From positions 186,001 through 250,000 of the forward strand of contig NZ_JAIUZR010000004.1 in the NCBI RefSeq assembly GCF_020171465.1: 64,000 nucleotides of DNA. Direction: 5' to 3'. A program made the translations under genes and the position numbers. How positions within the stretch are numbered: position 1 is the stretch's first letter; each line of letters begins with the position of its first letter. Under the pieces are notes generated by a model, which worked only from the letters and a program-made list of their open reading frames with translations, did no database searches and was not told the origin of the DNA. Below, piece by piece: positions 1-64,000 of the stretch. Source of the stretch: Lutimonas saemankumensis (GTDB taxonomy: Bacteria > Bacteroidota > Bacteroidia > Flavobacteriales > Flavobacteriaceae).

Positions 1-435
1 TCTTATGACGCACATCAGGCCTATCTGGAATTTTACAGGCCCGCCGTTCATGTCATGAGAGGATTAAATGAGAAAAACGAACTGACGGAGTTACAGTCAA
101 AATTTTTCGAACCAACCAAGCCCAAAGAAGAATTATATGATCGAATCAATGACCCCTATGAAACGGTAAATTTGATAGATCACCCAGAATATCAGGCCGT
201 TGCCGACAAAATGAGGGGTTATTACGAGGATTGGAACACTGAAAATCACGACTATGGATTGGAAGAGATCATCTGGGAAAATTGCCCGCCTCCTAAATCG
301 GTTGAGATCATGGAATGGCTCAACAAGGAAAGGCCTGAAGTTATTGCCAAAATGAAGAAGGGAATAGAACCCGGATATGGCAAGTTGAATAAAGAATACC
401 AGAAAGCACAGAAAAATCAGGAAAAATCAAATTAG
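1..435 (+). CDS. Sulfatase, C-terminal fragment (cut by window edge)
   Basis: The frame is open from base 1 to the TAG at 433-435, so the gene begins outside the window. The visible 144 residues contain ELYDRINDPYETVNLI, which matches the conserved C-terminal ELYDLxxDPxExxNL stretch of family S1 (formylglycine-dependent) sulfatases. The catalytic Cys/Ser motif lies upstream and cannot be seen. The product would remove sulfate esters from a glycan, probably in the periplasm. The next gene, a GH2 beta-galactosidase, starts three bases after the stop, so the two are surely cotranscribed and point to a sulfated galactan or similar polymer. The fragment's family is fairly clear; its substrate is inference. 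Confidence 0.8.
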   Translation, partial: SYDAHQAYLEFYRPAVHVMRGLNEKNELTELQSKFFEPTKPKEELYDRINDPYETVNLIDHPEYQAVADKMRGYYEDWNTENHDYGLEEIIWENCPPPKSVEIMEWLNKERPEVIAKMKKGIEPGYGKLNKEYQKAQKNQEKSN

Positions 436-3611
<3,176 letters not shown>

Positions 3612-3612
<1 letters not shown>

Positions 3613-3656
3613 ATCTTTAGAAGAAATAGATTCTTTCGCAAACAAAGATCGTTTTT
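3612..3656. terminator. Possible terminator between convergent genes
   Basis: GATCTTT at 3612-3618 can pair with AAAGATC at 3644-3650, followed by GTTTTTG. It lies between the stop of the GH2 gene and the convergent end of the DUF1501 gene. The stem is short and the loop is long, so this is a weak candidate. Confidence 0.3.
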
Positions 3657-3684
3657 GAAGGACTGAAAATAAAAAAGTCATGGC

Positions 3685-4875
3685 TTAGATAAAATTCAGT
3701 TTATCAAAGCCTTTGTTTAGGATCTTTTGGTCATTTACCTCGAGCCATTTATCCAGAATGGTAGCATAAATTGACCTGAAATCCACCTTATAGATCAGAT
3801 CACCATTGGCATCAAGCTTTGAAAGGTTTGGTGCCGCATTATAAAATCCGCTTTTCTTCAGATTTTTTCCAATAATAAACAGATTGTTAGCCGTTCCATG
3901 ATCTGTACCTCCGGCCGCATTCTGTTTTACCCGGCGCCCAAATTCTGAAAAAGTTACCACCAGGGTGTCTTTGAAGCTGTCATTTTTCTCGAGGTCCTTA
4001 ATAAAGACTTCCATTGCATCTGCATAGGTTTTTAGTAATCTTTTTTGCTTGTTTTCCTGGCCGGCATGCGTATCAAATCCCGGCATAGACACATAATAAA
4101 CCTTGCTTTCAACTTCTGAATTGATAAACTGTGCCGTTGTTTTTAACTGTTTCGCAAAAGGATTGTTCGGATAGGTCTCTGTGCTTGTAAAGGTCCTGGA
4201 GGTTTCATAGATGTATTTCGCCGAAGACTCAGCTTCGATCATGGTCTTATACAAATATCCAAGATTATGTTCGCTCAAATGGGCGTCGCTTTGATGTTCC
4301 AGAACCTTTTTAAAGTATGGGGTTCGCATATTCCTGAACAGCACGGCTGGATTTTTGGTAGCTATTCCGTTAATTGTTTCTCCTTTCATCATCAAAGACA
4401 AACTATCATCCAGTTCAATCCCAGCATGCGGGTTTTGGCCATAGGTATCAATATATCGTCCTATCCATCCCGTATTTGAATATTCGTTGGAGTCGCTTGC
4501 CGTATGCCAGATATCCGTGGATCTGAAGTGAGATCGGTTTGGATTTGGATACCCCACATTGTTGATTATTGAAAGATATCCCTGATCATACAGGTTTTTC
4601 AAGGGGCCCAGATGAGCATGAAAACCCATTTCGTCATTGATCCTGATCAGATCATCTTTTGAAATAGCGATCCCGGGCCTGTTTTTATAATAGATATCAT
4701 TGCGATAAGGAACGATTGTATTCAACCCGTCATTACCGCCGGATAACTGTATGATCACAAGTTTTTTAAACCCTAAAGATCCATTAGGTATTCCTTCAAA
4801 GGCTTTTAAAAAACCGGGGACCATGAATAAGCTACTCGTCAAGCTGCTTTGTCTTATAAATTCTCTTCTTTTCAT
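3685..4875 (-). CDS. DUF1501 family exported protein
   Basis: A 396-residue protein. It starts MKRREFIRQSS, a basic head before a short hydrophobic stretch, as expected for an exported DUF1501 member (many carry Tat-like leaders, but no clear twin-Arg motif is visible here). Family landmarks are QLSGGNDGLNTIVPY near the N-terminus, a DTHAGQ motif and SEFGRRV..GGTDHGTAN near the C-terminus; the last two resemble the metal-binding region of the alkaline phosphatase/sulfatase fold. Its start is ten bases after the stop of the DUF1800 gene, and this pairing is recurrent in Bacteroidota and Planctomycetota. The function of the family is not known; a surface role in polymer handling is often guessed from context. 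Confidence 0.9.
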   Translation of the reverse strand: MKRREFIRQSSLTSSLFMVPGFLKAFEGIPNGSLGFKKLVIIQLSGGNDGLNTIVPYRNDIYYKNRPGIAISKDDLIRINDEMGFHAHLGPLKNLYDQGYLSIINNVGYPNPNRSHFRSTDIWHTASDSNEYSNTGWIGRYIDTYGQNPHAGIELDDSLSLMMKGETINGIATKNPAVLFRNMRTPYFKKVLEHQSDAHLSEHNLGYLYKTMIEAESSAKYIYETSRTFTSTETYPNNPFAKQLKTTAQFINSEVESKVYYVSMPGFDTHAGQENKQKRLLKTYADAMEVFIKDLEKNDSFKDTLVVTFSEFGRRVKQNAAGGTDHGTANNLFIIGKNLKKSGFYNAAPNLSKLDANGDLIYKVDFRSIYATILDKWLEVNDQKILNKGFDKLNFI

Positions 4876-4885
4876 TGGATTCAGG

Positions 4886-6277
4886 TTAACAGAGTTGATA
4901 TTCAGGAACAGACATCAATTGCACACAATACATTCGATGGTCATTTATTTTTAATTTTGAAAGGAAGTTTTCCGTATCCGAATCAATTTTAGCAATCAGA
5001 AGGGCCTGTTTCAATTCCTCTGGAGCGAGGTCGTCATACTGCCTGTCAAAATCCTCCCATGATCTGCTCACCTTTAAAAATCGCTTGCGGTTGTTTTGAT
5101 TCTGGTAGTATTTTTCAAACGAATCTTCAAACTCTCCTTTTTCATCTAGGTCAATACCGGTATTGCTCAAGAGTAAGGAAGCCAACTTCATCCTGAACAT
5201 CAAGGTATTCGAATCGATCCAGTTTCTATCGCCTTTCCATCCTGCAACATTAGGGGGGTACAATAATACCTGTCCCATCATTCGCTGCAAATACATCAAT
5301 TGATTTTTCTGCTCAAATTCAACAGGCACAAAGGTTTGAATGCCAACAAGGAGCTCAATGGGTGATTTGATCTTTACACCAATATTCCGTTCGTCATAAA
5401 ACCATTCAGAACTGAAAATATGTGCCATCAGGTTTTTGATGTCATAATCTTTATAAAATACGGCCGTGATCTCATCCAGATTCCCTTCATCAATAACGGG
5501 ATTTACAAAGTAGCGGTAAATTTTGCTACAAATAAATCGTGCACATTGTTCCTGGTCAAGGATTATATCAATGATGTCATCCCCGTCAAAATTTCCTGTT
5601 TTACCAAAAAACGTCTTTTTCCCGTAGTCATGCCGTTGCTGTCTCAGAACAAAATCTCCATTTCTCTTAAATGACCAGCCTGTAAAAGCCCTGGCTGCCT
5701 CTTTAATGTCCTGTTCTGTGTAGTTTCCCACGCCAAGGGTAAACAATTCCATTAATTCTCTTGCGAAATTTTCATTTGGGCTCTCCTTGACATTTTGCCT
5801 GTTATTCAAGTATTTTGTCATGGCCGCTTCTCTGGAAACTGCTTTGACAAATTGTTTAAAGTCCCCAAGTGCATACTTTCTCAGGGTATTGTTGTAATGT
5901 TGGACATAGAAGATATTATTGTCTCTGCAAACAAATACGTTGGCCCAGAACAAAGTCATCTTTTCATTAAGCAAAACTTCCGGCTTTTTCATTCGATCGA
6001 TCCAGGCAGCATTAAATTCCTTAATTTTTTCCATGCTCTTTTTTTGAAAATCCCTGAAATCTGACTTATCCATCCTGGCCATACCCTGCTTACGATTTGC
6101 CTGGACCTTGGCTTCAAGTTCAGTAAGATCGAGGACCAAAGGGTCGAACTGGTCAGTATGCCTGAACAGGGACGATACGACCTCAGGTTTTGAGTGCTGC
6201 TCAAGGGCATTCAAATCGCTGTACCCGATTCCAAATCCAGCTCTTAAATACAAGTGAAGAATGTGATTTCTTTTCAT
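4886..6277 (-). CDS. DUF1800 family protein
   Basis: About 463 residues from the chosen start. I chose the ATG at 6277 because the product then begins MKRNHILHLYLRAGFG, matching the family's usual N-terminus; an ATG at 6316 would add 13 residues. Conserved pieces include the RAGFG motif, FARELMELFTLGVGNYTE, ARAFTGWSF and the late PPNVAGWKGDRNWI. The protein is mostly helical and has no clear signal peptide. It precedes the DUF1501 gene in what looks like one transcript, and the two products probably act together. Biochemical activity is unknown. Confidence 0.88.
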   Translation of the reverse strand: MKRNHILHLYLRAGFGIGYSDLNALEQHSKPEVVSSLFRHTDQFDPLVLDLTELEAKVQANRKQGMARMDKSDFRDFQKKSMEKIKEFNAAWIDRMKKPEVLLNEKMTLFWANVFVCRDNNIFYVQHYNNTLRKYALGDFKQFVKAVSREAAMTKYLNNRQNVKESPNENFARELMELFTLGVGNYTEQDIKEAARAFTGWSFKRNGDFVLRQQRHDYGKKTFFGKTGNFDGDDIIDIILDQEQCARFICSKIYRYFVNPVIDEGNLDEITAVFYKDYDIKNLMAHIFSSEWFYDERNIGVKIKSPIELLVGIQTFVPVEFEQKNQLMYLQRMMGQVLLYPPNVAGWKGDRNWIDSNTLMFRMKLASLLLSNTGIDLDEKGEFEDSFEKYYQNQNNRKRFLKVSRSWEDFDRQYDDLAPEELKQALLIAKIDSDTENFLSKLKINDHRMYCVQLMSVPEYQLC

Positions 6278-6354
6278 AGCCATAACTTTATCATTAAAAC
6301 TTTGACCTGAATCCATATAAAAGGTTTAATCTAATTTGTTCTTTTCCTATGAAT

Positions 6355-7647
6355 TTATTCTTCAATCTCAATCGAAAGCCATCGCTCCATGGCGGCAGTA
6401 AATCGCTGTTTTTCTTCCTCGGTCATGTTTTTGATCCTGGCATTTCCATGATGTTTTCCCTCCATAAAAAACCATTCAGCGTCTCCATTTTCACTTTCAG
6501 GAACAGCCGTGGCCGACCAGGTGTCTATGGCTCCATTGATGTAAGCCATTCGGTCGACTCCTTTTTGGAGCCAGGCATTGACTTCTTTTAAAAGTTGTCC
6601 GTCAAAGGTTACCTCCATTTTATTCGGAACAAAGGTAGCCTGGGGGTTCTCGTCATTTGGCAGCGACACTAAAAAGCCTTCAAATTTACTGGTTTCATAA
6701 CCATAATAACCCATTTCCTGAGCCGACTGATAATAGTGGGACCCGTATGTCTTAATCTGTTCATCGCCAAAAAAAGCGATATCCGAAATGGACAATAAGT
6801 ATTTTGCCATTTCTTCAGCAGAGGCGCTTTCATCGGGAATAGCCCCGCAGTCATGACCATACTGCCAAAAAGAAAACGGATATTCCAAAACCGTAAATTC
6901 AAAAGCCTCCTCAAAACTGTGGTAGGTAAAATCCACTTTGGCTCCCAGGCTGTAAAATTTCATAAGGGGTAATACTTCTTCTCTTGCCGACAGGATCCTT
7001 TCCTGAAATGACCTGATATCTTGCCTACACTCATCCGACCCGACTGTTTCCAGAAAACTGTATAATCTCTGATCTTCCACTTCACGGTTGATAGGTGCCA
7101 CATAAGGTACACTGACATCCACATCCTCGGGATAGAAATAACGGTAATAGATGGTGGTGGCACCTCCTTTGGAAATACCGGTGCTCACCCATTTGGCCTG
7201 GTAAATGGCTCCAAAAAGTTGTCGGATATGATGAAGGTCAGCGGTAGCCTGTTTTAAATTCAGGTAATTATAATCTAAGGTGTCAGGCATGCTTTCTCCA
7301 AAAAAACGATGCTCTACATCGATCTGATTGGCTCCCAGAAAATCAGCAAGCTCACCGATATAGTTTCTCGTACGGGTATATCCCTGCGTAATGATCACGG
7401 TGGGACGATCATATCCCTTATGTGATAAAAAGGCACGCTGATAAAAGTGCCCCTTAGAAGGATCGTCATGATCCAAAGGTTGTTTGATCTTCAGTTCATA
7501 AGAAGCTTCATAGTCCTTGGCCGTTTTAATTTCCGTAAAAATCACATCCGGTAACTGGTACAGCAGGTCTTCAAAAACTGGTTCCTGTGCCGAGGTCAAT
7601 TTCATGCCAGCGACTATAAACAGTAGGGTAAAAATGTATTTTTTCAT
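6355..7647 (-). CDS. Peptidase S28 (PS-10 type tripeptidyl aminopeptidase), exported
   Basis: A 430-residue protein with a signal peptide (MKKYIFTLLFIVAGMKLTSAQ, cleavage near the SAQ). It has an alpha/beta-hydrolase fold with VEHRFFGES near residue 112 and the nucleophile Ser159 in the GISKGG elbow. The late GKHHG motif supplies the catalytic His. These are landmarks of the S28 family, which includes prolyl carboxypeptidases and the bacterial PS-10 peptidase that releases N-terminal tripeptides. It probably acts in the periplasm or outer membrane on peptides. It starts 27 bases after the stop of the DUF5916 gene on the same strand. Family assignment is firm; the exact cleavage preference is not. 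Confidence 0.88.
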   Translation of the reverse strand: MKKYIFTLLFIVAGMKLTSAQEPVFEDLLYQLPDVIFTEIKTAKDYEASYELKIKQPLDHDDPSKGHFYQRAFLSHKGYDRPTVIITQGYTRTRNYIGELADFLGANQIDVEHRFFGESMPDTLDYNYLNLKQATADLHHIRQLFGAIYQAKWVSTGISKGGATTIYYRYFYPEDVDVSVPYVAPINREVEDQRLYSFLETVGSDECRQDIRSFQERILSAREEVLPLMKFYSLGAKVDFTYHSFEEAFEFTVLEYPFSFWQYGHDCGAIPDESASAEEMAKYLLSISDIAFFGDEQIKTYGSHYYQSAQEMGYYGYETSKFEGFLVSLPNDENPQATFVPNKMEVTFDGQLLKEVNAWLQKGVDRMAYINGAIDTWSATAVPESENGDAEWFFMEGKHHGNARIKNMTEEEKQRFTAAMERWLSIEIEE

Positions 7648-7674
7648 GGTGATTAGTATTTATTCTTAATTTCT

Positions 7675-9894
7675 TTAAATATTGATCCAGTAGGTAAACT
7701 TCAGGATTAGCGCCCTGGTTCCGGGTGCGAATGGAGTTGTTTTGTAATTGTCATTGTAAACCACATAAAGATCCGATAAAGGTTTAAACCTCCATTGAAG
7801 CCTTGAGTTGACACTAAAATCCTCATCCTGGCTGTTATACTGTATAAATGTAGACCAAAAAAGGTTCTTTGTAAAGGTAAATTCAAATTTCGGGCCGACG
7901 AACCAGATAGAGGCGGTGGAATATGGGTCTGGCAGATCAATGTAATTATAGCTGGACCTGAACGAAGCCGTAAAATAAGGCTGCAACCTTAATCTAAAAT
8001 CGCTGGTCAGGGAATATCTGTATCCGTTAAAAAACTGACCAAGGTCGGTTCGGGCGGTAAAGGAAAAATCCTTCCTCCGATCCGACTCATAGGTAAAATC
8101 AAATTTGCTGTAATTGTATTCACTGAAAGCCGGGAGGGGTTCTCCTTCATCAGAACCAGTAGGATCAAAATCTTCGAGCAAATAAGTATAACGATGATTC
8201 AGGGCCATCTCTATACTGCTTTGGTTCCTCAGTTGTATCTGATATTCAAGGTCAACCATCCCATCGGTATATTTGAAGTCCAGGTCCGGGCTCCAGGTAG
8301 AATTTGCCCTGACCTCTATGGTATGTGTATTCACTTTTGACCCGACAGGATAAAAAACGCGGGTTGCCACCGGATCAACGGTGATGATATCATTACGCCT
8401 TACAAAACCCAGGTCTGCCTGAAAATCCTCTCCCACATAAGTGCTCCCGAGATTGAACTTCCATTCCCGGGTATTGTATTCCAGATAGCCCCCTGAAGAA
8501 AAGTCTTTATCTCCGGTTTCTGGTGCAAAGGATTTGTGCAGATAGGCTCTTCCTATCCATTTATTGTCTTCTGTCCTTAAATTAAAATCCAGTCCGAGCA
8601 CACGGTTAAATTCTTCGGCATCCTCAACAAAATCGGACATTTTGGTCACCTGCCGGTTTACGAAAATAAACCCCACTGTTGAGCGGCTAAATACTTTTTG
8701 CTGAACGGCAACCACGGTATTGTTATTGGTCGGAATCTCATTGGCAGCATCTTCAGCCGTCTGTATATTGAGCACCCCGATTCTTAAATTCTCATTGATC
8801 TTTCCACTTAACCTTGCCCCGGCAATAATGGAGTTTTCGATGTTATCCCCTTCCAGATCCTCAGCAATACCAATGCGTCTCGAAAAAAACGGATTGGCCG
8901 CCCTGGCATTCCCAAAATCAGAGAACAGGTCGGCATTATCGATAAAAAACTGCCTTTTTTCAGGCAAAAACACCTCAAAACGGGTTAAATTAATGACCAG
9001 CTCATCCACCTCTACCTGGGAAAAATCCGGATTGATCGTAAGATCCAGGTTCAAACTGTTCCCAAAAGGAATTTTAGCATCACCTCCTATCGAAAAATCA
9101 GTGGTCGTTTGATCAATATCAAAATCCTTAGTCACATTACCTGACACATAGGGAATCAGGGCAAATTGGGTTTTGACCTTGTCCAGTGGCCTTTCAAAGA
9201 TCATATCCCCCATAAAAGCAAGATTGGTCAGGGTCTGATTTTGGGGGATCCGTGACCAGGAACTTATTTCATTTGATTGAGTATCAAATCGGTAAGAATT
9301 AAATCGCCAAACCGTTTCCTGATCCTTAAATTTAAAAGATGCCAGGGGAATCTTCATTTCAGCGATATAATAATCACCGTAGATTTTTGATGCATTTTCC
9401 CATTTCACGTCCCAGGTATTAATAAAGTCCCTGTAATTGGCTCCACCTCCGGATATCAAAGCCTCTCTTTGCACTCCCTGGGAATTACTGCCAAAGAAAA
9501 ATGCATTGGCACCGTCTTTATAGGTATCAAAAAGCAAGTTGATATTATCATTGCCACGGGCATCAAAATCCCTCTTTAATGAAGGAACGATAAAATCTTC
9601 TCCCTTTGCAAAAACCTTGATGGCTATATAGAGGTATTTGTTGTCATAAAGCATCCTGATTTCTGTCCGATCACTGCTTTTGAGAGAATCGGTTGGAAAA
9701 TATTGCCAGAAATCTCCTGCCGCTTCAGCTAAATTCCAGACATCTTCATCCAAAGAACCGTCTATATCGATCAATTTGTTCATCCACTTTACGTGAATCT
9801 CCTTTTGTTCAAGTTTAAGGGAATCCTGCGCCGCAAGAAACTGCAACCCAAAAAGTAAGAAAAGAAAAACAAGACTCTTGATCGGTTTCAACAT
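7675..9894 (-). CDS. DUF5916 / CBM9-like domain outer-membrane-associated protein
   Basis: I take the ATG at 9894 (MLKPIKSLVFLFLLFG, a signal peptide) over a TTG at 9909, giving 739 residues. The N-terminal part (about residues 30-235) has the sandwich pattern of family 9 carbohydrate-binding-like domains, with IDGSLDEDVW and MLYDNKYLYIAIKVFA. The rest is rich in alternating beta-strands with aromatic residues (YRYSLTSDFRLRL, FTYWINI at the C-terminus), as in the DUF5916 family, and may form a beta-barrel in the outer membrane. A terminal aromatic or hydrophobic residue fits BAM-dependent insertion. It is first in a same-strand run with the S28 peptidase, DUF1800 and DUF1501 genes. Function is unknown. 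Confidence 0.85.
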   Translation of the reverse strand: MLKPIKSLVFLFLLFGLQFLAAQDSLKLEQKEIHVKWMNKLIDIDGSLDEDVWNLAEAAGDFWQYFPTDSLKSSDRTEIRMLYDNKYLYIAIKVFAKGEDFIVPSLKRDFDARGNDNINLLFDTYKDGANAFFFGSNSQGVQREALISGGGANYRDFINTWDVKWENASKIYGDYYIAEMKIPLASFKFKDQETVWRFNSYRFDTQSNEISSWSRIPQNQTLTNLAFMGDMIFERPLDKVKTQFALIPYVSGNVTKDFDIDQTTTDFSIGGDAKIPFGNSLNLDLTINPDFSQVEVDELVINLTRFEVFLPEKRQFFIDNADLFSDFGNARAANPFFSRRIGIAEDLEGDNIENSIIAGARLSGKINENLRIGVLNIQTAEDAANEIPTNNNTVVAVQQKVFSRSTVGFIFVNRQVTKMSDFVEDAEEFNRVLGLDFNLRTEDNKWIGRAYLHKSFAPETGDKDFSSGGYLEYNTREWKFNLGSTYVGEDFQADLGFVRRNDIITVDPVATRVFYPVGSKVNTHTIEVRANSTWSPDLDFKYTDGMVDLEYQIQLRNQSSIEMALNHRYTYLLEDFDPTGSDEGEPLPAFSEYNYSKFDFTYESDRRKDFSFTARTDLGQFFNGYRYSLTSDFRLRLQPYFTASFRSSYNYIDLPDPYSTASIWFVGPKFEFTFTKNLFWSTFIQYNSQDEDFSVNSRLQWRFKPLSDLYVVYNDNYKTTPFAPGTRALILKFTYWINI

Positions 9895-9977
9895 ACCCAC
9901 ATTTAACAAAGCTAATATAATAAGCTACTGATTAATAAAACATGATTTTTATCGAATAAATAGGATGTAATTCGATG

Positions 9978-9993
9978 TACCCTGAACAGGGTA
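9978..9993. promoter_or_regulatory. 16-bp inverted repeat in the divergent intergenic region
   Basis: TACCCTGAACAGGGTA is an inverted repeat with 7-bp arms and an AA centre, followed by eight T residues on the plus strand. It sits between the DUF5916 gene (minus) and the promoter of the lipoprotein gene at 10067 (plus). The arms are typical in size for a dimeric regulator's operator. Read as RNA it could also be a terminator, but no plus-strand gene lies upstream. Confidence 0.45.
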
Positions 9994-10007
9994 TTTTTTT
10001 TGAAATA

Positions 10008-10039
10008 TTTGCTTAAAATCCTGATATCCTGTAGTTTTG
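10008..10039 (+). promoter_or_regulatory. Bacteroidota-type promoter for the lipoprotein gene
   Basis: TTTG at 10008-10011 and TAGTTTTG at 10032-10039 match the -33 TTTG and -7 TAnnTTTG consensus with a 20-bp spacer. Transcription should begin near 10046, about 20 bases before the ATG at 10067. Confidence 0.65.
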
Positions 10040-10066
10040 CCTGGTAATATCTAAATAATTCAAGCT

Positions 10067-10753
10067 ATGAAGAATTTCAAATGTTTAAGTGCATGCATTG
10101 TTTTTATCTCTCTTCTTGTTATCTCATGTGATAACTCAGAAGGTATCGATACGGACATGGCACTGGAGACAGAGGCTTCTCTTAAATCTGGAAAGTCCGC
10201 TTTGAAAAATGCCAATGAAGATTGTGCTACCATCCAGGACGGAACTATTCTCGATGCAGATGGTAATGTAATCACAACCGGGTTTAATGCCGATGGATAC
10301 AATTATCAGGCAAGAATTTTCAGGGGAACCTTTGATGACCCTCTATATGAAGGATGGTTTATAGAAGATATCTGGAACGATGCATTTTTATCCAATAAAG
10401 ACTGTGACGGGGACAACCGATTGGATTATGCCCTTGGACAGGATAACTACCGAGGAACAGGTGCCTGGTTGATCAACAAATACACGGGTTCACATGAAGA
10501 CAAAGACGGGAATATTTGTAACGTAAAACAGGTTATCAAATACGTAGCTGTACCAGTAAATGCCACAAGTGTCGCTGGAGGGCCTAATGGACATAATGTT
10601 TTTCTAGATGAAAATGGTCATGAAATCGGCTTGGATCTTCAATATGAAGGTTATGAAGATTTCGCGTTGATCCAGCTGATCTGGCAGGATCCTTGCCGAG
10701 AGTTATCAGGAAAATATTTTAACTTCCCGCCTCCACGCCTCGGAAACAGATAA
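10067..10753 (+). CDS. Unknown lipoprotein
   Basis: A 228-residue protein with a lipoprotein signal peptide: hydrophobic core then LLVISC, with Cys21 as the probable lipidated residue. The mature part is acidic and rich in Asp, Asn and Gly, with segments such as CDGDNRLDYALGQDN. It holds four further Cys residues (in NEDC, NKDC, GNIC and DPCREL) that could make two disulfides after export. I recognise no domain. It has its own strong promoter upstream and a good terminator downstream, so it is a single-gene unit. An extracellular or periplasmic binding role is possible but not shown. Confidence 0.8.
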   Translation: MKNFKCLSACIVFISLLVISCDNSEGIDTDMALETEASLKSGKSALKNANEDCATIQDGTILDADGNVITTGFNADGYNYQARIFRGTFDDPLYEGWFIEDIWNDAFLSNKDCDGDNRLDYALGQDNYRGTGAWLINKYTGSHEDKDGNICNVKQVIKYVAVPVNATSVAGGPNGHNVFLDENGHEIGLDLQYEGYEDFALIQLIWQDPCRELSGKYFNFPPPRLGNR

Positions 10754-10773
10754 AAACATTCAACTATAAAATC

Positions 10774-10805
10774 AAAAAAGACTACACAAATGGTAGTCTT
10801 TTTTT
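10774..10805 (+). terminator. Rho-independent terminator
   Basis: AAAAAAGACTAC pairs with GTAGTCTTTTTTT across a loop of seven bases, ending in a T run. It lies 20 bases after the stop of the lipoprotein gene. Confidence 0.85.
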
Positions 10806-10885
10806 GTACTCGCAATTTTACACCCTTTTTACCAATTTTCATGATTTTTATCATATTCTCAATATTATGTTAATATTTTGTCATA

Positions 10886-10919
10886 TTTGCTTTATATATA
10901 AAACATTTTATTATTTTTG
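10886..10919 (+). promoter_or_regulatory. Bacteroidota-type promoter for the 117-residue secreted protein
   Basis: TTTG at 10886-10889 and TATTTTTG at 10912-10919 fit the -33/-7 consensus with a 22-bp spacer. The region around it is very AT-rich. The start codon follows at 10959, leaving a leader of about 33 bases. Confidence 0.7.
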
Positions 10920-10958
10920 TATTAAATCAAATATTTCAACAGAATTAAAAATAAGGTT

Positions 10959-11312
10959 ATGACAAAAAAATTCGCGGTACTGGCATTGATGTTTTTGACG
11001 TTTGGCATGGGATGGGCACAAACCTCAGAAGAACAAAAGACTACAATAAATTGGGAAGAAGTTCAGGTGGTCTATGACCTTAATGAGGTGGCAGAGATGA
11101 CCCAGGGAAGTAAAATGACAGAAACCATCAAGACCAGCCTTAATTTTGGCACCAAGTCAAAGGTCAAAAAGAATTGTTTGAAGGAACTAAAAAAACAGGC
11201 TGCTGAAAAAGGCTACTCGGTGATCTATATCGATGAAGAAGCATCCAAAGACAAACGATTCAATAAAAGAGGAATCGAAGTTACTTTAGTGGGTATTGGT
11301 TATAAGGGATAA
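10959..11312 (+). CDS. Small secreted protein of unknown function
   Basis: A 117-residue protein with a clear signal peptide (MTKKFAVLALMFLTFGMGWAQ). The mature part is about 96 residues and highly charged. Its second half (NCLKELKKQAAEKGYSVIYI, then RGIEVTLVGIGYKG) alternates a helix and strands, like small alpha/beta metal- or ligand-binding domains where a conserved helix precedes a GYxxVY strand. I cannot name the family. It is transcribed alone from a good promoter and is convergent with the PAS-LuxR gene. Confidence 0.78.
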   Translation: MTKKFAVLALMFLTFGMGWAQTSEEQKTTINWEEVQVVYDLNEVAEMTQGSKMTETIKTSLNFGTKSKVKKNCLKELKKQAAEKGYSVIYIDEEASKDKRFNKRGIEVTLVGIGYKG

Positions 11313-11334
11313 GTTTTAAAATCCTCGAAACGTT

Positions 11335-12075
11335 TTACCTCAGCTTATAATTATGGTTGAGGATTCCTTTGGATTCGCAAAAAACCTTGAGTTCATACGG
11401 GCTGCTACAGGAAGATTTTTTATATATGTTCTTCCTGTGTGTAGCCACTGTATGTTCACTGATAAAAAGATTTTCAGCAATTTCACGGTTGGTTATACCC
11501 TTAAACATTTCCACGATAACTTCAACCTCTCTTGAAGTAAAAAAATCCTGGTAGGCTTCGTAAATTTTTCTTTGAAAAGATTCCTGATCAAGATTCTTCG
11601 CCTTAAAAGAATAACTAACAATGTCTTTCTCACTGGTAAAACTCACATCTGTCATACGGGTAATAGATTTCATACGCTTCCCGTTTTTATCCAGATCGTA
11701 AATAAATGATTGACTCAGTACTGTAATATAAGTTCCGTCCTTCTTGCGCCGTCTGTATTTCAGGAACAATGAATTCTGGTCTCCTTCCCTGGAATTTTTC
11801 AAGGTATGAAGTATGGCTTCCTGAATTACCTTTATTATGACTTCTTTATCCTGAGGATGAAATCCTTCAAAGAGCAGCTCAGCATTCATCTCTTCATCGG
11901 AATAACCTAACAGGCTTTGAAATCCTTTTTTATGGATTAGTTCATTTTTATTAAAATCCAAAATGTATAAACATTCATTACTCAAGATCTTCTGATCCTC
12001 AAAACCAGAAATCTCCTGCTCCAAAGAAATATCATTCTCAAGCAAAGTATGAATCATATCTAAAAATCCTTTCAT
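11335..12075 (-). CDS. PAS-domain LuxR-type transcriptional regulator
   Basis: A 246-residue cytoplasmic protein. Residues about 20-145 form a PAS fold (ECLYILDFNKNELIHKKGFQSLLGY, then the FKYRRRKKDG-like strand LKYRRRKKDGTYI). Residues about 175-240 form a LuxR/FixJ-type helix-turn-helix with FTSREVEVIVEMFKGITNREIAENLFIS and HTVATHRKNIYKK, in which the recognition helix is well conserved. It probably senses a small molecule or redox state and binds DNA as a dimer. It is divergent from the membrane protein gene at 12304, and a long inverted repeat lies between them. Its target genes are not evident. Confidence 0.87.
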   Translation of the reverse strand: MKGFLDMIHTLLENDISLEQEISGFEDQKILSNECLYILDFNKNELIHKKGFQSLLGYSDEEMNAELLFEGFHPQDKEVIIKVIQEAILHTLKNSREGDQNSLFLKYRRRKKDGTYITVLSQSFIYDLDKNGKRMKSITRMTDVSFTSEKDIVSYSFKAKNLDQESFQRKIYEAYQDFFTSREVEVIVEMFKGITNREIAENLFISEHTVATHRKNIYKKSSCSSPYELKVFCESKGILNHNYKLR

Positions 12076-12105
12076 ACCATTTTACTATTAGAAATGTTAC
12101 GTAAA

Positions 12106-12184
12106 GCTAATCGATGTTGCATTCCTGATTTTACGGTTTCCCGCAGTGGATCAATTAATTCCTGGAATGCAACATCCAATTAGC
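12106..12184. repeat. Long inverted repeat between divergent genes
   Basis: GATGTTGCATTCC at 12113-12125 is perfectly complementary to GGAATGCAACATC at 12164-12176. The stem continues outward, after a small internal bulge, with GCTAAT (12106-12111) and ATTAGC (12179-12184). The intervening 38 bases show no clear coding frame. It may be a pair of operator half-sites, a structured RNA, or a relic of a small mobile element. Confidence 0.75.
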
Positions 12185-12271
12185 AATTCATACTCGAGGG
12201 GAAGTGGCTGAATAAAAATGTTGTTCAGTTTCGATAAAATGAAATCGATCATTTAATGCAAAATTAAAGCG

Positions 12272-12279
12272 TATATTTG
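12272..12279 (+). promoter_or_regulatory. -7 box for the membrane propeller protein
   Basis: TATATTTG matches TAnnTTTG and lies 24 bases before the ATG at 12304. No strict TTTG is seen at the -33 position, so an activator may be needed. Confidence 0.45.
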
Positions 12280-12303
12280 GGCTTATAAGATACTCGCATA
12301 ATA

Positions 12304-13644
12304 ATGAGATTATTATTTTTTATTTTATTTATAGGGCTTAGCAGCTATGCTCAGAAAATCAAACTTGAATATGTTAAGGATTATCAAAATTCATCTCTAG
12401 ATACTCTCAAACAGGAATTTTATATATTTTTTAAAGATCGAGTGCTAACGGTCAACCTGAATGATTTTAAAAGGGATGTTCGGCCTCTGACACTTCAGAA
12501 GGGGCTTTCTGAGGATGTTAATTATCTTGAAAATCAGATTATCACAGCGAATGACACCTTGTATTTTGTGTCAAATTCAGGAGGAATGGTATACATGATC
12601 AAAAATGATACGATTAAAAGAATTGATAAGTCTTTTAACCATCAAATGCAGTATGGTTCCTTTCTGTTTGAACACGATGAAACAGCATTCAAGTATGGTG
12701 GATACGGTTTTTGGTCCGACCGTGACTTTTTCACTTATTATTTAAAAAATCAGGATGAATGGGATGTATATCAGCCTGATCAGGGTGGCCCAATTCCTCC
12801 GGGAATTTCGAATCTCTTTGGTATCAAGCAATCTGACAGGGTTTATATTTTTGGTGGTGAATCTGTGAATCCTAAGAATAGAAGGGAAAGGATTATGAAC
12901 TATGAGGCATGGAGCTATAACTTTAGAAATGGTAAATGGAAGTTTCTGGGAAAGCACGATCCTTTCGATATTACCGTCCGGTATATTAAAATAAAGGTTA
13001 AAAACAAGTTGTTATTGGTGGATAAGAACGAGATCATCGAAATTGATATTGAAAACAATACCAAAACCATCTTTAAACACGGTCCGGTGTCTGCACAAGT
13101 TAGAGCTATTGTGTACGGTACCTATTGGAGCGGTAAATTTTACCTGGTCATGGGATCGTCAGGAAACCATTATCTGAATATTGTTGATGAAGAAGATTTT
13201 TTAGGGCCTGTTGTAAGCCAGGCTAAGTTTTACAGGAACAATTCCTTTTGGATCAGGCAAATACTGATATTGGTACTTTCTATTGCGCTTCTTGTCACGG
13301 TATTCCTGATTGGAAAAAGTAGATTAAAAAAAATCAATAAGCTTCAGATCTTGGACAATGGCTTGAAATACAGAAATAAATTCCGGGAATTCAAACCAGA
13401 TTCAATGGAGATCTTGAAATTACTTCTCGAGAAAAAAGAAGTACCGTCAAGTGAGATCCTGAACCTCGTAGAAAAAGAGCAATACAGCCCTGCTCACAAT
13501 GAACGCATCAAGATCCAGAAAATTAAGGATATCAATTTAAAGATTGCCACTTTACTGGGTAAAGACGGAAACGTTATTACAAGTTATAAATCGAAGCATG
13601 ACCGGCGTATCAGGGTGTATACCATTGATGATTCCCTATTTTAA
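12304..13644 (+). CDS. Membrane-anchored propeller-like protein with cytoplasmic helical (possible winged-helix) tail
   Basis: A 446-residue protein. It starts with a signal peptide (MRLLFFILFIGLSSYAQ). Residues about 20-310 have repeated beta-rich segments with Kelch-like wording (DRVYIFGGESVN, AWSYNFRNGKWKFLG). A single transmembrane helix spans about residues 317-338 (QILILVLSIALLVTVFLIG), followed by a basic stop-transfer stretch (KSRLKKINK). The last 100 residues are cytoplasmic and helical, with a SMEILKLLLEKKEVPSSEIL segment and a basic C-terminus (SKHDRRIRVYTID), resembling a winged helix. I infer a one-component transmembrane sensor that may bind DNA. The domain boundaries are by eye; the DNA-binding idea is not proven. 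Confidence 0.75.
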   Translation: MRLLFFILFIGLSSYAQKIKLEYVKDYQNSSLDTLKQEFYIFFKDRVLTVNLNDFKRDVRPLTLQKGLSEDVNYLENQIITANDTLYFVSNSGGMVYMIKNDTIKRIDKSFNHQMQYGSFLFEHDETAFKYGGYGFWSDRDFFTYYLKNQDEWDVYQPDQGGPIPPGISNLFGIKQSDRVYIFGGESVNPKNRRERIMNYEAWSYNFRNGKWKFLGKHDPFDITVRYIKIKVKNKLLLVDKNEIIEIDIENNTKTIFKHGPVSAQVRAIVYGTYWSGKFYLVMGSSGNHYLNIVDEEDFLGPVVSQAKFYRNNSFWIRQILILVLSIALLVTVFLIGKSRLKKINKLQILDNGLKYRNKFREFKPDSMEILKLLLEKKEVPSSEILNLVEKEQYSPAHNERIKIQKIKDINLKIATLLGKDGNVITSYKSKHDRRIRVYTIDDSLF

Positions 13645-13754
13645 AAGATTGTTTAACTCTTAATGGATTATTTTACACAAGGGTTATACAAATATTCCTT
13701 TTTTGGATAGAGTTTTAAATTTTTTGTATCTTAAGGCAACTAAAAATTGAAAAA

Positions 13755-14219
13755 ATGCTATTACCAAAAAGATTAGAGAAGGCGCTGGACAAGATGTACA
13801 CGGCATTTTACAAAGGGGAGCTCAACCCTGAAGACTGTAAGCATTGTGCGGTAGGAAATATTTGTGACAATTATGACTCCTGGAAATATTTTACAGATGT
13901 TCATGGTTCAATGAGGCTAAACTACCTGGGTATTTTAAATGAAAATTTAGGCCGCAGGATCAATGGGTATAGCCCGTCTGAATTGATTATCACGGAAGCG
14001 GTTTTTTTAAAAGCCTGTGGTTATACATTGACAAAATCCAAAAAACTGCTCAAACCGGCCGAAGTCATTACATCTGAAATGATGTTTAAAGGCCTTGATG
14101 CGGCTGTGGCATATCTTTGTAAGCTGGACGGCTTGCAGCATGTCATGGATCATTACAAAAAGCTCGACTTATCTTTACTGCACAAGGAAAGGGAGGCAGA
14201 TAAGCCATCAGTTTCATGA
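13755..14219 (+). CDS. Conserved flavobacterial protein of unknown function
   Basis: A 154-residue cytoplasmic protein. It has a Cys cluster, EDCKHCAVGNICDN (Cys residues at about 28, 31 and 36), followed by NYLGILNENLGRRINGYSPSEL and EAVFLKACGYTL. Proteins of this type occur widely in Flavobacteriaceae and are sometimes labelled NADH-quinone reductase subunit F in databases. No flavin, iron-sulfur or NADH motif of NqrF is present, so that label is not supported here. The Cys cluster could bind a metal. The gene is alone on its strand between unrelated neighbours. Confidence 0.8.
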   Translation: MLLPKRLEKALDKMYTAFYKGELNPEDCKHCAVGNICDNYDSWKYFTDVHGSMRLNYLGILNENLGRRINGYSPSELIITEAVFLKACGYTLTKSKKLLKPAEVITSEMMFKGLDAAVAYLCKLDGLQHVMDHYKKLDLSLLHKEREADKPSVS

Positions 14220-14253
14220 TTGCCTTCATGGTTTCAGGTTGGTCATGTGCTTT

Positions 14254-14703
14254 TTATTCCTGAATTTGTGATTTCAACAATTCGTTCTGTTCTTTCATCA
14301 ACCCGTTAAGGCTGGTCAACAGTTCTATGTTTTTTGGGGTTGTGACAGTTTTATCTTTGGTGTCCTCCGCTTTTTTTATCAGTCGGTTCATAAATTTGAC
14401 CACCACAAATATGGTAAACCCGATAATGAAAAAATCCACGGCCGCTTCTATCAGAGCCCCGTAACCTATGGCTACTTCTTCTTTAGCAACGGTACCATCT
14501 TCTGCAACAATGGCGTTCTTCAAAACAATACGCATGTCCTGAATATCCATGTTCCCTGATAAAAGAGATAAAGGAGGCAACATAACCTGCTTCACCAAAA
14601 CATCAATTACTTTGTTAAACGCGGCTCCAATGATGATACCAATGGCCATATCCATCATATTACCCTTAACCGCAAAATCCTTAAATTCTTTAAAAAGCTT
14701 CAT
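14254..14703 (-). CDS. mscL: Large-conductance mechanosensitive channel MscL
   Basis: A 149-residue inner-membrane protein. The N-terminus (KEFKDFAVKGNMMDMAIGIIIGAAF) is the conserved amphipathic helix plus pore-lining TM1 of MscL. TM2 is about residues 88-108 (AAVDFFIIGFTIFVVVKFMNRL), followed by a charged C-terminal bundle helix. The periplasmic loop is slightly longer than in E. coli MscL. The channel forms a pentamer that opens under membrane tension and protects against hypo-osmotic shock. It is monocistronic and divergent from the HD-domain gene. Confidence 0.95.
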   Translation of the reverse strand: MKLFKEFKDFAVKGNMMDMAIGIIIGAAFNKVIDVLVKQVMLPPLSLLSGNMDIQDMRIVLKNAIVAEDGTVAKEEVAIGYGALIEAAVDFFIIGFTIFVVVKFMNRLIKKAEDTKDKTVTTPKNIELLTSLNGLMKEQNELLKSQIQE

Positions 14704-14788
14704 TGTATTTGTTTTTTGATCGGCTAAAGATATTTTTTAAAATCGAAAGTTTTGATATTTCGGTATCTTTAATCATTCAAGCTAACTT

Positions 14789-15325
14789 ATGAAACTACAA
14801 GATCTGTATCAAAAGGCTATCAAATTTGCAGGTGAAAAACACGGTGATCAAAAGATGCCGGGAAATCAGGCCAGTTACCTGGTACATCTTTCCAATGTGG
14901 CCATGGAAGTGCTTCTGGCCAGTCAGCATGAGGAAGGATTTAATACAGAACTTGCGGTTCAGGCAGCAATATTACATGACACATTAGAGGATACTGACAC
15001 ATCTTTTGAAGAACTCAAAGAAGTTTTCGGCTTCAAAGTTGCTGATGCCGTACTTTCTTTATCAAAAAATGAAGATCTGGATAAGGAACTACAGATTCCA
15101 GACAGCCTGGCCCGTATACGCCTTCAGCCCAAAGAGATCTGGGCCGTTAAACTGGCTGACCGCATTTCAAACATGCAGGAACCACCTGAAAACTGGGATA
15201 AAAACAAGCGTATTGCCTATCAGCTTGCCGCCCGAATGATATTGATGCACTTAAAAGGTGGCAATAATTATCTCGAAAAAAGGCTTGAAGAAAAAATTCT
15301 GGCTTATGATGAGTATATCAATTGA
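14789..15325 (+). CDS. HD-domain hydrolase, MESH1/SpoT-like
   Basis: A 178-residue cytoplasmic protein built as one HD domain. YLVHLSNVAMEV supplies the first His, AAILHDTLEDTDT is the HD pair with the ED that follows in SpoT and MESH1, and VKLADRISNMQ gives the last Asp. This matches the small stand-alone HD proteins related to the (p)ppGpp hydrolase domain of SpoT. It may remove the 3'-diphosphate from ppGpp or from NADPH-like substrates (both activities are known in the family). The synthetase and TGS domains are absent. The final codons lie inside a 29-bp tandem duplication. Confidence 0.8.
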   Translation: MKLQDLYQKAIKFAGEKHGDQKMPGNQASYLVHLSNVAMEVLLASQHEEGFNTELAVQAAILHDTLEDTDTSFEELKEVFGFKVADAVLSLSKNEDLDKELQIPDSLARIRLQPKEIWAVKLADRISNMQEPPENWDKNKRIAYQLAARMILMHLKGGNNYLEKRLEEKILAYDEYIN

Positions 15326-15365
15326 AACCTCTTTAAGATGAGTATATCAACTGAAACCTCTTTAA
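15308..15365 (+). repeat. 29-bp tandem duplication at the end of the HD gene
   Basis: Bases 15308-15336 are repeated at 15337-15365 with a single difference (AAT to AAC). The unit carries the last five codons and stop of the HD gene (Asp-Glu-Tyr-Ile-Asn-stop). The lone change would be silent if the second copy were the coding one. The unit length is not a multiple of three, and the copy after the stop is not translated. Confidence 0.9.
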
Positions 15366-15370
15366 ATGGA

Positions 15371-16042
15371 CTAAGCTTTTTTTGTTCTTTTAATGATGGC
15401 CAGCGAAAGTGTTACCAATCGGCTTATCTCAGCTAAGTCATAGATCCCTTTACCATTCTTCTTGATCAATTGAGAACCCATTCCCACACAGGTAACCCCC
15501 GCTTTGAACCATGCACCAAGATTCTTTTCATTGGGAGAGACCCCTCCTGTTGGCATGATGCATGTCCAGGGTTGAGGGCCTTTTACAGCTTTAACAAATT
15601 CAGGCCCGTAGACTCCTCCCGGAAAAAGTTTGACGATCTCACAACCCAGTTCTTCGGCCCGTGCAATTTCAGTCAGGGTTCCGCATCCGGGTGACCACAG
15701 AACCTTTCTGCGGTTACAGACAATGGCAATATCCTCGCGTAACACGGGAGTAACAATAAAATTGGCTCCCAAAGACATAAATCGAGAAGCAGCTGCGGCA
15801 TCAGTTACCGAGCCAACACCTAAGATCATTCCCGGCAGTTCGCGGTTCACATATTTAGCCAGCTCCCCAAAAACTTCGTGCGCAAAATCCCCGCGGGCGG
15901 TAAATTCCAGCAATCTCGCCCCGCCATCATAACAGGCTTTGACCACTTCTTTACTAATTTCTACATCAGGATGGTAAAACAAGGGTACCAATCCTGTTTG
16001 CTTCATAACTTCCGCTACTTCCAATCTTGAAAACTGTGCCAT
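15371..16042 (-). CDS. eda: 2-keto-3-deoxy-6-phosphogluconate / 4-hydroxy-2-oxoglutarate aldolase
   Basis: A 223-residue class I aldolase of the KDPG/KHG family. The Schiff-base Lys is Lys138 in EIVKLFPGG; the general base is Glu46 in LLEFTAR; MPTGGV is the phosphate-binding loop. It cleaves KDPG to pyruvate and glyceraldehyde 3-phosphate, the last step of the Entner-Doudoroff and uronate pathways, and so drains sugar acids derived from algal polysaccharides. No kdgK or uxu genes lie nearby. An 18-bp inverted repeat sits between the promoter boxes upstream, suggesting repression by a LacI- or GntR-type protein. Confidence 0.93.
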   Translation of the reverse strand: MAQFSRLEVAEVMKQTGLVPLFYHPDVEISKEVVKACYDGGARLLEFTARGDFAHEVFGELAKYVNRELPGMILGVGSVTDAAAASRFMSLGANFIVTPVLREDIAIVCNRRKVLWSPGCGTLTEIARAEELGCEIVKLFPGGVYGPEFVKAVKGPQPWTCIMPTGGVSPNEKNLGAWFKAGVTCVGMGSQLIKKNGKGIYDLAEISRLVTLSLAIIKRTKKA

Positions 16043-16067
16043 AATAATCTGTTCAAATATCCAATAT

Positions 16068-16099
16068 GCAAGATAGGTTCTATTCGTTTAGAACACAAA
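16068..16099 (-). promoter_or_regulatory. eda promoter with inverted-repeat operator in the spacer
   Basis: On the minus strand, TTTG (16096-16099) and a degraded -7 box TATCTTGC (16068-16075) are 20 bp apart. Between them lies GTTCTA-TTCGTT-TAGAAC (plus-strand reading, 16077-16094), with perfect 6-bp arms. A regulator there would block polymerase. Confidence 0.55.
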
Positions 16100-16197
16100 T
16101 CATTTATGACCAATTACATTCTAAAATTTCACCAAAATAATCGTAACATTCCTCGACTCAATGCGTCAAGTAATTGTATCCAAAATTCCATCAGACC

Positions 16198-17436
16198 ATG
16201 ACAGTCAAGGCAAGCTCCCAAAGAATTCACAATATCGATGCACTCCGAGGTTTTGCCCTGGCCGGAGTGGTTATCGTACACATGATCGAACAATACATAG
16301 CGGGGCCTCCTCCTCCTGGTTTTATGGAAGGGGTAAATAGCCTGCCGGACAACATTCTTCGAGGGTTGATACAGATCTTTTTCTCCGGAAAGTTTTTTGC
16401 CCTCTTTTCCATTTTGTTCGGGCTAAGTTTTTTTATCCAGATGGAATCAGCACAAAAAAAGGGTACAAATTTTGGAGGTCGTTTCCTCTGGAGAGCCCTT
16501 CTTCTTTTTGGGATAGGCTATGTGCATCAACTCTTTTACCGGGGTGATATCCTGACTATTTACGCCGTGCTCGCTCCTTTTTTGATTCCTTTTTACAGGG
16601 TTCCCACAAAATGGATTCTGATTACAGCCGGATTTATCATTCTTGGATTTCCACGGATCATTTCCTTTTACGTTTTTGGTGGAGAAAGCGTTACCGGAAT
16701 TCATCCGATGATGGATACTGAAAATCCTCAAATTCAGGCTTATTTTAATACCATTGAGAACGGAACGATCTGGGAAGTATTCAGAGCCAATGCGGGATAC
16801 GGAATGCTTACAAAAATTGATTTCCAGCTTTCTGTTTTTGGAAGGTTCTATTACACTTTTGCTTACTTTTTGATCGGACTTTGGCTGGGAAGAACAGGTA
16901 TCTTTCAGCATATTGAGCAGTACGCAAAAAAAATCAAAGATTTTATGCTTTGGTCGATAGTGGTCGCCCTGGTTTCTGTGGTTATAACCTTTGCTGTTTT
17001 TGCTTCTGCCGGCCAGCAGGTGGATCCCGGTTCTTTTATTTTCATGCTGGGGATGAATTTTATGGATTGGGTCAATATAGCCATGGCATCCATTATTCTA
17101 TGCGGTTTCCTTTTGCTCTACAAGAAGGTTAAATGGGAAAAAAGGCTTTTGTATTTTGCTCCTTTCGGAAGAATGGCCCTTACCAATTATTTCTTCCAAT
17201 CGGTGATCGGCACTTTTATTTTATTTGGATGGGGTCTGGGCATGCTCGGGCAGCTCAGGAATCTGTATATGCTCCTTATTGCCATAGCAGTAATCATCCT
17301 TCAAACCGCTTTTAGCAAATACTGGTTAAAAAAGTTCCGATATGGTCCTCTGGAATGGCTTTGGCGATGCGGAACCCATTTAAAATGGCAGCCCTTCTTG
17401 ATCGATAAGAAAAGAACCGAATTAGCTACCGGATAA
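16198..17436 (+). CDS. DUF418 family membrane protein
   Basis: A 412-residue inner-membrane protein from the ATG at 16198 (a TTG at 16174 would add eight residues without family support). The N-terminus RIHNIDALRGFALAGVVIVHMI is the family signature, like that of acyltransferase-3-type proteins. About ten hydrophobic helices follow, with the DUF418 domain covering the last ~170 residues (FGRMALTNYFFQSVIGTFI, then FRYGPLEWLWR). The substrate is unknown; transport or membrane acyl transfer has been proposed for relatives. It is divergent from eda and shares no evident transcript with the GH9 gene. Confidence 0.88.
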   Translation: MTVKASSQRIHNIDALRGFALAGVVIVHMIEQYIAGPPPPGFMEGVNSLPDNILRGLIQIFFSGKFFALFSILFGLSFFIQMESAQKKGTNFGGRFLWRALLLFGIGYVHQLFYRGDILTIYAVLAPFLIPFYRVPTKWILITAGFIILGFPRIISFYVFGGESVTGIHPMMDTENPQIQAYFNTIENGTIWEVFRANAGYGMLTKIDFQLSVFGRFYYTFAYFLIGLWLGRTGIFQHIEQYAKKIKDFMLWSIVVALVSVVITFAVFASAGQQVDPGSFIFMLGMNFMDWVNIAMASIILCGFLLLYKKVKWEKRLLYFAPFGRMALTNYFFQSVIGTFILFGWGLGMLGQLRNLYMLLIAIAVIILQTAFSKYWLKKFRYGPLEWLWRCGTHLKWQPFLIDKKRTELATG

Positions 17437-17555
17437 AATGGAGAATTTTTTTGAATAATTTGAATCGTTTTGTGACAAATTAATATTACGTTTTGATCCC
17501 ATATTCAAGTACATTTGAGGGTTGATTGACTATAATAGAACAAAAATCTTTGACA

Positions 17556-19253
17556 ATGAAAAAACTGATTGTACTGAGTGCCTTAATTTTGTTAATTACT
17601 TATGGTTGTGATTCTAAAAAAGAATCAGCAAAAATTTCTGATCAGATCAGAATAAACCAAATTGGATTTTATCCGTCTTCGGTCAAACAATTTACCGTTG
17701 TTGATACCGAAGCGAGCAGCTTTAAGCTGGTTGATGCTTATAACAACAAAGTCTATGCCGGAGAACTGGTTGATCAGGGAACATGGGAGGCTTCAGGGGA
17801 AAAGGTGTTGCTGGGTGATTTCTCTTCATTTACGGCTCCGGGGGCCTATTATATTGTGGTAAACGATTCTATCGCTTCTTACCCTTTCAAGATTAAAAAA
17901 GGACTTTATGGTTCTGCCTTAAAAGCGGCCATCAAAAGTTATTATTTTCAAAGGGCTTCCATGCCTATTGCTGAAGAGTATGGTGGCATTTACCAAAGAG
18001 CGGAAGGCCATTTGGATGATAAATGTTTGTATCATCCCTCATCAGGAAGAACAGAAGGAACTTTGAATTCTCCGGGAGGCTGGTACGACGCCGGAGATTA
18101 TGGAAAATACATTGTAAATGCTTCGCTTTCTGTGGGCCAGATGTTGTTAATACTTGAACAATACCCGGAAATGATGATCAATATCGGCCTTAATATTCCG
18201 GAAACCGGCAATGGAATCACCGATCTTTGGGATGAATTGAGGTATGAGCTCGACTGGATCCAAACCATGCAGGACGATGATGGTGGTGTTTATTTTAAAT
18301 TAACGGCCAAAGGGTTCAGTGGATTTGTGATGCCCGAAGATTATGACCTTGACCGCTATATTATTGGTAAAGGAACGGCTTCCACACTTGACTTTGCTGC
18401 TGTATTGGCCCAGGCTTCAAGGTTGTACAAAAACATCGATGAAAAATGGGCTTCCAAGGCCCTGGAGGCTTCTAAAAAGGCCTTTAAATGGGCTGAGGAA
18501 AATAACAATATTCCCTTTAAAAATCCGGAAGATGTAAGTACCGGAGAATACGGTGATGATGAATTTTCGGATGATTTTTTCTGGGCAAGTACGGAACTTT
18601 ACCTGGCGACCCAGGAAGATCAGTATAAAACAGCAATGCTCAAATACCAGCCGGCCTATGAACACAAGCTCGCTGACAGCTGGAAGAATTTTGTCAGAAA
18701 TGTTGGCTTTCATTCCCTGCTTGAAAATCGTGACAAACTCGACCAGGCAATGGCAGATCAACTTGTTCAGGGACACAAGGCTCTGGCTGATGATATCCTT
18801 CAAAAAATACAAGAGCATCCTTACCGTATTGGCTTAAACAGTTTTGAATGGGGATCTAACAGTGATATTCTGAATCAGGCCTTGATCCTTTGCGTCGCTC
18901 ACAGATTGACCGGAGAAGAGAAATATCTTTTGGGTGCAGAACAGATCACAGATTATATTTTTGGAAAAAATGCAACCGGATATTCTTTTATGACCGGATT
19001 TGGCGCTAAAAAGGTAATGTTCCCCCACCACAGGCCGAGCGGGGCAGACTCAATAGCCGATCCCGTTCCTGGATTTATTATTGGAGGCCCCAATGATGAC
19101 CGTCAGGATGCACACGATGTAAACTATAGTTCTGAGTTTCCTGCCAAGGCCTATATGGATGTCGAGCCCAGTTTCGCTTCGAACGAAGTTTGTATCAACT
19201 GGAACGCACCAGCAGTTTACGTATTGGGTTACCTGGAAGAAGTCAGGAATTAA
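17556..19253 (+). CDS. Glycoside hydrolase family 9 endoglucanase-type lipoprotein
   Basis: I chose the ATG at 17556, which gives a lipoprotein signal peptide (MKKLIVLSALILLITYGC, Cys18 lipidated); an upstream frame would add ten residues. Length is 565 residues. An Ig-like CelD_N domain (about 30-115) precedes the GH9 (alpha/alpha)6 barrel. The base is in GGWYDAGDYGKY (Asp178 and Asp181), and the acid is Glu544 in SNEVCINWNAP. HHRPSG near residue 490 is the conserved subsite His/Arg. It should cleave beta-1,4-glucans, or be an exo-acting glucosidase/glucosaminidase as other members are, at the cell surface. A TACATTTG box lies at 17510-17517. Confidence 0.9.
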   Translation: MKKLIVLSALILLITYGCDSKKESAKISDQIRINQIGFYPSSVKQFTVVDTEASSFKLVDAYNNKVYAGELVDQGTWEASGEKVLLGDFSSFTAPGAYYIVVNDSIASYPFKIKKGLYGSALKAAIKSYYFQRASMPIAEEYGGIYQRAEGHLDDKCLYHPSSGRTEGTLNSPGGWYDAGDYGKYIVNASLSVGQMLLILEQYPEMMINIGLNIPETGNGITDLWDELRYELDWIQTMQDDDGGVYFKLTAKGFSGFVMPEDYDLDRYIIGKGTASTLDFAAVLAQASRLYKNIDEKWASKALEASKKAFKWAEENNNIPFKNPEDVSTGEYGDDEFSDDFFWASTELYLATQEDQYKTAMLKYQPAYEHKLADSWKNFVRNVGFHSLLENRDKLDQAMADQLVQGHKALADDILQKIQEHPYRIGLNSFEWGSNSDILNQALILCVAHRLTGEEKYLLGAEQITDYIFGKNATGYSFMTGFGAKKVMFPHHRPSGADSIADPVPGFIIGGPNDDRQDAHDVNYSSEFPAKAYMDVEPSFASNEVCINWNAPAVYVLGYLEEVRN

Positions 19254-19306
19254 TTCGAGGAAAATATTTGTATTTTTGAAAGCAGTTGATCAAAACGCTG
19301 CTTTTT

Positions 19307-19894
19307 ATGGATAAATTTCAACCTTTACTGGATTATATCAACCGCATAGTTGATCTTACCGAGGAAGAAGAAGGTATCCTTGCTTCATTCATTTCCACCC
19401 GGAAATTGCTTAAAGGCCAATATTTTCTTCAACAAGGTGACGTTTGTAAATTTAGCGGGTTTGTGATTTCCGGTTGTACCAAAACCTTTTATGTAGATGA
19501 CGAAGGGCAAGAACACGTTGTCATGTTCTCTATTGAAGATTGGTGGACCTCAGATATGGGCAGCTATATATCCCAAAAACCTGCTGACTTCAACGTGCAG
19601 TGCCTGGAAAATACAGAATTGATTCAGTTTTCCTATGAGAACCAGCAACAAATGATGAAAGAAATCCCAAAACTGGAACGGTTTTTTAGAATCATCGTAC
19701 AAAGGGCTCTTGTTGCCTCTCAAAAAAGAATTGTCAGAAACCTGAGCATGAGCGCTAAAGATCGATATCTCTTTTTTAGAAATGAATACCCAAAAATTGA
19801 GCAAAGAATACCGCAATACCTGATCGCTTCTTATTTAGGGATTACCAAAGAATTTTTGAGTAAAATCAAAAGCCAGCTCATTCTTGAGCAATAG
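19307..19894 (+). CDS. Crp/Fnr-family transcriptional regulator
   Basis: I start at the ATG 19307 (MDKFQPLLDYIN); a TTG seven codons earlier is less likely. The product has 195 residues. Residues about 25-115 form a cyclic-nucleotide-binding-type beta-roll (KLLKGQYFLQQGDVCKFSGF, GCTKTFYVDDEGQEHVVMF), with the ligand pocket residues of true CRP not conserved. RIPQYLIASYLGITKEFLSKI at the C-terminus is a helix-turn-helix. There are no FNR-type Cys clusters. The promoter of the next gene carries a palindrome four bases after this gene ends, and a matching site precedes the NTF2-YceI genes, so it may control both; that link is inference. Confidence 0.88.
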   Translation: MDKFQPLLDYINRIVDLTEEEEGILASFISTRKLLKGQYFLQQGDVCKFSGFVISGCTKTFYVDDEGQEHVVMFSIEDWWTSDMGSYISQKPADFNVQCLENTELIQFSYENQQQMMKEIPKLERFFRIIVQRALVASQKRIVRNLSMSAKDRYLFFRNEYPKIEQRIPQYLIASYLGITKEFLSKIKSQLILEQ

Positions 19895-19897
19895 TTT

Positions 19898-19965
19898 GTT
19901 AATCTAGTTTAACATCTATTGATAAGCTACTTCATTTTATAGAAAGCATAGGTTTCGGAACTTTG
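19898..19965 (+). promoter_or_regulatory. Palindromic operator plus promoter for the pirin genes (site 1)
   Basis: GTTAATCTAGTTTAAC at 19898-19913 is a near-perfect 16-bp palindrome, followed by AT-N3-TTGATAA. A -7-like box GAACTTTG ends at 19965. The palindrome centre is 56.5 bp before the TTTG, putting it roughly 62 bp before the expected start, where class I CRP-type activators bind. The same arrangement recurs at 21960-22027. Confidence 0.65.
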
Positions 19966-19989
19966 TCAAGAATTTCTAAAACTCAAAAA

Positions 19990-21012
19990 ATGGATGCAAA
20001 TAAAATAATTCAGATCAAGCCTTTAGGTTTTCCATGGGAAACACAGGATCCTTTTTTATTCTGTGCCTATCACAGGGATGAATATCCAAAAGGTGATGAA
20101 AGCATGGGGCTGGGCCCTGAAGATAAAACAGGTAGAAATATAGGGCAGGACTTTGTGGTCAAGGATGGATTCAGAATGTATCACGGCCGCCATATTCCTG
20201 GTTTTCCGTATCATCCGCACAGAGGCTTTGAAACGGTTACGATCAATAAAGAAGGTTTTGTGGACCATACTGATTCTCTGGGAGCGGCAGGCCGTTTTGG
20301 GAAAGGAGATGTGCAGTGGATGACAGCGGGCAAAGGGGTTCAACATTCTGAAATGTTTCCTCTGCTCAATAAAGACAGTGGCAATCCGCTTGAAATTTTT
20401 CAGGTTTGGCTAAACTTACCTAAAGCAAGTAAGTTTGTTGAACCGCATTTTAAAATGCTATGGGAAGATATGATTCCTGTAATCACACATACAGAAAACA
20501 ACAAAAAGACTGAAATAAATCTGATCGCAGGACAACTCAATGATACCCATGCTCCGGAACCTACTCCTGATTCATGGGCAGCAAATCCGGCAAACGCTGT
20601 GTCCATATTAACTGTAAAAATGGAACCTGAAGCTGTATGGACCTTGCCTGCCTCTCAAGTCCAGGGAACAAACAGAACCTTATACTTTTATAAGGGTGAT
20701 TCCCTGTCCATAGAGGGCCAGGATGTCAAAGTTGATCATTTGGTAAAATTAAAATCAGATGAAAATATCCGCCTGAAAAATGGAACGGAAGATACTTATT
20801 TATTGATTTTGGAAGGAAAACCCATCAATGAACCTGTAGCGCAGTACGGTCCGTTTGTTATGAATACACAGGCTGAGATTGAGGAGGCTTTTTCAGACTA
20901 TCGCCGTACCCAGTTTGGTGGATGGCCATGGCCCAATCAGGAACAGGTACATGACCGGGATAAAGGCCGTTTTGCCCTGCATGCAGATGGTAAAGAAGAA
21001 TTTAAATCATAG
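19990..21012 (+). CDS. Pirin family protein
   Basis: A 340-residue cytoplasmic bicupin, starting at the ATG 19990 (MDANKIIQIKPLGFPW). The first cupin carries the metal ligands: YHPHRGFETVT (two His), then KGVQHSEMF with His and Glu. This is the pattern H-x-H...H-x-E of pirins with Fe(II)-binding and quercetinase-like activity. The second cupin is degenerate. It is followed nine bases later by a second, shorter pirin gene. Its promoter carries the palindrome described at 19898. In bacteria pirins are linked to redox and stress responses; the substrate is unknown. Confidence 0.9.
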   Translation: MDANKIIQIKPLGFPWETQDPFLFCAYHRDEYPKGDESMGLGPEDKTGRNIGQDFVVKDGFRMYHGRHIPGFPYHPHRGFETVTINKEGFVDHTDSLGAAGRFGKGDVQWMTAGKGVQHSEMFPLLNKDSGNPLEIFQVWLNLPKASKFVEPHFKMLWEDMIPVITHTENNKKTEINLIAGQLNDTHAPEPTPDSWAANPANAVSILTVKMEPEAVWTLPASQVQGTNRTLYFYKGDSLSIEGQDVKVDHLVKLKSDENIRLKNGTEDTYLLILEGKPINEPVAQYGPFVMNTQAEIEEAFSDYRRTQFGGWPWPNQEQVHDRDKGRFALHADGKEEFKS

Positions 21013-21021
21013 CCTTTGATC

Positions 21022-21897
21022 ATGAATAACCAATTAAAACAAGTCAAATACTTATTGCCTGCCGTGCAAATTGATATGGATGGATTCCCTGTTAAACAGG
21101 CCTTGCCTACTCAAAAAGTGCAGCAATGGGATCCGTTTTTGTTATTGCACCATGCGAGGGTAAAATACAGTAACAGAAGATTGGCCAGGCACCAGGGGGT
21201 AGGCCCTCATCCTCACAGGGGGTTTTCACCTGTCACTTTTGTGATCGAAGGTGAGGTACATCACAGAGATAGCTGGGGGAATAATCAGATAGCAAAGGAA
21301 GGAGAGGTTCAATGGATGCATGCCGGGGCAGGTATCGTTCACAGCGAAAGGCCCTCTGAAGCACTGGTCGAAAAACAGGGACATCAGGAAATCGTGCAGT
21401 TATGGATCAATAGCCCGGCCTCAAAGAAGATGATCCCGCCCTCCTATTCCTATATTTCTAAGGAGGCGATGACCCGGTTTTCTTCTGAAGATAAAAAGAT
21501 CAGCAATAATCTGATTTCCGGAAACTATGGGGATCTAAAAGGAAAGGTAATTCCTCAATCGGAACTGTTGGTCATCTGGGGGCATGGTGAGGCCGGAGGA
21601 ACACAACAGCTTAAAGTTCCGAAAGGTTTCAGCAGTATGCTCTATCTCGTAAAGGGAACAATGACCCTGAAGAAATATGGTTTGATTGAAGAGGAACATT
21701 TGGCTGTATTTGAACACGAGGGAGACCATATAGAAATGTCATTTAAGGAAAATGGACAGTTCATTTTACTGTCTGGTGTACCTATCGATGAAAAAGTTAC
21801 CCAAAGCGGGCCTTATGTAATGAATTCCCAAACCGAAATACTGGAAGCTATGAGAGATTACCAGATGGGTAAATTCGGAATTTTAATTGAACACTAA
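21022..21897 (+). CDS. Pirin family protein (second copy)
   Basis: A 291-residue bicupin starting at the ATG 21022. The metal site is again clear: GPHPHRGFSPVTF and AGAGIVHSERP, giving His-x-His and His-x-Glu ligands. It differs strongly from the preceding pirin, so the two are old paralogs, not a recent duplication. The C-terminus GPYVMNSQTEILEAM closely parallels GPFVMNTQAEIEEAF in the first protein. Both genes form one transcript that ends at the terminator at 21922. Function is likely oxidative-stress related; this is inference. Confidence 0.9.
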   Translation: MNNQLKQVKYLLPAVQIDMDGFPVKQALPTQKVQQWDPFLLLHHARVKYSNRRLARHQGVGPHPHRGFSPVTFVIEGEVHHRDSWGNNQIAKEGEVQWMHAGAGIVHSERPSEALVEKQGHQEIVQLWINSPASKKMIPPSYSYISKEAMTRFSSEDKKISNNLISGNYGDLKGKVIPQSELLVIWGHGEAGGTQQLKVPKGFSSMLYLVKGTMTLKKYGLIEEEHLAVFEHEGDHIEMSFKENGQFILLSGVPIDEKVTQSGPYVMNSQTEILEAMRDYQMGKFGILIEH

Positions 21898-21921
21898 AAC
21901 AGTCATGAATTCATCTGAAAT

Positions 21922-21949
21922 ACAGAGGCTTTTGAGTCTCTGTTTTTTT
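21922..21949 (+). terminator. Rho-independent terminator after the pirin genes
   Basis: ACAGAG (21922-21927) pairs with CTCTGT (21938-21943), followed by seven T residues. It separates the pirin unit from the NTF2-YceI unit. Confidence 0.75.
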
Positions 21950-21959
21950 ATGCCTGAAT

Positions 21960-22027
21960 ATTAAACTAGTTTAACATGATTTGATAATCTGTTTTATTTT
22001 CTATCAAACCAGGCTGCCTGATCTTTG
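21960..22027 (+). promoter_or_regulatory. Palindromic operator plus promoter for NTF2-YceI (site 2)
   Basis: TTAAACTAGTTTAA at 21961-21974 is a perfect 14-bp palindrome, followed by CAT-N3-TTGATAA. The -7-like box GATCTTTG ends at 22027. It aligns with site 1 at a constant offset of 2062 bp without gaps, including CTAGTTTAACAT, TTGATAA, ATTTT and CTTTGT. The palindrome centre is again 56.5 bp before the TTTG. Confidence 0.68.
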
Positions 22028-22051
22028 TAGTGTTCTTTTAAATATAAAAAA

Positions 22052-22429
22052 ATGAATTTGTTGATCGAGAAAGTGAGTGATCTCAACGATATGATCATGC
22101 AGGGTGAAAAGCTGGAAGCTTTTGATAAATTTTATCATCAGGAAGTGGTCATGCAATTTAATGATGAGGATCCGGTAAAAGGTAAAGTTGCCAACAGGAA
22201 ATTGCTTGAACTTGAACAGAAAAATATCACTGAGTTGAAAAGTGCCAAACCCTTAAAGGTAACCATAGGCGAGAAAACAACAATGGTAGAATGGGAATTA
22301 AATGATAGACACAAAGAATTCGGTGAAAGAATTTACACACAGGTAGTTGTTCATGACTGGAATGACGGACTTGTGATCAAAGAAAAATTGTATTGCGGAA
22401 ATAAAAAAAATAATATAGTAACCTTTTAA
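22052..22429 (+). CDS. SnoaL/NTF2-like protein
   Basis: A 125-residue protein with the NTF2-like cone fold pattern: an N-terminal helix (LNDMIMQGEKLEAFDKFYHQEVVMQFNDEDP, interrupted here by turns) and curved beta-strands ending in WNDGLVIKEKLYCG. It is cytoplasmic. SnoaL-like folds serve as small-molecule pockets, some catalytic; no catalytic pair can be claimed. It is cotranscribed with the yceI-like gene 10 bases downstream. Confidence 0.82.
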   Translation: MNLLIEKVSDLNDMIMQGEKLEAFDKFYHQEVVMQFNDEDPVKGKVANRKLLELEQKNITELKSAKPLKVTIGEKTTMVEWELNDRHKEFGERIYTQVVVHDWNDGLVIKEKLYCGNKKNNIVTF

Positions 22430-22439
22430 ATTAATAATC

Positions 22440-23018
22440 ATGAAAAACAGAGTACAAACAATCATAGCAACAGTTATAATTGCAACGATCACATTTGCAT
22501 TTACAACAATCGAAGATGGTAAAAAAGCAGTCAATACAGAAACAAGTTCAGTGACCTGGAAGGGATATAAAGTAACCGGTTCACATGTAGGAAGTATTGC
22601 CCTGAAACAAGGATCACTTGAATTTAAAGAAGGAGCTTTAATTGGTGGTGAATTTGTCATGGACATGACAACCATTGTGAATACAGATCTTGAAGGGGAA
22701 TACAAAGGAAAACTTGAGGGGCACTTGAAATCAGATGATTTCTTTGGAGTGGCGACCTACCCTACAGCGAAACTTGTATTTAACAAAGTCAAAAGCACAG
22801 GTAAAAATTCATATCAGGTAACAGGTGACCTTACTATAAAGGACAGAACCAATCCTGTCACCTTTGAAATATCAGTCTATGGGAACAAGGCTACGGCCAG
22901 TCTTAAAATTGACAGGACCCTTTATGGCGTAAAATACGGATCGGCTAGTTTCTTTGATGATCTGAAAGACAAAGCCATCTATGATGAATTTGATCTGGTT
23001 ACCGACCTTGAATTCTAA
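22440..23018 (+). CDS. YceI family periplasmic protein
   Basis: A 192-residue protein with an N-terminal export signal (MKNRVQTIIATVIIATITFAF). The rest is the YceI beta-barrel: SVTWKGYKVTGSHVG, HLKSDDFFGVATYPTAKLVF (the conserved H-L-x-S-x-D-F-F) and LTIKDRTNPVTFEISV. Family members bind polyisoprenoid lipids such as quinone precursors in a hydrophobic tunnel. The gene is last in its unit, with a strong terminator 25 bases downstream. Co-control with pirins suggests a role in quinone or redox stress. Confidence 0.92.
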   Translation: MKNRVQTIIATVIIATITFAFTTIEDGKKAVNTETSSVTWKGYKVTGSHVGSIALKQGSLEFKEGALIGGEFVMDMTTIVNTDLEGEYKGKLEGHLKSDDFFGVATYPTAKLVFNKVKSTGKNSYQVTGDLTIKDRTNPVTFEISVYGNKATASLKIDRTLYGVKYGSASFFDDLKDKAIYDEFDLVTDLEF

Positions 23019-23036
23019 TGACCCTGTTATACAATC

Positions 23037-23068
23037 AAAAAAAGACCGTAGCTTCTACGGTCTTTTTT
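23037..23068 (+). terminator. Strong rho-independent terminator after yceI
   Basis: GACCGTAG (23044-23051) and CTACGGTC (23055-23062) form an 8-bp stem with a three-base CTT loop, flanked by A7 and T6 runs. Confidence 0.93.
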
Positions 23069-23438
23069 ATTTGATAGTCCATATTAACGAACCCATTATA
23101 CATATTTAACGGGCACATCAATAAAAGATTTAAAATTTTTTCTCCATTAAGATAACCATAAATCTTCAAAATTAAATCTGATAAGCCCTATGCAAGGTCC
23201 AAAAATGATGTCTAAAATGGTCCGAAATTCGAGATTTTCATCAATAAAATCTTAAACTTTTATAAAAATTCTAAATATTTTGAAATTTTTAACATTTTTT
23301 AACTACTTGATTTTCTGTGTTTTAAATTTTTTAGCTGCCAAAAATTTGTTAAAATAGTACTATGTTAAACAAAGTACTGTAACCTTTCTGAAGTTATGCA
23401 GTCTTATAAGTATAACCAACGATTTAAAAATTAAAATT
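23069..23438. other. Non-coding stretch upstream of the small-peptide array
   Basis: Very AT-rich DNA without a convincing gene. It holds the perfect palindrome ATAGTACTAT (23354-23363) flanked by GTTAAA and GTTAAAC, then another AGTACT at 23373, all within 90 bases of the first small ORF. TTTG occurs at 23345-23348, but no clean TAnnTTTG follows at the right distance (nearest is TAACCTTT at 23380). A 12-codon frame (23396-23434) ends just before the array. The promoter of the array is expected here. Confidence 0.5.
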
Positions 23439-23513
23439 ATGAGAACTACAATATTTAAAAACAGTAAAAGAATAAGATGGTCAGAGCACAGAAATTATGC
23501 CGTTAAATCTTAA
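23439..23513 (+). CDS. 24-residue basic peptide, tandem copy 1
   Basis: An ATG-to-TAA frame of 24 codons. The peptide starts MRTTIFKNSKRIRW and ends SEHRNYAVKS. It has seven Lys/Arg and one Glu, net charge about +6, with no signal peptide or membrane segment. It differs from copies 2 and 3 by Lys for Arg at residue 7 and by silent changes at Phe6 and Ser9. The upstream sequence is A-rich (TTAAAAATTAAAATT), as for starts in this phylum, but unlike that before copies 2 and 3. I recognise no family. The conserved frame argues that it is translated. Confidence 0.65.
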   Translation: MRTTIFKNSKRIRWSEHRNYAVKS

Positions 23514-23556
23514 TTAAAAAAAAACCTAATCACAAAAAAATATAAAATCAAAAATT

Positions 23557-23631
23557 ATGAGAACTACAGTATTCAGAAACAGCAAAAGAATAAGATGGTC
23601 AGAGCACAGAAACTATGCCGTTAAATCTTAA
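23557..23631 (+). CDS. 24-residue basic peptide, tandem copy 2
   Basis: Same length and frame as copy 1, starting MRTTVFRNSKRIRW. It differs from copy 3 at only two bases: GTA for ATA (Val5 for Ile) and AAC for AAT (silent at Asn19). It is preceded by a 43-base spacer, CCTAATCACAAAAAAATATA then AAATCAAAAATT, that is almost identical before copy 3. No terminator lies between copies, so all three should share one transcript. Confidence 0.65.
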   Translation: MRTTVFRNSKRIRWSEHRNYAVKS

Positions 23632-23675
23632 TTGAAAATAAAACCTAATCACAAAAAAATATAAAATCAAAAATC

Positions 23676-23750
23676 ATGAGAACTACAATATTCAGAAACA
23701 GCAAAAGAATAAGATGGTCAGAGCACAGAAATTATGCCGTTAAATCTTAA
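23676..23750 (+). CDS. 24-residue basic peptide, tandem copy 3
   Basis: Starts MRTTIFRNSKRIRW and ends SEHRNYAVKS. It differs from copy 1 at three bases (one Lys/Arg change and two silent). Sequence similarity between units stops within a few bases of its TAA, so it is the end of the array. Two hairpins follow, one of them terminator-like at 23823. Confidence 0.65.
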   Translation: MRTTIFRNSKRIRWSEHRNYAVKS

Positions 23751-23801
23751 TTACAGCCCCAGCAAATGCTTCTAAGCAGAAACAGATTTCCACATATATC
23801 A

Positions 23802-23848
23802 CTCGGTATCCCCGAGATCAGCAACCCTAACAATCAGTAGGGTTTTCT
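23802..23848 (+). terminator. Hairpin pair ending the small-peptide array
   Basis: CTCGG/CCGAG at 23802-23816 makes a small hairpin. AACCCTA (23823-23829) then pairs with TAGGGTT (23838-23844), followed by TTTCTGG. The second is a plausible terminator with a weak T run. Confidence 0.55.
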
Positions 23849-23915
23849 GGTTTAAGCCCCTCTCACCTCTAATTTAACAGTACTACTTAATAATTACAAA
23901 GGCTTTATCAATCCA

Positions 23916-25058
23916 TTAAGTCATCAGATAATCGTAATATCTTACGGTATGATACATCGATTTCCAAAAAAATATCAGAGGAGTGCCCGGATCAGGCGCT
24001 CCTTTTTCATCCAGTGATGCAATCCACTCCCCGCTGTTGTCAATAAAATTTGATCGAATGTATATTAACTGTTCTTCAGCAAGATCCTTGTGCGTGTCAT
24101 CCGAACTGATTTTATACGCATTCATCAGCCCGAGAGCCACTTCCGCCTGAGGCCACCAGGATTTCATCTTTTCATGATTTCCCTGAGCATCGAAAATATT
24201 AAAATATCCTCCGTATAATTCATCTCTTGCCAGCTCAATAACCCTTTCCATCATTAAAAGTGCCATCGATTCAGTTCGCTTTATCAACTCTTTGTTCCCG
24301 ATTGCCTTTGCTGCCTCACAAATAACCCAACTGCATTCCGCATTATGTCCTGCCCAGTTTTCATCAGGAATTGGTTTCCAATCTTCACTTAAACGGTGTA
24401 TACAGAAATACTCTTTATCATCAATAAAATGATCCAGAATGATGTGCAAAATCTCTGTTATTTGCCGCCTGATTTGTTCATCCTTTCTGTTTTCATAAAC
24501 CTTGACCAGTGCCTCCATCGTATGAAAGTGGGTGGCGAACGATCTGGTGATGGAATCTTCTCTCTCCCAGTTATCATTCAGCCCGTCGACAAAACCCTTA
24601 AGATTCCCTGAAATTAACTTATCATTCATAAAGGAAATCTGCTCATTCACCAGCTGTATGATCGCTGCCGAGTTATTAATTTTCTCATATTCTGCAAGTC
24701 CGTAAAGAACAAATGCCTGGGCCATATTCACATTTTCCCTGTCAGATTGCCATTGCATATTGTATGATCTTGCCCAATAATATCCTCCATTCGGGTTATT
24801 AAACTCCATCAATAACTGAAAAGAGAGTTTTGCCAGGTCCCTATACTCACGTTTACCCAGCAGCTGATAAGCCTTACTGCTCCCATAAAGTATCCTGCTC
24901 AAATACATACTGCCCATTTGTGCTTTCCAATTGCAGATCCCTGATAAAGATATTTCTGGACAGATCAGGCTGCCTTCCTTATTGAGCATATTTTTACTCC
25001 AGAAATCCATATAGTTTCTGAACTCTTTTTCAATTGATGACAAAGTCTTTTTTTCCAT
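23916..25058 (-). CDS. AGE-family epimerase (cellobiose/mannobiose 2-epimerase-like)
   Basis: A 380-residue cytoplasmic protein with the (alpha/alpha)6 barrel pattern of N-acylglucosamine 2-epimerases. Catalytic His residues fit the family: His177/His179 in THFHTMEA, His238 in WAGHNAECSW and His370 in the MYHTVRYY tail; WWPQAEVALG is the substrate-side Trp motif. This spacing fits cellobiose and mannobiose 2-epimerases better than the renin-binding type. The reaction would convert a reducing-end glucose to mannose, or the reverse. It stands alone; its promoter region (25089-25121) holds an inverted repeat. Confidence 0.88.
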   Translation of the reverse strand: MEKKTLSSIEKEFRNYMDFWSKNMLNKEGSLICPEISLSGICNWKAQMGSMYLSRILYGSSKAYQLLGKREYRDLAKLSFQLLMEFNNPNGGYYWARSYNMQWQSDRENVNMAQAFVLYGLAEYEKINNSAAIIQLVNEQISFMNDKLISGNLKGFVDGLNDNWEREDSITRSFATHFHTMEALVKVYENRKDEQIRRQITEILHIILDHFIDDKEYFCIHRLSEDWKPIPDENWAGHNAECSWVICEAAKAIGNKELIKRTESMALLMMERVIELARDELYGGYFNIFDAQGNHEKMKSWWPQAEVALGLMNAYKISSDDTHKDLAEEQLIYIRSNFIDNSGEWIASLDEKGAPDPGTPLIFFWKSMYHTVRYYDYLMT

Positions 25059-25088
25059 ACCACGAAGTTACTGAACTGTTATTGAAAT

Positions 25089-25121
25089 AAAAGATAAAAT
25101 TTTCCTGCTGACAGGATCAAA
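25089..25121 (-). promoter_or_regulatory. Promoter of the AGE epimerase gene with inverted repeat in the spacer
   Basis: On the minus strand TTTG (25118-25121) and TATCTTTT (25089-25096, one mismatch to TAnnTTTG) are separated by 21 bp. The spacer includes TCCTG-CTGA-CAGGA (25103-25116), 5-bp arms that may bind a regulator. Confidence 0.5.
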
Positions 25122-25431
25122 AAATTGTTAGAGGAATCTTAAACTTTGTTAACAGACATGCCGTGTCGTAAGGCCTGAGACCTGATCAGCGTAAATTTGT
25201 AGTGAGATTAGTAGTTATTGATATTAACCAAAGATTGATTATAATTTAGTATTTATTTGCCAAAATAATAGGTTAGACACCATTTTAAATTAGAGTAATC
25301 AATTGAGGATGTCCCAATCTCGTCAGATTTGATGTTTAATAGTAAATCAGGGGGATAAAAGGTTTACTAGATATTAGGTTAAGTGCATTCAAATTATGGC
25401 AGGTTGGGACTATTTTTATGCTTCCGTATCT
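25122..25431. other. Gap without recognised genes
   Basis: About 310 AT-rich bases between the epimerase promoter and the end of the XRE gene. GTCCCAA near 25314 is complementary to TTGGGAC near 25405, about 90 bases apart, which might close a structured RNA. I see no coding frame, promoter pair or terminator that would make a gene. Confidence 0.4.
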
Positions 25432-26316
25432 TTATTCTTCATGCAAATAGTTTCTGAAACTTCCTTCCTGAAAACGAGGATAAACTTCAATACCGTATTC
25501 ATTTTTCCCTCTTTCACCCTCCCAGATAATCTTCAGGCCAAGTTGTTCATTTAACTCCAGATTATCGTAACGGAACGGGATGGAACAAAATATATATTCC
25601 TGGTTCGGTTTATCCCGAACATACCGCATTAACTGGCTGCTTATATAGTAGATATTATCGTTACTGTCTGCAGTAATATCAAAACCAAAAAAAATCGGAC
25701 GATCCAGCTTCTTGTGATGGATCAGGTCCTTAACCGTAAGGTCCTGTTCATTCATCTCACGTGACCTTAATCTTTCATAGGCCTCCGGTCTTAATGGAAA
25801 AACCAGGGAATGACCTGAATAATAACCGGAATCATCGGTGATGATGAGGTTCATTTCGGGCAGTAATCTTGCGGCCTCCCTTATGACCTCTCTCAAAGAT
25901 TTACTTATTTCTTTATGAAATCGCATATATCTTACGATATAATTTATATCGATCTCATAATCCAGCGTGCGTATCCTCTTTGTAGCCACTTCGAGATGGC
26001 TCTTAAACCACTTGGCGTCAGGCAGTCTGTTGGTAAGTTGTGATAAGGAATATTTCCTCAAATTAAAATCGTAATAGGTAGGGATCGGAACTGAGGCATT
26101 TAAATTTCTCACTAATTGGTAAGGCAGTAAGGTTTCATTAATGATGTCTTCTTCTTTTTCCGGCTTAATTAAAGTTGCTCCATTTTCCCATCGCTGAACC
26201 GTCCTGATATCAACATTGAGTTTATCAGCAAATTCAGCCTGTGATAATTTATTGATCTTTCTGTAATCAATTAACAATTCTCCAACTGTATTGTATTTCT
26301 TCATTCGATGTGGCAT
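25432..26316 (-). CDS. XRE-type helix-turn-helix regulator with large C-terminal domain
   Basis: A 294-residue protein (an ATG four codons in, at 26304, is an equally good start). Residues about 9-60 are a Cro/C1-type helix-turn-helix (ELLIDYRKINKLSQAEFADKL and DIRTVQRWENG). The remaining 230 residues have no domain I can name; they are mixed alpha/beta, with LIITDDSGYYSGHSLVFPL and PIFFGFDITADSNDNIYYIS suggesting an enzyme-like or ligand-binding module. It is divergent from the 80-residue gene at 26416, and an inverted repeat lies between them that it might bind. Confidence 0.8.
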   Translation of the reverse strand: MPHRMKKYNTVGELLIDYRKINKLSQAEFADKLNVDIRTVQRWENGATLIKPEKEEDIINETLLPYQLVRNLNASVPIPTYYDFNLRKYSLSQLTNRLPDAKWFKSHLEVATKRIRTLDYEIDINYIVRYMRFHKEISKSLREVIREAARLLPEMNLIITDDSGYYSGHSLVFPLRPEAYERLRSREMNEQDLTVKDLIHHKKLDRPIFFGFDITADSNDNIYYISSQLMRYVRDKPNQEYIFCSIPFRYDNLELNEQLGLKIIWEGERGKNEYGIEVYPRFQEGSFRNYLHEE

Positions 26317-26355
26317 GAAGTAAAAATATGAAAAAATGCGTTCAAATGGAATTCG

Positions 26356-26400
26356 GACATTCCATGTCGTCTGATGTTCTTACTTGTCCCCTTAACTTTG
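26356..26400 (+). promoter_or_regulatory. Inverted repeat and -7 box before the 80-residue gene
   Basis: GACAT-TCC-ATGTC (26356-26368) has 5-bp arms. TAACTTTG (26393-26400) is a perfect -7 box 16 bases before the ATG. The repeat overlaps the expected -33 region, where no TTTG is present. Confidence 0.5.
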
Positions 26401-26415
26401 TCAAAAAATTAGGAG

Positions 26416-26658
26416 ATGATTCAAAAAGTACTAAATGAAATTGAAATTGAAGTAACGAATAGAATCAATATAGAGGAAAAGAATTTGAAGGCTGTTAAAG
26501 AACTGAAACTTCTTCTAGATCAGATTGATTATGAAGCAGAAGTTGTTCCCTTTGAGGATAAAGAGAGATTATCCATGTTGTTGGTTTCATTAAAAGGGAC
26601 AACATTGAACGAAAATGAAAATCACCTGGTTGAGAGAATTAGTAAGTATCAGTTTTGA
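26416..26658 (+). CDS. Small acidic helical protein of unknown function
   Basis: An 80-residue cytoplasmic protein, rich in Glu, Lys and Leu and almost all predicted helix (for instance ERNLKAVKELKLLLDQIDYE-like spacing at residues 16-36, and NENENHLVERISKYQF at the end). No Cys, no signal peptide, no recognisable motif. It is divergent from an XRE-type regulator and ends in a good terminator, so it is a single-gene unit. It could be a partner or target of that regulator; the sequence does not say. Confidence 0.7.
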   Translation: MIQKVLNEIEIEVTNRINIEEKNLKAVKELKLLLDQIDYEAEVVPFEDKERLSMLLVSLKGTTLNENENHLVERISKYQF

Positions 26659-26806
26659 AAGGAAAAGTTGCTGATAGTTAATTGTCAGGGCAGTGTTTAA
26701 AATTCATCATGAATGTAGATGTCAGGTTAATTTCCATTGAGGGGTTAATTAGGAAAGACAAAAAATACCTGAGTTGAGTGTTTAGGAAATGATGAATTTG
26801 TTATTC

Positions 26807-26835
26807 AAAAGGTCTCTTTTAAAAGAGGCCTTTTT
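26807..26835 (+). terminator. Rho-independent terminator
   Basis: GGTCTCTTTT (26811-26820) pairs with AAAAGAGGCC (26821-26830), one G-T wobble, then TTTTTG. It lies 150 bases after the 80-residue gene. Confidence 0.8.
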
Positions 26836-26846
26836 GTTTTATTTAA

Positions 26847-26884
26847 TAAAAAAAGCGGACAATGAAAAGCTTCATTAATCCGCT
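26847..26884 (-). terminator. Minus-strand terminator of the CBM48-like gene
   Basis: AGCGGA/TCCGCT and AATGAA/TTCATT form a two-part stem (26854-26884) with an AAGC loop. On the minus strand it is followed by a run of seven T residues (26847-26853). Confidence 0.82.
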
Positions 26885-26943
26885 CGTGCAAATATTAAGC
26901 ATTAGATTGCTTACTTCACTAAAGAAAGGGGTAAGTTTTTCTA

Positions 26944-27255
26944 TTATACCTCAACAACAAAGTTGTCCTGAGAATCTATACCATTATTCACGTAGCTGTC
27001 CGCCGCGTGATCGTTTTCCCATTTTGTGTCATCAATCAAATATTTAAACTGATAACTTTTTGAGGTTTCAAGATCCAATGTTGTTTTATAGGTTCCGTTT
27101 TTGAATTTTTTCAAATCTATCGCCTCTGCAACATTCCAATCATTAAAATCACCCAACAATTGAACTTTTTCAGCATCTAAAGCTTCTTCTTTAGTTAAAG
27201 AAAAGGTCACTTTACAAACTGGTTTGCTTTTTAAAAATTGTTTTTTAATACTCAT
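26944..27255 (-). CDS. CBM48 / isoamylase-N-like glycogen-binding domain protein
   Basis: A 103-residue protein from the ATG at 27255 (an upstream frame adds nine residues). It consists of one early-set domain: VTFSLTKEEALDAEKVQLLGDFNDWN, a beta-strand then the GDFNDW signature, followed by LKKFKNGTYKTTLDLETSKSYQFKYLID and WENDHAADSYVNN. That matches the E-set (CBM48/AMPK-beta type) glycogen- and starch-binding modules. No catalytic domain is attached. It may tether a partner enzyme to glycogen, or act as a small regulatory subunit. It has its own terminator. Confidence 0.87.
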   Translation of the reverse strand: MSIKKQFLKSKPVCKVTFSLTKEEALDAEKVQLLGDFNDWNVAEAIDLKKFKNGTYKTTLDLETSKSYQFKYLIDDTKWENDHAADSYVNNGIDSQDNFVVEV

Positions 27256-27503
27256 GACAGTAGTTTTATATTTTGCATACAAAATAAAAGCATGAATTTG
27301 ATTAAAAGAACAACTTTTTTAATCAATTTATATACTATTTTAACTCTCCCTTTCGCAAAAATTTAATTGAAGGTTAATTCTACATAAAATCTAAGCTACT
27401 GGTTTTGTTTGATTTTAAGCCTCAACTTCCTAAAAATCTTTCTATTAGCTTTTCATTTGATTCAATTATTCATTACCTTTAATCTTCCTTTAACAGTGCC
27501 ACT

Positions 27504-27989
27504 ATGAATAATTCTTCTAAAGCTCTGGTTAACAATACTCAGGAATTTTGTTTTGATCAAAAAGAAATTGAGAACCTTGATGTTTTCGATCATGGAGAAA
27601 ACCAGCTCCATCTGATTTTTGACAATGAATCTGTTGTTGCAAAAGTTATAGAAAAAGATTTTCTACAACGAAAATATAAGATTCAGATTGACTCGAATTT
27701 TTACGAGATTACAATTCCCCATCCCCTTGATGATCTGATAAAGGAAATGGGATATTCCTCAGGTTCGTCCAAAATCATTGACTCCATTAAAGCACCGATG
27801 CCAGGCAGTATTATAGAGATTAAGGTCAAAGAGGGTCAAAAAGTCAAGGAAGGGGAAACCTTGCTTATCCTTGAGGCCATGAAAATGGAAAATGCCATCA
27901 CCTCACCAAAAGATACAGTTATCAAGGAACTGTTTGTTAAAGAGGGTGAATCCGTTGACAAGAATAAACTTTTAATTGACTTCGAATAA
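27504..27989 (+). CDS. Biotin carboxyl carrier protein of an acyl-CoA carboxylase
   Basis: A 161-residue protein. The last 80 residues are a biotinyl domain with the EAMKM motif; Lys127 takes the biotin. The Pro/Met-rich hinge KAPMPGSIIEI precedes it. The N-terminal half resembles the linker region of propionyl-/methylcrotonyl-type carboxylases. It is first in a three-gene operon with biotin carboxylase (19 bases on) and carboxyltransferase. Together they make a complete enzyme that carboxylates an acyl-CoA such as propionyl-CoA. Confidence 0.9.
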   Translation: MNNSSKALVNNTQEFCFDQKEIENLDVFDHGENQLHLIFDNESVVAKVIEKDFLQRKYKIQIDSNFYEITIPHPLDDLIKEMGYSSGSSKIIDSIKAPMPGSIIEIKVKEGQKVKEGETLLILEAMKMENAITSPKDTVIKELFVKEGESVDKNKLLIDFE

Positions 27990-28008
27990 GTATTCTTAAT
28001 TATTAAGT

Positions 28009-29448
28009 ATGAAAAAAATATTGATTGCCAATCGTGGTGAAATCGCACTGCGGATCATGAAATCTGTCAAAGAAATGGGAATTAAAACGGTTGCCGTTTA
28101 TTCAACTGTGGATAGAAATGCTCCGCATGTCACATTCGCCGACGAAGCTGTTCACATAGGTGAAAATCCTTCGAATCAAAGTTACCTCATTGGTAAAAGA
28201 ATTATTGAAAAGGCACTTCAGCTTAATGTAGATGGTATTCATCCCGGATATGGATTCTTAAGTGAGAATGACGAATTTTCAAAAGCGGTAGAAGAAAGCG
28301 GAATGATCTTTATAGGTCCTGGTTACGAGGCTATACGTACGATGGGAGATAAACTCGCAGCAAAAGAGGCGGTTAAGAGATACGATATTCCCATGGTTCC
28401 GGGAATCGATGAAGCGGTTACTGATGTGGAAGAGGCAAAAAAAATCGCTAAGGAAATAGGTTTTCCAATCCTAATCAAAGCAGCCGCGGGAGGAGGAGGA
28501 AAAGGAATGCGCATTGTTGATTCCGAGGATCACATTGAAGAGCAGATGGAAAGAGCCATCAGTGAGGCTTTGTCTGCATTTGGAGATGGTTCGGTATTTA
28601 TTGAAAAATACATCACCTCACCGAGGCATATTGAATTTCAGATTCTTGCCGACAATCATGGCAACATCGTTCACTTATTTGAAAGGGAATGCAGTATTCA
28701 AAGAAGACACCAAAAGGTTATTGAAGAAGCTCCGTCCTGTATTCTTGACCCGGATTTGAGAAAAAAAATGGGAGAATCTGCAACTCTGGTGGCTAAATCC
28801 TGTAATTACAGAGGAGCCGGGACAGTTGAATTCCTTCTCGATGGTGAAAAGAATTTTTATTTCCTCGAAATGAATACGCGTTTGCAGGTGGAACATCCGG
28901 TTACCGAATTTATTACAGGGCTCGACCTGGTTAAAGAACAGATCAAAATTGCCCGGGGAGAAAAACTTGGCTGGAACCAAAACGAGATCGAGTTCAAGGG
29001 TCATTCTATTGAATTAAGAGTTTACGCGGAGGATCCGTTAAATGATTTCCTGCCCAATGTAGGGAAGCTTTCCGTTTATCAAATACCAGAAGGAGATGGT
29101 ATTCGGCTTGATGATGGTTATCGTGAAGGCATGGAAATTCCTATTTATTACGATCCTATGATCTCAAAGCTCATAACCTATGGAAAAGACCGGAGTGAGG
29201 CGATCCAGCTGATGATAAAGGCTATCGATATGTATCGAATTGAAGGGGTAGAAACAACACTCTCTTTTGGTAAATTTGTTTGTGAGCATGAGGCCTTTCT
29301 TCAGGGAAACTTTGATACACACTTTGTAAAAACACATTTCAATACTGAGGTTTTAAAAGAAATTCATCATAAAGAGGCCAGATGGGCTGCTCTGCTCGCT
29401 TTGAAATTGCACCATGAAGAAAAGAATATTTTAAGAATCCCTGATTGA
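28009..29448 (+). CDS. Biotin carboxylase subunit
   Basis: A 479-residue ATP-grasp enzyme. It starts [16 protein letters not shown] (pre-ATP-grasp), and contains [13 protein letters not shown], the Gly-rich loop [11 protein letters not shown] (residues about 160-170) and [15 protein letters not shown] with the metal- and substrate-binding Glu and Arg. The C-terminal biotin-carboxylase domain is complete. It uses ATP and bicarbonate to carboxylate the biotin on the upstream carrier protein. The following carboxyltransferase gene starts eight bases after its stop. Confidence 0.95.
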
Positions 29449-29455
29449 TCACAAA

Positions 29456-30997
29456 ATGAAAGACAAACAAAAAAATCTCCTTGAGAAAATGGCTGAAGCC
29501 AAACTAGGAGGCGGAGAACATAGAATTAAAAAACAACATGCTAAGAAAAAACTTACAGCAAGAGAGAGAATCATGCTGCTTTTAGATGAAGGTTCTTTTG
29601 AAGAGGTGGGTATGCTGGTCACTCACAGGTCAACTGATTTCGGGATGGAGAAGCAAATGTTCTTTGGAGATGGGGTGGTAACCGGATACGGTACTGTTAA
29701 TGAAAGACTGGTCTATGTTTTTGCCCAGGATTTCACAGTATTTGGCGGTGCCCTTTCTGAAACTCATGCCGAGAAAATATGTAAGATCATGGATCTGGCA
29801 GTAAAAGTAGGGGCTCCCGTTATCGGACTAAATGATTCGGGTGGTGCCAGGATACAGGAGGGCGTAAGATCTTTGGGCGGATATGCCGATATTTTCTATC
29901 GCAACGTACAGTCCTCAGGCGTGATTCCGCAGATTTCAGCAATCATGGGCCCCTGTGCGGGGGGTGCGGTTTACTCTCCTGCCATGACCGATTTTACCAT
30001 CATGGTGGAAGAAACAAGTTATATGTTTGTAACCGGTCCAAACGTGGTAAAAACGGTAACCAATGAGGAAGTGAGTTCCGAGGAACTTGGCGGTGCCTCG
30101 ACCCATTCCTCCAAATCGGGTGTCACCCATATAACCGCTCCCAATGACCTGGCCTGCATAGATGAAATAAAAAAATTGCTGAGCTATATCCCGCAGAATA
30201 ACCAGCTGAAAACCCCAAAGATTCCTTATGAACTGAAAAATGAAACAAGGGAGGAACTCGAGGATATTATCCCGGATGATACGCATTTACCCTACGATAT
30301 CAGAAAGGTAATTCATGGTATTTGTGACCGGGACACCTTTTATGAGATCCATAAAGACTATGCGGATAATATCGTGGTTGGATTTTCCAGGCTGGCCGGA
30401 AGAAGTATAGGAATCATTGCTAACCAGCCCATGAGCCTTGCCGGGGTGCTGGATGTCAACAGTTCAAAAAAGGCAGCTCGATTTACCAGATTTTGTGATT
30501 GTTTTAATATCCCGCTTCTGGTCCTGGTAGATGTTCCTGGTTTTTTACCCGGAACTGATCAGGAATGGCGAGGCATTATTGTTCATGGGGCCAAACTTCT
30601 TTATGCCTTGAGCGAAGCCACCGTTCCTCGTGTAACACTGATCACCAGAAAAGCTTACGGAGGAGCCTATGATGTGATGAATTCAAAACATATAGGGGCA
30701 GATATGAATTTTGCATGGCCTACGGCAGAAATAGCAGTTATGGGTGCAAAAGGTGCAAGTGAGATCATCTTTAAAAAAGAAATTGCTGAAGCTGATGACC
30801 CGGAAGCCAAATGGAAAGAAAAAGAGGCCGAATATGCCTTTAAATTTGCCGATCCTTACCGAGCCGCCAGAAGAGGCTTTATTGATGAGGTGATTTTGCC
30901 AAAGGAATCCAGGCGAAAACTGATCAAGGCATTTTCCATGCTGGAAAACAAAAAAACCGAAGGGCCGAAAAGGAAACACGGTAATATACCCTTATAG
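29456..30997 (+). CDS. Acyl-CoA carboxylase carboxyltransferase (propionyl-CoA carboxylase beta type)
   Basis: A 513-residue crotonase-fold carboxyltransferase. N-terminal half: [20 protein letters not shown] with the acyl-CoA oxyanion loop; [15 protein letters not shown]-terminal half: [13 protein letters not shown], the biotin-side oxyanion GAKLLYA, and [16 protein letters not shown]. Length and motifs are those of PccB-like subunits. It moves the carboxyl group from biotin to an acyl-CoA, most likely propionyl-CoA to methylmalonyl-CoA; acetyl-CoA as an alternative is less likely because AccA and AccD form is absent. It ends the operon. Confidence 0.94.
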
Positions 30998-31059
30998 GGC
31001 AGGACAGTATATCTAAGATAGAAACTGTGTTAAAATAATCGGAATCTGTTAGGCTAAAA

Positions 31060-31341
31060 TTATACGATTTCTGCGCTTAAGCCTTTTTGGAGTAATCGAG
31101 TGCACCTTGGTTTTAATTCATCATATTCTCCGGTTTTAACGGCACACTTTCCTTTATAATGTACCAGATAAGTACATTGTTCAGCCTGTTCCAGGCTGTG
31201 CTCGCAAATTTCTATCAATGAATCAATAACGAAATCAAACGTATGGACATCATCATTAAATAGAACAATTTCATATTTTTTTGCTTCCTGTTCTTTGACG
31301 TCCAGCGCTTCCTGGACCTTCTCTTTTGATGAAAATAACAT
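31060..31341 (-). CDS. clpS: ATP-dependent Clp protease adaptor ClpS
   Basis: A 93-residue protein from the ATG at 31341. The longer frame would start 17 residues earlier in an unlikely extension. ClpS core: KYEIVLFNDDVHTFDFVIDSL, then CTYLVHYKGKCAVKTGEYDEL and the ALL-type end. The NDD with following His and the Met/Leu gate around it form the N-degron pocket. It binds proteins with bulky hydrophobic N-termini and hands them to ClpA/ClpC for ClpP degradation. It follows prmA by 23 bases in the same direction, which is typical of flavobacteria. Confidence 0.93.
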   Translation of the reverse strand: MLFSSKEKVQEALDVKEQEAKKYEIVLFNDDVHTFDFVIDSLIEICEHSLEQAEQCTYLVHYKGKCAVKTGEYDELKPRCTRLLQKGLSAEIV

Positions 31342-31364
31342 GATGCTTGTATTATAATCCGCCG

Positions 31365-32204
31365 CTAATTTACATATTTTAATCCAACCCAATTGTTTCT
31401 TTCCAGCTTCTCGACCAGTTCCAGCCCGTGAGAAGAAGCCTCCGAGTCGATAATTTCTATGTCTTCTGTATAGAAACCACTTAAAAGTAAAACCCCATTT
31501 TCCTTCAAACTTTGGGCGTATACCTTCATATCTTCAAGCAGAATATTCCTGTTGATATTGGCGATGATCACCTCATAACTATTCGGCTTAAGCAGGCTGG
31601 AATCCCCTTCAAAAACCGAGATAGATATGCACTTATTACGTGCTGTATTCTCCAGAGAATTTTCATAGCACCATGAGTCTATATCAATGGCATCCACTGA
31701 TTTTGCTCCACGCATTTCCGAAAAAATGGCCAAAATTCCCGTACCGCAACCCATATCCAGAACAGTTTTCCCTTCCAGGTCAAGATGCATCAAAAACTTG
31801 ATCATTAAATGTGTCGTTTCATGATGGCCCGTACCAAAACTCATTTTTGGTTCGATGACAATATCATATTTCAATCCCGGATCTTCATGAAAAGGAGCTC
31901 TGATACTAACCTCCCCGTCTACCACAATTGGATCAAAGTTCTTTTCCCATTCCTCATTCCAATTGACCTGTTCAATTTCTTTGACCACATAAGAAAATTC
32001 GATCTCTTCTGAATCCAGTATCTGAATATCGTTTAATAATTCAGGGGCCCACTGCTCTTTTTGAATATAAGCCACAAGCCCGTTGCTTTTTTCAGTAAAG
32101 CTCTCAAATCCCACCGCTCCCAACTCGGCGATCAGGATTTCTATAGCAGTCTCAGCAGTTAAGGAACCCGATTCAATTGTAAAAAAGCATCCGATATAGT
32201 TCAT
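31365..32204 (-). CDS. prmA: Ribosomal protein L11 methyltransferase PrmA
   Basis: A 279-residue protein. N-terminal substrate-recognition domain then a class I Rossmann methyltransferase: MSFGTGHHETTHLMI, then VLDMGCGTGILAIFSEMRGA (SAM motif I) and IIANINRNIL (motif IV with the NxxxN of PrmA). It trimethylates ribosomal protein L11 in the large subunit. The start is just 12 bases after a terminator-like hairpin that ends tpiA, so it is either a readthrough gene or uses a promoter overlapping that hairpin. ClpS follows. Confidence 0.95.
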   Translation of the reverse strand: MNYIGCFFTIESGSLTAETAIEILIAELGAVGFESFTEKSNGLVAYIQKEQWAPELLNDIQILDSEEIEFSYVVKEIEQVNWNEEWEKNFDPIVVDGEVSIRAPFHEDPGLKYDIVIEPKMSFGTGHHETTHLMIKFLMHLDLEGKTVLDMGCGTGILAIFSEMRGAKSVDAIDIDSWCYENSLENTARNKCISISVFEGDSSLLKPNSYEVIIANINRNILLEDMKVYAQSLKENGVLLLSGFYTEDIEIIDSEASSHGLELVEKLERNNWVGLKYVN

Positions 32205-32215
32205 ATGGCTGGAGT

Positions 32216-32258
32216 TAAAAAATCTGTGACATCTTTTGTTAAAAAAGACATCACAGAT
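32216..32258 (-). terminator. Terminator of tpiA
   Basis: On the minus strand, ATCTGTGATGTCTTTT pairs with AAAAGATGTCACAGAT over 16 bp (32222-32258), with two U-G wobbles, and six T residues follow. Those wobbles would be A-C mismatches on the plus strand, so it acts on the minus strand. Confidence 0.85.
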
Positions 32259-32282
32259 CTGATTATAATAAAAATATTCGTT

Positions 32283-33041
32283 CTAAATTGCCTTGATGAT
32301 GGCCGAAAAATCATCAACATTCAGAGCTGCACCTCCGATCAATCCTCCATCAACGTCATTCTTTGAAAATATCTCTTCAGCATTACCAGGCTTAACACTA
32401 CCTCCGTAAAGGATGGAAACTTCTTCGGATACATCACTTAAATACCTTTCCGCAACCAGTTCTCTGATAAATGCATGCATTTCCTGAGCCTGATCCGGTG
32501 TGGCTGTTTCTCCGGTTCCAATGGCCCAGACCGGTTCATAGGCCAAAATGATCTTGGACCATGCCCCGGATTCCAAATGAAATAACGCATTTTTGATCTG
32601 GCTTTCGACGACCTTAAAATGATTTCCACTTTTTCTGTCCTCGAGAACTTCTCCAAAGCAAAAAATTACTTCCAGATCATTTGCCAGAGCAGCGTCTACC
32701 TTGGACGCAAGTAATTCATCTGTTTCACCAAAATATTCTCTTCTTTCTGAGTGTCCTAAAATTACGGTATCCACGTAGATGCTTTTGAGCATCTGAGCAG
32801 AAATTTCTCCAGTGTAAGCTCCGCTGGATTCCTGATGCATGTTTTGTGCCGCTACCTCAATTACTGCGTTCTTTGTCATTTTTGACGCCTTCTGTAAATT
32901 GACAAAAGTAGGTGCTATGATTACACGTGTGTTGTCTAAACTAATTTCTTTGACAGCATGTTTTAATTCTTTGACTAAGGCCTTCGTTTCCTGATAGGTC
33001 TTGTTCATTTTCCAGTTTCCTGCTACAATTTTAGTTCTCAT
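32283..33041 (-). CDS. tpiA: Triosephosphate isomerase
   Basis: A 252-residue TIM barrel from the ATG at 33041 (the longer frame lacks support). Lys11 in GNWKMN, His97 in LGHSERR and the catalytic Glu169 in AYEPVWAIGTG are all present, and loop 8 GGSVKP binds phosphate. It interconverts dihydroxyacetone phosphate and glyceraldehyde 3-phosphate in the cytoplasm. It is divergent from pyrF, and the two have opposed -7 boxes 20 bp apart. Confidence 0.97.
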   Translation of the reverse strand: MRTKIVAGNWKMNKTYQETKALVKELKHAVKEISLDNTRVIIAPTFVNLQKASKMTKNAVIEVAAQNMHQESSGAYTGEISAQMLKSIYVDTVILGHSERREYFGETDELLASKVDAALANDLEVIFCFGEVLEDRKSGNHFKVVESQIKNALFHLESGAWSKIILAYEPVWAIGTGETATPDQAQEMHAFIRELVAERYLSDVSEEVSILYGGSVKPGNAEEIFSKNDVDGGLIGGAALNVDDFSAIIKAI

Positions 33042-33076
33042 TAAATTGAATTTTTGATTGAAATTAAAATGAAGCA

Positions 33077-33112
33077 CAAAGATAACCTAAACTGATAAAT
33101 TGATTACTTTTG
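33077..33112. promoter_or_regulatory. Divergent -7 boxes for tpiA (minus) and pyrF (plus)
   Basis: CAAAGATA (33077-33084) is TATCTTTG on the minus strand. TACTTTTG (33105-33112) is a plus-strand -7 box. Neither has a strict TTTG at -33. Confidence 0.55.
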
Positions 33113-33133
33113 CTGCAATCAATTTTCAAAAAA

Positions 33134-33961
33134 ATGACGAAAAAAGAGCTTATTTATCAGATCCAAGCTAAAAAATCATTTCTATGTATAGGCCTTGATG
33201 TTGATATCGATAAAATACCCTCTCATTTACTCGATACTGAGGACCCAATATTTGAATTCAATAAAGCTATTATTGATGCCACGCATGACCTGGCGGTCGC
33301 TTATAAACCCAACACTGCTTTTTATGAAGCATACGGATTAAAAGGATGGGAAAGCCTTTCAAAAACAATTGATTATTTAAACCAAAACTATCCGTCAGTC
33401 TTTACCATTGCCGACGCTAAAAGAGGAGACATTGGAAATACTTCGACCCGCTACGCCAAGGCTTTTTTTGAGGACATGGAATTTGACTCAGTTACGGTTG
33501 CTCCTTACATGGGCAGCGATTCCGTTGAACCCTTTCTGGCTTTTGAAAATAAATTCACGATCATGCTTGCGCTGACTTCGAATAAGGGAGGCCTGGATTT
33601 CCAGGTGAACAAGGATAAAAATGGCAGTACCCTTTATGAAAATGTTCTGGAGACCTCATTGGGATGGAAAAACAGTGAACAGCTGATGTATGTTGTTGGT
33701 GCTACAAGGCCGGAATACTTTCAAAGAATCAGGAAAATTGTTCCCGATCACTTTTTGCTTGTCCCCGGGGTTGGTGCCCAGGGTGGAGATCTACAAAGCG
33801 TGTGTAAGTTCGGGTTGAATCAAGATATTGGCCTTTTGATCAATTCTTCCAGGGGTATCATCTATGCTTCTTCTGAAATGGACTTTGCATCAAAGTCAAG
33901 AGAAAAAGCAAAAGAATTACAGTCAGAAATGCAAATAATTCTTGAGAAAAGGTTCAACTGA
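33134..33961 (+). CDS. pyrF: Orotidine 5'-phosphate decarboxylase
   Basis: A 275-residue protein from the ATG at 33134. The length and the [12 protein letters not shown] motif (Asp94, Lys96, Asp99, the catalytic charge network) are those of the long, type 2 bacterial OMP decarboxylase. [12 protein letters not shown] and [11 protein letters not shown] hold the phosphate-binding loop. It makes UMP from OMP as the last step of de novo pyrimidine synthesis. It is monocistronic. Confidence 0.96.
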
Positions 33962-34059
33962 AAATAGTATCTACTACAGGATATTTAACAAAGCATTTAA
34001 AAACGGTTCCGAGCTGGTTAATTAGGTTTTCTTAATTCAAAATACCTGCTTCCAGTCTC

Positions 34060-34578
34060 TTATTTCGAATCTCGCAATGCCTTGATCAAAAAATTGTGAA
34101 GCCCTACCATTTGCTTATAACCAAATTTCTTGCCCAACTGGCCGAAAAAGTAAAGAACCACCCATAATACAGGCATAAGTAAACACATGACCAAAGAAAA
34201 TTCATAGTCCTGGTCCAGGCTCCACCTTGAATAAAAAATAACAAAAAAAACGAAAAAAGTTACTGCAACGGCAAAGTGTAAAAAGATGAAAAAAGTCCAG
34301 ATTTTTGGTTTAGGCCCCAGGATTCCCTTCACTATGGTTTTCTCCTTCTCACTCTCTACCTCCACGTGAAGCTGTGGAGACCAGAAATGCTCCTCATTTG
34401 AAGGGACGTCTATAACGATATGATGATCAACAATCTTGCTTCCATAAATACAGTTCTCTTCGGACAGCTTGTCCCGGAATCGCTGAATTACCTCCTCCAT
34501 AGAGGAATCTAATTCTATCCTGAATCTTGGCTTTAAAAGAATCCTGTTTATTTCATCATCATGAATGGGATTGTTCAT
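34060..34578 (-). CDS. Two-helix membrane protein of unknown function
   Basis: A 172-residue protein from the ATG at 34578 (a frame 21 residues longer is possible but begins in a basic stretch). The first ~95 residues are soluble and charged. Two transmembrane helices follow (IWTFFIFLHFAVAVTFFVFF and FSLVMCLLMPVLWVVLYFFG) and a short basic tail. I recognise no domain. It is convergent with pyrF and divergent from der. Its role is unknown. Confidence 0.75.
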   Translation of the reverse strand: MNNPIHDDEINRILLKPRFRIELDSSMEEVIQRFRDKLSEENCIYGSKIVDHHIVIDVPSNEEHFWSPQLHVEVESEKEKTIVKGILGPKPKIWTFFIFLHFAVAVTFFVFFVIFYSRWSLDQDYEFSLVMCLLMPVLWVVLYFFGQLGKKFGYKQMVGLHNFLIKALRDSK

Positions 34579-34652
34579 TGGTAGGGTTTTAAAGTAAATA
34601 TATACTTTTTTTCTTATCTCAGCCTGAGTTTTACGATTCAAGTTTATAAGCT

Positions 34653-34660
34653 TATCTTTG
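34653..34660 (+). promoter_or_regulatory. -7 box of der
   Basis: TATCTTTG is a perfect match to TAnnTTTG, 22 bases before the ATG. No strict -33 TTTG is seen. Confidence 0.5.
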
Positions 34661-34681
34661 CAGCGATTTCATTAAGAAAAC

Positions 34682-35986
34682 ATGGGAAACATTGTTGCAA
34701 TTGTCGGAAGGCCAAATGTGGGCAAATCAACTCTCTTTAATCGATTGATCCAAAGAAGAGAGGCAATTGTCGATGCTGTTAGTGGTGTGACCAGAGACAG
34801 GCATTACGGAAAAACGGACTGGAACGGAAGAGAGTTTTCAGTGATTGATACAGGAGGTTATGTGGTAGGAAGTGACGATATTTTCGAGGCTGAAATTGAT
34901 AAGCAGGTAGAACTGGCCATAGACGAAGCGGACGCCATCATTTTTATGGTAGATGTGGAAAGTGGGGTTACCGGTATGGATGAAGAGGTTGCACAGTTGT
35001 TGAGACAAGTTAAAAAACCGGTGTTTTTGGCAGTTAATAAAGTTGACAACTCAAAAAGGGCTGCAGATGCGGTAGAATTTTATTCCTTAGGACTCGGTGA
35101 TTATTATACCATCGCCAGTACAAATGGGAGCGGAACAGGAGAATTGCTTGATGCCGTCGTGGAAGCTCTTCCGGAAAAAGAGGATAAAATTGAAGATGAC
35201 TTGCCGAGGTTTGCGGTAGTGGGTAGGCCCAATGCCGGAAAGTCTTCGTTTATCAATGCTTTAATTGGGGAAGATCGTTATATCGTAACTGATATAGCAG
35301 GAACAACGAGGGATTCGAACGATACCAAATACAACAGATTTGGGTTTGATTTTAATTTAGTGGATACGGCAGGGATCAGAAAGAAGTCCAAAGTAAAGGA
35401 TGATCTGGAATTCTATTCCGTTATGCGTTCGGTTCGCGCCATTGAATACAGTGACGTATGTATCCTTGTAATTGATGCCACGAGAGGGTTTGAAGGACAG
35501 GATCAAAATATCTTCTGGCTGGCTGAGAAAAATAAAAAAGGTATCGTCATACTGGTCAACAAATGGGATCTGGTTGAAAAAGATAATTATACCACCAAGC
35601 AGTTCGAAGAAAGAATCAGGAAAGAAACGGCTCCTTTTACGGATGTTCCAATAGTTTTTATATCAGCTTTAACCAAACAAAGAATATTTAAGGCCATTGA
35701 AACAGCTGTGGAAGTTTATAATAACCGAAAACAAAAAATTCCGACAAGTAAACTGAATGAGGCCATGCTGGAAATTATTCAGCATAACCCTCCGCCAGCT
35801 TACAAAGGGAAGTATATCAAAATCAAATATTGCATGCAATTGCCAACCCCAACCCCGCAGTTCGCCTTTTTTGCCAATTTGCCACAATATGTAAAAGATC
35901 CCTATAAACGTTTTCTTGAAAACAAGCTCAGGGAGCTTTACAATTTTACAGGTGTTCCCGTTATTATTTACATGCGAAAAAAATAA
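34682..35986 (+). CDS. der: GTPase Der (EngA)
   Basis: A 434-residue protein with two tandem GTPase domains: [11 protein letters not shown] (residues about 8-18) with DTGG, and [12 protein letters not shown] (about 181) with DTAGIRKK. The NKVD and NKWD motifs are complete. The C-terminal KH-like domain (about 355-434) ends in [15 protein letters not shown]. It assists late assembly of the 50S ribosomal subunit and is essential in most bacteria. The next gene, a methyltransferase, starts 12 bases after its stop. Confidence 0.97.
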
Positions 35987-35997
35987 ATTCGAAGATT

Positions 35998-37026
35998 ATG
36001 ATTCCAGGGAATATTCATTGCGATATCTGCGATGCCGTAGCAACCTTGAAAGATGAAAAATTACAGGGCTATAAACAGGGGACAACATTTAAAATATATC
36101 ATTGTCAGGAGTGCAATACTTCCTTTAGCCTGCCAAGGGTGGATGCCTCGGAAATATATGATTCGATCTATATGAATGGAAAGAATGTTCCCGGATACAG
36201 CAGGTATTGGAGATATTTTTCAAATATAAAAAACAAAAAGGATCCATTGGACTATCTTGCAAGGTCCAATGAAGCTTACTGGGCGGTTAAAAAAGCATTG
36301 TCAAGGATCGTCAGCGAAAGATCAAAGGTTAAAATACTTGAGATTGGAAGTGGCCTTGGCTACCTGACTTACGCTTTGAAAAGGGAAGGATATGATATTC
36401 ATGGAATGGATGTCTCGAGCAAGGCAGTAAAGAAAGCAAGAGAAAATTTTGGGAATCTTTATCTTGATGCGGATCTTTTTGATCATGCCAAAAGTCACAA
36501 GGGCCAATATGACGTTGCCATACTCACAGAGGTGATAGAACATGTCAACTTACCCGTTCAGTTTATCAAGGCTATTTCAGAACTTATAAATGATTCGGGC
36601 TTTATTATTGTGACAACCCCTAACAGATCAATAGCTCCGGATTCTGTTATTTATGATACAGAATCACCCCCGGTTCATCATTGGTGGTTGAGTGAAAACT
36701 CGATGGAACGTATAGGTAACCAATTGAATCTTTCTACCTCATTCGTTGATTTCAGTGAGTTCTACGCGAAAAAACCAACGATTTATGACATTCAGCGGGC
36801 GCGCCAAAGAAAACGAGCTGCAATTCTGGATAAGGACGGAAAACTGCTTCGAAAGAGCAAATCTGGTTCTAATTCAAGGATAAAAGATTCACTTAAAAAA
36901 ATTGACGCGCTTTGGATTCCTGTGAGAAAACTCTCAGTGGCCTTAAAATCAGTGATGAGTGATGAAAAAGTTATCTGTGGTAAAAGAGGCGAATTTCTTT
37001 GTGCCGTTTATCAAAAAAAAACGTGA
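35998..37026 (+). CDS. SAM methyltransferase with N-terminal zinc ribbon
   Basis: A 342-residue protein. Cys8 and Cys11 (CDIC) and Cys36 and Cys39 (CQEC) form a zinc-ribbon pattern. A class I methyltransferase domain follows: KILEIGSGLGYLTYALKREGY (motif I, about residue 112), then DVAILTEVIEHVNLPVQFI. The C-terminal 90 residues are basic and lack a known fold. Enzymes of this kind often act on sugars, lipid headgroups or natural products; the substrate here is unknown. It is cotranscribed with der but probably unrelated in function. A related protein is at 45924. Confidence 0.85.
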   Translation: MIPGNIHCDICDAVATLKDEKLQGYKQGTTFKIYHCQECNTSFSLPRVDASEIYDSIYMNGKNVPGYSRYWRYFSNIKNKKDPLDYLARSNEAYWAVKKALSRIVSERSKVKILEIGSGLGYLTYALKREGYDIHGMDVSSKAVKKARENFGNLYLDADLFDHAKSHKGQYDVAILTEVIEHVNLPVQFIKAISELINDSGFIIVTTPNRSIAPDSVIYDTESPPVHHWWLSENSMERIGNQLNLSTSFVDFSEFYAKKPTIYDIQRARQRKRAAILDKDGKLLRKSKSGSNSRIKDSLKKIDALWIPVRKLSVALKSVMSDEKVICGKRGEFLCAVYQKKT

Positions 37027-37060
37027 TAAACTAACTCGAAACGAATAAAGTGGTATTTAT

Positions 37061-37068
37061 TATCTTTG
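37061..37068 (+). promoter_or_regulatory. -7 box of the YCII lipoprotein gene
   Basis: TATCTTTG matches TAnnTTTG, 24 bases before the ATG at 37093. No strict -33 TTTG. Confidence 0.45.
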
Positions 37069-37092
37069 AGTTCTTACAATAATTTTTTGATC

Positions 37093-37605
37093 ATGAAACA
37101 TTTCGATTTGAGACTGTTCATAACACTGGCTTGTTCAATACTATTCCTGAATTGCCAGAGTAGGATACAGGATAAAACAAAAGAATCAAACGAAAATCAA
37201 AAGAAACTTGAAGTAATATCCGAATATGATTCTATAACTGCCGCTTTGTATGGAGCCGATGAATACGGCATGAAAAAGTATGTCATTGCATTTTTAAAAA
37301 GAGGTCCTAATAAAAGCCTCGATTCAGCAAAGAGGAGCATTCTTCAGAGGGCTCATCTGGATAATATCAACAAACTTGCCAAGGATGGTAAACTGGTGTT
37401 GGCAGGCCCTTTTTTTGGAAACAAGGATCTCAGGGGAATTTACATTTTTGATGTTGAATCCATTGAAGAAGCCAGGGCACTGACAGCAACTGATCCCTCA
37501 ATAAAAGAAGGCGTTCTTGTTATGGAATTAAAAGAATGGTATGGATCAGCAGCTTTAATGGGGATCAATAAAATACATCCAACACTGGCAAAAAAAGATA
37601 TTTAA
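37093..37605 (+). CDS. YCII-domain lipoprotein
   Basis: A 170-residue protein from the ATG at 37093. It begins with a lipoprotein signal ending in LFLNC. The YciI-like ferredoxin-type domain follows: YVIAFLKRGPNK, then RAHLDNINKLAKDGKLVLAGPF (the conserved His of YciI proteins) and GIYIFDVESIEEARAL. Cytoplasmic YciI members are small enzymes or sensors; this one is exported and lipidated, which is uncommon. The convergent TPM-domain gene ends five bases on. Confidence 0.85.
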   Translation: MKHFDLRLFITLACSILFLNCQSRIQDKTKESNENQKKLEVISEYDSITAALYGADEYGMKKYVIAFLKRGPNKSLDSAKRSILQRAHLDNINKLAKDGKLVLAGPFFGNKDLRGIYIFDVESIEEARALTATDPSIKEGVLVMELKEWYGSAALMGINKIHPTLAKKDI

Positions 37606-37610
37606 CGGGA

Positions 37611-38417
37611 TTACCAGCCCCCACTGGCTCCGCCACCGCCAAAGCCTCCGCCTCCAAAACCGCCACCGAAGCCTCCGCCTCCAAAGCCTCCGCCAGAACC
37701 TCCGCCAAATCCACCTCGGCTGCCAAATCCACCACGTCCTGCGTTGCTAAGAATGATAGCATCAAGTAAAGAAAATCCACCGGATCTTCTTCCTCTGTTT
37801 CTGCCACCCCCTCGGTTCCTTCTGGAAAGTATTATCATGATGATAATAAAAATAATGACTATTATAAATGCTGAAAATTTACCTTTGGGTTCCTCATATT
37901 GCCTTTCACCTTGATATTCACCTCTCATAATTGTTATAATGGCGTCAGTTCCCTCATCCAGTCCTTTGTAAAAATTCCCTCTTTTAAACTCTGGGGTAAT
38001 AATGTTTTCAATGATCCTTTTCGAAAGCGCATCAGTAAGTAAATGTTCAACTCCGTAACCTGTCCTGATCGTCATTTTCCGATCGGTTTTTGACACCAGC
38101 AAAACAATTCCGTTATCCTTCCCTTTTTGGCCTATACCCCATTTGTGGGCCAGTTCAGTGGCGTACAAGGCAATATCGTTCCCTTCAAGTGAATTGATGG
38201 TGATGACCACGATCTGAGTTGAAGTGGTATCACTGTAATTGATAAGTTTTCTTTCAAGGGACTTAGCTTCTGAACTACTCATCATTTGAGCCTGATCATA
38301 AACACTTGTCTGATTTTTAGGTACATCCGGTAAATAGTCCTGAGCCCAAAATATTTGGACAGTACCAAAAAAGAAAAAAATGAACAGGCTAAAATATTTA
38401 ATGACTCTGGTTTGCAT
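37611..38417 (-). CDS. TPM-domain protein with Gly-rich tail
   Basis: A 268-residue protein from the ATG at 38417, with a signal peptide (MQTRVIKYFSLFIFFFFG, cleaved near WAQ). The TPM (TLP18.3/Psb32/MOLO-1) domain covers about residues 30-165 with VYDQAQMMSS, STQIVVITI and TIRTGYGVEHLLTDA. One transmembrane helix follows (about 180-197, FSAFIIVIIFIIIMIIL). The last 55 residues are almost pure Gly with Phe and Ser (GGFGGGSGGGFGGGG), coded by GC-rich repeats at 37620-37735. TPM proteins help assemble membrane complexes or act as phosphatases. Here the usual LemA partner is not in sight. Confidence 0.85.
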   Translation of the reverse strand: MQTRVIKYFSLFIFFFFGTVQIFWAQDYLPDVPKNQTSVYDQAQMMSSSEAKSLERKLINYSDTTSTQIVVITINSLEGNDIALYATELAHKWGIGQKGKDNGIVLLVSKTDRKMTIRTGYGVEHLLTDALSKRIIENIITPEFKRGNFYKGLDEGTDAIITIMRGEYQGERQYEEPKGKFSAFIIVIIFIIIMIILSRRNRGGGRNRGRRSGGFSLLDAIILSNAGRGGFGSRGGFGGGSGGGFGGGGFGGGFGGGGFGGGGASGGW

Positions 38418-38500
38418 TCTAATGAAAAGTTCTTCGTAATATTGACATGCAATATACCAAAAAACCGGCAATGCCATCCAGGGGTACTAACAATTATTAT

Positions 38501-41500
38501 ATGAAAAAAATTATATTTATTTTTCTTATTATCAGCAACTTATGTTATTCTCAAGAATTTGATGTCCAAAAATTGAAAGGTATAAATCCAAGAGCAATTG
38601 GGCCCGCCGGTATGAGCGGGAGAATAACCGCAATTGATGTGGTAAATAACCAACCCAATATAATTTATACAGGATCGGCATCGGGTGGTGTGTGGAAGTC
38701 CGAAAGCGAAGGAATTGACTGGACTCCGGTTTTTGACAAAGAAAACTTACAGTCGATTGGAGCCATTTGTATACAACAGAGTAATCCTGACGTCATATGG
38801 GTTGGAACCGGAGAAGGAAATCCAAGGAATAGTTCTAATGGAGGATATGGAATTTACAAAAGCCTCGATGGCGGGGTGACCTGGAGTTTGATGGGACTGG
38901 AAAAAACAAGAAATATTCATCGAATAATTGTAGATAGGGACAATCCTGATATTGTATATGTGGCTGCTATAGGGTCTCCCTGGGGTGAACATCCGGAAAG
39001 AGGTGTTTTTAAAACCAGAGATGGAGGTAAAACCTGGAAGAAGATTCTTTTTGTCAACAATAAAACCGGAGCCGCTGACCTCGTGGTGGATGCTAATAAC
39101 CCAAATAAACTCATTGCCGCCATGTGGGAACACAGGAGAAAACCATATACTTTTCAGTCAGGCGGAAAAGGGTCTGGATTGTACATTAGTTTTGACGGAG
39201 GTGAAAACTGGACTCGAAAAACGGATAAGGACGGTCTTCCAAAAGGTGACCTGGGAAGAATCGGACTCGCAATTTCCAGGAGTAACCCAAAGGTGGTCTA
39301 TGCCCTTATAGAGTCTAAAAAAAATGGTCTGTACAGATCAGATGATGGCGGTTTCAAATGGAAACTCATCAACAGTAACACTTCCGAAGGAAGCAGCGGA
39401 ATAGGAAACAGACCATTTTACTATTCTGATATTTTTGTCGATCCTCAGAATGAACATCGTATTTATACCATTTTTACTTATGTAAACTACAGCATTGACG
39501 GAGGACAAAGTTTTAAGCAGTTGATGCCGGCTTATAACAGTAACTCGGGAATTCACCCTGACCATCATGCCTGGTGGATACATCCTGAGAACCCTGATTT
39601 TATGATTGATGGTAATGACGGCGGATTAAATATTACAAAAGATAAAGGAAAGACCTGGAGATTTGTGGAAAATCTTCCGGTGGGGCAGTTTTATCATATT
39701 AATATTGATAACGAATTCCCCTATAATGTTTATGGCGGAATGCAGGACAACGGAAGCTGGGTAGGCCCTTCATATGCGCTTCGGTCTCAAGGCATAAGAA
39801 ATTCTTACTGGCAGGAGATTCTGTTCGGGGATGGTTTTGATGTGATACCGGATCCACAAAATACAAGATTTGGCTACGGAATGTCACAACAGGGTTACGT
39901 GAGTCGATATGACAGAGAAACAGGGGCTGCCAAATCGATCAGGCCGGTCCATCCCAACCCGGAAATAAAACTCAGATTTAACTGGAATTCAGCAATTGCC
40001 ATAGATCCGTTTGATCAAAAAACAATTTATTTTGGAAGTCAGTTCGTACATAAATCTTCAAATAAAGGCCATGAATGGGAAATTATCTCCCCTGATCTGA
40101 CAACAAATGACCCGGAAAAACAAAAACAATACGATAGTGGCGGATTGACCATGGATGCCACAGGGGCCGAGAATTATTGCAGTATTTTAGTAATTAGCCC
40201 AAGTACACTGGTGAAAGATGAATTATGGGTTGGAACCGACGATGGCCGGGTTCAATTGACCAGAGATGGAGGAAATTCATGGACCGATATCAGCCCTTCC
40301 GCTGCCGGCATCCCAAAAGATGGCTGGATTGCACAAATAAAAACGTCGAAATTCAACAAAGGTGAAGCCTATGTTGTAATGAATAATTATCGGAATTTTG
40401 ATTTCAAACCTTATTTACTTAGGACAAGAGACTATGGAAAAACATGGCAAAATCTGGTACAGGGGAAGAGTGAAGAGTTTGGCTATAGCTTATCTATGGT
40501 TCAGGACCCGGTGAATAAAAACCTTCTTTTTCTGGGAACCGAATACGGATTATATCTAAGCCTGGATGAAGGCAAAAACTGGAATAAATGGACTGAGAAT
40601 TATCCAAGTACGCCTACTATGGACATGATAATCCATCCTACAGAACACGACCTTGCCATTGCCACATTTGGAAGGTCATTTTTCATCATAGACGATATAC
40701 GTCCACTTCGTCAGTTGGCCTCGGAGGGAACAGGCCTTTTTGAAAGGCCTATAACGATTTTTGACCCTCCAAAAGCCTATTTAGCGAAATATCAGCAGGC
40801 GAATGGTACAAGGTTTGCCGGCAATGCCATCTTTAACGGAGAAAACAGAAAAAGCGGGGCCATGATAAGCTATTCCATAAAAAAAGATGAAAATTCCAAT
40901 GACTCCGGCAGCAATGATAATTCCAACAGCTCCGATACTAACGATGATTCTGAAGAAATGAAGGAATCAGCCAAAGATAGCCTGATTCTAGAGATTTTGA
41001 ATTCCGATCAGAAATTAATCAGGACTCTGAAACCAAAAATTCCAAAAGAAAGCGGGATTCACAGAACGTATTGGGATCTAAGGGAAAAAGGTGTCTTCTC
41101 ACCATCAAGAAAAGAGGTTAATACGAAAAATGATCCCGCCGGGGCTTATGTTGTTCCAGGTACCTATACCCTTAAAATGAGTTATCGTGGACAATCAGAT
41201 TCTACTCAAATCGAGGTGGCCTATGACCCAAGAATTGAAATAACCCAGGATATTTTGGTTCAAAAATACGAGTTGCTTCAATCTCTTTATGCAATAAGAG
41301 ATCTCTCCTTCAGAGCCGTAGAAAGACTGAAAGAATCAAAAAAAACAGCTTCAGGAATAAAAATGCAGGTAAAGAAAACGGATGGAGGCCAATTCAAGGA
41401 TCTTATAAAATCCAGCGACAGTATTCAAAGATCCATTGACCTTCTGATCGATGATGTTCTTGGCAAAGAGGATAAACGGCAGGGAATTACATCACCTGAA

Positions 41501-41725
41501 AAACCTTCAAATATTTCCTATCTGAACAATGCAATAAATTATGTATGGAATTTGATGAGCTACCCGGGTATTACAGAAAAACAGCTGATCGAAAATGCTG
41601 AAAAGAAGTTAGATCCGGTCATTGAACGCATCAATGATTTTTACAGGAAACAGTGGACAACATATAGAAATGAGGTTGAAAATGCCAAGATCAGTGTTTT
41701 CAAAGATTACGATACCCTGGAGTAA
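38501..41725 (+). CDS. Large exported BNR/VPS10-like repeat protein
   Basis: A 1074-residue protein from the ATG at 38501, with a signal peptide (MKKIIFIFLIISNLCYSQ). At least eight BNR/Asp-box units (SxDGGxTW) are seen, e.g. SLDGGVTWSLM, TRDGGKTWKK, SDDGGFKWKL and TRDYGKTWQN, forming a sortilin/sialidase-type propeller over residues about 25-730. A Ser/Asn/Asp-rich linker (around residue 810) joins a C-terminal helical part. Members are called WD40/YVTN/BNR-repeat glycosyl hydrolases, but no sialidase active site is evident. It is probably in the outer membrane or secreted. The promoter region is shared with the TPM gene. Confidence 0.88.
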   Translation: MKKIIFIFLIISNLCYSQEFDVQKLKGINPRAIGPAGMSGRITAIDVVNNQPNIIYTGSASGGVWKSESEGIDWTPVFDKENLQSIGAICIQQSNPDVIWVGTGEGNPRNSSNGGYGIYKSLDGGVTWSLMGLEKTRNIHRIIVDRDNPDIVYVAAIGSPWGEHPERGVFKTRDGGKTWKKILFVNNKTGAADLVVDANNPNKLIAAMWEHRRKPYTFQSGGKGSGLYISFDGGENWTRKTDKDGLPKGDLGRIGLAISRSNPKVVYALIESKKNGLYRSDDGGFKWKLINSNTSEGSSGIGNRPFYYSDIFVDPQNEHRIYTIFTYVNYSIDGGQSFKQLMPAYNSNSGIHPDHHAWWIHPENPDFMIDGNDGGLNITKDKGKTWRFVENLPVGQFYHINIDNEFPYNVYGGMQDNGSWVGPSYALRSQGIRNSYWQEILFGDGFDVIPDPQNTRFGYGMSQQGYVSRYDRETGAAKSIRPVHPNPEIKLRFNWNSAIAIDPFDQKTIYFGSQFVHKSSNKGHEWEIISPDLTTNDPEKQKQYDSGGLTMDATGAENYCSILVISPSTLVKDELWVGTDDGRVQLTRDGGNSWTDISPSAAGIPKDGWIAQIKTSKFNKGEAYVVMNNYRNFDFKPYLLRTRDYGKTWQNLVQGKSEEFGYSLSMVQDPVNKNLLFLGTEYGLYLSLDEGKNWNKWTENYPSTPTMDMIIHPTEHDLAIATFGRSFFIIDDIRPLRQLASEGTGLFERPITIFDPPKAYLAKYQQANGTRFAGNAIFNGENRKSGAMISYSIKKDENSNDSGSNDNSNSSDTNDDSEEMKESAKDSLILEILNSDQKLIRTLKPKIPKESGIHRTYWDLREKGVFSPSRKEVNTKNDPAGAYVVPGTYTLKMSYRGQSDSTQIEVAYDPRIEITQDILVQKYELLQSLYAIRDLSFRAVERLKESKKTASGIKMQVKKTDGGQFKDLIKSSDSIQRSIDLLIDDVLGKEDKRQGITSPEKPSNISYLNNAINYVWNLMSYPGITEKQLIENAEKKLDPVIERINDFYRKQWTTYRNEVENAKISVFKDYDTLE

Positions 41726-41744
41726 ATTTAATAGGCAGCTCTAT

Positions 41745-42368
41745 TTAAGGTTTCGAATAATTTGAGGGAACAAGACATTTGTCGTTTTCCCAGGTACCAA
41801 TTAAATCCTCCTTGGCAATAGGCTTTCCGTCACAGTTAAGAAATATTCCTCCTTCTTTTTTGATGACCCTTAAAGTTCCCGTTCGCAGTTCATTGAGAAT
41901 GATGGTAATAAGTTCAGTTTCATTCGCATCAGGATTGTTACGGGCAATTCTTATTCCTTGCCGGTTATTGTACAAATCCATATCGGAAGCCACTTTATCA
42001 GGTAAAATCCCATCTTCAGGATCACCTTTTAAATAAGATTTGTAGTTCCCTTTTTCATGGGCCTTCCCAAGTTTGAGGGAAGAATTTGGTCCTATTTTAT
42101 GGGTCAATGCTGCCATCCAAAGTGTGTGCTTGAATGCATCCAGATTGCCACCGTTATCGTCTGTGCCAATGATTCCGGTTCTTTTTATGGAATCTCTCAC
42201 CTCAATCGTTCTCAAAGATATGCTCAGGGCCCTTTTTGCCTTGAACGGATGACCGATGACCCACCACTTCTCTGGCCCGCTCAATGACGAGAATCCATTC
42301 CTTTTCTGAGCCACTGAACCAAAACTCAAAAACAATCCAAAAACAAGTATAATTCCTCCCTTTAACAC
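41745..42368 (-). CDS. Exported protein, DUF6973-like
   Basis: A 207-residue protein with a signal peptide (MLKGGIILVFGLFLSFGSVAQ). The core NLDAFKHTLWMAALTHKIGP, followed by KLGKAHEKGN and DMDLYNNRQGIRIA, matches the His-rich helical signature of DUF6973-type proteins in Bacteroidota (xDAFRHAYW...H...N..G). The conserved His and Glu residues suggest a metal site, but activity is unknown. It stands between two plus-strand genes. Confidence 0.75.
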   Translation of the reverse strand: MLKGGIILVFGLFLSFGSVAQKRNGFSSLSGPEKWWVIGHPFKAKRALSISLRTIEVRDSIKRTGIIGTDDNGGNLDAFKHTLWMAALTHKIGPNSSLKLGKAHEKGNYKSYLKGDPEDGILPDKVASDMDLYNNRQGIRIARNNPDANETELITIILNELRTGTLRVIKKEGGIFLNCDGKPIAKEDLIGTWENDKCLVPSNYSKP

Positions 42369-42437
42369 AACTACTAAAATTGAAAAACGAAGATCGTTTT
42401 ATTTTTACAAACACCACGGAATTCTGACTAAAATCGC

Positions 42438-42445
42438 TACTTTTG
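42438..42445 (+). promoter_or_regulatory. -7 box of the Xaa-Pro peptidase gene
   Basis: TACTTTTG matches TAnnTTTG, 28 bases before the ATG. No strict -33 TTTG. Confidence 0.45.
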
Positions 42446-42473
42446 ATATGAAACTCATTAAAAATAGAATCTG

Positions 42474-43766
42474 ATGAAGTACCTTCCTATCGATAACCAG
42501 CTATTTATAAAAAACAGAAAAAAATTTGTTGAAAAAATGGAGCCAAATTCCATGGCTATATTCAATTCCAATGATATTTATCCCATAAGTGCTGACAGTA
42601 CCCTGCCTTTTGCTCAGCAAAGGGATATTTTTTATTTATCAGGAGTGGATCAGGAAGAGAGTGTACTTGTGATCTTTCCCGATTGCCCAAAAGAGGAAAA
42701 CAGAGAGATTTTGTTTTTAAGGGAGACCAACGATCATATCGCGGTCTGGGAAGGCGAAAAACTCGATAAAGATAAGGCTTTTACAACATCCGGGATTTCA
42801 AAAGTTTACTGGTTGCAAGACCTTGAAAAGGTATTATTTGAGTTAATGACTCAGGCAGAAACGGTTTATGTCAATACAAATGAACACTACCGTGCCAGCG
42901 TTGAAACTGAAACTAGGGATGCACGATTTATAAAATGGATAAAGGAAAAATATCCTGCTCATAACTACAAAAGGTGTCAGCCAATTATGCAAAGGCTGAG
43001 GTCGGTTAAGGAGCCTCTGGAAATCGAAATGATACAAAATGCCTGTGATATCACCGAAAAGGGATTTCGAAGAGTTCTTGGTTTTATGAAACCGGGTGTT
43101 ATGGAATATGAAATAGAAGCGGAATACATCCATGAATTCATCAGAAACAGATCTGCAGGATTTGCTTATACTCCGATTATCGGATCAGGATACAATGCCT
43201 GTGTATTGCATTATATTGAAAACAACCAGGAATGTAAGGATGGTGACATGGTTTTAATGGATGTAGGTGCGGAATATGCAAATTATTCAAGTGATATGAC
43301 ACGTTGTATTCCGGTTTCAGGAAAATTTTCGGAAAGGCAAAAGGAAGTATATAATGCGGTTTTAAGAGTAAAGAACGAGGCAGCAAAATTACTGGTTCCT
43401 GGAACCATATGGGCAGATTATCATGTGGAGGTGGGAAAATTAATGACCAAAGAGCTTTTAAACCTTGGCCTTATCAGTCAGGAAGATGTTGATAAGGAAG
43501 ATCCAGACTGGCCGGCATATAAAAAGTATTTTATGCATGGCACTTCGCACCATATGGGCCTTGACACGCATGACTATGGTATATTGACCGAACCCATGGA
43601 GCCCGGAATGGTGTTTACGGTTGAACCCGGGATCTATATTCCTGATGAAAATCTGGGGATCAGGCTCGAGGATGATTATGTTATACAGGAATCCGGAGAA
43701 CCCATTAATTTAATGGCTAACATCCCTATTGAAATCGAAGACATCGAAAAGCTGATGCAAGGTTAA
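42474..43766 (+). CDS. Xaa-Pro aminopeptidase (M24B)
   Basis: A 430-residue cytoplasmic protein with an N-terminal aminopeptidase-P domain (residues 1-150) and a C-terminal pita-bread domain. The dimetal ligands are in MDVGAEYANYSSDMT (two Asp), HGTSHHMGLDTHD (His), EPGIYI and RLEDDYV (two Glu). It removes an N-terminal residue from Xaa-Pro peptides. It is convergent with brnQ. Confidence 0.95.
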   Translation: MKYLPIDNQLFIKNRKKFVEKMEPNSMAIFNSNDIYPISADSTLPFAQQRDIFYLSGVDQEESVLVIFPDCPKEENREILFLRETNDHIAVWEGEKLDKDKAFTTSGISKVYWLQDLEKVLFELMTQAETVYVNTNEHYRASVETETRDARFIKWIKEKYPAHNYKRCQPIMQRLRSVKEPLEIEMIQNACDITEKGFRRVLGFMKPGVMEYEIEAEYIHEFIRNRSAGFAYTPIIGSGYNACVLHYIENNQECKDGDMVLMDVGAEYANYSSDMTRCIPVSGKFSERQKEVYNAVLRVKNEAAKLLVPGTIWADYHVEVGKLMTKELLNLGLISQEDVDKEDPDWPAYKKYFMHGTSHHMGLDTHDYGILTEPMEPGMVFTVEPGIYIPDENLGIRLEDDYVIQESGEPINLMANIPIEIEDIEKLMQG

Positions 43767-43785
43767 GGATTGCCAACAGGTAAAA

Positions 43786-45078
43786 TCAATTTTGGGTGTT
43801 TGCTTTCTTGCTCGTCTTAGAAATCAAATTCATCAAGATAAAGGCCAATATACATGGCATGACCCAGCCTAGTCCATCCCTGGATAATGGAATTATGATA
43901 TAAAGTGAATTTAGGGATTCCTCGGAAAGAAAGCTGCTCAAAAAATTCGGTATGCTAAAAACTATGGCAAGAACCACCAGCACACGATATACCTGATGAC
44001 CGGCATATTTTTCCGGCAATAGATTCAGAAGGATCAGTACAATGGAAATAGGATAAAGTAACATCAGCACCGAAACGGCAATATCAATAATGAATTTTAC
44101 CTCAAACTGCCCCATTAAGATACCCGTGACACAGGAAAGCGCGGCTGAAACCACATAGACCTTTTTAGAATCCCCAAACATTCCCTTAAAAAAGTCCGCT
44201 ACCCCAACTATTATACTCACTGCAGTTGTAAAACAGGATAAGGCGACCAAAATACTTAAAAATGCAGTACCTGTTCTTCCCATAATCTGAGTGCTTAAAC
44301 CCGAAAGAAGTGCTGTCCTGCTGATATTCGGGTCAAAGCCGGCATTCAACTTGGATCCAATAAAAATCAGACCAATATAAATTATAAACAATCCGGCCAT
44401 AGCTATAAGTCCTGACTGACCGATCATGATTTGTTTCTCCTTAAGGCTCATCTTTACCCTGGAATTGTTAAGGGTAACAACCATTACACCTCCCATTACA
44501 AGTCCTGCAATGGCGTCATAGGTCTGATACCCTTCGAGAAATCCCTTAATAATTGGTTTTTCGTAACTACTCATCACCATTGTATTGGCTGGACCAAGAA
44601 TTCCCAGGATAATAATGGTCAGCAAAATCATCCCTATAACAGGCGTTAAAAACTTTCCCAAAAATTCGATCACTTTCCCTCTGTTAATGACAAAAACAAA
44701 AACCAAGGAAAAGTATACGAAACTCGTCAATAAGGGGCTGGTTTCAAAATAGGGTTTAATAGCTATTTCATGTGTAACGGCAGCAGTTCTCGGGCAGGGA
44801 AGTATGGGAATCATCAGGTAGATACCCACACTGAATACAAGAGCAAACCTCGTTGAGACTTTTCTGCCAAAATCAATCATCGTACCTTGTAATCTGGCAT
44901 AACCCAATAAGGCCAGCATAGGAAAAACAGTAGCGGAAAGGAGAAAGCCGGCCCCAACCAAGCCCCAGTCTTCACCTGCCTTAAAACCCAGCATTGGAGG
45001 CAGTATCAGATTACCTGCTCCAAAAAAGGATGCGAAGATGGCAAAACCGAAGATAAATTTTTCCCTGATACTGTTCAT
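43786..45078 (-). CDS. brnQ: Branched-chain amino acid : cation symporter BrnQ
   Basis: A 430-residue polytopic membrane protein with about twelve helices. The N-terminus (KFIFGFAIFASFFGAGNLILPPMLG) is the BrnQ/LIV-II signature, and LPCPRTAAVTHEIA is another family block. It brings in leucine, isoleucine and valine, coupled to sodium or protons. It is divergent from the hydrolase gene, and the gap of 52 bp must hold both promoters. Confidence 0.95.
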   Translation of the reverse strand: MNSIREKFIFGFAIFASFFGAGNLILPPMLGFKAGEDWGLVGAGFLLSATVFPMLALLGYARLQGTMIDFGRKVSTRFALVFSVGIYLMIPILPCPRTAAVTHEIAIKPYFETSPLLTSFVYFSLVFVFVINRGKVIEFLGKFLTPVIGMILLTIIILGILGPANTMVMSSYEKPIIKGFLEGYQTYDAIAGLVMGGVMVVTLNNSRVKMSLKEKQIMIGQSGLIAMAGLFIIYIGLIFIGSKLNAGFDPNISRTALLSGLSTQIMGRTGTAFLSILVALSCFTTAVSIIVGVADFFKGMFGDSKKVYVVSAALSCVTGILMGQFEVKFIIDIAVSVLMLLYPISIVLILLNLLPEKYAGHQVYRVLVVLAIVFSIPNFLSSFLSEESLNSLYIIIPLSRDGLGWVMPCILAFILMNLISKTSKKANTQN

Positions 45079-45130
45079 TTTTCTTCAAATTGATAAATAT
45101 ACAGTAATTTAGTCAACGATCTCTTTTGAT

Positions 45131-45919
45131 ATGCCAGATATACTTTATAAAAATTTAAACGTTCACTACTCTGATACTGGTCATGGCAAGGCACTTGTTT
45201 TTCTGCATGGTTTTCTGGAAAACGCTGCGATGTGGGAAAAGGTAACTTTACCTCTAAAGCAAAATTTCAGGATCATCTGTATTGACCTTCTCGGACACGG
45301 CAAAACTCAGAACCTGGGTTATATCCACTCCATGGAAGATCAGGCTAAACTGGTAATTTTTGTGTTGAGCCATTTAGGAATAGAACGGTTCAGTTTGATA
45401 GGTCACAGCATGGGAGGATATATTTCACTTGCTATTTCTGAATTGATTCCCAAACGTGTTGATCGACTCTGTTTGATGAACTCAACGGCCCTTGCCGATA
45501 CTGAAGAAAAAAAAATTAACAGGGATCGCGGAATTGCAGCAGTCAAACAGAATTATAAAACTTTTGTAAGGCTGGCGATTCCCAATCTGTTTTCAGAAGA
45601 AAACCGTACTGTTTTTTTGGGTGAAATTAAAGAAATCACCGATCAGGCTCTCAAAATGTCCGCTCAGGGAATCATCGCCTCCTTAGAGGGTATGAAGGTC
45701 AGGCCGGACAGAACAAATATCATATCTAAGGAATCCCTTCCTGTACTCATGATAATCGGGAAAAAAGATCCTGCTCTTGACTATCAAAGCTTATTGGATC
45801 AATCCCGCCACAAAAACGTAACAGCAGTTATTTTTGATGATGGCCATATGAGCCATATTGAAAATGAACGAGATCTTACCTCTGCCTTCTCGGAATGGTT
45901 TTCAAAAAAGGTTTCTTAA
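45131..45919 (+). CDS. Alpha/beta hydrolase
   Basis: A 262-residue protein. HGFLENAAMW holds the oxyanion region, and GHSMGGYISL the nucleophile Ser93. The late DGHMSHIE gives the catalytic His and IIGKKDPALDY the acid region. The lid is short. Substrate is unknown; relatives cleave esters or lactones. The following methyltransferase begins four bases after its stop. Confidence 0.87.
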   Translation: MPDILYKNLNVHYSDTGHGKALVFLHGFLENAAMWEKVTLPLKQNFRIICIDLLGHGKTQNLGYIHSMEDQAKLVIFVLSHLGIERFSLIGHSMGGYISLAISELIPKRVDRLCLMNSTALADTEEKKINRDRGIAAVKQNYKTFVRLAIPNLFSEENRTVFLGEIKEITDQALKMSAQGIIASLEGMKVRPDRTNIISKESLPVLMIIGKKDPALDYQSLLDQSRHKNVTAVIFDDGHMSHIENERDLTSAFSEWFSKKVS

Positions 45920-45923
45920 ACTT

Positions 45924-46571
45924 ATGGCTGATAAAAAACAATCTTCCACCTGCCCATTATGCACTGCAAAATCAACTATTTTCTTTGAAGATGAAAAACA
46001 TCTGTTTTATAAGTGCAGGGAATGCCATGGCGTCTTCAGATCTGAAGATCAGCGTTTGTCTGAAACTGATGAGTTAGGACGATACCTTTTACATGAGAAT
46101 CCTGAATTTGACCAGGGATATTATCAATTTATACTTCCTGTCATTGAAGAGGTCAGGTCTTTTGCTGCTAAAGGGTCCAAGGGCCTTGATTACGGATGCG
46201 GGCAACATCAGGTTCTGATGAAATATCTCGCTGAGGATGGCTATAAAATGTTTGGTTATGACCCTTTGTTTCTGGATGACAAGGAACTCTTAAACCAACA
46301 ATATGATTTTATCGTAAGTTGCGAAGTAATAGAACATTTTTTTTATCCTTACCGCGAATTCCAAGGCTTAAAAAATATCCTGGCTCCACAAGGAAAACTT
46401 ATCTGCAAAACAGATGTTTATGATTCAAAAACAGATTTTGAGAGCTGGTATTACAAAAACGACCCCACCCATGTCTTTATTTATATGGAAGAAACCTTTG
46501 AATGGATCAGAAAAAATTTGGATTTTAAAGATGTTAAAGTGGATGGAAGAGTGATCAATTTTTCCAAATAA
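45924..46571 (+). CDS. SAM methyltransferase with N-terminal zinc ribbon (second)
   Basis: A 215-residue protein from the ATG at 45924 (an overlapping longer frame would need to begin inside the hydrolase gene). Cys10 and Cys13 (CPLC) and Cys31 and Cys34 (CREC) form a zinc ribbon. The methyltransferase motif I is GLDYGCGQHQVLMKYLAEDGY, with VSCEVIEHFFYP as motif IV. Compared with the protein at 35998 it is shorter and lacks the basic tail. Substrate is unknown. Confidence 0.85.
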   Translation: MADKKQSSTCPLCTAKSTIFFEDEKHLFYKCRECHGVFRSEDQRLSETDELGRYLLHENPEFDQGYYQFILPVIEEVRSFAAKGSKGLDYGCGQHQVLMKYLAEDGYKMFGYDPLFLDDKELLNQQYDFIVSCEVIEHFFYPYREFQGLKNILAPQGKLICKTDVYDSKTDFESWYYKNDPTHVFIYMEETFEWIRKNLDFKDVKVDGRVINFSK

Positions 46572-46615
46572 TCCTTAAATTTATAAGAATTACCATAGAT
46601 TTAAATCGACCCATC

Positions 46616-47128
46616 ATGAAAAAATATACTGCTCTAACTTTAATTTTCTTTATGGTATTCTCAATCTCTTTTGGACAGACCAAAAAAGAAAAAAAAGCTG
46701 CAAAATCATTAAAAGAATATGAACAGATGAAAGAAGTGATCTCTGGAGAGGCCTATGATTTTCAGGCTGAATGGGCAACCACGCTTCAAGGCAGAAGAAT
46801 CAATCTCACGTCCAATGCCAATTTTATGAGGATAAGAAAAGACAGCGCCAATATATACCTTCCTTATTTTGGACAGTCCTCCTCAGGAGGGGTCGCCATG
46901 ACCACAAATGGCGGAATAGAATTTTCGGGCCTGATGCAAGATTATAAGGTTTCTTACGACGACAAAAAGCAAAAAATTGTTGTTCAGTTTAACGCGAATT
47001 CAAAGAATGAAAGATATCAGTTCAATATGACGGTATTTAAAGCCGGAAATACAATTATGAATGTAAACAGTAATTATCGAACAGGTATTAAATACGAAGG
47101 AAATACTCGAAAACCCAAACCAGAATAG
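46616..47128 (+). CDS. DUF4251 exported protein
   Basis: A 170-residue protein with a signal peptide (MKKYTALTLIFFMVFSISFGQ). A basic Lys/Glu helix follows, then the DUF4251 beta-sandwich: WATTLQGRRINLTSNANF, IYLPYFGQSSSGG and GIEFSGLMQDYKVSYDDKK. The family occurs nearly only in Bacteroidota and has no known function. It is convergent with thiL, with a three-base gap. Confidence 0.88.
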   Translation: MKKYTALTLIFFMVFSISFGQTKKEKKAAKSLKEYEQMKEVISGEAYDFQAEWATTLQGRRINLTSNANFMRIRKDSANIYLPYFGQSSSGGVAMTTNGGIEFSGLMQDYKVSYDDKKQKIVVQFNANSKNERYQFNMTVFKAGNTIMNVNSNYRTGIKYEGNTRKPKPE

Positions 47129-47131
47129 TCC

Positions 47132-48181
47132 TTAGTTATCGTCCAGGGCATTCCATCCCTGGGCAGTTATATCCACTTTCTGCCCTCCCCTTGTAACCAA
47201 CTGAATCAATTCAGGTTCGTCGGTCATATGACCAATAACACTTAAATTCGGATTGCCTTTGATCTTAGGGAAATCTTCTTGTTTAACCGTAAAAAGCAAT
47301 TCGTAATCCTCCCCCCCGCTAAGAGCAACCATTGTGCTGTCAATATTGAATTCCTCGCAAGTTGATATTACCTGCTGATCCAAAGGAATCTTATCTTCAT
47401 AAAGTTGGCAACCCTTTTTTGAAGCCTTGCACAAATGAAGGGTCTCCGAAGAAAGTCCATCAGAAATATCAATCATCGAAGTTGGCACCACTTCAAGATC
47501 AGTAAGCAATTTTACAATATCCTTCCTTGCTTCCGGTTTTAACTGTCTCTCTACCAAATACGTATAATTATCGAGTTCGTGCTCTGCATTTGGGTCGACT
47601 TCAAATACTTGCTTTTCACGTTCCAGAACCTGTAACCCTAAATAGGCTGCCCCGAGGTCGCCGGTTACTACCAACAGGTCATTAGAACCTGCACCGCTGC
47701 GATAAGCAATATTTTTCTTCTCTACCTGACCTAAGGCTGTAATGCTAATCAGAAGCCCTTTGGTTGAAGATGTGGTATCTCCTCCAACAAGATCTACATT
47801 ATAGGTTTTACAAGCCAGGTGAATTCCTGAATACAACTCTTCCAATGCCTCTAGCGGGAATCGATTCGACACTGCTATCGATACCGTGATCTGCTTTGCA
47901 TTTCCATTCATGGAATAAACATCTGAAAGGTTTACCATAACCGCCTTGTACCCTAAATGCTTAAGAGGCATGTATGACAAGTCAAAATGGACGCCTTCAA
48001 CAAGCAGGTCTGTAGTAACCAGACTCAGCTGATCGCCTGTGTCGATAACCGCACAGTCATCCCCGACTCCCTTCACAGTACTGTCATGATGTATTTTGGT
48101 ATGTTTGGTAAGGCGATCTATTAACTTAAACTCTCCCAGCTCGGAAAGCGGTGTTCTTGTTTGGTTCTTATCTTCTAACAT
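47132..48181 (-). CDS. thiL: Thiamine-monophosphate kinase
   Basis: A 349-residue protein from the ATG at 48181, which begins MLEDKNQTRTPLSELGEF; an open frame runs 80 codons farther but its translation is unlike the family. Landmarks are GVGDDCAVID (ATP/Mg site), LVEGVHFDL, the DLVGGDTTSS motif and MIDISDGLSSE. It phosphorylates thiamine monophosphate to the diphosphate cofactor. A -7 box CAAAGATA at 48186-48193 (minus strand) lies only a few bases before the ATG, which would make a nearly leaderless mRNA. Confidence 0.95.
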   Translation of the reverse strand: MLEDKNQTRTPLSELGEFKLIDRLTKHTKIHHDSTVKGVGDDCAVIDTGDQLSLVTTDLLVEGVHFDLSYMPLKHLGYKAVMVNLSDVYSMNGNAKQITVSIAVSNRFPLEALEELYSGIHLACKTYNVDLVGGDTTSSTKGLLISITALGQVEKKNIAYRSGAGSNDLLVVTGDLGAAYLGLQVLEREKQVFEVDPNAEHELDNYTYLVERQLKPEARKDIVKLLTDLEVVPTSMIDISDGLSSETLHLCKASKKGCQLYEDKIPLDQQVISTCEEFNIDSTMVALSGGEDYELLFTVKQEDFPKIKGNPNLSVIGHMTDEPELIQLVTRGGQKVDITAQGWNALDDN

Positions 48182-48333
48182 GGGGCAAAGATAATTCATA
48201 TTTAAATTTTTCATCATCTTTTTGAGTAGATAATACCCAATAAAAATGAGGCACACCCTTTTACGTCTTGTAAAAATTCCTACATTTAACCTGAAAATTA
48301 TCTTAAAAAAATAAAGACAATTACTTCTGTTCC

Positions 48334-50574
48334 ATGAAAAACCTTTCACTTTCAACCAAGGTCCTGTTAGGTGTGCTTTTAGGTACATTGACAGGATTGT
48401 TTTTTGGCGAAGATGTTGCATGGATGGGAATCATTGGAGATATTTTTATAGGACTCCTTCAAATGACGGTTCTGCCATACATCATGTTCTCACTGATTGT
48501 GAACATCGGAAGGCTTTCTTTGGATACAGGAAAAAAAATAATTCGATATGGATTGATTTTCCTCTTTTTACTCTTGAGTTTGGGGCTCGTGTACCTTATT
48601 ATTCTGCCCTTTAGTTTTCCTTCCTGGTCCAGCGGGAATTTTTACAGCTCAGAATTTGTTCAGCCAAGTGTGCCCTTTGATTTTGTAAAACTTTACATCC
48701 CGGCCAATCCATTTGAATCAATGAGCGACAATGTAGTACCTGCAGTGGTATTGTTTAGTATATTTATCGGCCTTGGAGTGATGAAACTACCAAATAAAGA
48801 GGCTTTGCTACAGCCTCTGGATGTGCTAACGGACGGACTTAATCAGGTCAATAAAATGATCATTAAAATAACACCTTTAGGTGTTTTTAGTATTGCTGCA
48901 GGTGTAGTCAGTACCTTAAGCTGGTCTGATCTAAGCCGATTGCAGGGTTATTTGCTTGTCTATCTTCTGGCGGTGATTCTTTTTACATTTCTGATTCTGC
49001 CCAGCCTTATCTCAATATTTACTCCTTACAGTGCTAAAACCATTTTTAAGATAACGCGTTCAACACTTATCACAATTTTTGCTACTGGAAAGATCATTGT
49101 GGTTTATCCTCAGTTAATCGAGAACATCAAGGAGATCATAAGAGCCGATGAGAATTCCAACGAGGAGAATCAGGACCGGGTTGATATCATCATGCCTCTG
49201 GCCTACCCGTTTCCAAATCTTGGAACCTTCATGATATTTATTTTTGTTCCTTTTGCAGCTTGGTTCACAGGCAAGTCCATGGAACTTTCTGACTACCCTG
49301 TTTTTCTCAGTTCTACTTTTCTAAGTAGTTTTGTTGCCCCAATAACAGGGCTTCCTTTTAGTCTGGACCTTCTTAAAATACCAAAGGAGACCTTTCAGCT
49401 GTTTGTTGTTTCAACCGTTCTAACGGACCGAATCCGCGTTGTGTTGGGTGCTTTTCATCTCATTGCACTGACCCTCCTGACCATAGCTGCTAGTGGAGGA
49501 TTTTTACAGTTTAAGAAAAGAAAAATTGCAAGAAGTCTTATTGTAATAGGAATATCTACCTTGTTGTCGGTCATTGGATTGAGGTATGTATTGGAAACCA
49601 GTATGAAAAATATTCCTACAAACCTGGAAATTGTCAATTCTTTTAAACTGATAAGCCCCCAGCAGGAATTTGTCCTTCTTGACAGGTCAAAAAGGAACCC
49701 AAATCCTAAATGGAGAGGAGAAAACACCCTGAGCCGGATAAAAAGGAGAAAGAAATTGAGAGTAGGATATTACGAAGATGCAAGGCCTTTTACATTTTTC
49801 AACAGGGATAGTGTACTGGTAGGTTATGGTATTGACCTTGCCCATCAACTGGCATCCGACCTAGAGGTAAAACTTGAATTTGTACCTATAAATCCTGGAA
49901 AACTCATTGAGGGGATGAACAAGGATCATTATGATATAGTGATGTCGGATATTTTCTTATCGAGTCGATATGCTGAAGATATTGAACTGTCCAAGCCCTA
50001 TTTGAATGTTTCCCTGGCCTTGTTAACCAAACAGGATAACAAAATTTTCAACAGTTTTGAAACAGCTTCCAAGCTTGACACTTTTACAATATCTTATATT
50101 GAAAGAAAGGATATTGCCAATGAATTCCTTTCCTATTTTCCGGAGGGAGGAGCCTATCCCGTGCCGGATATAAAAAGCTATTTCGAATTGGACAAAATAA
50201 AAGAGAAGGTTAAGGATACTGTGCAATTGGACTCCATAAGAGTAGATTCGATCAAAATTGATGCCCATCTGACAAGTGCGGAAAGAGCCGCCTCCATGAC
50301 GGTTATCAACCCGGAATATAAGGTTGTAAACCCATTGCCTTATCACATCAACAATGCACTGGTATTTCCAGTTGCGAAGGATAATGTATGGAAAGGATAT
50401 ATCGACAAATGGATCGACTTCAGGGAAAAGGACGGAACCTTTGACAAGATATATGATCAATGGATACTTGGGAATCCTCATCAGGAGAAGGCAAAAAAAT
50501 GGAGCATTCTTGACAACGTGATTATGCCACGATTCTCTAAAAAGGATACGATTTCGAATGACTTTGTAAAATAA
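48334..50574 (+). CDS. Dicarboxylate-type symporter fused to a solute-binding domain
   Basis: A 746-residue protein. Residues 1-420 are a polytopic membrane part of the dicarboxylate/amino-acid:cation symporter (SDF) type: VLLGVLLGTLTGLFFGE, FIGLLQMTVLPYIMFSLIV and VPAVVLFSIFIGLGV are its landmarks. The transport-core motifs are divergent: PFPNLGTF stands where the family usually has NMDG. After a last helix (about 397-413), residues about 465-720 form a family 3 solute-binding domain (KKLRVGYYEDARPFTFF, VGYGIDLAHQLASDL, YDIVMSDIFLSS). The binding domain should lie outside, pre-loading substrate or sensing it. Substrate unknown. Confidence 0.85.
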   Translation: MKNLSLSTKVLLGVLLGTLTGLFFGEDVAWMGIIGDIFIGLLQMTVLPYIMFSLIVNIGRLSLDTGKKIIRYGLIFLFLLLSLGLVYLIILPFSFPSWSSGNFYSSEFVQPSVPFDFVKLYIPANPFESMSDNVVPAVVLFSIFIGLGVMKLPNKEALLQPLDVLTDGLNQVNKMIIKITPLGVFSIAAGVVSTLSWSDLSRLQGYLLVYLLAVILFTFLILPSLISIFTPYSAKTIFKITRSTLITIFATGKIIVVYPQLIENIKEIIRADENSNEENQDRVDIIMPLAYPFPNLGTFMIFIFVPFAAWFTGKSMELSDYPVFLSSTFLSSFVAPITGLPFSLDLLKIPKETFQLFVVSTVLTDRIRVVLGAFHLIALTLLTIAASGGFLQFKKRKIARSLIVIGISTLLSVIGLRYVLETSMKNIPTNLEIVNSFKLISPQQEFVLLDRSKRNPNPKWRGENTLSRIKRRKKLRVGYYEDARPFTFFNRDSVLVGYGIDLAHQLASDLEVKLEFVPINPGKLIEGMNKDHYDIVMSDIFLSSRYAEDIELSKPYLNVSLALLTKQDNKIFNSFETASKLDTFTISYIERKDIANEFLSYFPEGGAYPVPDIKSYFELDKIKEKVKDTVQLDSIRVDSIKIDAHLTSAERAASMTVINPEYKVVNPLPYHINNALVFPVAKDNVWKGYIDKWIDFREKDGTFDKIYDQWILGNPHQEKAKKWSILDNVIMPRFSKKDTISNDFVK

Positions 50575-50588
50575 GACTCTGCCTAATA

Positions 50589-51329
50589 TTACAAGCCTCG
50601 TTCCTTTTGAATATGTTCATAAGCCTTCTGGACCTGACGGAATTTTTCTTCACCACCCTTGACATGCTCTTCACCAAGATTTCTTAATTTATCCGGGTGG
50701 TATTTCTTTACCATTTTTCTGTAAGCTGCTTTTATTTCTTGATCAGAAGCAGTTTTATCAATCTCAAGGATCTTATACGAGCTGTCAACCTCGTTGTAGA
50801 ACATGGCCTTGATCGAATTGAAATCATATTGATTGATATTCAGGTAACCTGCGATGGTATTAATTTTATTTAACTCCTTTTCGGTAACCATTCCGTCGGA
50901 TTTCGCAACCCCAAACAAGAAATGAAGTAACTGAAGCCTGGAGGCATGGTTCATGTGCCTATTGATCTGCAGGCAAACCTGCCGGGTTGAAATTTTATTA
51001 TTTTGAATGATCCCCTTAAAGAGTTTGAAGGCATGATTAGCCCTTTCTTTTCCATACATCCCTATAAATGACGATCTCACAAAATCAAGCTCTCGTTTAT
51101 CGACACTTCCATCCGATTTGATCACTATGGCGGCAAGCACCAAAAGACTGATCTCAAAATCTCCTGACTGAGTTGATTGCTGACCCCCTGATTTCTTGTT
51201 GAGGTCCATCAGATCACTCTCAGAAAATTCATCTACAAAACTCCCTAAGACAAATCCAAGAATACCTCCTATCGGTCCGGCAAACGTCCAGCCAAGACCG
51301 GCCCCAAGCCACTTTGAAAAATTTGCCAT
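50589..51329 (-). CDS. TerB/DnaJ-domain protein (DjlA-like)
   Basis: A 246-residue protein from the ATG at 51329. It begins with a Gly-rich hydrophobic segment (WLGAGLGWTFAGPIGGILGFVLGS), as DjlA proteins do, which can anchor it in the membrane. A TerB-like helical domain follows (about 60-165). The C-terminal J domain (about 180-246) has the HPD motif in KYHPDKL. It likely recruits DnaK to a membrane-associated client. It is divergent from the bacilliredoxin gene. Confidence 0.9.
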   Translation of the reverse strand: MANFSKWLGAGLGWTFAGPIGGILGFVLGSFVDEFSESDLMDLNKKSGGQQSTQSGDFEISLLVLAAIVIKSDGSVDKRELDFVRSSFIGMYGKERANHAFKLFKGIIQNNKISTRQVCLQINRHMNHASRLQLLHFLFGVAKSDGMVTEKELNKINTIAGYLNINQYDFNSIKAMFYNEVDSSYKILEIDKTASDQEIKAAYRKMVKKYHPDKLRNLGEEHVKGGEEKFRQVQKAYEHIQKERGL

Positions 51330-51395
51330 ATGCATCAATTAGAAAAACAAATATACATCTCTGGTCAAACAATCGGCATATTGTATACCTAATAT

Positions 51396-51432
51396 TTTGT
51401 GAAAATTATTTCCGTTGCAATGCTTATCTTTG
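51396..51432 (+). promoter_or_regulatory. Promoter of the bacilliredoxin gene
   Basis: TATCTTTG (51425-51432) is a perfect -7 box, 34 bases before the ATG. TTTG at 51396-51399 is 25 bp upstream, slightly long for the consensus. Confidence 0.5.
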
Positions 51433-51466
51433 CACTCACAATTATTTAACAAAAAAAAATAAAACT

Positions 51467-51877
51467 ATGTATCCAGAAGAATTGGTAAAACCTATGCGAC
51501 AGGAACTTGTTAATGCAGGGTTTCAGGAATTATATTCAGCTAAGGACGTTGAAGAGGCCTTACAAAAACAGGGAACAACACTGGTCATGGTAAACTCGGT
51601 ATGCGGATGTGCAGCGGGTACAGCCAGACCTGGAACTATTGCTTCATTGGCATTAGACAAAAGTCCTGATCATTTAACTACAGTATTTGCAGGAGTTGAT
51701 GTAGAATCTACACAAAAAGCGAGAGAAATGATGGTTCCTTTCCCTCCTTCCTCACCTTCCATTGCACTGTTTAAAGACGGACAATTGGTTCACATGCTTG
51801 AAAGACATCATATTGAAGGAAGATCTGCCGAAATGATTGCTGCGAACTTGGCAGGAGCTTACGAAGAATACTGTTAA
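51467..51877 (+). CDS. Bacilliredoxin BrxA/BrxB family
   Basis: A 136-residue thioredoxin-fold protein from the ATG at 51467; the upstream extension of the frame overlaps the divergent gene and lacks support. The CxC motif is in VNSVCGCAAGTARPG (Cys46 and Cys48), typical of the YphP/YqiW family. These proteins remove bacillithiol or similar thiols from oxidised proteins. Flavobacteria often have the protein along with bacillithiol genes elsewhere. It is followed by a lipoprotein gene seven bases after its stop. Confidence 0.92.
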   Translation: MYPEELVKPMRQELVNAGFQELYSAKDVEEALQKQGTTLVMVNSVCGCAAGTARPGTIASLALDKSPDHLTTVFAGVDVESTQKAREMMVPFPPSSPSIALFKDGQLVHMLERHHIEGRSAEMIAANLAGAYEEYC

Positions 51878-51884
51878 TTGGATG

Positions 51885-52268
51885 ATGAAATTGCTTTTTT
51901 CATTTTTGGCCTTTTTCGTTATTTACTGTGATGATTCTGATGCAATCACAAAACAGGAAATAGAAAAAGAAAAAATCGATAATTTAAAATCTCAAATAAA
52001 GACCCTTGCTGATACCTCAGTTTGTACAGGAGATTACAGATGCTATAGTGTGGGAATTGGTGCCAAACCCTGTGGTGGTTTTTGGGAATATATTGTCTAC
52101 TCAAATTCGATAGACGTAGTTGATTTCCTGGCCAAAATCGAAGAATTGAATAAACTGGAGAAAGCTTACAACTTGAAATACAGCATACAGTCGGATTGTT
52201 TTTTAGCGATGCCTCCAAGCCGTATTGAATGTATAGACGGAAAGTGTACAGGAGTCTTTGAAAATTAA
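51885..52268 (+). CDS. Small Cys-rich lipoprotein
   Basis: A 127-residue protein from the ATG at 51885 (another ATG is one codon earlier). The signal ends FFVIYC, with Cys17 the lipid site. The mature domain has further Cys residues in SVCTGDYRCYS, KPCGGFW, SDCFL and IECIDGKC, enough for three disulfides. Related small Cys-rich proteins are seen in Bacteroidota with no known role. It is probably cotranscribed with the bacilliredoxin gene and ends in a terminator. Confidence 0.8.
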   Translation: MKLLFSFLAFFVIYCDDSDAITKQEIEKEKIDNLKSQIKTLADTSVCTGDYRCYSVGIGAKPCGGFWEYIVYSNSIDVVDFLAKIEELNKLEKAYNLKYSIQSDCFLAMPPSRIECIDGKCTGVFEN

Positions 52269-52288
52269 TTTAGATAAAAGCTTTTAAT

Positions 52289-52317
52289 AAAACCTCTTTT
52301 AATCGAGAGGTTTTTTT
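52289..52317 (+). terminator. Rho-independent terminator
   Basis: AACCTCT (52291-52297) and AGAGGTT (52306-52312) form the stem, then TTTTTT. It ends only 11 bases before the next gene, whose promoter must overlap it. Confidence 0.8.
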
Positions 52318-52327
52318 ATTTTGCATT

Positions 52328-52990
52328 ATGGATAAAAAATTACTCATCAGGCTTGCAGAAGATTTTGTCAAAAAAACCCTACAAGATGCTGAAGGCGGCC
52401 ATGACTGGTTCCATATAGAAAGGGTTCGTCGTAATGCCATGCAAATAGCAAAAGGTGAAAATGCAGATCTGTTTATTGTGGAGTTAGGAGCTTTACTTCA
52501 TGATATAGCTGATGCCAAATTTTACGATGGTGATGAGACTGTAGGCCCTAAAAAAGCAGAGGAATTCCTGAAAACTCATGGGGCTGAAAGAGAACTTATA
52601 GAACATGTCAAAAATATTATCAAATTTGTCTCTTTCAAATCGAGTCTTGATAAAAAAAATAAATCTGTCTTCGAATCTCCCGAATTAAGAATCATTCAGG
52701 ATGCAGACCGTCTTGACGCAATCGGCGCTATAGGGATAGCAAGGGCATTTAATTATGGAGGGTTCAAAAACAGGCCTCTTTACGACCCTGATATAGATCC
52801 GAATCTAAACATGGATAAGGAAACCTACAAAAAAAGCAAGGCTCCCACGATCAACCATTTTTATGAAAAACTGTTATTGTTGAAAGACAAGATGAATACA
52901 GAATCCGGTCGAAAACTTGCCCGGGAAAGGCATAAGTATATGGAACTATTTCTTGACCAGTTCTATGAGGAATGGAAAGGAATTAAATGA
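52328..52990 (+). CDS. HD-domain phosphohydrolase (YedJ-like)
   Basis: A 220-residue cytoplasmic protein. GHDWFHIERVRRNAM supplies the first His residues, LGALLHDIADAKF the HD pair and IIQDADRLDAIGAIGIARAF the last Asp with the DADRLDA signature. This set belongs to the YedJ/YpgQ type of metal-dependent nucleotide phosphohydrolases. It is convergent with the enoyl-CoA hydratase gene. Confidence 0.88.
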   Translation: MDKKLLIRLAEDFVKKTLQDAEGGHDWFHIERVRRNAMQIAKGENADLFIVELGALLHDIADAKFYDGDETVGPKKAEEFLKTHGAERELIEHVKNIIKFVSFKSSLDKKNKSVFESPELRIIQDADRLDAIGAIGIARAFNYGGFKNRPLYDPDIDPNLNMDKETYKKSKAPTINHFYEKLLLLKDKMNTESGRKLARERHKYMELFLDQFYEEWKGIK

Positions 52991-53006
52991 CCTGACCCTG
53001 TGTAAG

Positions 53007-53780
53007 TCAGAAGTTTGGTTTTCGCTTTTCCAGAAATGCAGTAGTCCCTTCTTCAAAATCCTCGGTTCCAAAACAATTACCAAATTCTTCGATTTCAACC
53101 TTAAAACCATCAACAGATTCTTTATCATTGGCATTTACCGCCTTAATAGCTGCCTTAATGGCATTGGGTGAATTCCTGGCAATTTTATTACCAAGATTTT
53201 CGCAAAATTCCATAAGATCTTCCTGGGTTACAACATGATTTAACAATCCCCATTTTAAGGCCTCATCGGCCGAAATCATACCTCCTGTAGTGATCATCTC
53301 AAGGGCTTTTCCCTTACCGACGAGTTGCGGAAGCCTTTGGGTTCCTCCGTATCCGGGAATAAGGCCCAGAGAAACTTCTGGAAGACCCATTCTTGCATTT
53401 TCACTACCAACCCTTATATGACAAGCCATGGCAAGTTCAAGACCTCCTCCCAGGGCAAACCCGTTTACAGCAGCTATAACCGGAGTAGAAAGTTCCGAAA
53501 CAAGGTCAAAAAGCATGGTTTGACCTCTTTGAGCAAGTTCTTTTCCTTCATCAATATCAAAATCTGAAAATTCTGAAATATCGGCCCCGGCAACAAATGC
53601 TTTCTCTCCGCTTCCGGTAATAATAATTGCCCTTATATCTGAATCCGCTTCCAGAACCTTGAAAGCATCACTCAATTCTTCAATTGTAGCTTTGTTCAAA
53701 GCATTGAGTTTTTTAGGTCTTTCAATAGTTATAAAACCAAGATGATCTTCGTGTTCCGCTGTAATATTTTGATACGCCAT
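53007..53780 (-). CDS. Enoyl-CoA hydratase
   Basis: A 257-residue crotonase-fold protein. The oxyanion pieces are AFVAGADISEF (residues about 60-72) and NGFALGGGLELAMACHI. The two catalytic Glu residues of true hydratases are present in GGGLELA and MGLPEVSLGLIPGYGGTQRL. It hydrates trans-2-enoyl-CoA in beta-oxidation or in butyrate and branched-chain routes. It starts nine bases after the sensor kinase stop on the same strand, though the link in function is unclear. Confidence 0.93.
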   Translation of the reverse strand: MAYQNITAEHEDHLGFITIERPKKLNALNKATIEELSDAFKVLEADSDIRAIIITGSGEKAFVAGADISEFSDFDIDEGKELAQRGQTMLFDLVSELSTPVIAAVNGFALGGGLELAMACHIRVGSENARMGLPEVSLGLIPGYGGTQRLPQLVGKGKALEMITTGGMISADEALKWGLLNHVVTQEDLMEFCENLGNKIARNSPNAIKAAIKAVNANDKESVDGFKVEIEEFGNCFGTEDFEEGTTAFLEKRKPNF

Positions 53781-53789
53781 AAAAAGTAA

Positions 53790-55259
53790 TTAAATCTGAT
53801 TATCCTTAGGTAAAGATACTGAAAATACGGTCCTTTCTTTTTTGCCCGATGTAAAAGAAATTTGCCCATTATACGCTTCGACAATGTTCTTTACCATTGG
53901 TAGTCCCAGTCCCATCCCACTTGATTTAGTTGTGAATTTAGGCTCAAAGATCTTAGATGCATCTTCCTTTCCTATTCCCTTACCATTGTCCTCCACCTCA
54001 ATATACACTTCCTGACCATTTTCGTAAACCCGCACATCTATCTTTGGGTCCTCTGTATTTTCAAGAGCATGTATCGCGTTCGTTACCAGATTGGTAACTA
54101 TTCTTGTCAACTGAATTTTATCCATTCGGGATGTAATTTCTTTTTTCTCCGGATGATAACGAATATAGGGTTCATGAAAAATATCCAGGGCCTTTTTTAC
54201 CTCTTCCACAATATTCAGCTTCTCTTTGTTAGCCGTAGGCATTTCAGCAAAATTTGAAAAAGCCGATGCTATTTCGCTCATGATATCGATCTGCTGGATC
54301 AAAGTGTCACAGAATTCCTGTAATTTGGATTTGAAATCAGGGTCATTTGGATCAAAACTATGGGCAAAACTCTGCACTGTCAATCGCATAGGAGTCAATG
54401 GGTTCTTTATTTCGTGAGCCACCTGCTTCGCCATTTCCCTCCAGGCATGCTTCCTTTCACTTTGAGCAAGTTTCACGGCTGAATCTTCAATTTCATCGAT
54501 CATGCTATTGTAGGAATCCACAAGATTAAGAATCTCCTGACTTGCATCATTCAGAATTATCTTTTCATTGGTTTTTTCCACAGTAGTCTGCCTCATCCTT
54601 CTACTTACGTTTTCCAGGGATTTTGTAATGTATTTAGACAGAAAATAAGCCAGAACGATTCCTATTAAAAATATTAAGAGATAAACTACTGAAAGCCGTT
54701 CCAGAAACTCTTTCAGTTCTCTTTCCTGAAAAGTATTATCCTGTTTATAAGGAACTCCAATGATTCCAATTTCCTGATCATATGAACCTATAAGATAAGA
54801 AAAGGAAGATTTAAACTTGGTTCCGTCAGCCGAGGACTTCTGTACAACAAGCCTGTGATCAGGATTAAAAATAATCCGCTTCATGATATCACCGGAAAGG
54901 TTGGCGTCGGTCGTATCTGTTGGATTTTCACCAAAAGAGCTTTTTAGAAGCTCTCCTTTTAAATTATAAATATTGATATCCAGGTTGTGAATATCTGAAA
55001 TTTCATTGAGTTTCTTTTCCAGAATTATAGGAAGTGAGACCGTTTCAAAAGCATCAATAGAGTCTCTCAATAACTCATAGGCTATTGCAGATTTTATGGC
55101 TTCTTCTTTGCGTTCAAGTCTTTTTATGTGGTAATCCTCAGCCTGTTCATTGAATTGATAAATGGTTACGGCTGCAATGAGAATGGAAGCAATCACAACG
55201 ATAAAGATCATTGCTATAAAGATCCTGGTCCTTAGTGATAACTTATTGATTGGGGTCAT
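53790..55259 (-). CDS. Sensor histidine kinase, NtrY-like
   Basis: A 489-residue inner-membrane kinase. TM1 is about residues 12-33 and TM2 about 189-207, enclosing a 150-residue periplasmic sensor region. HAMP-like linker, then the DHp helix with His282 in AHEIKNPLTPMRL, and the HATPase_c domain with NLVTNAIHA, DNGKGIGKED and GMGLGLPMV. The HEIKNPLTP sequence is of the NtrY type. No response regulator gene is adjacent. It follows a second kinase gene by 50 bases. Confidence 0.92.
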   Translation of the reverse strand: MTPINKLSLRTRIFIAMIFIVVIASILIAAVTIYQFNEQAEDYHIKRLERKEEAIKSAIAYELLRDSIDAFETVSLPIILEKKLNEISDIHNLDINIYNLKGELLKSSFGENPTDTTDANLSGDIMKRIIFNPDHRLVVQKSSADGTKFKSSFSYLIGSYDQEIGIIGVPYKQDNTFQERELKEFLERLSVVYLLIFLIGIVLAYFLSKYITKSLENVSRRMRQTTVEKTNEKIILNDASQEILNLVDSYNSMIDEIEDSAVKLAQSERKHAWREMAKQVAHEIKNPLTPMRLTVQSFAHSFDPNDPDFKSKLQEFCDTLIQQIDIMSEIASAFSNFAEMPTANKEKLNIVEEVKKALDIFHEPYIRYHPEKKEITSRMDKIQLTRIVTNLVTNAIHALENTEDPKIDVRVYENGQEVYIEVEDNGKGIGKEDASKIFEPKFTTKSSGMGLGLPMVKNIVEAYNGQISFTSGKKERTVFSVSLPKDNQI

Positions 55260-55309
55260 TGCTTTTTCGGTAAAGATAGTAAATTCAAAAAAGCATTTCT
55301 ATGCCAAAA

Positions 55310-57085
55310 TCAGGAAGATTTAGCAAGCGTAAAAAGGAACTCTACTCCTCCTTGACTCAGATTACTTACAGTGATCTCACCCCCATGTAGTTGAATGGCA
55401 TTTTTAACTATTGCAAGGCCTAAACCCGTACCCCCCTTTGGCCGGGAACGATCCTCATCTACCCTGTAGAAACGTTCAAAAACCCTTAAAAAATGTTTTT
55501 CATCTATGGTGTTTCCGGTATTGGAAAAAGAAAAGTAATAAAAGTTTGAATCCTCAAGGTAATTGTTCATTGTAATCTCAATGCCGTTGCCTCCGTATTT
55601 GATGGCATTGTCAAAAAGATTGAAGAATACCGAAATAAGAAGCGAACGGTTTCCTTTGATCAATATTGGCTTTGACATTCGAATATTCACTTTAATATCC
55701 TTCTCTGTCAGGTTTAATCCAAGGGAATCTTTTACTTCATAGATCAGTTCGTTCAAATTCAGCTTTTCAAATTTAAAAAGATCCCTGGCTTCTGACATTT
55801 TTTGCAGAAGGGAAATATCCTTAATGAGATCTGAAAGCCTTTCTGACTGCCTGTAAGCATTCTCAATATATTTGACCTGATCCTCCTTTTTTATATTATT
55901 CTCTTTCAGCAGCTCCAGATAGCCTAAAATAATCGTAATTGGAGTCTTCAGTTCATGGGCAATATTTGAAGTAATCTCTTCTTTTAGCTTTTTCTGCTTT
56001 TCAAGTTTTGTGATGTCTCTTATCACTATTTCAAAACTTCGATCTGAAAAAATAATCGTATGTACGTTAAAGGTCCTTTTATCTTTCCTGACAACCTCTT
56101 CCATTTGAGGAAGATTATTCTGGTCAATATTTGTTTTTGACTTGAGATGTTTTTCTAAAAATTTGTTGACGCCTTTAAACTCTGAAACCTTAAATAGTTC
56201 CTCCTCGGTAATATTCTTGTCGCCTGAGATAATATTCAGGTACTGTATAAAATGATTATTTCTTAAAATCCTCTTCTTCTGTGGTGTAAAAAAGGCAATT
56301 CCCTCATTGAGCGCAATAAGGTGAGAATACAGCTTGTTTTTTTCGATTTCAATTTTACCCTTTGCAATCGTAAGTTTGTCGTATATATCCGCTATCTGCT
56401 TACTGATCTCGCCAAATTCTCCCTTTGGAAACTCAATCTTTTCTTTGACTGCCTCACCAAGGCTCAGTTTTGTCGCAAAATCCTTTAACTTAAATAAGGC
56501 ACTGCTTAAATTCTTAGTAATTAAGCTCATTAAGAGCCATGTGACAAGAAACAGTGTTATAAGGTAAAACAAAAACAGTTTTTCAACAGCCAGGAAATCC
56601 TTTACTTCCACATCGTAATGTGCTGCCGCACGCACAAACAAATCCCGGTAGTTCTTTGCATAATAATAGTATTCATAACCTGTTGTAGCCGATTCACGGA
56701 TATTCGAACCTTGTCCTGATTTCAGGGCCTTCTGGATTTCAGGCCGATGAAGGTGATTCTCCATTTCAGAGACTTCTCTAACCTCAGAATCATAGAGAAC
56801 CTTTCCTTTGTTGTCAAGAACCGTTACCCTTGTATTCTCTTTTAACACATAGAGATACAGAGAATCAAGAGCAGAATAATTTCCAGTTTCAAATAATCCT
56901 TTCCTGTCGATATAATTATATGTGATCTCCGCTATGTTGTTTAAGCTTATTTCTATCTGATCTCTTTTGAAATCACGTTCCCTCTTGTATTGAAACAACA
57001 ATACAAAAATTGTAAAAACAATGAATATCAGTGATAGATAGATGAAGATCTTTTTGCGATATTCTAATTTTCCAAAGAGGATCAA
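55310..57085 (-). CDS. Sensor histidine kinase, PhoR-like
   Basis: A 591-residue inner-membrane kinase. TM1 is about residues 13-31 and TM2 about 168-188, with a Cache-like periplasmic sensor between. A HAMP region and a PAS-like stretch (about 255-360) follow. DHp His377 lies in NIAHELKTPITII, and the HATPase_c domain has NLFDNAIKYGG and RPKGGTGLGLAIV. It looks like the PhoR/VicK class. A -7 box CAAAATTA (57119-57126) on the minus strand may start it. Its partner regulator is not in the window. Confidence 0.92.
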   Translation of the reverse strand: MILFGKLEYRKKIFIYLSLIFIVFTIFVLLFQYKRERDFKRDQIEISLNNIAEITYNYIDRKGLFETGNYSALDSLYLYVLKENTRVTVLDNKGKVLYDSEVREVSEMENHLHRPEIQKALKSGQGSNIRESATTGYEYYYYAKNYRDLFVRAAAHYDVEVKDFLAVEKLFLFYLITLFLVTWLLMSLITKNLSSALFKLKDFATKLSLGEAVKEKIEFPKGEFGEISKQIADIYDKLTIAKGKIEIEKNKLYSHLIALNEGIAFFTPQKKRILRNNHFIQYLNIISGDKNITEEELFKVSEFKGVNKFLEKHLKSKTNIDQNNLPQMEEVVRKDKRTFNVHTIIFSDRSFEIVIRDITKLEKQKKLKEEITSNIAHELKTPITIILGYLELLKENNIKKEDQVKYIENAYRQSERLSDLIKDISLLQKMSEARDLFKFEKLNLNELIYEVKDSLGLNLTEKDIKVNIRMSKPILIKGNRSLLISVFFNLFDNAIKYGGNGIEITMNNYLEDSNFYYFSFSNTGNTIDEKHFLRVFERFYRVDEDRSRPKGGTGLGLAIVKNAIQLHGGEITVSNLSQGGVEFLFTLAKSS

Positions 57086-57205
57086 AATGATAGTTTAATT
57101 TACGGGATTCTAATTCCGCAAAATTAAATCTAAACATCATTTTATCATGCCTGTAAACAATTAAACAACGATTAAGAATACATTACCAAACTGTTAACTG
57201 GGAGC

Positions 57206-58012
57206 TCAATTTTTCGGCAAATGCGAGGGCTCCTTGAGCTGGTAAATAAAATCAGGAATCTTTGCTATGGAATTCTCCTTCAGGAATTTTACAAAAGCGG
57301 ATCCCACAATGGCACCATTTGCGTAAGCTGTTGCCTTGACAAAAGTCTCGTAATTTGAGATTCCAAATCCAACAATCTGAGGAGTTTTAAGCTGAAGTTT
57401 GTTAATTCGTTCAAAGTACGCATCTTGTTGGGAACCAAATGAATTTTTTGCCCCAGTGGTACTCGCCGAACTTACCATGTAAATAAACCCGTTAGAAATA
57501 CTGTCGATATATTTAATTCTCTCATCAGAAGTCTGAGGAGTGATCAGGAATACGTTATACAATCCGTATTTATCAAAGGTTTCCATGTACTCCCGATGAA
57601 AAACGTCAACCGGAAGGTCCGGAATGATAAGGCCGTCAATTCCGATTTCTGCACACCTCTTACAAAATTCCTCTATTCCATATTGCAGCATTGGATTAAA
57701 ATATCCCATGATCAGTAATGGTATTTCTACTTCTTTTCGGATCGAAGTAAGTTGTTCAAAAAGCTTTTCTGTAGTCATTCCGTTAGATAAAGCCTGAGTA
57801 CTGCTCTCTTGTATAGTGGGTCCGTCAGCAAGGGGGTCTGAAAATGGCAATCCGATCTCAATCATGTCTACACCCGACGCCTCAAGTGTTTTGATTACAC
57901 TGACGGTGTCATCAAGTTGGGGATAACCGGCTGTAAAGTATATGGAAAGCATCTTCTTCGGTTCTTTCCCGCTGCTGGCATGAATTGAAAGTTTCTCTTC
58001 TATTCTGTTCAT
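57206..58012 (-). CDS. trpA: Tryptophan synthase alpha subunit
   Basis: A 268-residue TIM barrel. The catalytic acids are Glu52 (MIEIGLPFSDPLADGPTIQ) and Asp63. GFGISNYE and GSAFVKF carry the phosphate-binding loop. It cleaves indole-3-glycerol phosphate to indole and passes it to TrpB. It is the last gene of the operon, 65 bases after trpB; I see no clear terminator after it. Confidence 0.97.
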   Translation of the reverse strand: MNRIEEKLSIHASSGKEPKKMLSIYFTAGYPQLDDTVSVIKTLEASGVDMIEIGLPFSDPLADGPTIQESSTQALSNGMTTEKLFEQLTSIRKEVEIPLLIMGYFNPMLQYGIEEFCKRCAEIGIDGLIIPDLPVDVFHREYMETFDKYGLYNVFLITPQTSDERIKYIDSISNGFIYMVSSASTTGAKNSFGSQQDAYFERINKLQLKTPQIVGFGISNYETFVKATAYANGAIVGSAFVKFLKENSIAKIPDFIYQLKEPSHLPKN

Positions 58013-58077
58013 TTTATTCTTTTTATTTTCCGGATCAATTCCTTTCGGTGTGAAATCCGAAAATAATAGTATTTTTT

Positions 58078-59265
58078 CTATAAATTAAAGTAATTGATAT
58101 AGGTGTTGAGGTCCTTATCCCCTCTACCTGACAAGTTCACTACGACAATATCATCCGGCTTAAAGTTCATTTTAGAGAGAACTGCAAGTGCATGAGAAGT
58201 CTCTATTGCAGGGATAATTCCCTCAAGTTCAGATAATTCTAACCCAGCCTTCATGGCTTCATCATCCGTAGCATTAAGGAATTCAGCTCTTCCAGAAGTA
58301 AAAAGGTAGGCGTGCTGAGGACCCACTCCCGGGTAATCCAATCCTGCCGAAATAGAATAAGGCTCAATGATCTGTCCATCCTCGGTTTGCATCAACAAGG
58401 TTTTACTTCCATGAATAATTCCCTCTTTTCCCAAAACACTTGTTGCGGCCGACTCACCTGAGTCGATTCCTTTACCTGAGGCCTCAACGGCTACCAGCTT
58501 CACATCTTCGTTATCTAAATAATGATAAAAAGCTCCTGCAGCATTACTTCCCCCACCTACACAGGCAATTATATAATCAGGATTCTCGGTACCTTCCTTT
58601 TCCATAAGCTGCCATTTCATTTCTTCGGATATCACGGACTGAAATCGTGCGACCATATCCGGGTAGGGATGGAAACCAACAACGGAACCAATAATATAAT
58701 GGATTTCTACAGGGTCATTGATCCATGCCCTGATGGCCTCATTGGTAGCATCCTTCAGGGTTTTACTTCCGGAAGTAGCAGCAACCACCTTGGCTCCCAG
58801 CATTTTCATTCTGGCAACATTTGGTGCCTGCCTTGCAATATCGATCTCACCCATGTATACAGTACACTCCATACCTGCAAGAGCACATACCGTAGCTGTG
58901 GCAACACCATGCTGGCCTGCCCCGGTTTCGGCAATTATTCTTTTCTTGCCCAGGCGTTTCGCCAGAAGGATCTGACCAATTGTATTATTGATCTTATGGG
59001 CCCCTGTATGGTTCAGGTCTTCCCGCTTTAAATAAATTCGGGTCCCATATCTGGAGGATAATCTTTTGGCAAAATATAATGGAGAAGGCCTTCCCACATA
59101 ATCTTTTAAGAGCGCATTAAACTCTTCTTTAAAAGAAGGTTCATTCATGATCTCCAAATAGGAATTCTGAAGTGTTTCCATATTGGGGTAAAGCATTTCA
59201 GGTACAAATGAGCCTCCAAAGTTCCCATAATAACCCTTTTCATCCGCGTGATACGTCTTTTTCAT
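58078..59265 (-). CDS. trpB: Tryptophan synthase beta subunit
   Basis: A 395-residue fold-type II PLP enzyme. Lys91 in [11 protein letters not shown] forms the Schiff base, and [15 protein letters not shown] binds the PLP phosphate. The sequence is of the common TrpB1 type. It joins indole and serine to make tryptophan, using TrpA's indole. It starts just one base after the end of trpF reading. Confidence 0.97.
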
Positions 59266-59898
59266 CTATTTCTCTTTTTCTATAAATTCTACAAATGTCT
59301 TTAACTCTTCGGTATTTTTTAGTCCAGGCTCGATTTCAAATTTACTATTCACATCAATTACCTGACAATTTACTGCTGAATCTGATTTCAGGAATTTCTT
59401 CAAGGCAGCAATCTCCTCCAGTCCAATCCCACCACTTAAAAAAAATGGTTTTTGATATGTGTAATCCTCTAAAATCGACCAATCAAACAATGTTCCGTTG
59501 CCTCCTCTTTCTTTTCCTTTCGTATCGAATAAAAAATAATCGCAATTTGTCAGATACGCTTCCAGTTGACCGAATTCAAAAGAACCAGACATGGCAAAGG
59601 CTTTAATTAATTCTAAACCCGGCATTTCCCTCTTAATACGAGCGCATTCAACTGCAGATTCATCTCCATGCAATTGTATGGCATCGAGCTGATATTTATG
59701 CACGCAATCTCTTAAAGTCTCAAAATCTTCATTGACAAAAACACCAACTTTTTTTATTCCTTTGTCAATTAATGGCAAGGGTCCGTCAAAATTTCTTTTC
59801 GATCGCTGATAAAATATAAAGCCCATATAGTCGGGCTTCAATCCTGAAACCGACATAATGTTGTCCTCATATTTCATTCCACAAACCTTAACTTTCAT
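59266..59898 (-). CDS. trpF: Phosphoribosylanthranilate isomerase
   Basis: A 210-residue TIM barrel with KVCGMKYEDNI (the catalytic Cys7-type residue in CGM), GVFVNEDFE and the phosphate-binding end FLSGGIGLEE. It performs the Amadori rearrangement of PRA to CdRP. It overlaps trpC by 11 bases, so the two are translationally coupled. Confidence 0.95.
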   Translation of the reverse strand: MKVKVCGMKYEDNIMSVSGLKPDYMGFIFYQRSKRNFDGPLPLIDKGIKKVGVFVNEDFETLRDCVHKYQLDAIQLHGDESAVECARIKREMPGLELIKAFAMSGSFEFGQLEAYLTNCDYFLFDTKGKERGGNGTLFDWSILEDYTYQKPFFLSGGIGLEEIAALKKFLKSDSAVNCQVIDVNSKFEIEPGLKNTEELKTFVEFIEKEK

Positions 59899-60685
59899 TA
59901 TTGAGCTCTTTTAAAAACTGTTTTGCCGCAGCTCCGGGATCCGAAGTTTTCATAAAATTCTCACCTATTAAAAACCCCTTGTATCCATATTTCTTTAAAC
60001 TGCTGATCGCTTCGACTGAACTTATCCCGCTTTCAGAAATTTTAACTTTGTCCTCGGGAATCAGTTTAGCCAGGCTCTTACTGGTCTCGAGGCTGACATC
60101 AAATGTTTTTAGATTCCGGTTGTTCACCCCTACCATTTGCACATTTGCAAGATCTGATTTTTCCAGCTCCTCCTGATTATGTACCTCGAGAAGAACCTCG
60201 AGTTCGAGCTGATACGCCAATTGAGAAAGTATACCAATTTCTTCAGTTGTAAGTATTGCTGCAATGAGCAGAATGGTATCAGCGCCAAACGCTTTGGCCT
60301 CATAAACCTGATAAGGATCTATGATAAACTCCTTTCGAAGAACCGGAATTGTCAAGGCCGACCTTGCCTGGATCAGATCATCCAAGGAACCTCCAAAATA
60401 CTTGGTATCTGTCAACACGGAAATTCCTGAAGCACCTGCTTTTTGATACCCGGTCACCACATCTATAATTCCGCTGGTTTGATTGATTACCTGTTTTGAA
60501 GGACTTCTTCTTTTAAATTCTGTAATTATACCGCTTCCTTCAACAATATTTTCCGACATCGAATAAGTATCTCTTTCCATTAAGGGAGATGTGGCCAGAA
60601 ATGATAAAGGCAGCAGCTTCTTTTTCGCCTCAACCTCAATTAACTTGTCCTTGACTATTTTATCCAGAATATTCACCTTGTTCAA
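59888..60685 (-). CDS. trpC: Indole-3-glycerol phosphate synthase
   Basis: A 265-residue TIM barrel. EFKRRSPSK, LRKEFIIDPYQVYEA and VGVNNRNLKTFDV hold the catalytic Lys and Glu residues and the substrate loop. KISESGISS binds phosphate. It closes the indole ring on CdRP. Its start overlaps the end of trpD by four bases (ATGA type). Confidence 0.96.
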   Translation of the reverse strand: MNKVNILDKIVKDKLIEVEAKKKLLPLSFLATSPLMERDTYSMSENIVEGSGIITEFKRRSPSKQVINQTSGIIDVVTGYQKAGASGISVLTDTKYFGGSLDDLIQARSALTIPVLRKEFIIDPYQVYEAKAFGADTILLIAAILTTEEIGILSQLAYQLELEVLLEVHNQEELEKSDLANVQMVGVNNRNLKTFDVSLETSKSLAKLIPEDKVKISESGISSVEAISSLKKYGYKGFLIGENFMKTSDPGAAAKQFLKELNNES

Positions 60686-61680
60686 TTTAATTTACTTAAA
60701 TCATGAAGCTTCTTAAAAGAATTTAAAGCCTCTTTTGAAAGCAGGGATTCTTTCGCCATCTCAAATCCTTCCCTGTGACCTACCTTGTTTACTACCGATA
60801 TTGCCAGCCCGGCATTCGCGCAGACCACATTATTCTGGGCCTCAGTTCCTTCCCCGTTTAACACTTTTAAAAATATTTCCGCACTGTCCCTTACGCCTGT
60901 TCCCCCATAAATATCCTCCTGATTCAAAGAAGAAATTCCCAGATCTGTTGGGCTGATAATTCTTTCTTCTTTATTGCTGATCATCTTGGTTCGGCTTGTT
61001 AACGAAATTTCATCATAACCCGCCAGATCATGCAATATGGCATAATTTTTATCAGTTGTCTGATACAAATATCCATACATTCTTGCCAGTTCAAGGCTAA
61101 ACACCCCTACCATCTGATTCTTCGGAAATGAAGGATTGACCATTGGCCCCAGCATATTGAAAAATGTTTTAACTCCTAATTCTTTTCGAATCGGGGCAAC
61201 ATTTTTCATAGCAGGATGAAAAAGAGGTGCATGCAATATACATATCCCTGCCTGATCGATCGATCTTTGTAAAAATGCTTCCTCATTTGAAAATCTTATC
61301 CCTAAATGTTCAAGAACATTCGAAGAGCCACAGGAAGATGACACCCCATAATTTCCATGTTTCGCCACTTTCACTCCGGCACCGGCAGTGACAAAGGAAG
61401 AAAGTGTAGAGATATTGAAGGTATCCTTTCCATCACCCCCGGTTCCACAAAGATCAATGGCGTTAAAGTCCGATAGATTTACCGGACGGCACAATTCAAG
61501 CAATGCTTCTCTGAATCCATCAAGCTCCTCCACGGAAACGCTTCGCATCATATAAACAGTTAGAAATGAAGCAATCTGACTGGTATTGTATATCCCTTTA
61601 GATATGTTTACCAAGACGCCCTTTGCCTCTTTCTTAGATATGGTCTCATGATTGATGAGACGATTCAAAATTTCTTTCAT
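60682..61680 (-). CDS. trpD: Anthranilate phosphoribosyltransferase
   Basis: A 332-residue protein. DLCGTGGDGKDTFNISTLSS is the PRPP-binding loop, KHGNYGVSSSCGSSNVLEHLG the anthranilate side, and FNMLGPMVNPSFPKNQMVGV the conserved block near the domain junction. It transfers a phosphoribosyl group to anthranilate. It follows trpG by 13 bases. Confidence 0.96.
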   Translation of the reverse strand: MKEILNRLINHETISKKEAKGVLVNISKGIYNTSQIASFLTVYMMRSVSVEELDGFREALLELCRPVNLSDFNAIDLCGTGGDGKDTFNISTLSSFVTAGAGVKVAKHGNYGVSSSCGSSNVLEHLGIRFSNEEAFLQRSIDQAGICILHAPLFHPAMKNVAPIRKELGVKTFFNMLGPMVNPSFPKNQMVGVFSLELARMYGYLYQTTDKNYAILHDLAGYDEISLTSRTKMISNKEERIISPTDLGISSLNQEDIYGGTGVRDSAEIFLKVLNGEGTEAQNNVVCANAGLAISVVNKVGHREGFEMAKESLLSKEALNSFKKLHDLSKLN

Positions 61681-61693
61681 TCCTTTTTATTCT

Positions 61694-62260
61694 TTAGGAT
61701 TCGACCCAGTTTTTTAACATCTTTTTTCCTTCCGGAGTCAAAATGGATTCAGGATGATATTGCACCCCCCTGACATTGTCTTTCAAATGTCTTAATGACA
61801 TGATTTCCCCGTTCTTGTCAACTGAAGTAACAACCAATTCCTCGGGCAGATCCTTCGAAACCACCCAGGAATGATACCTGCCTACTTCAAGTTCTTCCGG
61901 AATATCCTTGTACAAAACCTCATCCTCGTTTACTCTTTGAATTGAGGTAGACACCCCGTGATATACCTTGTTCAAATTCTCGATACTTCCCCCGTACACT
62001 TCAGCTATGGCTTGCTGGCCAAGGCATATTCCCAGTATACTCTTTTTTGAGCCATATCTTTTTATGATTGGCTTCAACAGACCTGCTTCATCAGGAATAC
62101 CAGGGCCCGGAGACAAAAGGATTTTATCAAATTCCTCCACCTCCTCCAGGGTAAGTTTGTCATTACGTTTAACGGTTACCTCACAATCCAGGTCATGCAA
62201 ATAATGAACCAGGTTGTAGGTAAAGGAATCGTAATTATCTATGACTAATATATTTTTCAT
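61694..62260 (-). CDS. trpG: Anthranilate synthase component II (glutamine amidotransferase)
   Basis: A 188-residue class I amidotransferase. The nucleophile is Cys79 in GICLGQQAIAE, and the His and Glu are in VQYHPES. It supplies ammonia from glutamine to TrpE and may also serve PabB. It starts three bases after the stop of trpE. Confidence 0.96.
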   Translation of the reverse strand: MKNILVIDNYDSFTYNLVHYLHDLDCEVTVKRNDKLTLEEVEEFDKILLSPGPGIPDEAGLLKPIIKRYGSKKSILGICLGQQAIAEVYGGSIENLNKVYHGVSTSIQRVNEDEVLYKDIPEELEVGRYHSWVVSKDLPEELVVTSVDKNGEIMSLRHLKDNVRGVQYHPESILTPEGKKMLKNWVES

Positions 62261-62263
62261 TTC

Positions 62264-63661
62264 TTATATGTTTTCCGCCAGTTGCATGGCTGATTTTAGA
62301 GCCCCGAGCTTATTATACACTTCCTGCAATTCATCCTCTGCGCTTGACTTTGACACTATCCCGGCTCCGGCCTGATAATGCAATCGGTGATTCTTACTTA
62401 AAAATGATCGGATAATGATAGCATGGTTAAAGTTTCCTTCAAAATCCATAAAACCAATGGCTCCGCCATAAAAGGTTCTGTTTTCCTTTTCATATTTTTC
62501 AATTAACTGCATGGCCTTGTGTTTTGGAGCCCCGGACAAGGTCCCTGCAGGGAAAGTATCCGCAACCACCTGAAAAGTAATGGCATCTTCATATTTACGG
62601 CCGACCACTTTTGACACCAAATGTATCACATGGGAAAAGAACTGAATTTCCTTATACTTTTCAACCTGAACATGCTCTCCGTTTCTACTCAGATCATTGC
62701 GTGCAAGATCCACGAGCATCACATGTTCTGCATTTTCTTTTTCATCCTGGGCCAGGGATTTCGCAACTTGAAGATCTTTTTCATCATCGCCGGTCCTTTT
62801 AAAAGTACCTGCTATAGGGTGTATCTCTGCTTTGCCTTTGTTAACAACCAACTGTGCCTCGGGCGAGGAACCGAAAATTTTAAAGTTTCCGTAATCAAAA
62901 TAAAACAGATAAGGTGACGGGTTCACTGACCTTAAAGCTCTGTAAACATTAAATTCATCGCCTTGAAAACCCTGAGAAAACCTTCTTGACAAAACCAGTT
63001 GAAATACATCTCCCCGGAAACAGTGCTTTTTTGCAAGCTCAACATGCTCCATAAATTCCTCGTCCGAGAGACTAGACGTTTCATCCTGTTCATTGCGATA
63101 GGAATAGGAAGCAAAATTTCGGTTTCCGATCAATTGATGGATCTCTTCAATATTATTTTTCTGGTCGTACGAATGAGAAAAAATATAAGCCTCATTCTTA
63201 AAATGATTTATGGCAATTATATTTTGATAAACCGCATAATAAATGTCCGGGATATCCAGGTCGCCCTCCTTTTTATCGATTTCTATATCCTCAAAATATT
63301 TTACCGCGTCATAACCAATATAACCAAAAAGGCCGTTGTTAATAAACTTAAACTTCTGGTTTTCTGTTTCAAACCTTTGACTAAAGTCATGAATCATTCC
63401 CGGAATCATATGAGCCTCTTCCACGGATATTTCAGTGCTGCTTCCGTCCGGATAGAATTCTGAAACAGCCTGATCCTTAACGCTGATATGCGCGATAGGA
63501 TTACAGCACACATAAGAAAAACTGTTTTCGTTCCCGTGATAATCAGAACTCTCCAAAAGTATACTGTTAGGAAATGTATCTCTGATCTTTAGATAAATAC
63601 TTACTGGTGTAATGGTATCAGCGAGTATTTTTTTATAGTTTGTGTTTAATTTATACTTCAT
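62264..63661 (-). CDS. trpE: Anthranilate synthase component I
   Basis: A 465-residue chorismate-utilising enzyme. The LLES motif at residues 35-38 is the tryptophan feedback site. The catalytic half has PSPYLFYFDYGNFKIFGSSPE, HPIAGTFKRTGDDEKD and DTFPAGTLSGAPKHKAMQLI. It makes anthranilate from chorismate and ammonia. It is the first structural gene, 76 bases after the leader peptide stop, and is controlled by the attenuator described below. Confidence 0.97.
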   Translation of the reverse strand: MKYKLNTNYKKILADTITPVSIYLKIRDTFPNSILLESSDYHGNENSFSYVCCNPIAHISVKDQAVSEFYPDGSSTEISVEEAHMIPGMIHDFSQRFETENQKFKFINNGLFGYIGYDAVKYFEDIEIDKKEGDLDIPDIYYAVYQNIIAINHFKNEAYIFSHSYDQKNNIEEIHQLIGNRNFASYSYRNEQDETSSLSDEEFMEHVELAKKHCFRGDVFQLVLSRRFSQGFQGDEFNVYRALRSVNPSPYLFYFDYGNFKIFGSSPEAQLVVNKGKAEIHPIAGTFKRTGDDEKDLQVAKSLAQDEKENAEHVMLVDLARNDLSRNGEHVQVEKYKEIQFFSHVIHLVSKVVGRKYEDAITFQVVADTFPAGTLSGAPKHKAMQLIEKYEKENRTFYGGAIGFMDFEGNFNHAIIIRSFLSKNHRLHYQAGAGIVSKSSAEDELQEVYNKLGALKSAMQLAENI

Positions 63662-63673
63662 TCAATTCTTATT

Positions 63674-63704
63674 AAAAAAAAAGGCCTGTCGTGAAGACAA
63701 GCCT
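63674..63704 (-). terminator. trp attenuator (intrinsic terminator before trpE)
   Basis: On the minus strand AGGCTTGTC pairs with GACAGGCCT (63682-63704), one G-U wobble, loop TTCAC, followed by nine T residues (first one paired). It lies 33 bases after the leader peptide stop and 13 bases before trpE. A competing pairing is GTGAAG (63736-63741) with CTTCAC (63691-63696); a 1:2-type pause hairpin is ACAAA (63752-63756) with TTTGT (63740-63744). Confidence 0.88.
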
Positions 63705-63737
63705 GATTTATATTTCTTTTACATACTAGGTATTCCT

Positions 63738-63794
63738 TCACAAATTCTTGTTTTGTAAAGACCACCACCATGTATGAATTGTATTATTTCTCAT
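63738..63794 (-). CDS. trpL: trp operon leader peptide
   Basis: An 18-residue frame, MRNNTIHTWWWSLQNKNL, ATG at 63794 and TGA at 63738. Three consecutive TGG codons occupy 63762-63770. A ribosome stalled there when charged tRNA-Trp is scarce would cover the pairing segment just after them and leave the antiterminator free to form. The start is only about ten bases after the -7 box. It is too short for standard gene finders. The arrangement of peptide, Trp codons, hairpins and trpE is that of E. coli type attenuation. Confidence 0.9.
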   Translation of the reverse strand: MRNNTIHTWWWSLQNKNL

Positions 63795-63804
63795 TTCGAT
63801 CCAG

Positions 63805-63834
63805 CAAATTTATAAACTTTTTTTAATTTTCAAA
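63805..63834 (-). promoter_or_regulatory. trp operon promoter
   Basis: On the minus strand TTTG (63831-63834) and TAAATTTG (63805-63812) match the -33 and -7 consensus with an 18-bp spacer. Transcription should begin near 63800, a few bases before the leader peptide ATG. Confidence 0.8.
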
Positions 63835-63895
63835 GAAAATATGCTTTATTTCTAAAAAACTTTCATCTTAACTGCACTTATCTCAACATAATACC

Positions 63896-64000
63896 TTAAG
63901 GAGCCAACTGCACTGCTTTCCAATCATTACCATCGTGGAAAAACAGGGTCCCGTCTGAATTTACATAAAGATCTCCCAGACCTCCGGTAGGAGCAGAATC
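63896..64000 (-). CDS. C-terminal end of a surface or fibre-like protein (cut by window edge)
   Basis: The frame is open from the window end to a TAA at 63896-63898. The last 34 residues include TGGLGDLYVNSDGTLFFHDG and NDWKAVQLAP. This Gly/Asp-rich beta-repeat style, ending in a GxLFFHDGxxW stretch, occurs in Bacteroidota surface and tail-fibre-like proteins. The rest of the gene is outside, so no function can be assigned. It is upstream of the trp promoter on the same strand. Confidence 0.6.
   Translation of the reverse strand, partial: DSAPTGGLGDLYVNSDGTLFFHDGNDWKAVQLAP

Follow-up and report, generated by a model that had tools for sequence, protein, structure and literature searches.

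The HAAS-PadR/PspC dyad has been proposed as an envelope-stress signalling device (PMC11237479). In Listeria, as given in the available text of the report, the PadR repressor LstR and the ECF sigma factor sigma-C control the sigC operon in inverse directions (PMC6624303). In Flavobacterium psychrophilum, an ECF-type motif with a CGT -10 box, SM6, emerges from mapped transcription starts (PMC9723704). The microprotein gene array described here, from Lutimonas saemankumensis, resembles the Listeria case in that a PadR protein and an ECF sigma factor would act jointly, as we infer it for these arrays (PMC6624303). However the Listeria target, according to the available text, is the operon of the two regulators themselves, which includes a RodA-like gene, whereas here a joint promoter would precede separate microprotein arrays. 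SM6 targets given in the available text of the Flavobacterium report are T9SS, Band-7, and other genes, and neither the palindrome described below nor microprotein arrays are found there (PMC9723704). The L. saemankumensis genome does have a HAAS-PadR/PspC/Toastrack operon, with a relaxed palindrome in its promoter region, but microprotein arrays are not named as targets in the available portion of the account of this system (PMC11237479). Literature searches by peptide sequence and by topic found no paper on these microproteins. The arrays are real and coding and their regulatory module is unusually specific; regulation by that module is likely, judging from the nucleotide sequence.

The window, i.e. 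the whole stretch of DNA analysed, is 64,000 nt long (G000:C4:186001-250000) and is part of a 3.58 Mb genome that is 100% complete. The array and its flanking elements are as follows:

23357..23377, + strand: operator palindrome GTACTATGT-TAA-ACAAAGTAC, a putative PadR site; exact match together with TGTAAC, 0 in 100 shuffles
23378..23383, + strand: -35 element TGTAAC of a putative ECF-sigma-type promoter; consensus match only
23400..23405, + strand: putative -10 element AGTCTT, 16 nt after TGTAAC; one base from consensus
23439..23513, + strand: peptide gene copy 1, MRTTIFKNSKRIRWSEHRNYAVKS
23557..23631, + strand: peptide gene copy 2, MRTTVFRNSKRIRWSEHRNYAVKS
23676..23750, + strand: peptide gene copy 3, MRTTIFRNSKRIRWSEHRNYAVKS
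23823..23844, + strand: terminator-like hairpin with a T-rich tail; 1 found in a consensus scan versus a mean of 0.3 in shuffles

The array is the top of six Tandem Repeats Finder rows for the window (score 584, 94% matches). A preliminary description, made from the letters alone, reported three near-identical 24-codon frames in tandem and in one direction, and the recount agrees: each frame is 75 bp, the spacing is 118 and 119, all three copies read MRTT...SEHRNYAVKS, and of the five variable bases three are silent and two conservative (I/V, K/R). The spacers of 43 and 44 nt show no terminator-like site in a consensus scan of 22950-23950. The peptide is basic and strongly charged, with a net charge of +6, and displays no hydrophobic membrane segment, also as described. 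Translation from one polycistronic mRNA had been suggested as well; promoter-like and terminator-like sites bracket the array, which is consistent with a single mRNA but does not demonstrate it. The hairpin at 23823..23844 probably ends the transcription unit. Elsewhere in the window, positions 15304-15365 (period 29) and 37632-37709 (period 12-27, GCCTCC-rich) carry short tandem repeats unrelated to the peptide array, and 19963-21897 carries two neighbouring genes that we take to be pirin-like, downstream of what is presumably a Crp-type regulator.

Searches with the 24 aa query gave five more paralogues in the same genome; other Flavobacteriaceae yielded relatives, frequently arranged in tandem. 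These are termed family A, of which 141 of 167 unique members are 36–38 aa long. The family consensus is MKxxxxxTPTESRxxxxFSNFKNSKRVRWxExRNYxx, with the pattern TPTESR...FSNFKNSKRVRW.E.RNY. The window copies match the family profile, have intact frames and carry the invariant R, W, and R. They align to model positions 19–36 only, with about 13 residues near the N-terminus missing, and are thus a shortened form of family A. This relationship, and the more telling feature, a conserved operator-promoter upstream that a PadR/PspC operon partly shares, had been overlooked in the preliminary description, whose account is otherwise supported in part. Members of 24 or 25 aa among the 167 are found in the genus Lutimonas and in three metagenome-assembled records (L038-L040).

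A profile built from 59 rows was run on 299 sampled Flavobacteriaceae genomes, and up to 25 candidates were scored in each. At E <= 0.001, 43 of these genomes carry family A, mostly in tandem, with up to 11 matches in a single genome; no internal stops are present among the matches listed. Carriers named among 50 loci include Robiginitalea, Maribacter, Eudoraea, Muriicola, Pricia, Lutibacter, Lutimonas, Saonia, and Flagellimonas. The repeat is therefore not confined to its own genome; the preliminary description had named its absence elsewhere as an outcome that would count against its reading. In a sample of the whole phylum 6 of 296 genomes match, and the three strong matches (the L. saemankumensis genome included) are all Flavobacteriaceae. 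The three weak ones, outside the family (E 0.0056-0.01, two with an internal stop), were taken as chance.

Family A is coding and under purifying selection. The analysis used hits that score 28 bits or more and start with ATG (241 hits, giving 167 unique coding sequences); some loci are the same genome reached via two collections, and related genomes do not count as independent. For 37 aa members with at least 75% identity, pS exceeds pN in 290 of 290 pairs (pooled, 0.554 vs 0.089), and the 15 short members give a pooled pS of 0.324 and pN of 0.077. Because homologues elsewhere keep the frame and pS exceeds pN, the array does not arise by chance. The other adverse outcome that the preliminary description had named, a broken frame with the RNA shape kept, is not seen either: the frame is kept in other genomes, and the fold of the window-array RNA is no more stable than those of shuffles (z = +0.86). 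A structured non-coding RNA was rejected, as Rfam gives no match at gathering score for 22900-24100, where sub-threshold matches fall outside the array, and as the fold is at shuffle level.

Compared for signs of concerted evolution, copies within an array are not more alike than copies between genomes in two of three cases: within-array identities are 0.956 and 0.947 for G000 and G025 versus 0.951 between them, and only in G253 is identity within the array (0.971) above that between genomes (0.863-0.890). Certain array-end copies in other genomes look decayed. In G253 a further pair of short copies, diverged and without the promoter, lies about 5 kb from the main array (L203; G253:C12:150254-150432).

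The preliminary description knew of no named family for the peptide, and none is found here: five sample family-A members display no match above cut-off in Pfam, NCBIfam, and PHROG (best E 0.047), PADLOC has no model for two sample members, and four sample peptides likewise gave no family above cut-off. No family-A relative is found in collections of viral contigs, plasmids, and phages, and a mobile or phage origin was rejected on this ground. Predicted structures are of low confidence, with a mean pLDDT of 60 for family A and 63 for the 44 aa family D described below, and the models are therefore too poor for a fold search. Among array neighbours (open reading frames of at least 80 aa, in clusters without annotation) the largest cluster is present in 15 of 51 loci; function from neighbours was rejected since the clusters are restricted to part of the loci.

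Upstream of the arrays is an operator-promoter of the general form palindrome GTACTATGT-N3-ACATAGTAC abutting TGTAAC-N16-CGTC. The window array carries TAGTACTATGTTAAACAAAGTACTGTAAC-N16-AGTCTT, i.e. AGTC and not CGTC, the commonest -10 form elsewhere being CGTCTA. Read from its sequence, the window array has a putative promoter of the ECF-regulon kind, with TGTAAC and a CGTC-type element at fixed spacing, in an AGTC variant. The palindrome joined to TGTAAC occurs at two sites in the 3.58 Mb genome, and both are at peptide arrays (the window array and a second array of two 37 aa paralogues); a reversed-pattern control gives 0. The remaining three paralogues show no operator.

With upstream regions that share their last 50 nt merged (103 groups giving 75), and identical coding sequences kept separate for the division into groups and single genes, 58 of 75 distinct family-A upstream regions show the ECF-type promoter and 47 of 75 the operator. 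For groups of at least two copies the numbers are 52/57 and 45/57, and for single genes 6/18 and 2/18. The promoter expression is of the TGTAAC-N16-18-CGTC type, widened to include the window's own AGTC, and its background over all loci is 0.024 matches per 330 nt. Since 17 of 75 upstream regions are without the promoter, and single genes have it in only 6 of 18 cases, some members are controlled otherwise. Twenty further family-A places, chosen from the profile-search places and many of them in genomes with another array already included, were fetched after the expressions had been fixed; here the promoter is found in 11/20 and the operator in 10/20, with L190 and L191 in addition showing an operator with one altered base in TGTAAC. 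The operator pattern is absent from 11 of the 43 family-A genomes.

An alignment of 144 unique segments gives the consensus gTACttTgTtaTaCATAGTACTGTAAC, which arises partly by construction because the segments were chosen by containing AGTACTGTAAC; CGTC follows exactly 16 nt later in 114 of 144. GTTAA direct repeats with a 9–11 bp period stand before 80 of 144 array operators and can also be seen at the eight padR operons; the window array displays one clear GTTAA only. These repeats could be the site of a second regulator. The array is likely regulated by the operator-promoter.

The operator-promoter extends beyond family A. With up to two mismatches, 118 sites are found in 103 of 299 Flavobacteriaceae genomes, and the reversed control gives 0. 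Operator and family A occur together in 32 genomes, family A alone in 11 and the operator alone in 71. Family A starts within 400 bp of the operator at all 39 sites checked by coordinates. A set of 81 sites was fetched, consisting of the 79 other sites and two of those 39, and 77 of these display downstream, within 650 nt, an open reading frame of 20–65 aa whose C-terminal end carries W-x3-[RKNS]-x-[YFH]. Random starts at other fetched loci give this in 34/2000 trials with family-A-like reading frames disregarded and in 207/2000 with them included. As two sites are common to both sets, motif-bearing microproteins are present at 116 of 118 operator sites. GTC is found 16–18 nt after TGTAAC in 78 of the 81, and at least two motif-bearing reading frames are found in 54 of 76 such loci. 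The four misses consist of two family-A cases at contig ends and two others, L219 and L263. L219 shows the operator followed by an array of four 29 aa copies ending YFKRRIA, and at L263 (G221:C191), one of the 118 sites, the operator precedes a larger secreted-looking acidic protein (at most 162 codons).

Three further families participate. Family C consists of 28 aa proteins of the MRTLNNNQLTGTLNGTKSNQWNTKRRYR type (107 unique proteins), with pS greater than pN in 641 of 642 pairs. Family D, mostly 44 aa, has the C-terminal sequence IWKGTKRYAH and 30 unique proteins. Family B is small, shows a GFGW motif and stands first in some family-A operons (16 reading frames listed, one of them short and overlapping); its profile has matches in 18 of 299 genomes, of which the four weakest have E values between 1e-5 and 1e-4, and one of those four contains stops. 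Families A and C share a core, approximately [S/T]-K-x3-W-x3-R-x-[Y/F], of which a slightly wider form is found in 152 of 160 A and 91 of 107 C sequences. The mean charge is +6.1 for A, +5.7 for C, and +5.9 for D. Sample B, C, and D members show no family above cut-off in Pfam and NCBIfam. The window array belongs to this class, with the palindrome-TGTAAC module followed by basic reading frames ending W-x3-R-x-[YF].

The relaxed palindrome, searched in eight genomes with up to two mismatches, gives 2–3 sites per genome. In all eight, one site is situated upstream of a DUF4870-like gene, a TATATTTG box lies between the two, and relatives of the L. saemankumensis PadR and PspC follow downstream in 8/8 each, the PspC of L150 being truncated by the end of the stretch. 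In L. saemankumensis itself the operon displays the Pfam domains DUF4870, PadR, PspC with LiaI-LiaF-TM, Toast-rack, a marginal HAAS, and DUF2807. At up to two mismatches the padR operon carries the same operator type as the arrays, the arrangement of a putatively autoregulated PadR. The presence of the TATATTTG box indicates a promoter of the housekeeping type, which differs from Listeria. PadR is the likely binder of the palindrome because it is the sole transcription factor discerned within that operon, and it would probably bind the array palindrome too. Published PadR sites have the form ATGT-N8-10-ACAT (PMC3506622), and the operator here, which is ATGT-N3-ACAT-like, departs from that spacing. 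One further relaxed palindrome is found in G191 (C2:1138863). Beside the L. saemankumensis PadR-PspC operon (L152 8280-9444; G000:C3) are, in convergent orientation, what we take to be a LytTR-type response-regulator gene and a histidine-kinase fragment.

An ECF sigma gene of the same genome, with sigma-70 regions 2 and 4, is preceded by TGTAAC-N18-GTCTTAT, and its product is one candidate reader of the array promoter. The generic ECF pattern is unselective: 9 sites versus 5 in the control for L. saemankumensis, 8 vs 7 for G025, and 14 vs 2 for G253. Within the genus, ECF-type promoters are also found before genes, common to 2–3 congeners, that are presumably TolC-like, MacB-like, ABC, and serine-hydrolase-like. 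In three congeners (L180, L181, L158) a conserved 53 aa protein with one hydrophobic stretch begins 8–9 nt past an ECF-type promoter match, and its mRNA is perhaps near-leaderless.

On balance the array appears to be one unit of dosage-amplified, cytosolic, cationic microproteins, induced by envelope stress through an ECF sigma factor and PadR release and acting via the C-terminal segment on an anionic partner; this reading is given somewhat better than even confidence. The array would be transcribed as one unit. An ECF-type sigma factor, perhaps the candidate above, would be needed for the TGTAAC/CGTC promoter, and a PadR-type repressor would have to leave the palindrome that touches the -35 box. 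That repressor would probably be the PadR of the HAAS/PspC/Toastrack operon, whose own promoter has the same kind of palindrome. The arrangement would form an AND gate, in which the coincidence of two envelope signals induces the arrays under stress; a need for both the sigma factor and PadR release is the most economical reading, and the like has been proposed for sigC/LstR in the available Listeria text (PMC6624303). The dose would be set by copy number. The action of the product would reside in the conserved segment, approximately [S/T]-K-x3-W-x3-R-x-[Y/F], which probably folds only upon binding an anionic partner, i.e. inner-leaflet lipid, RNA or a stress-complex protein; the partner is the least certain step. 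The PadR-PspC envelope-stress pathway, together with an ECF sigma factor, probably has these arrays among its outputs.

A different action, binding to RNA or ribosomes and thereby tuning translation in stress, is possible though doubtful. The high mean charge of families A, C, and D, the conserved Trp and basic residues, and the lack of a confident fold for the peptide alone are in keeping with it, and the microproteins, arginine-rich with one invariant Trp, are in this respect like phage N peptides. However, in a PDB profile search family A matches no solved ribosomal protein, the best matches being receptor chains (E 0.1-0.16) that were judged to be chance.

It is unlikely that the products are self-made antimicrobial or signalling peptides exported via MacA/MacB-type pumps. 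In L. saemankumensis an HlyD-type gene follows a family-A gene at a distance of 18 nt (L007 1444-3054), members in two Lutibacter loci (L042, L081) are found 133 and 140 nt before similar-looking pump genes, and some of the ECF-type promoters mentioned above stand before presumed TolC-like and ABC-like genes, but a leader segment is not apparent and no neighbour cluster exceeds the 15 of 51 loci. As to bacteriocin or RiPP features, no neighbour recurs among the unannotated clusters, and a pump-like gene is near three loci.

Leader or arrest peptides, for which the act of translation regulates downstream genes, seem very improbable: short reading frames do occur in series, some right before a larger gene (L007, L042, L081), but the downstream gene is not constant, the window array has a terminator-like site after it, its RNA shows no structure beyond that of shuffles, and selection is on the amino acids. 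Equally remote is a type I toxin-like protein kept in tandem: the genes are short, tandem and apparently tightly controlled, but the products are strongly charged without a hydrophobic transmembrane segment, and viral, phage, and plasmid collections hold no relative.

Taking the envelope-stress reading across the family, these microproteins look like an undescribed class, as sample members are outside the family libraries and the literature searched does not mention them. A conserved and repeatedly amplified class of small proteins may have escaped notice because the genes are short and the sample members lie outside the family libraries tested. It is judged fairly probable that this is a Flavobacteriaceae-wide class of stress effectors: N-terminally unlike families with a common C-terminal W-x3-R-x-[Y/F], often in tandem, and mostly under one private operator-promoter that would place them jointly under an ECF sigma factor and the HAAS-PadR-PspC-Toastrack pathway, as the missing output of that pathway. 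To our knowledge, little is known of the outputs of HAAS-PadR-PspC systems. If the arrays are such an output, a short, sequence-defined operator would give a directly testable regulon in about one third of the sampled Flavobacteriaceae genomes (103/299).
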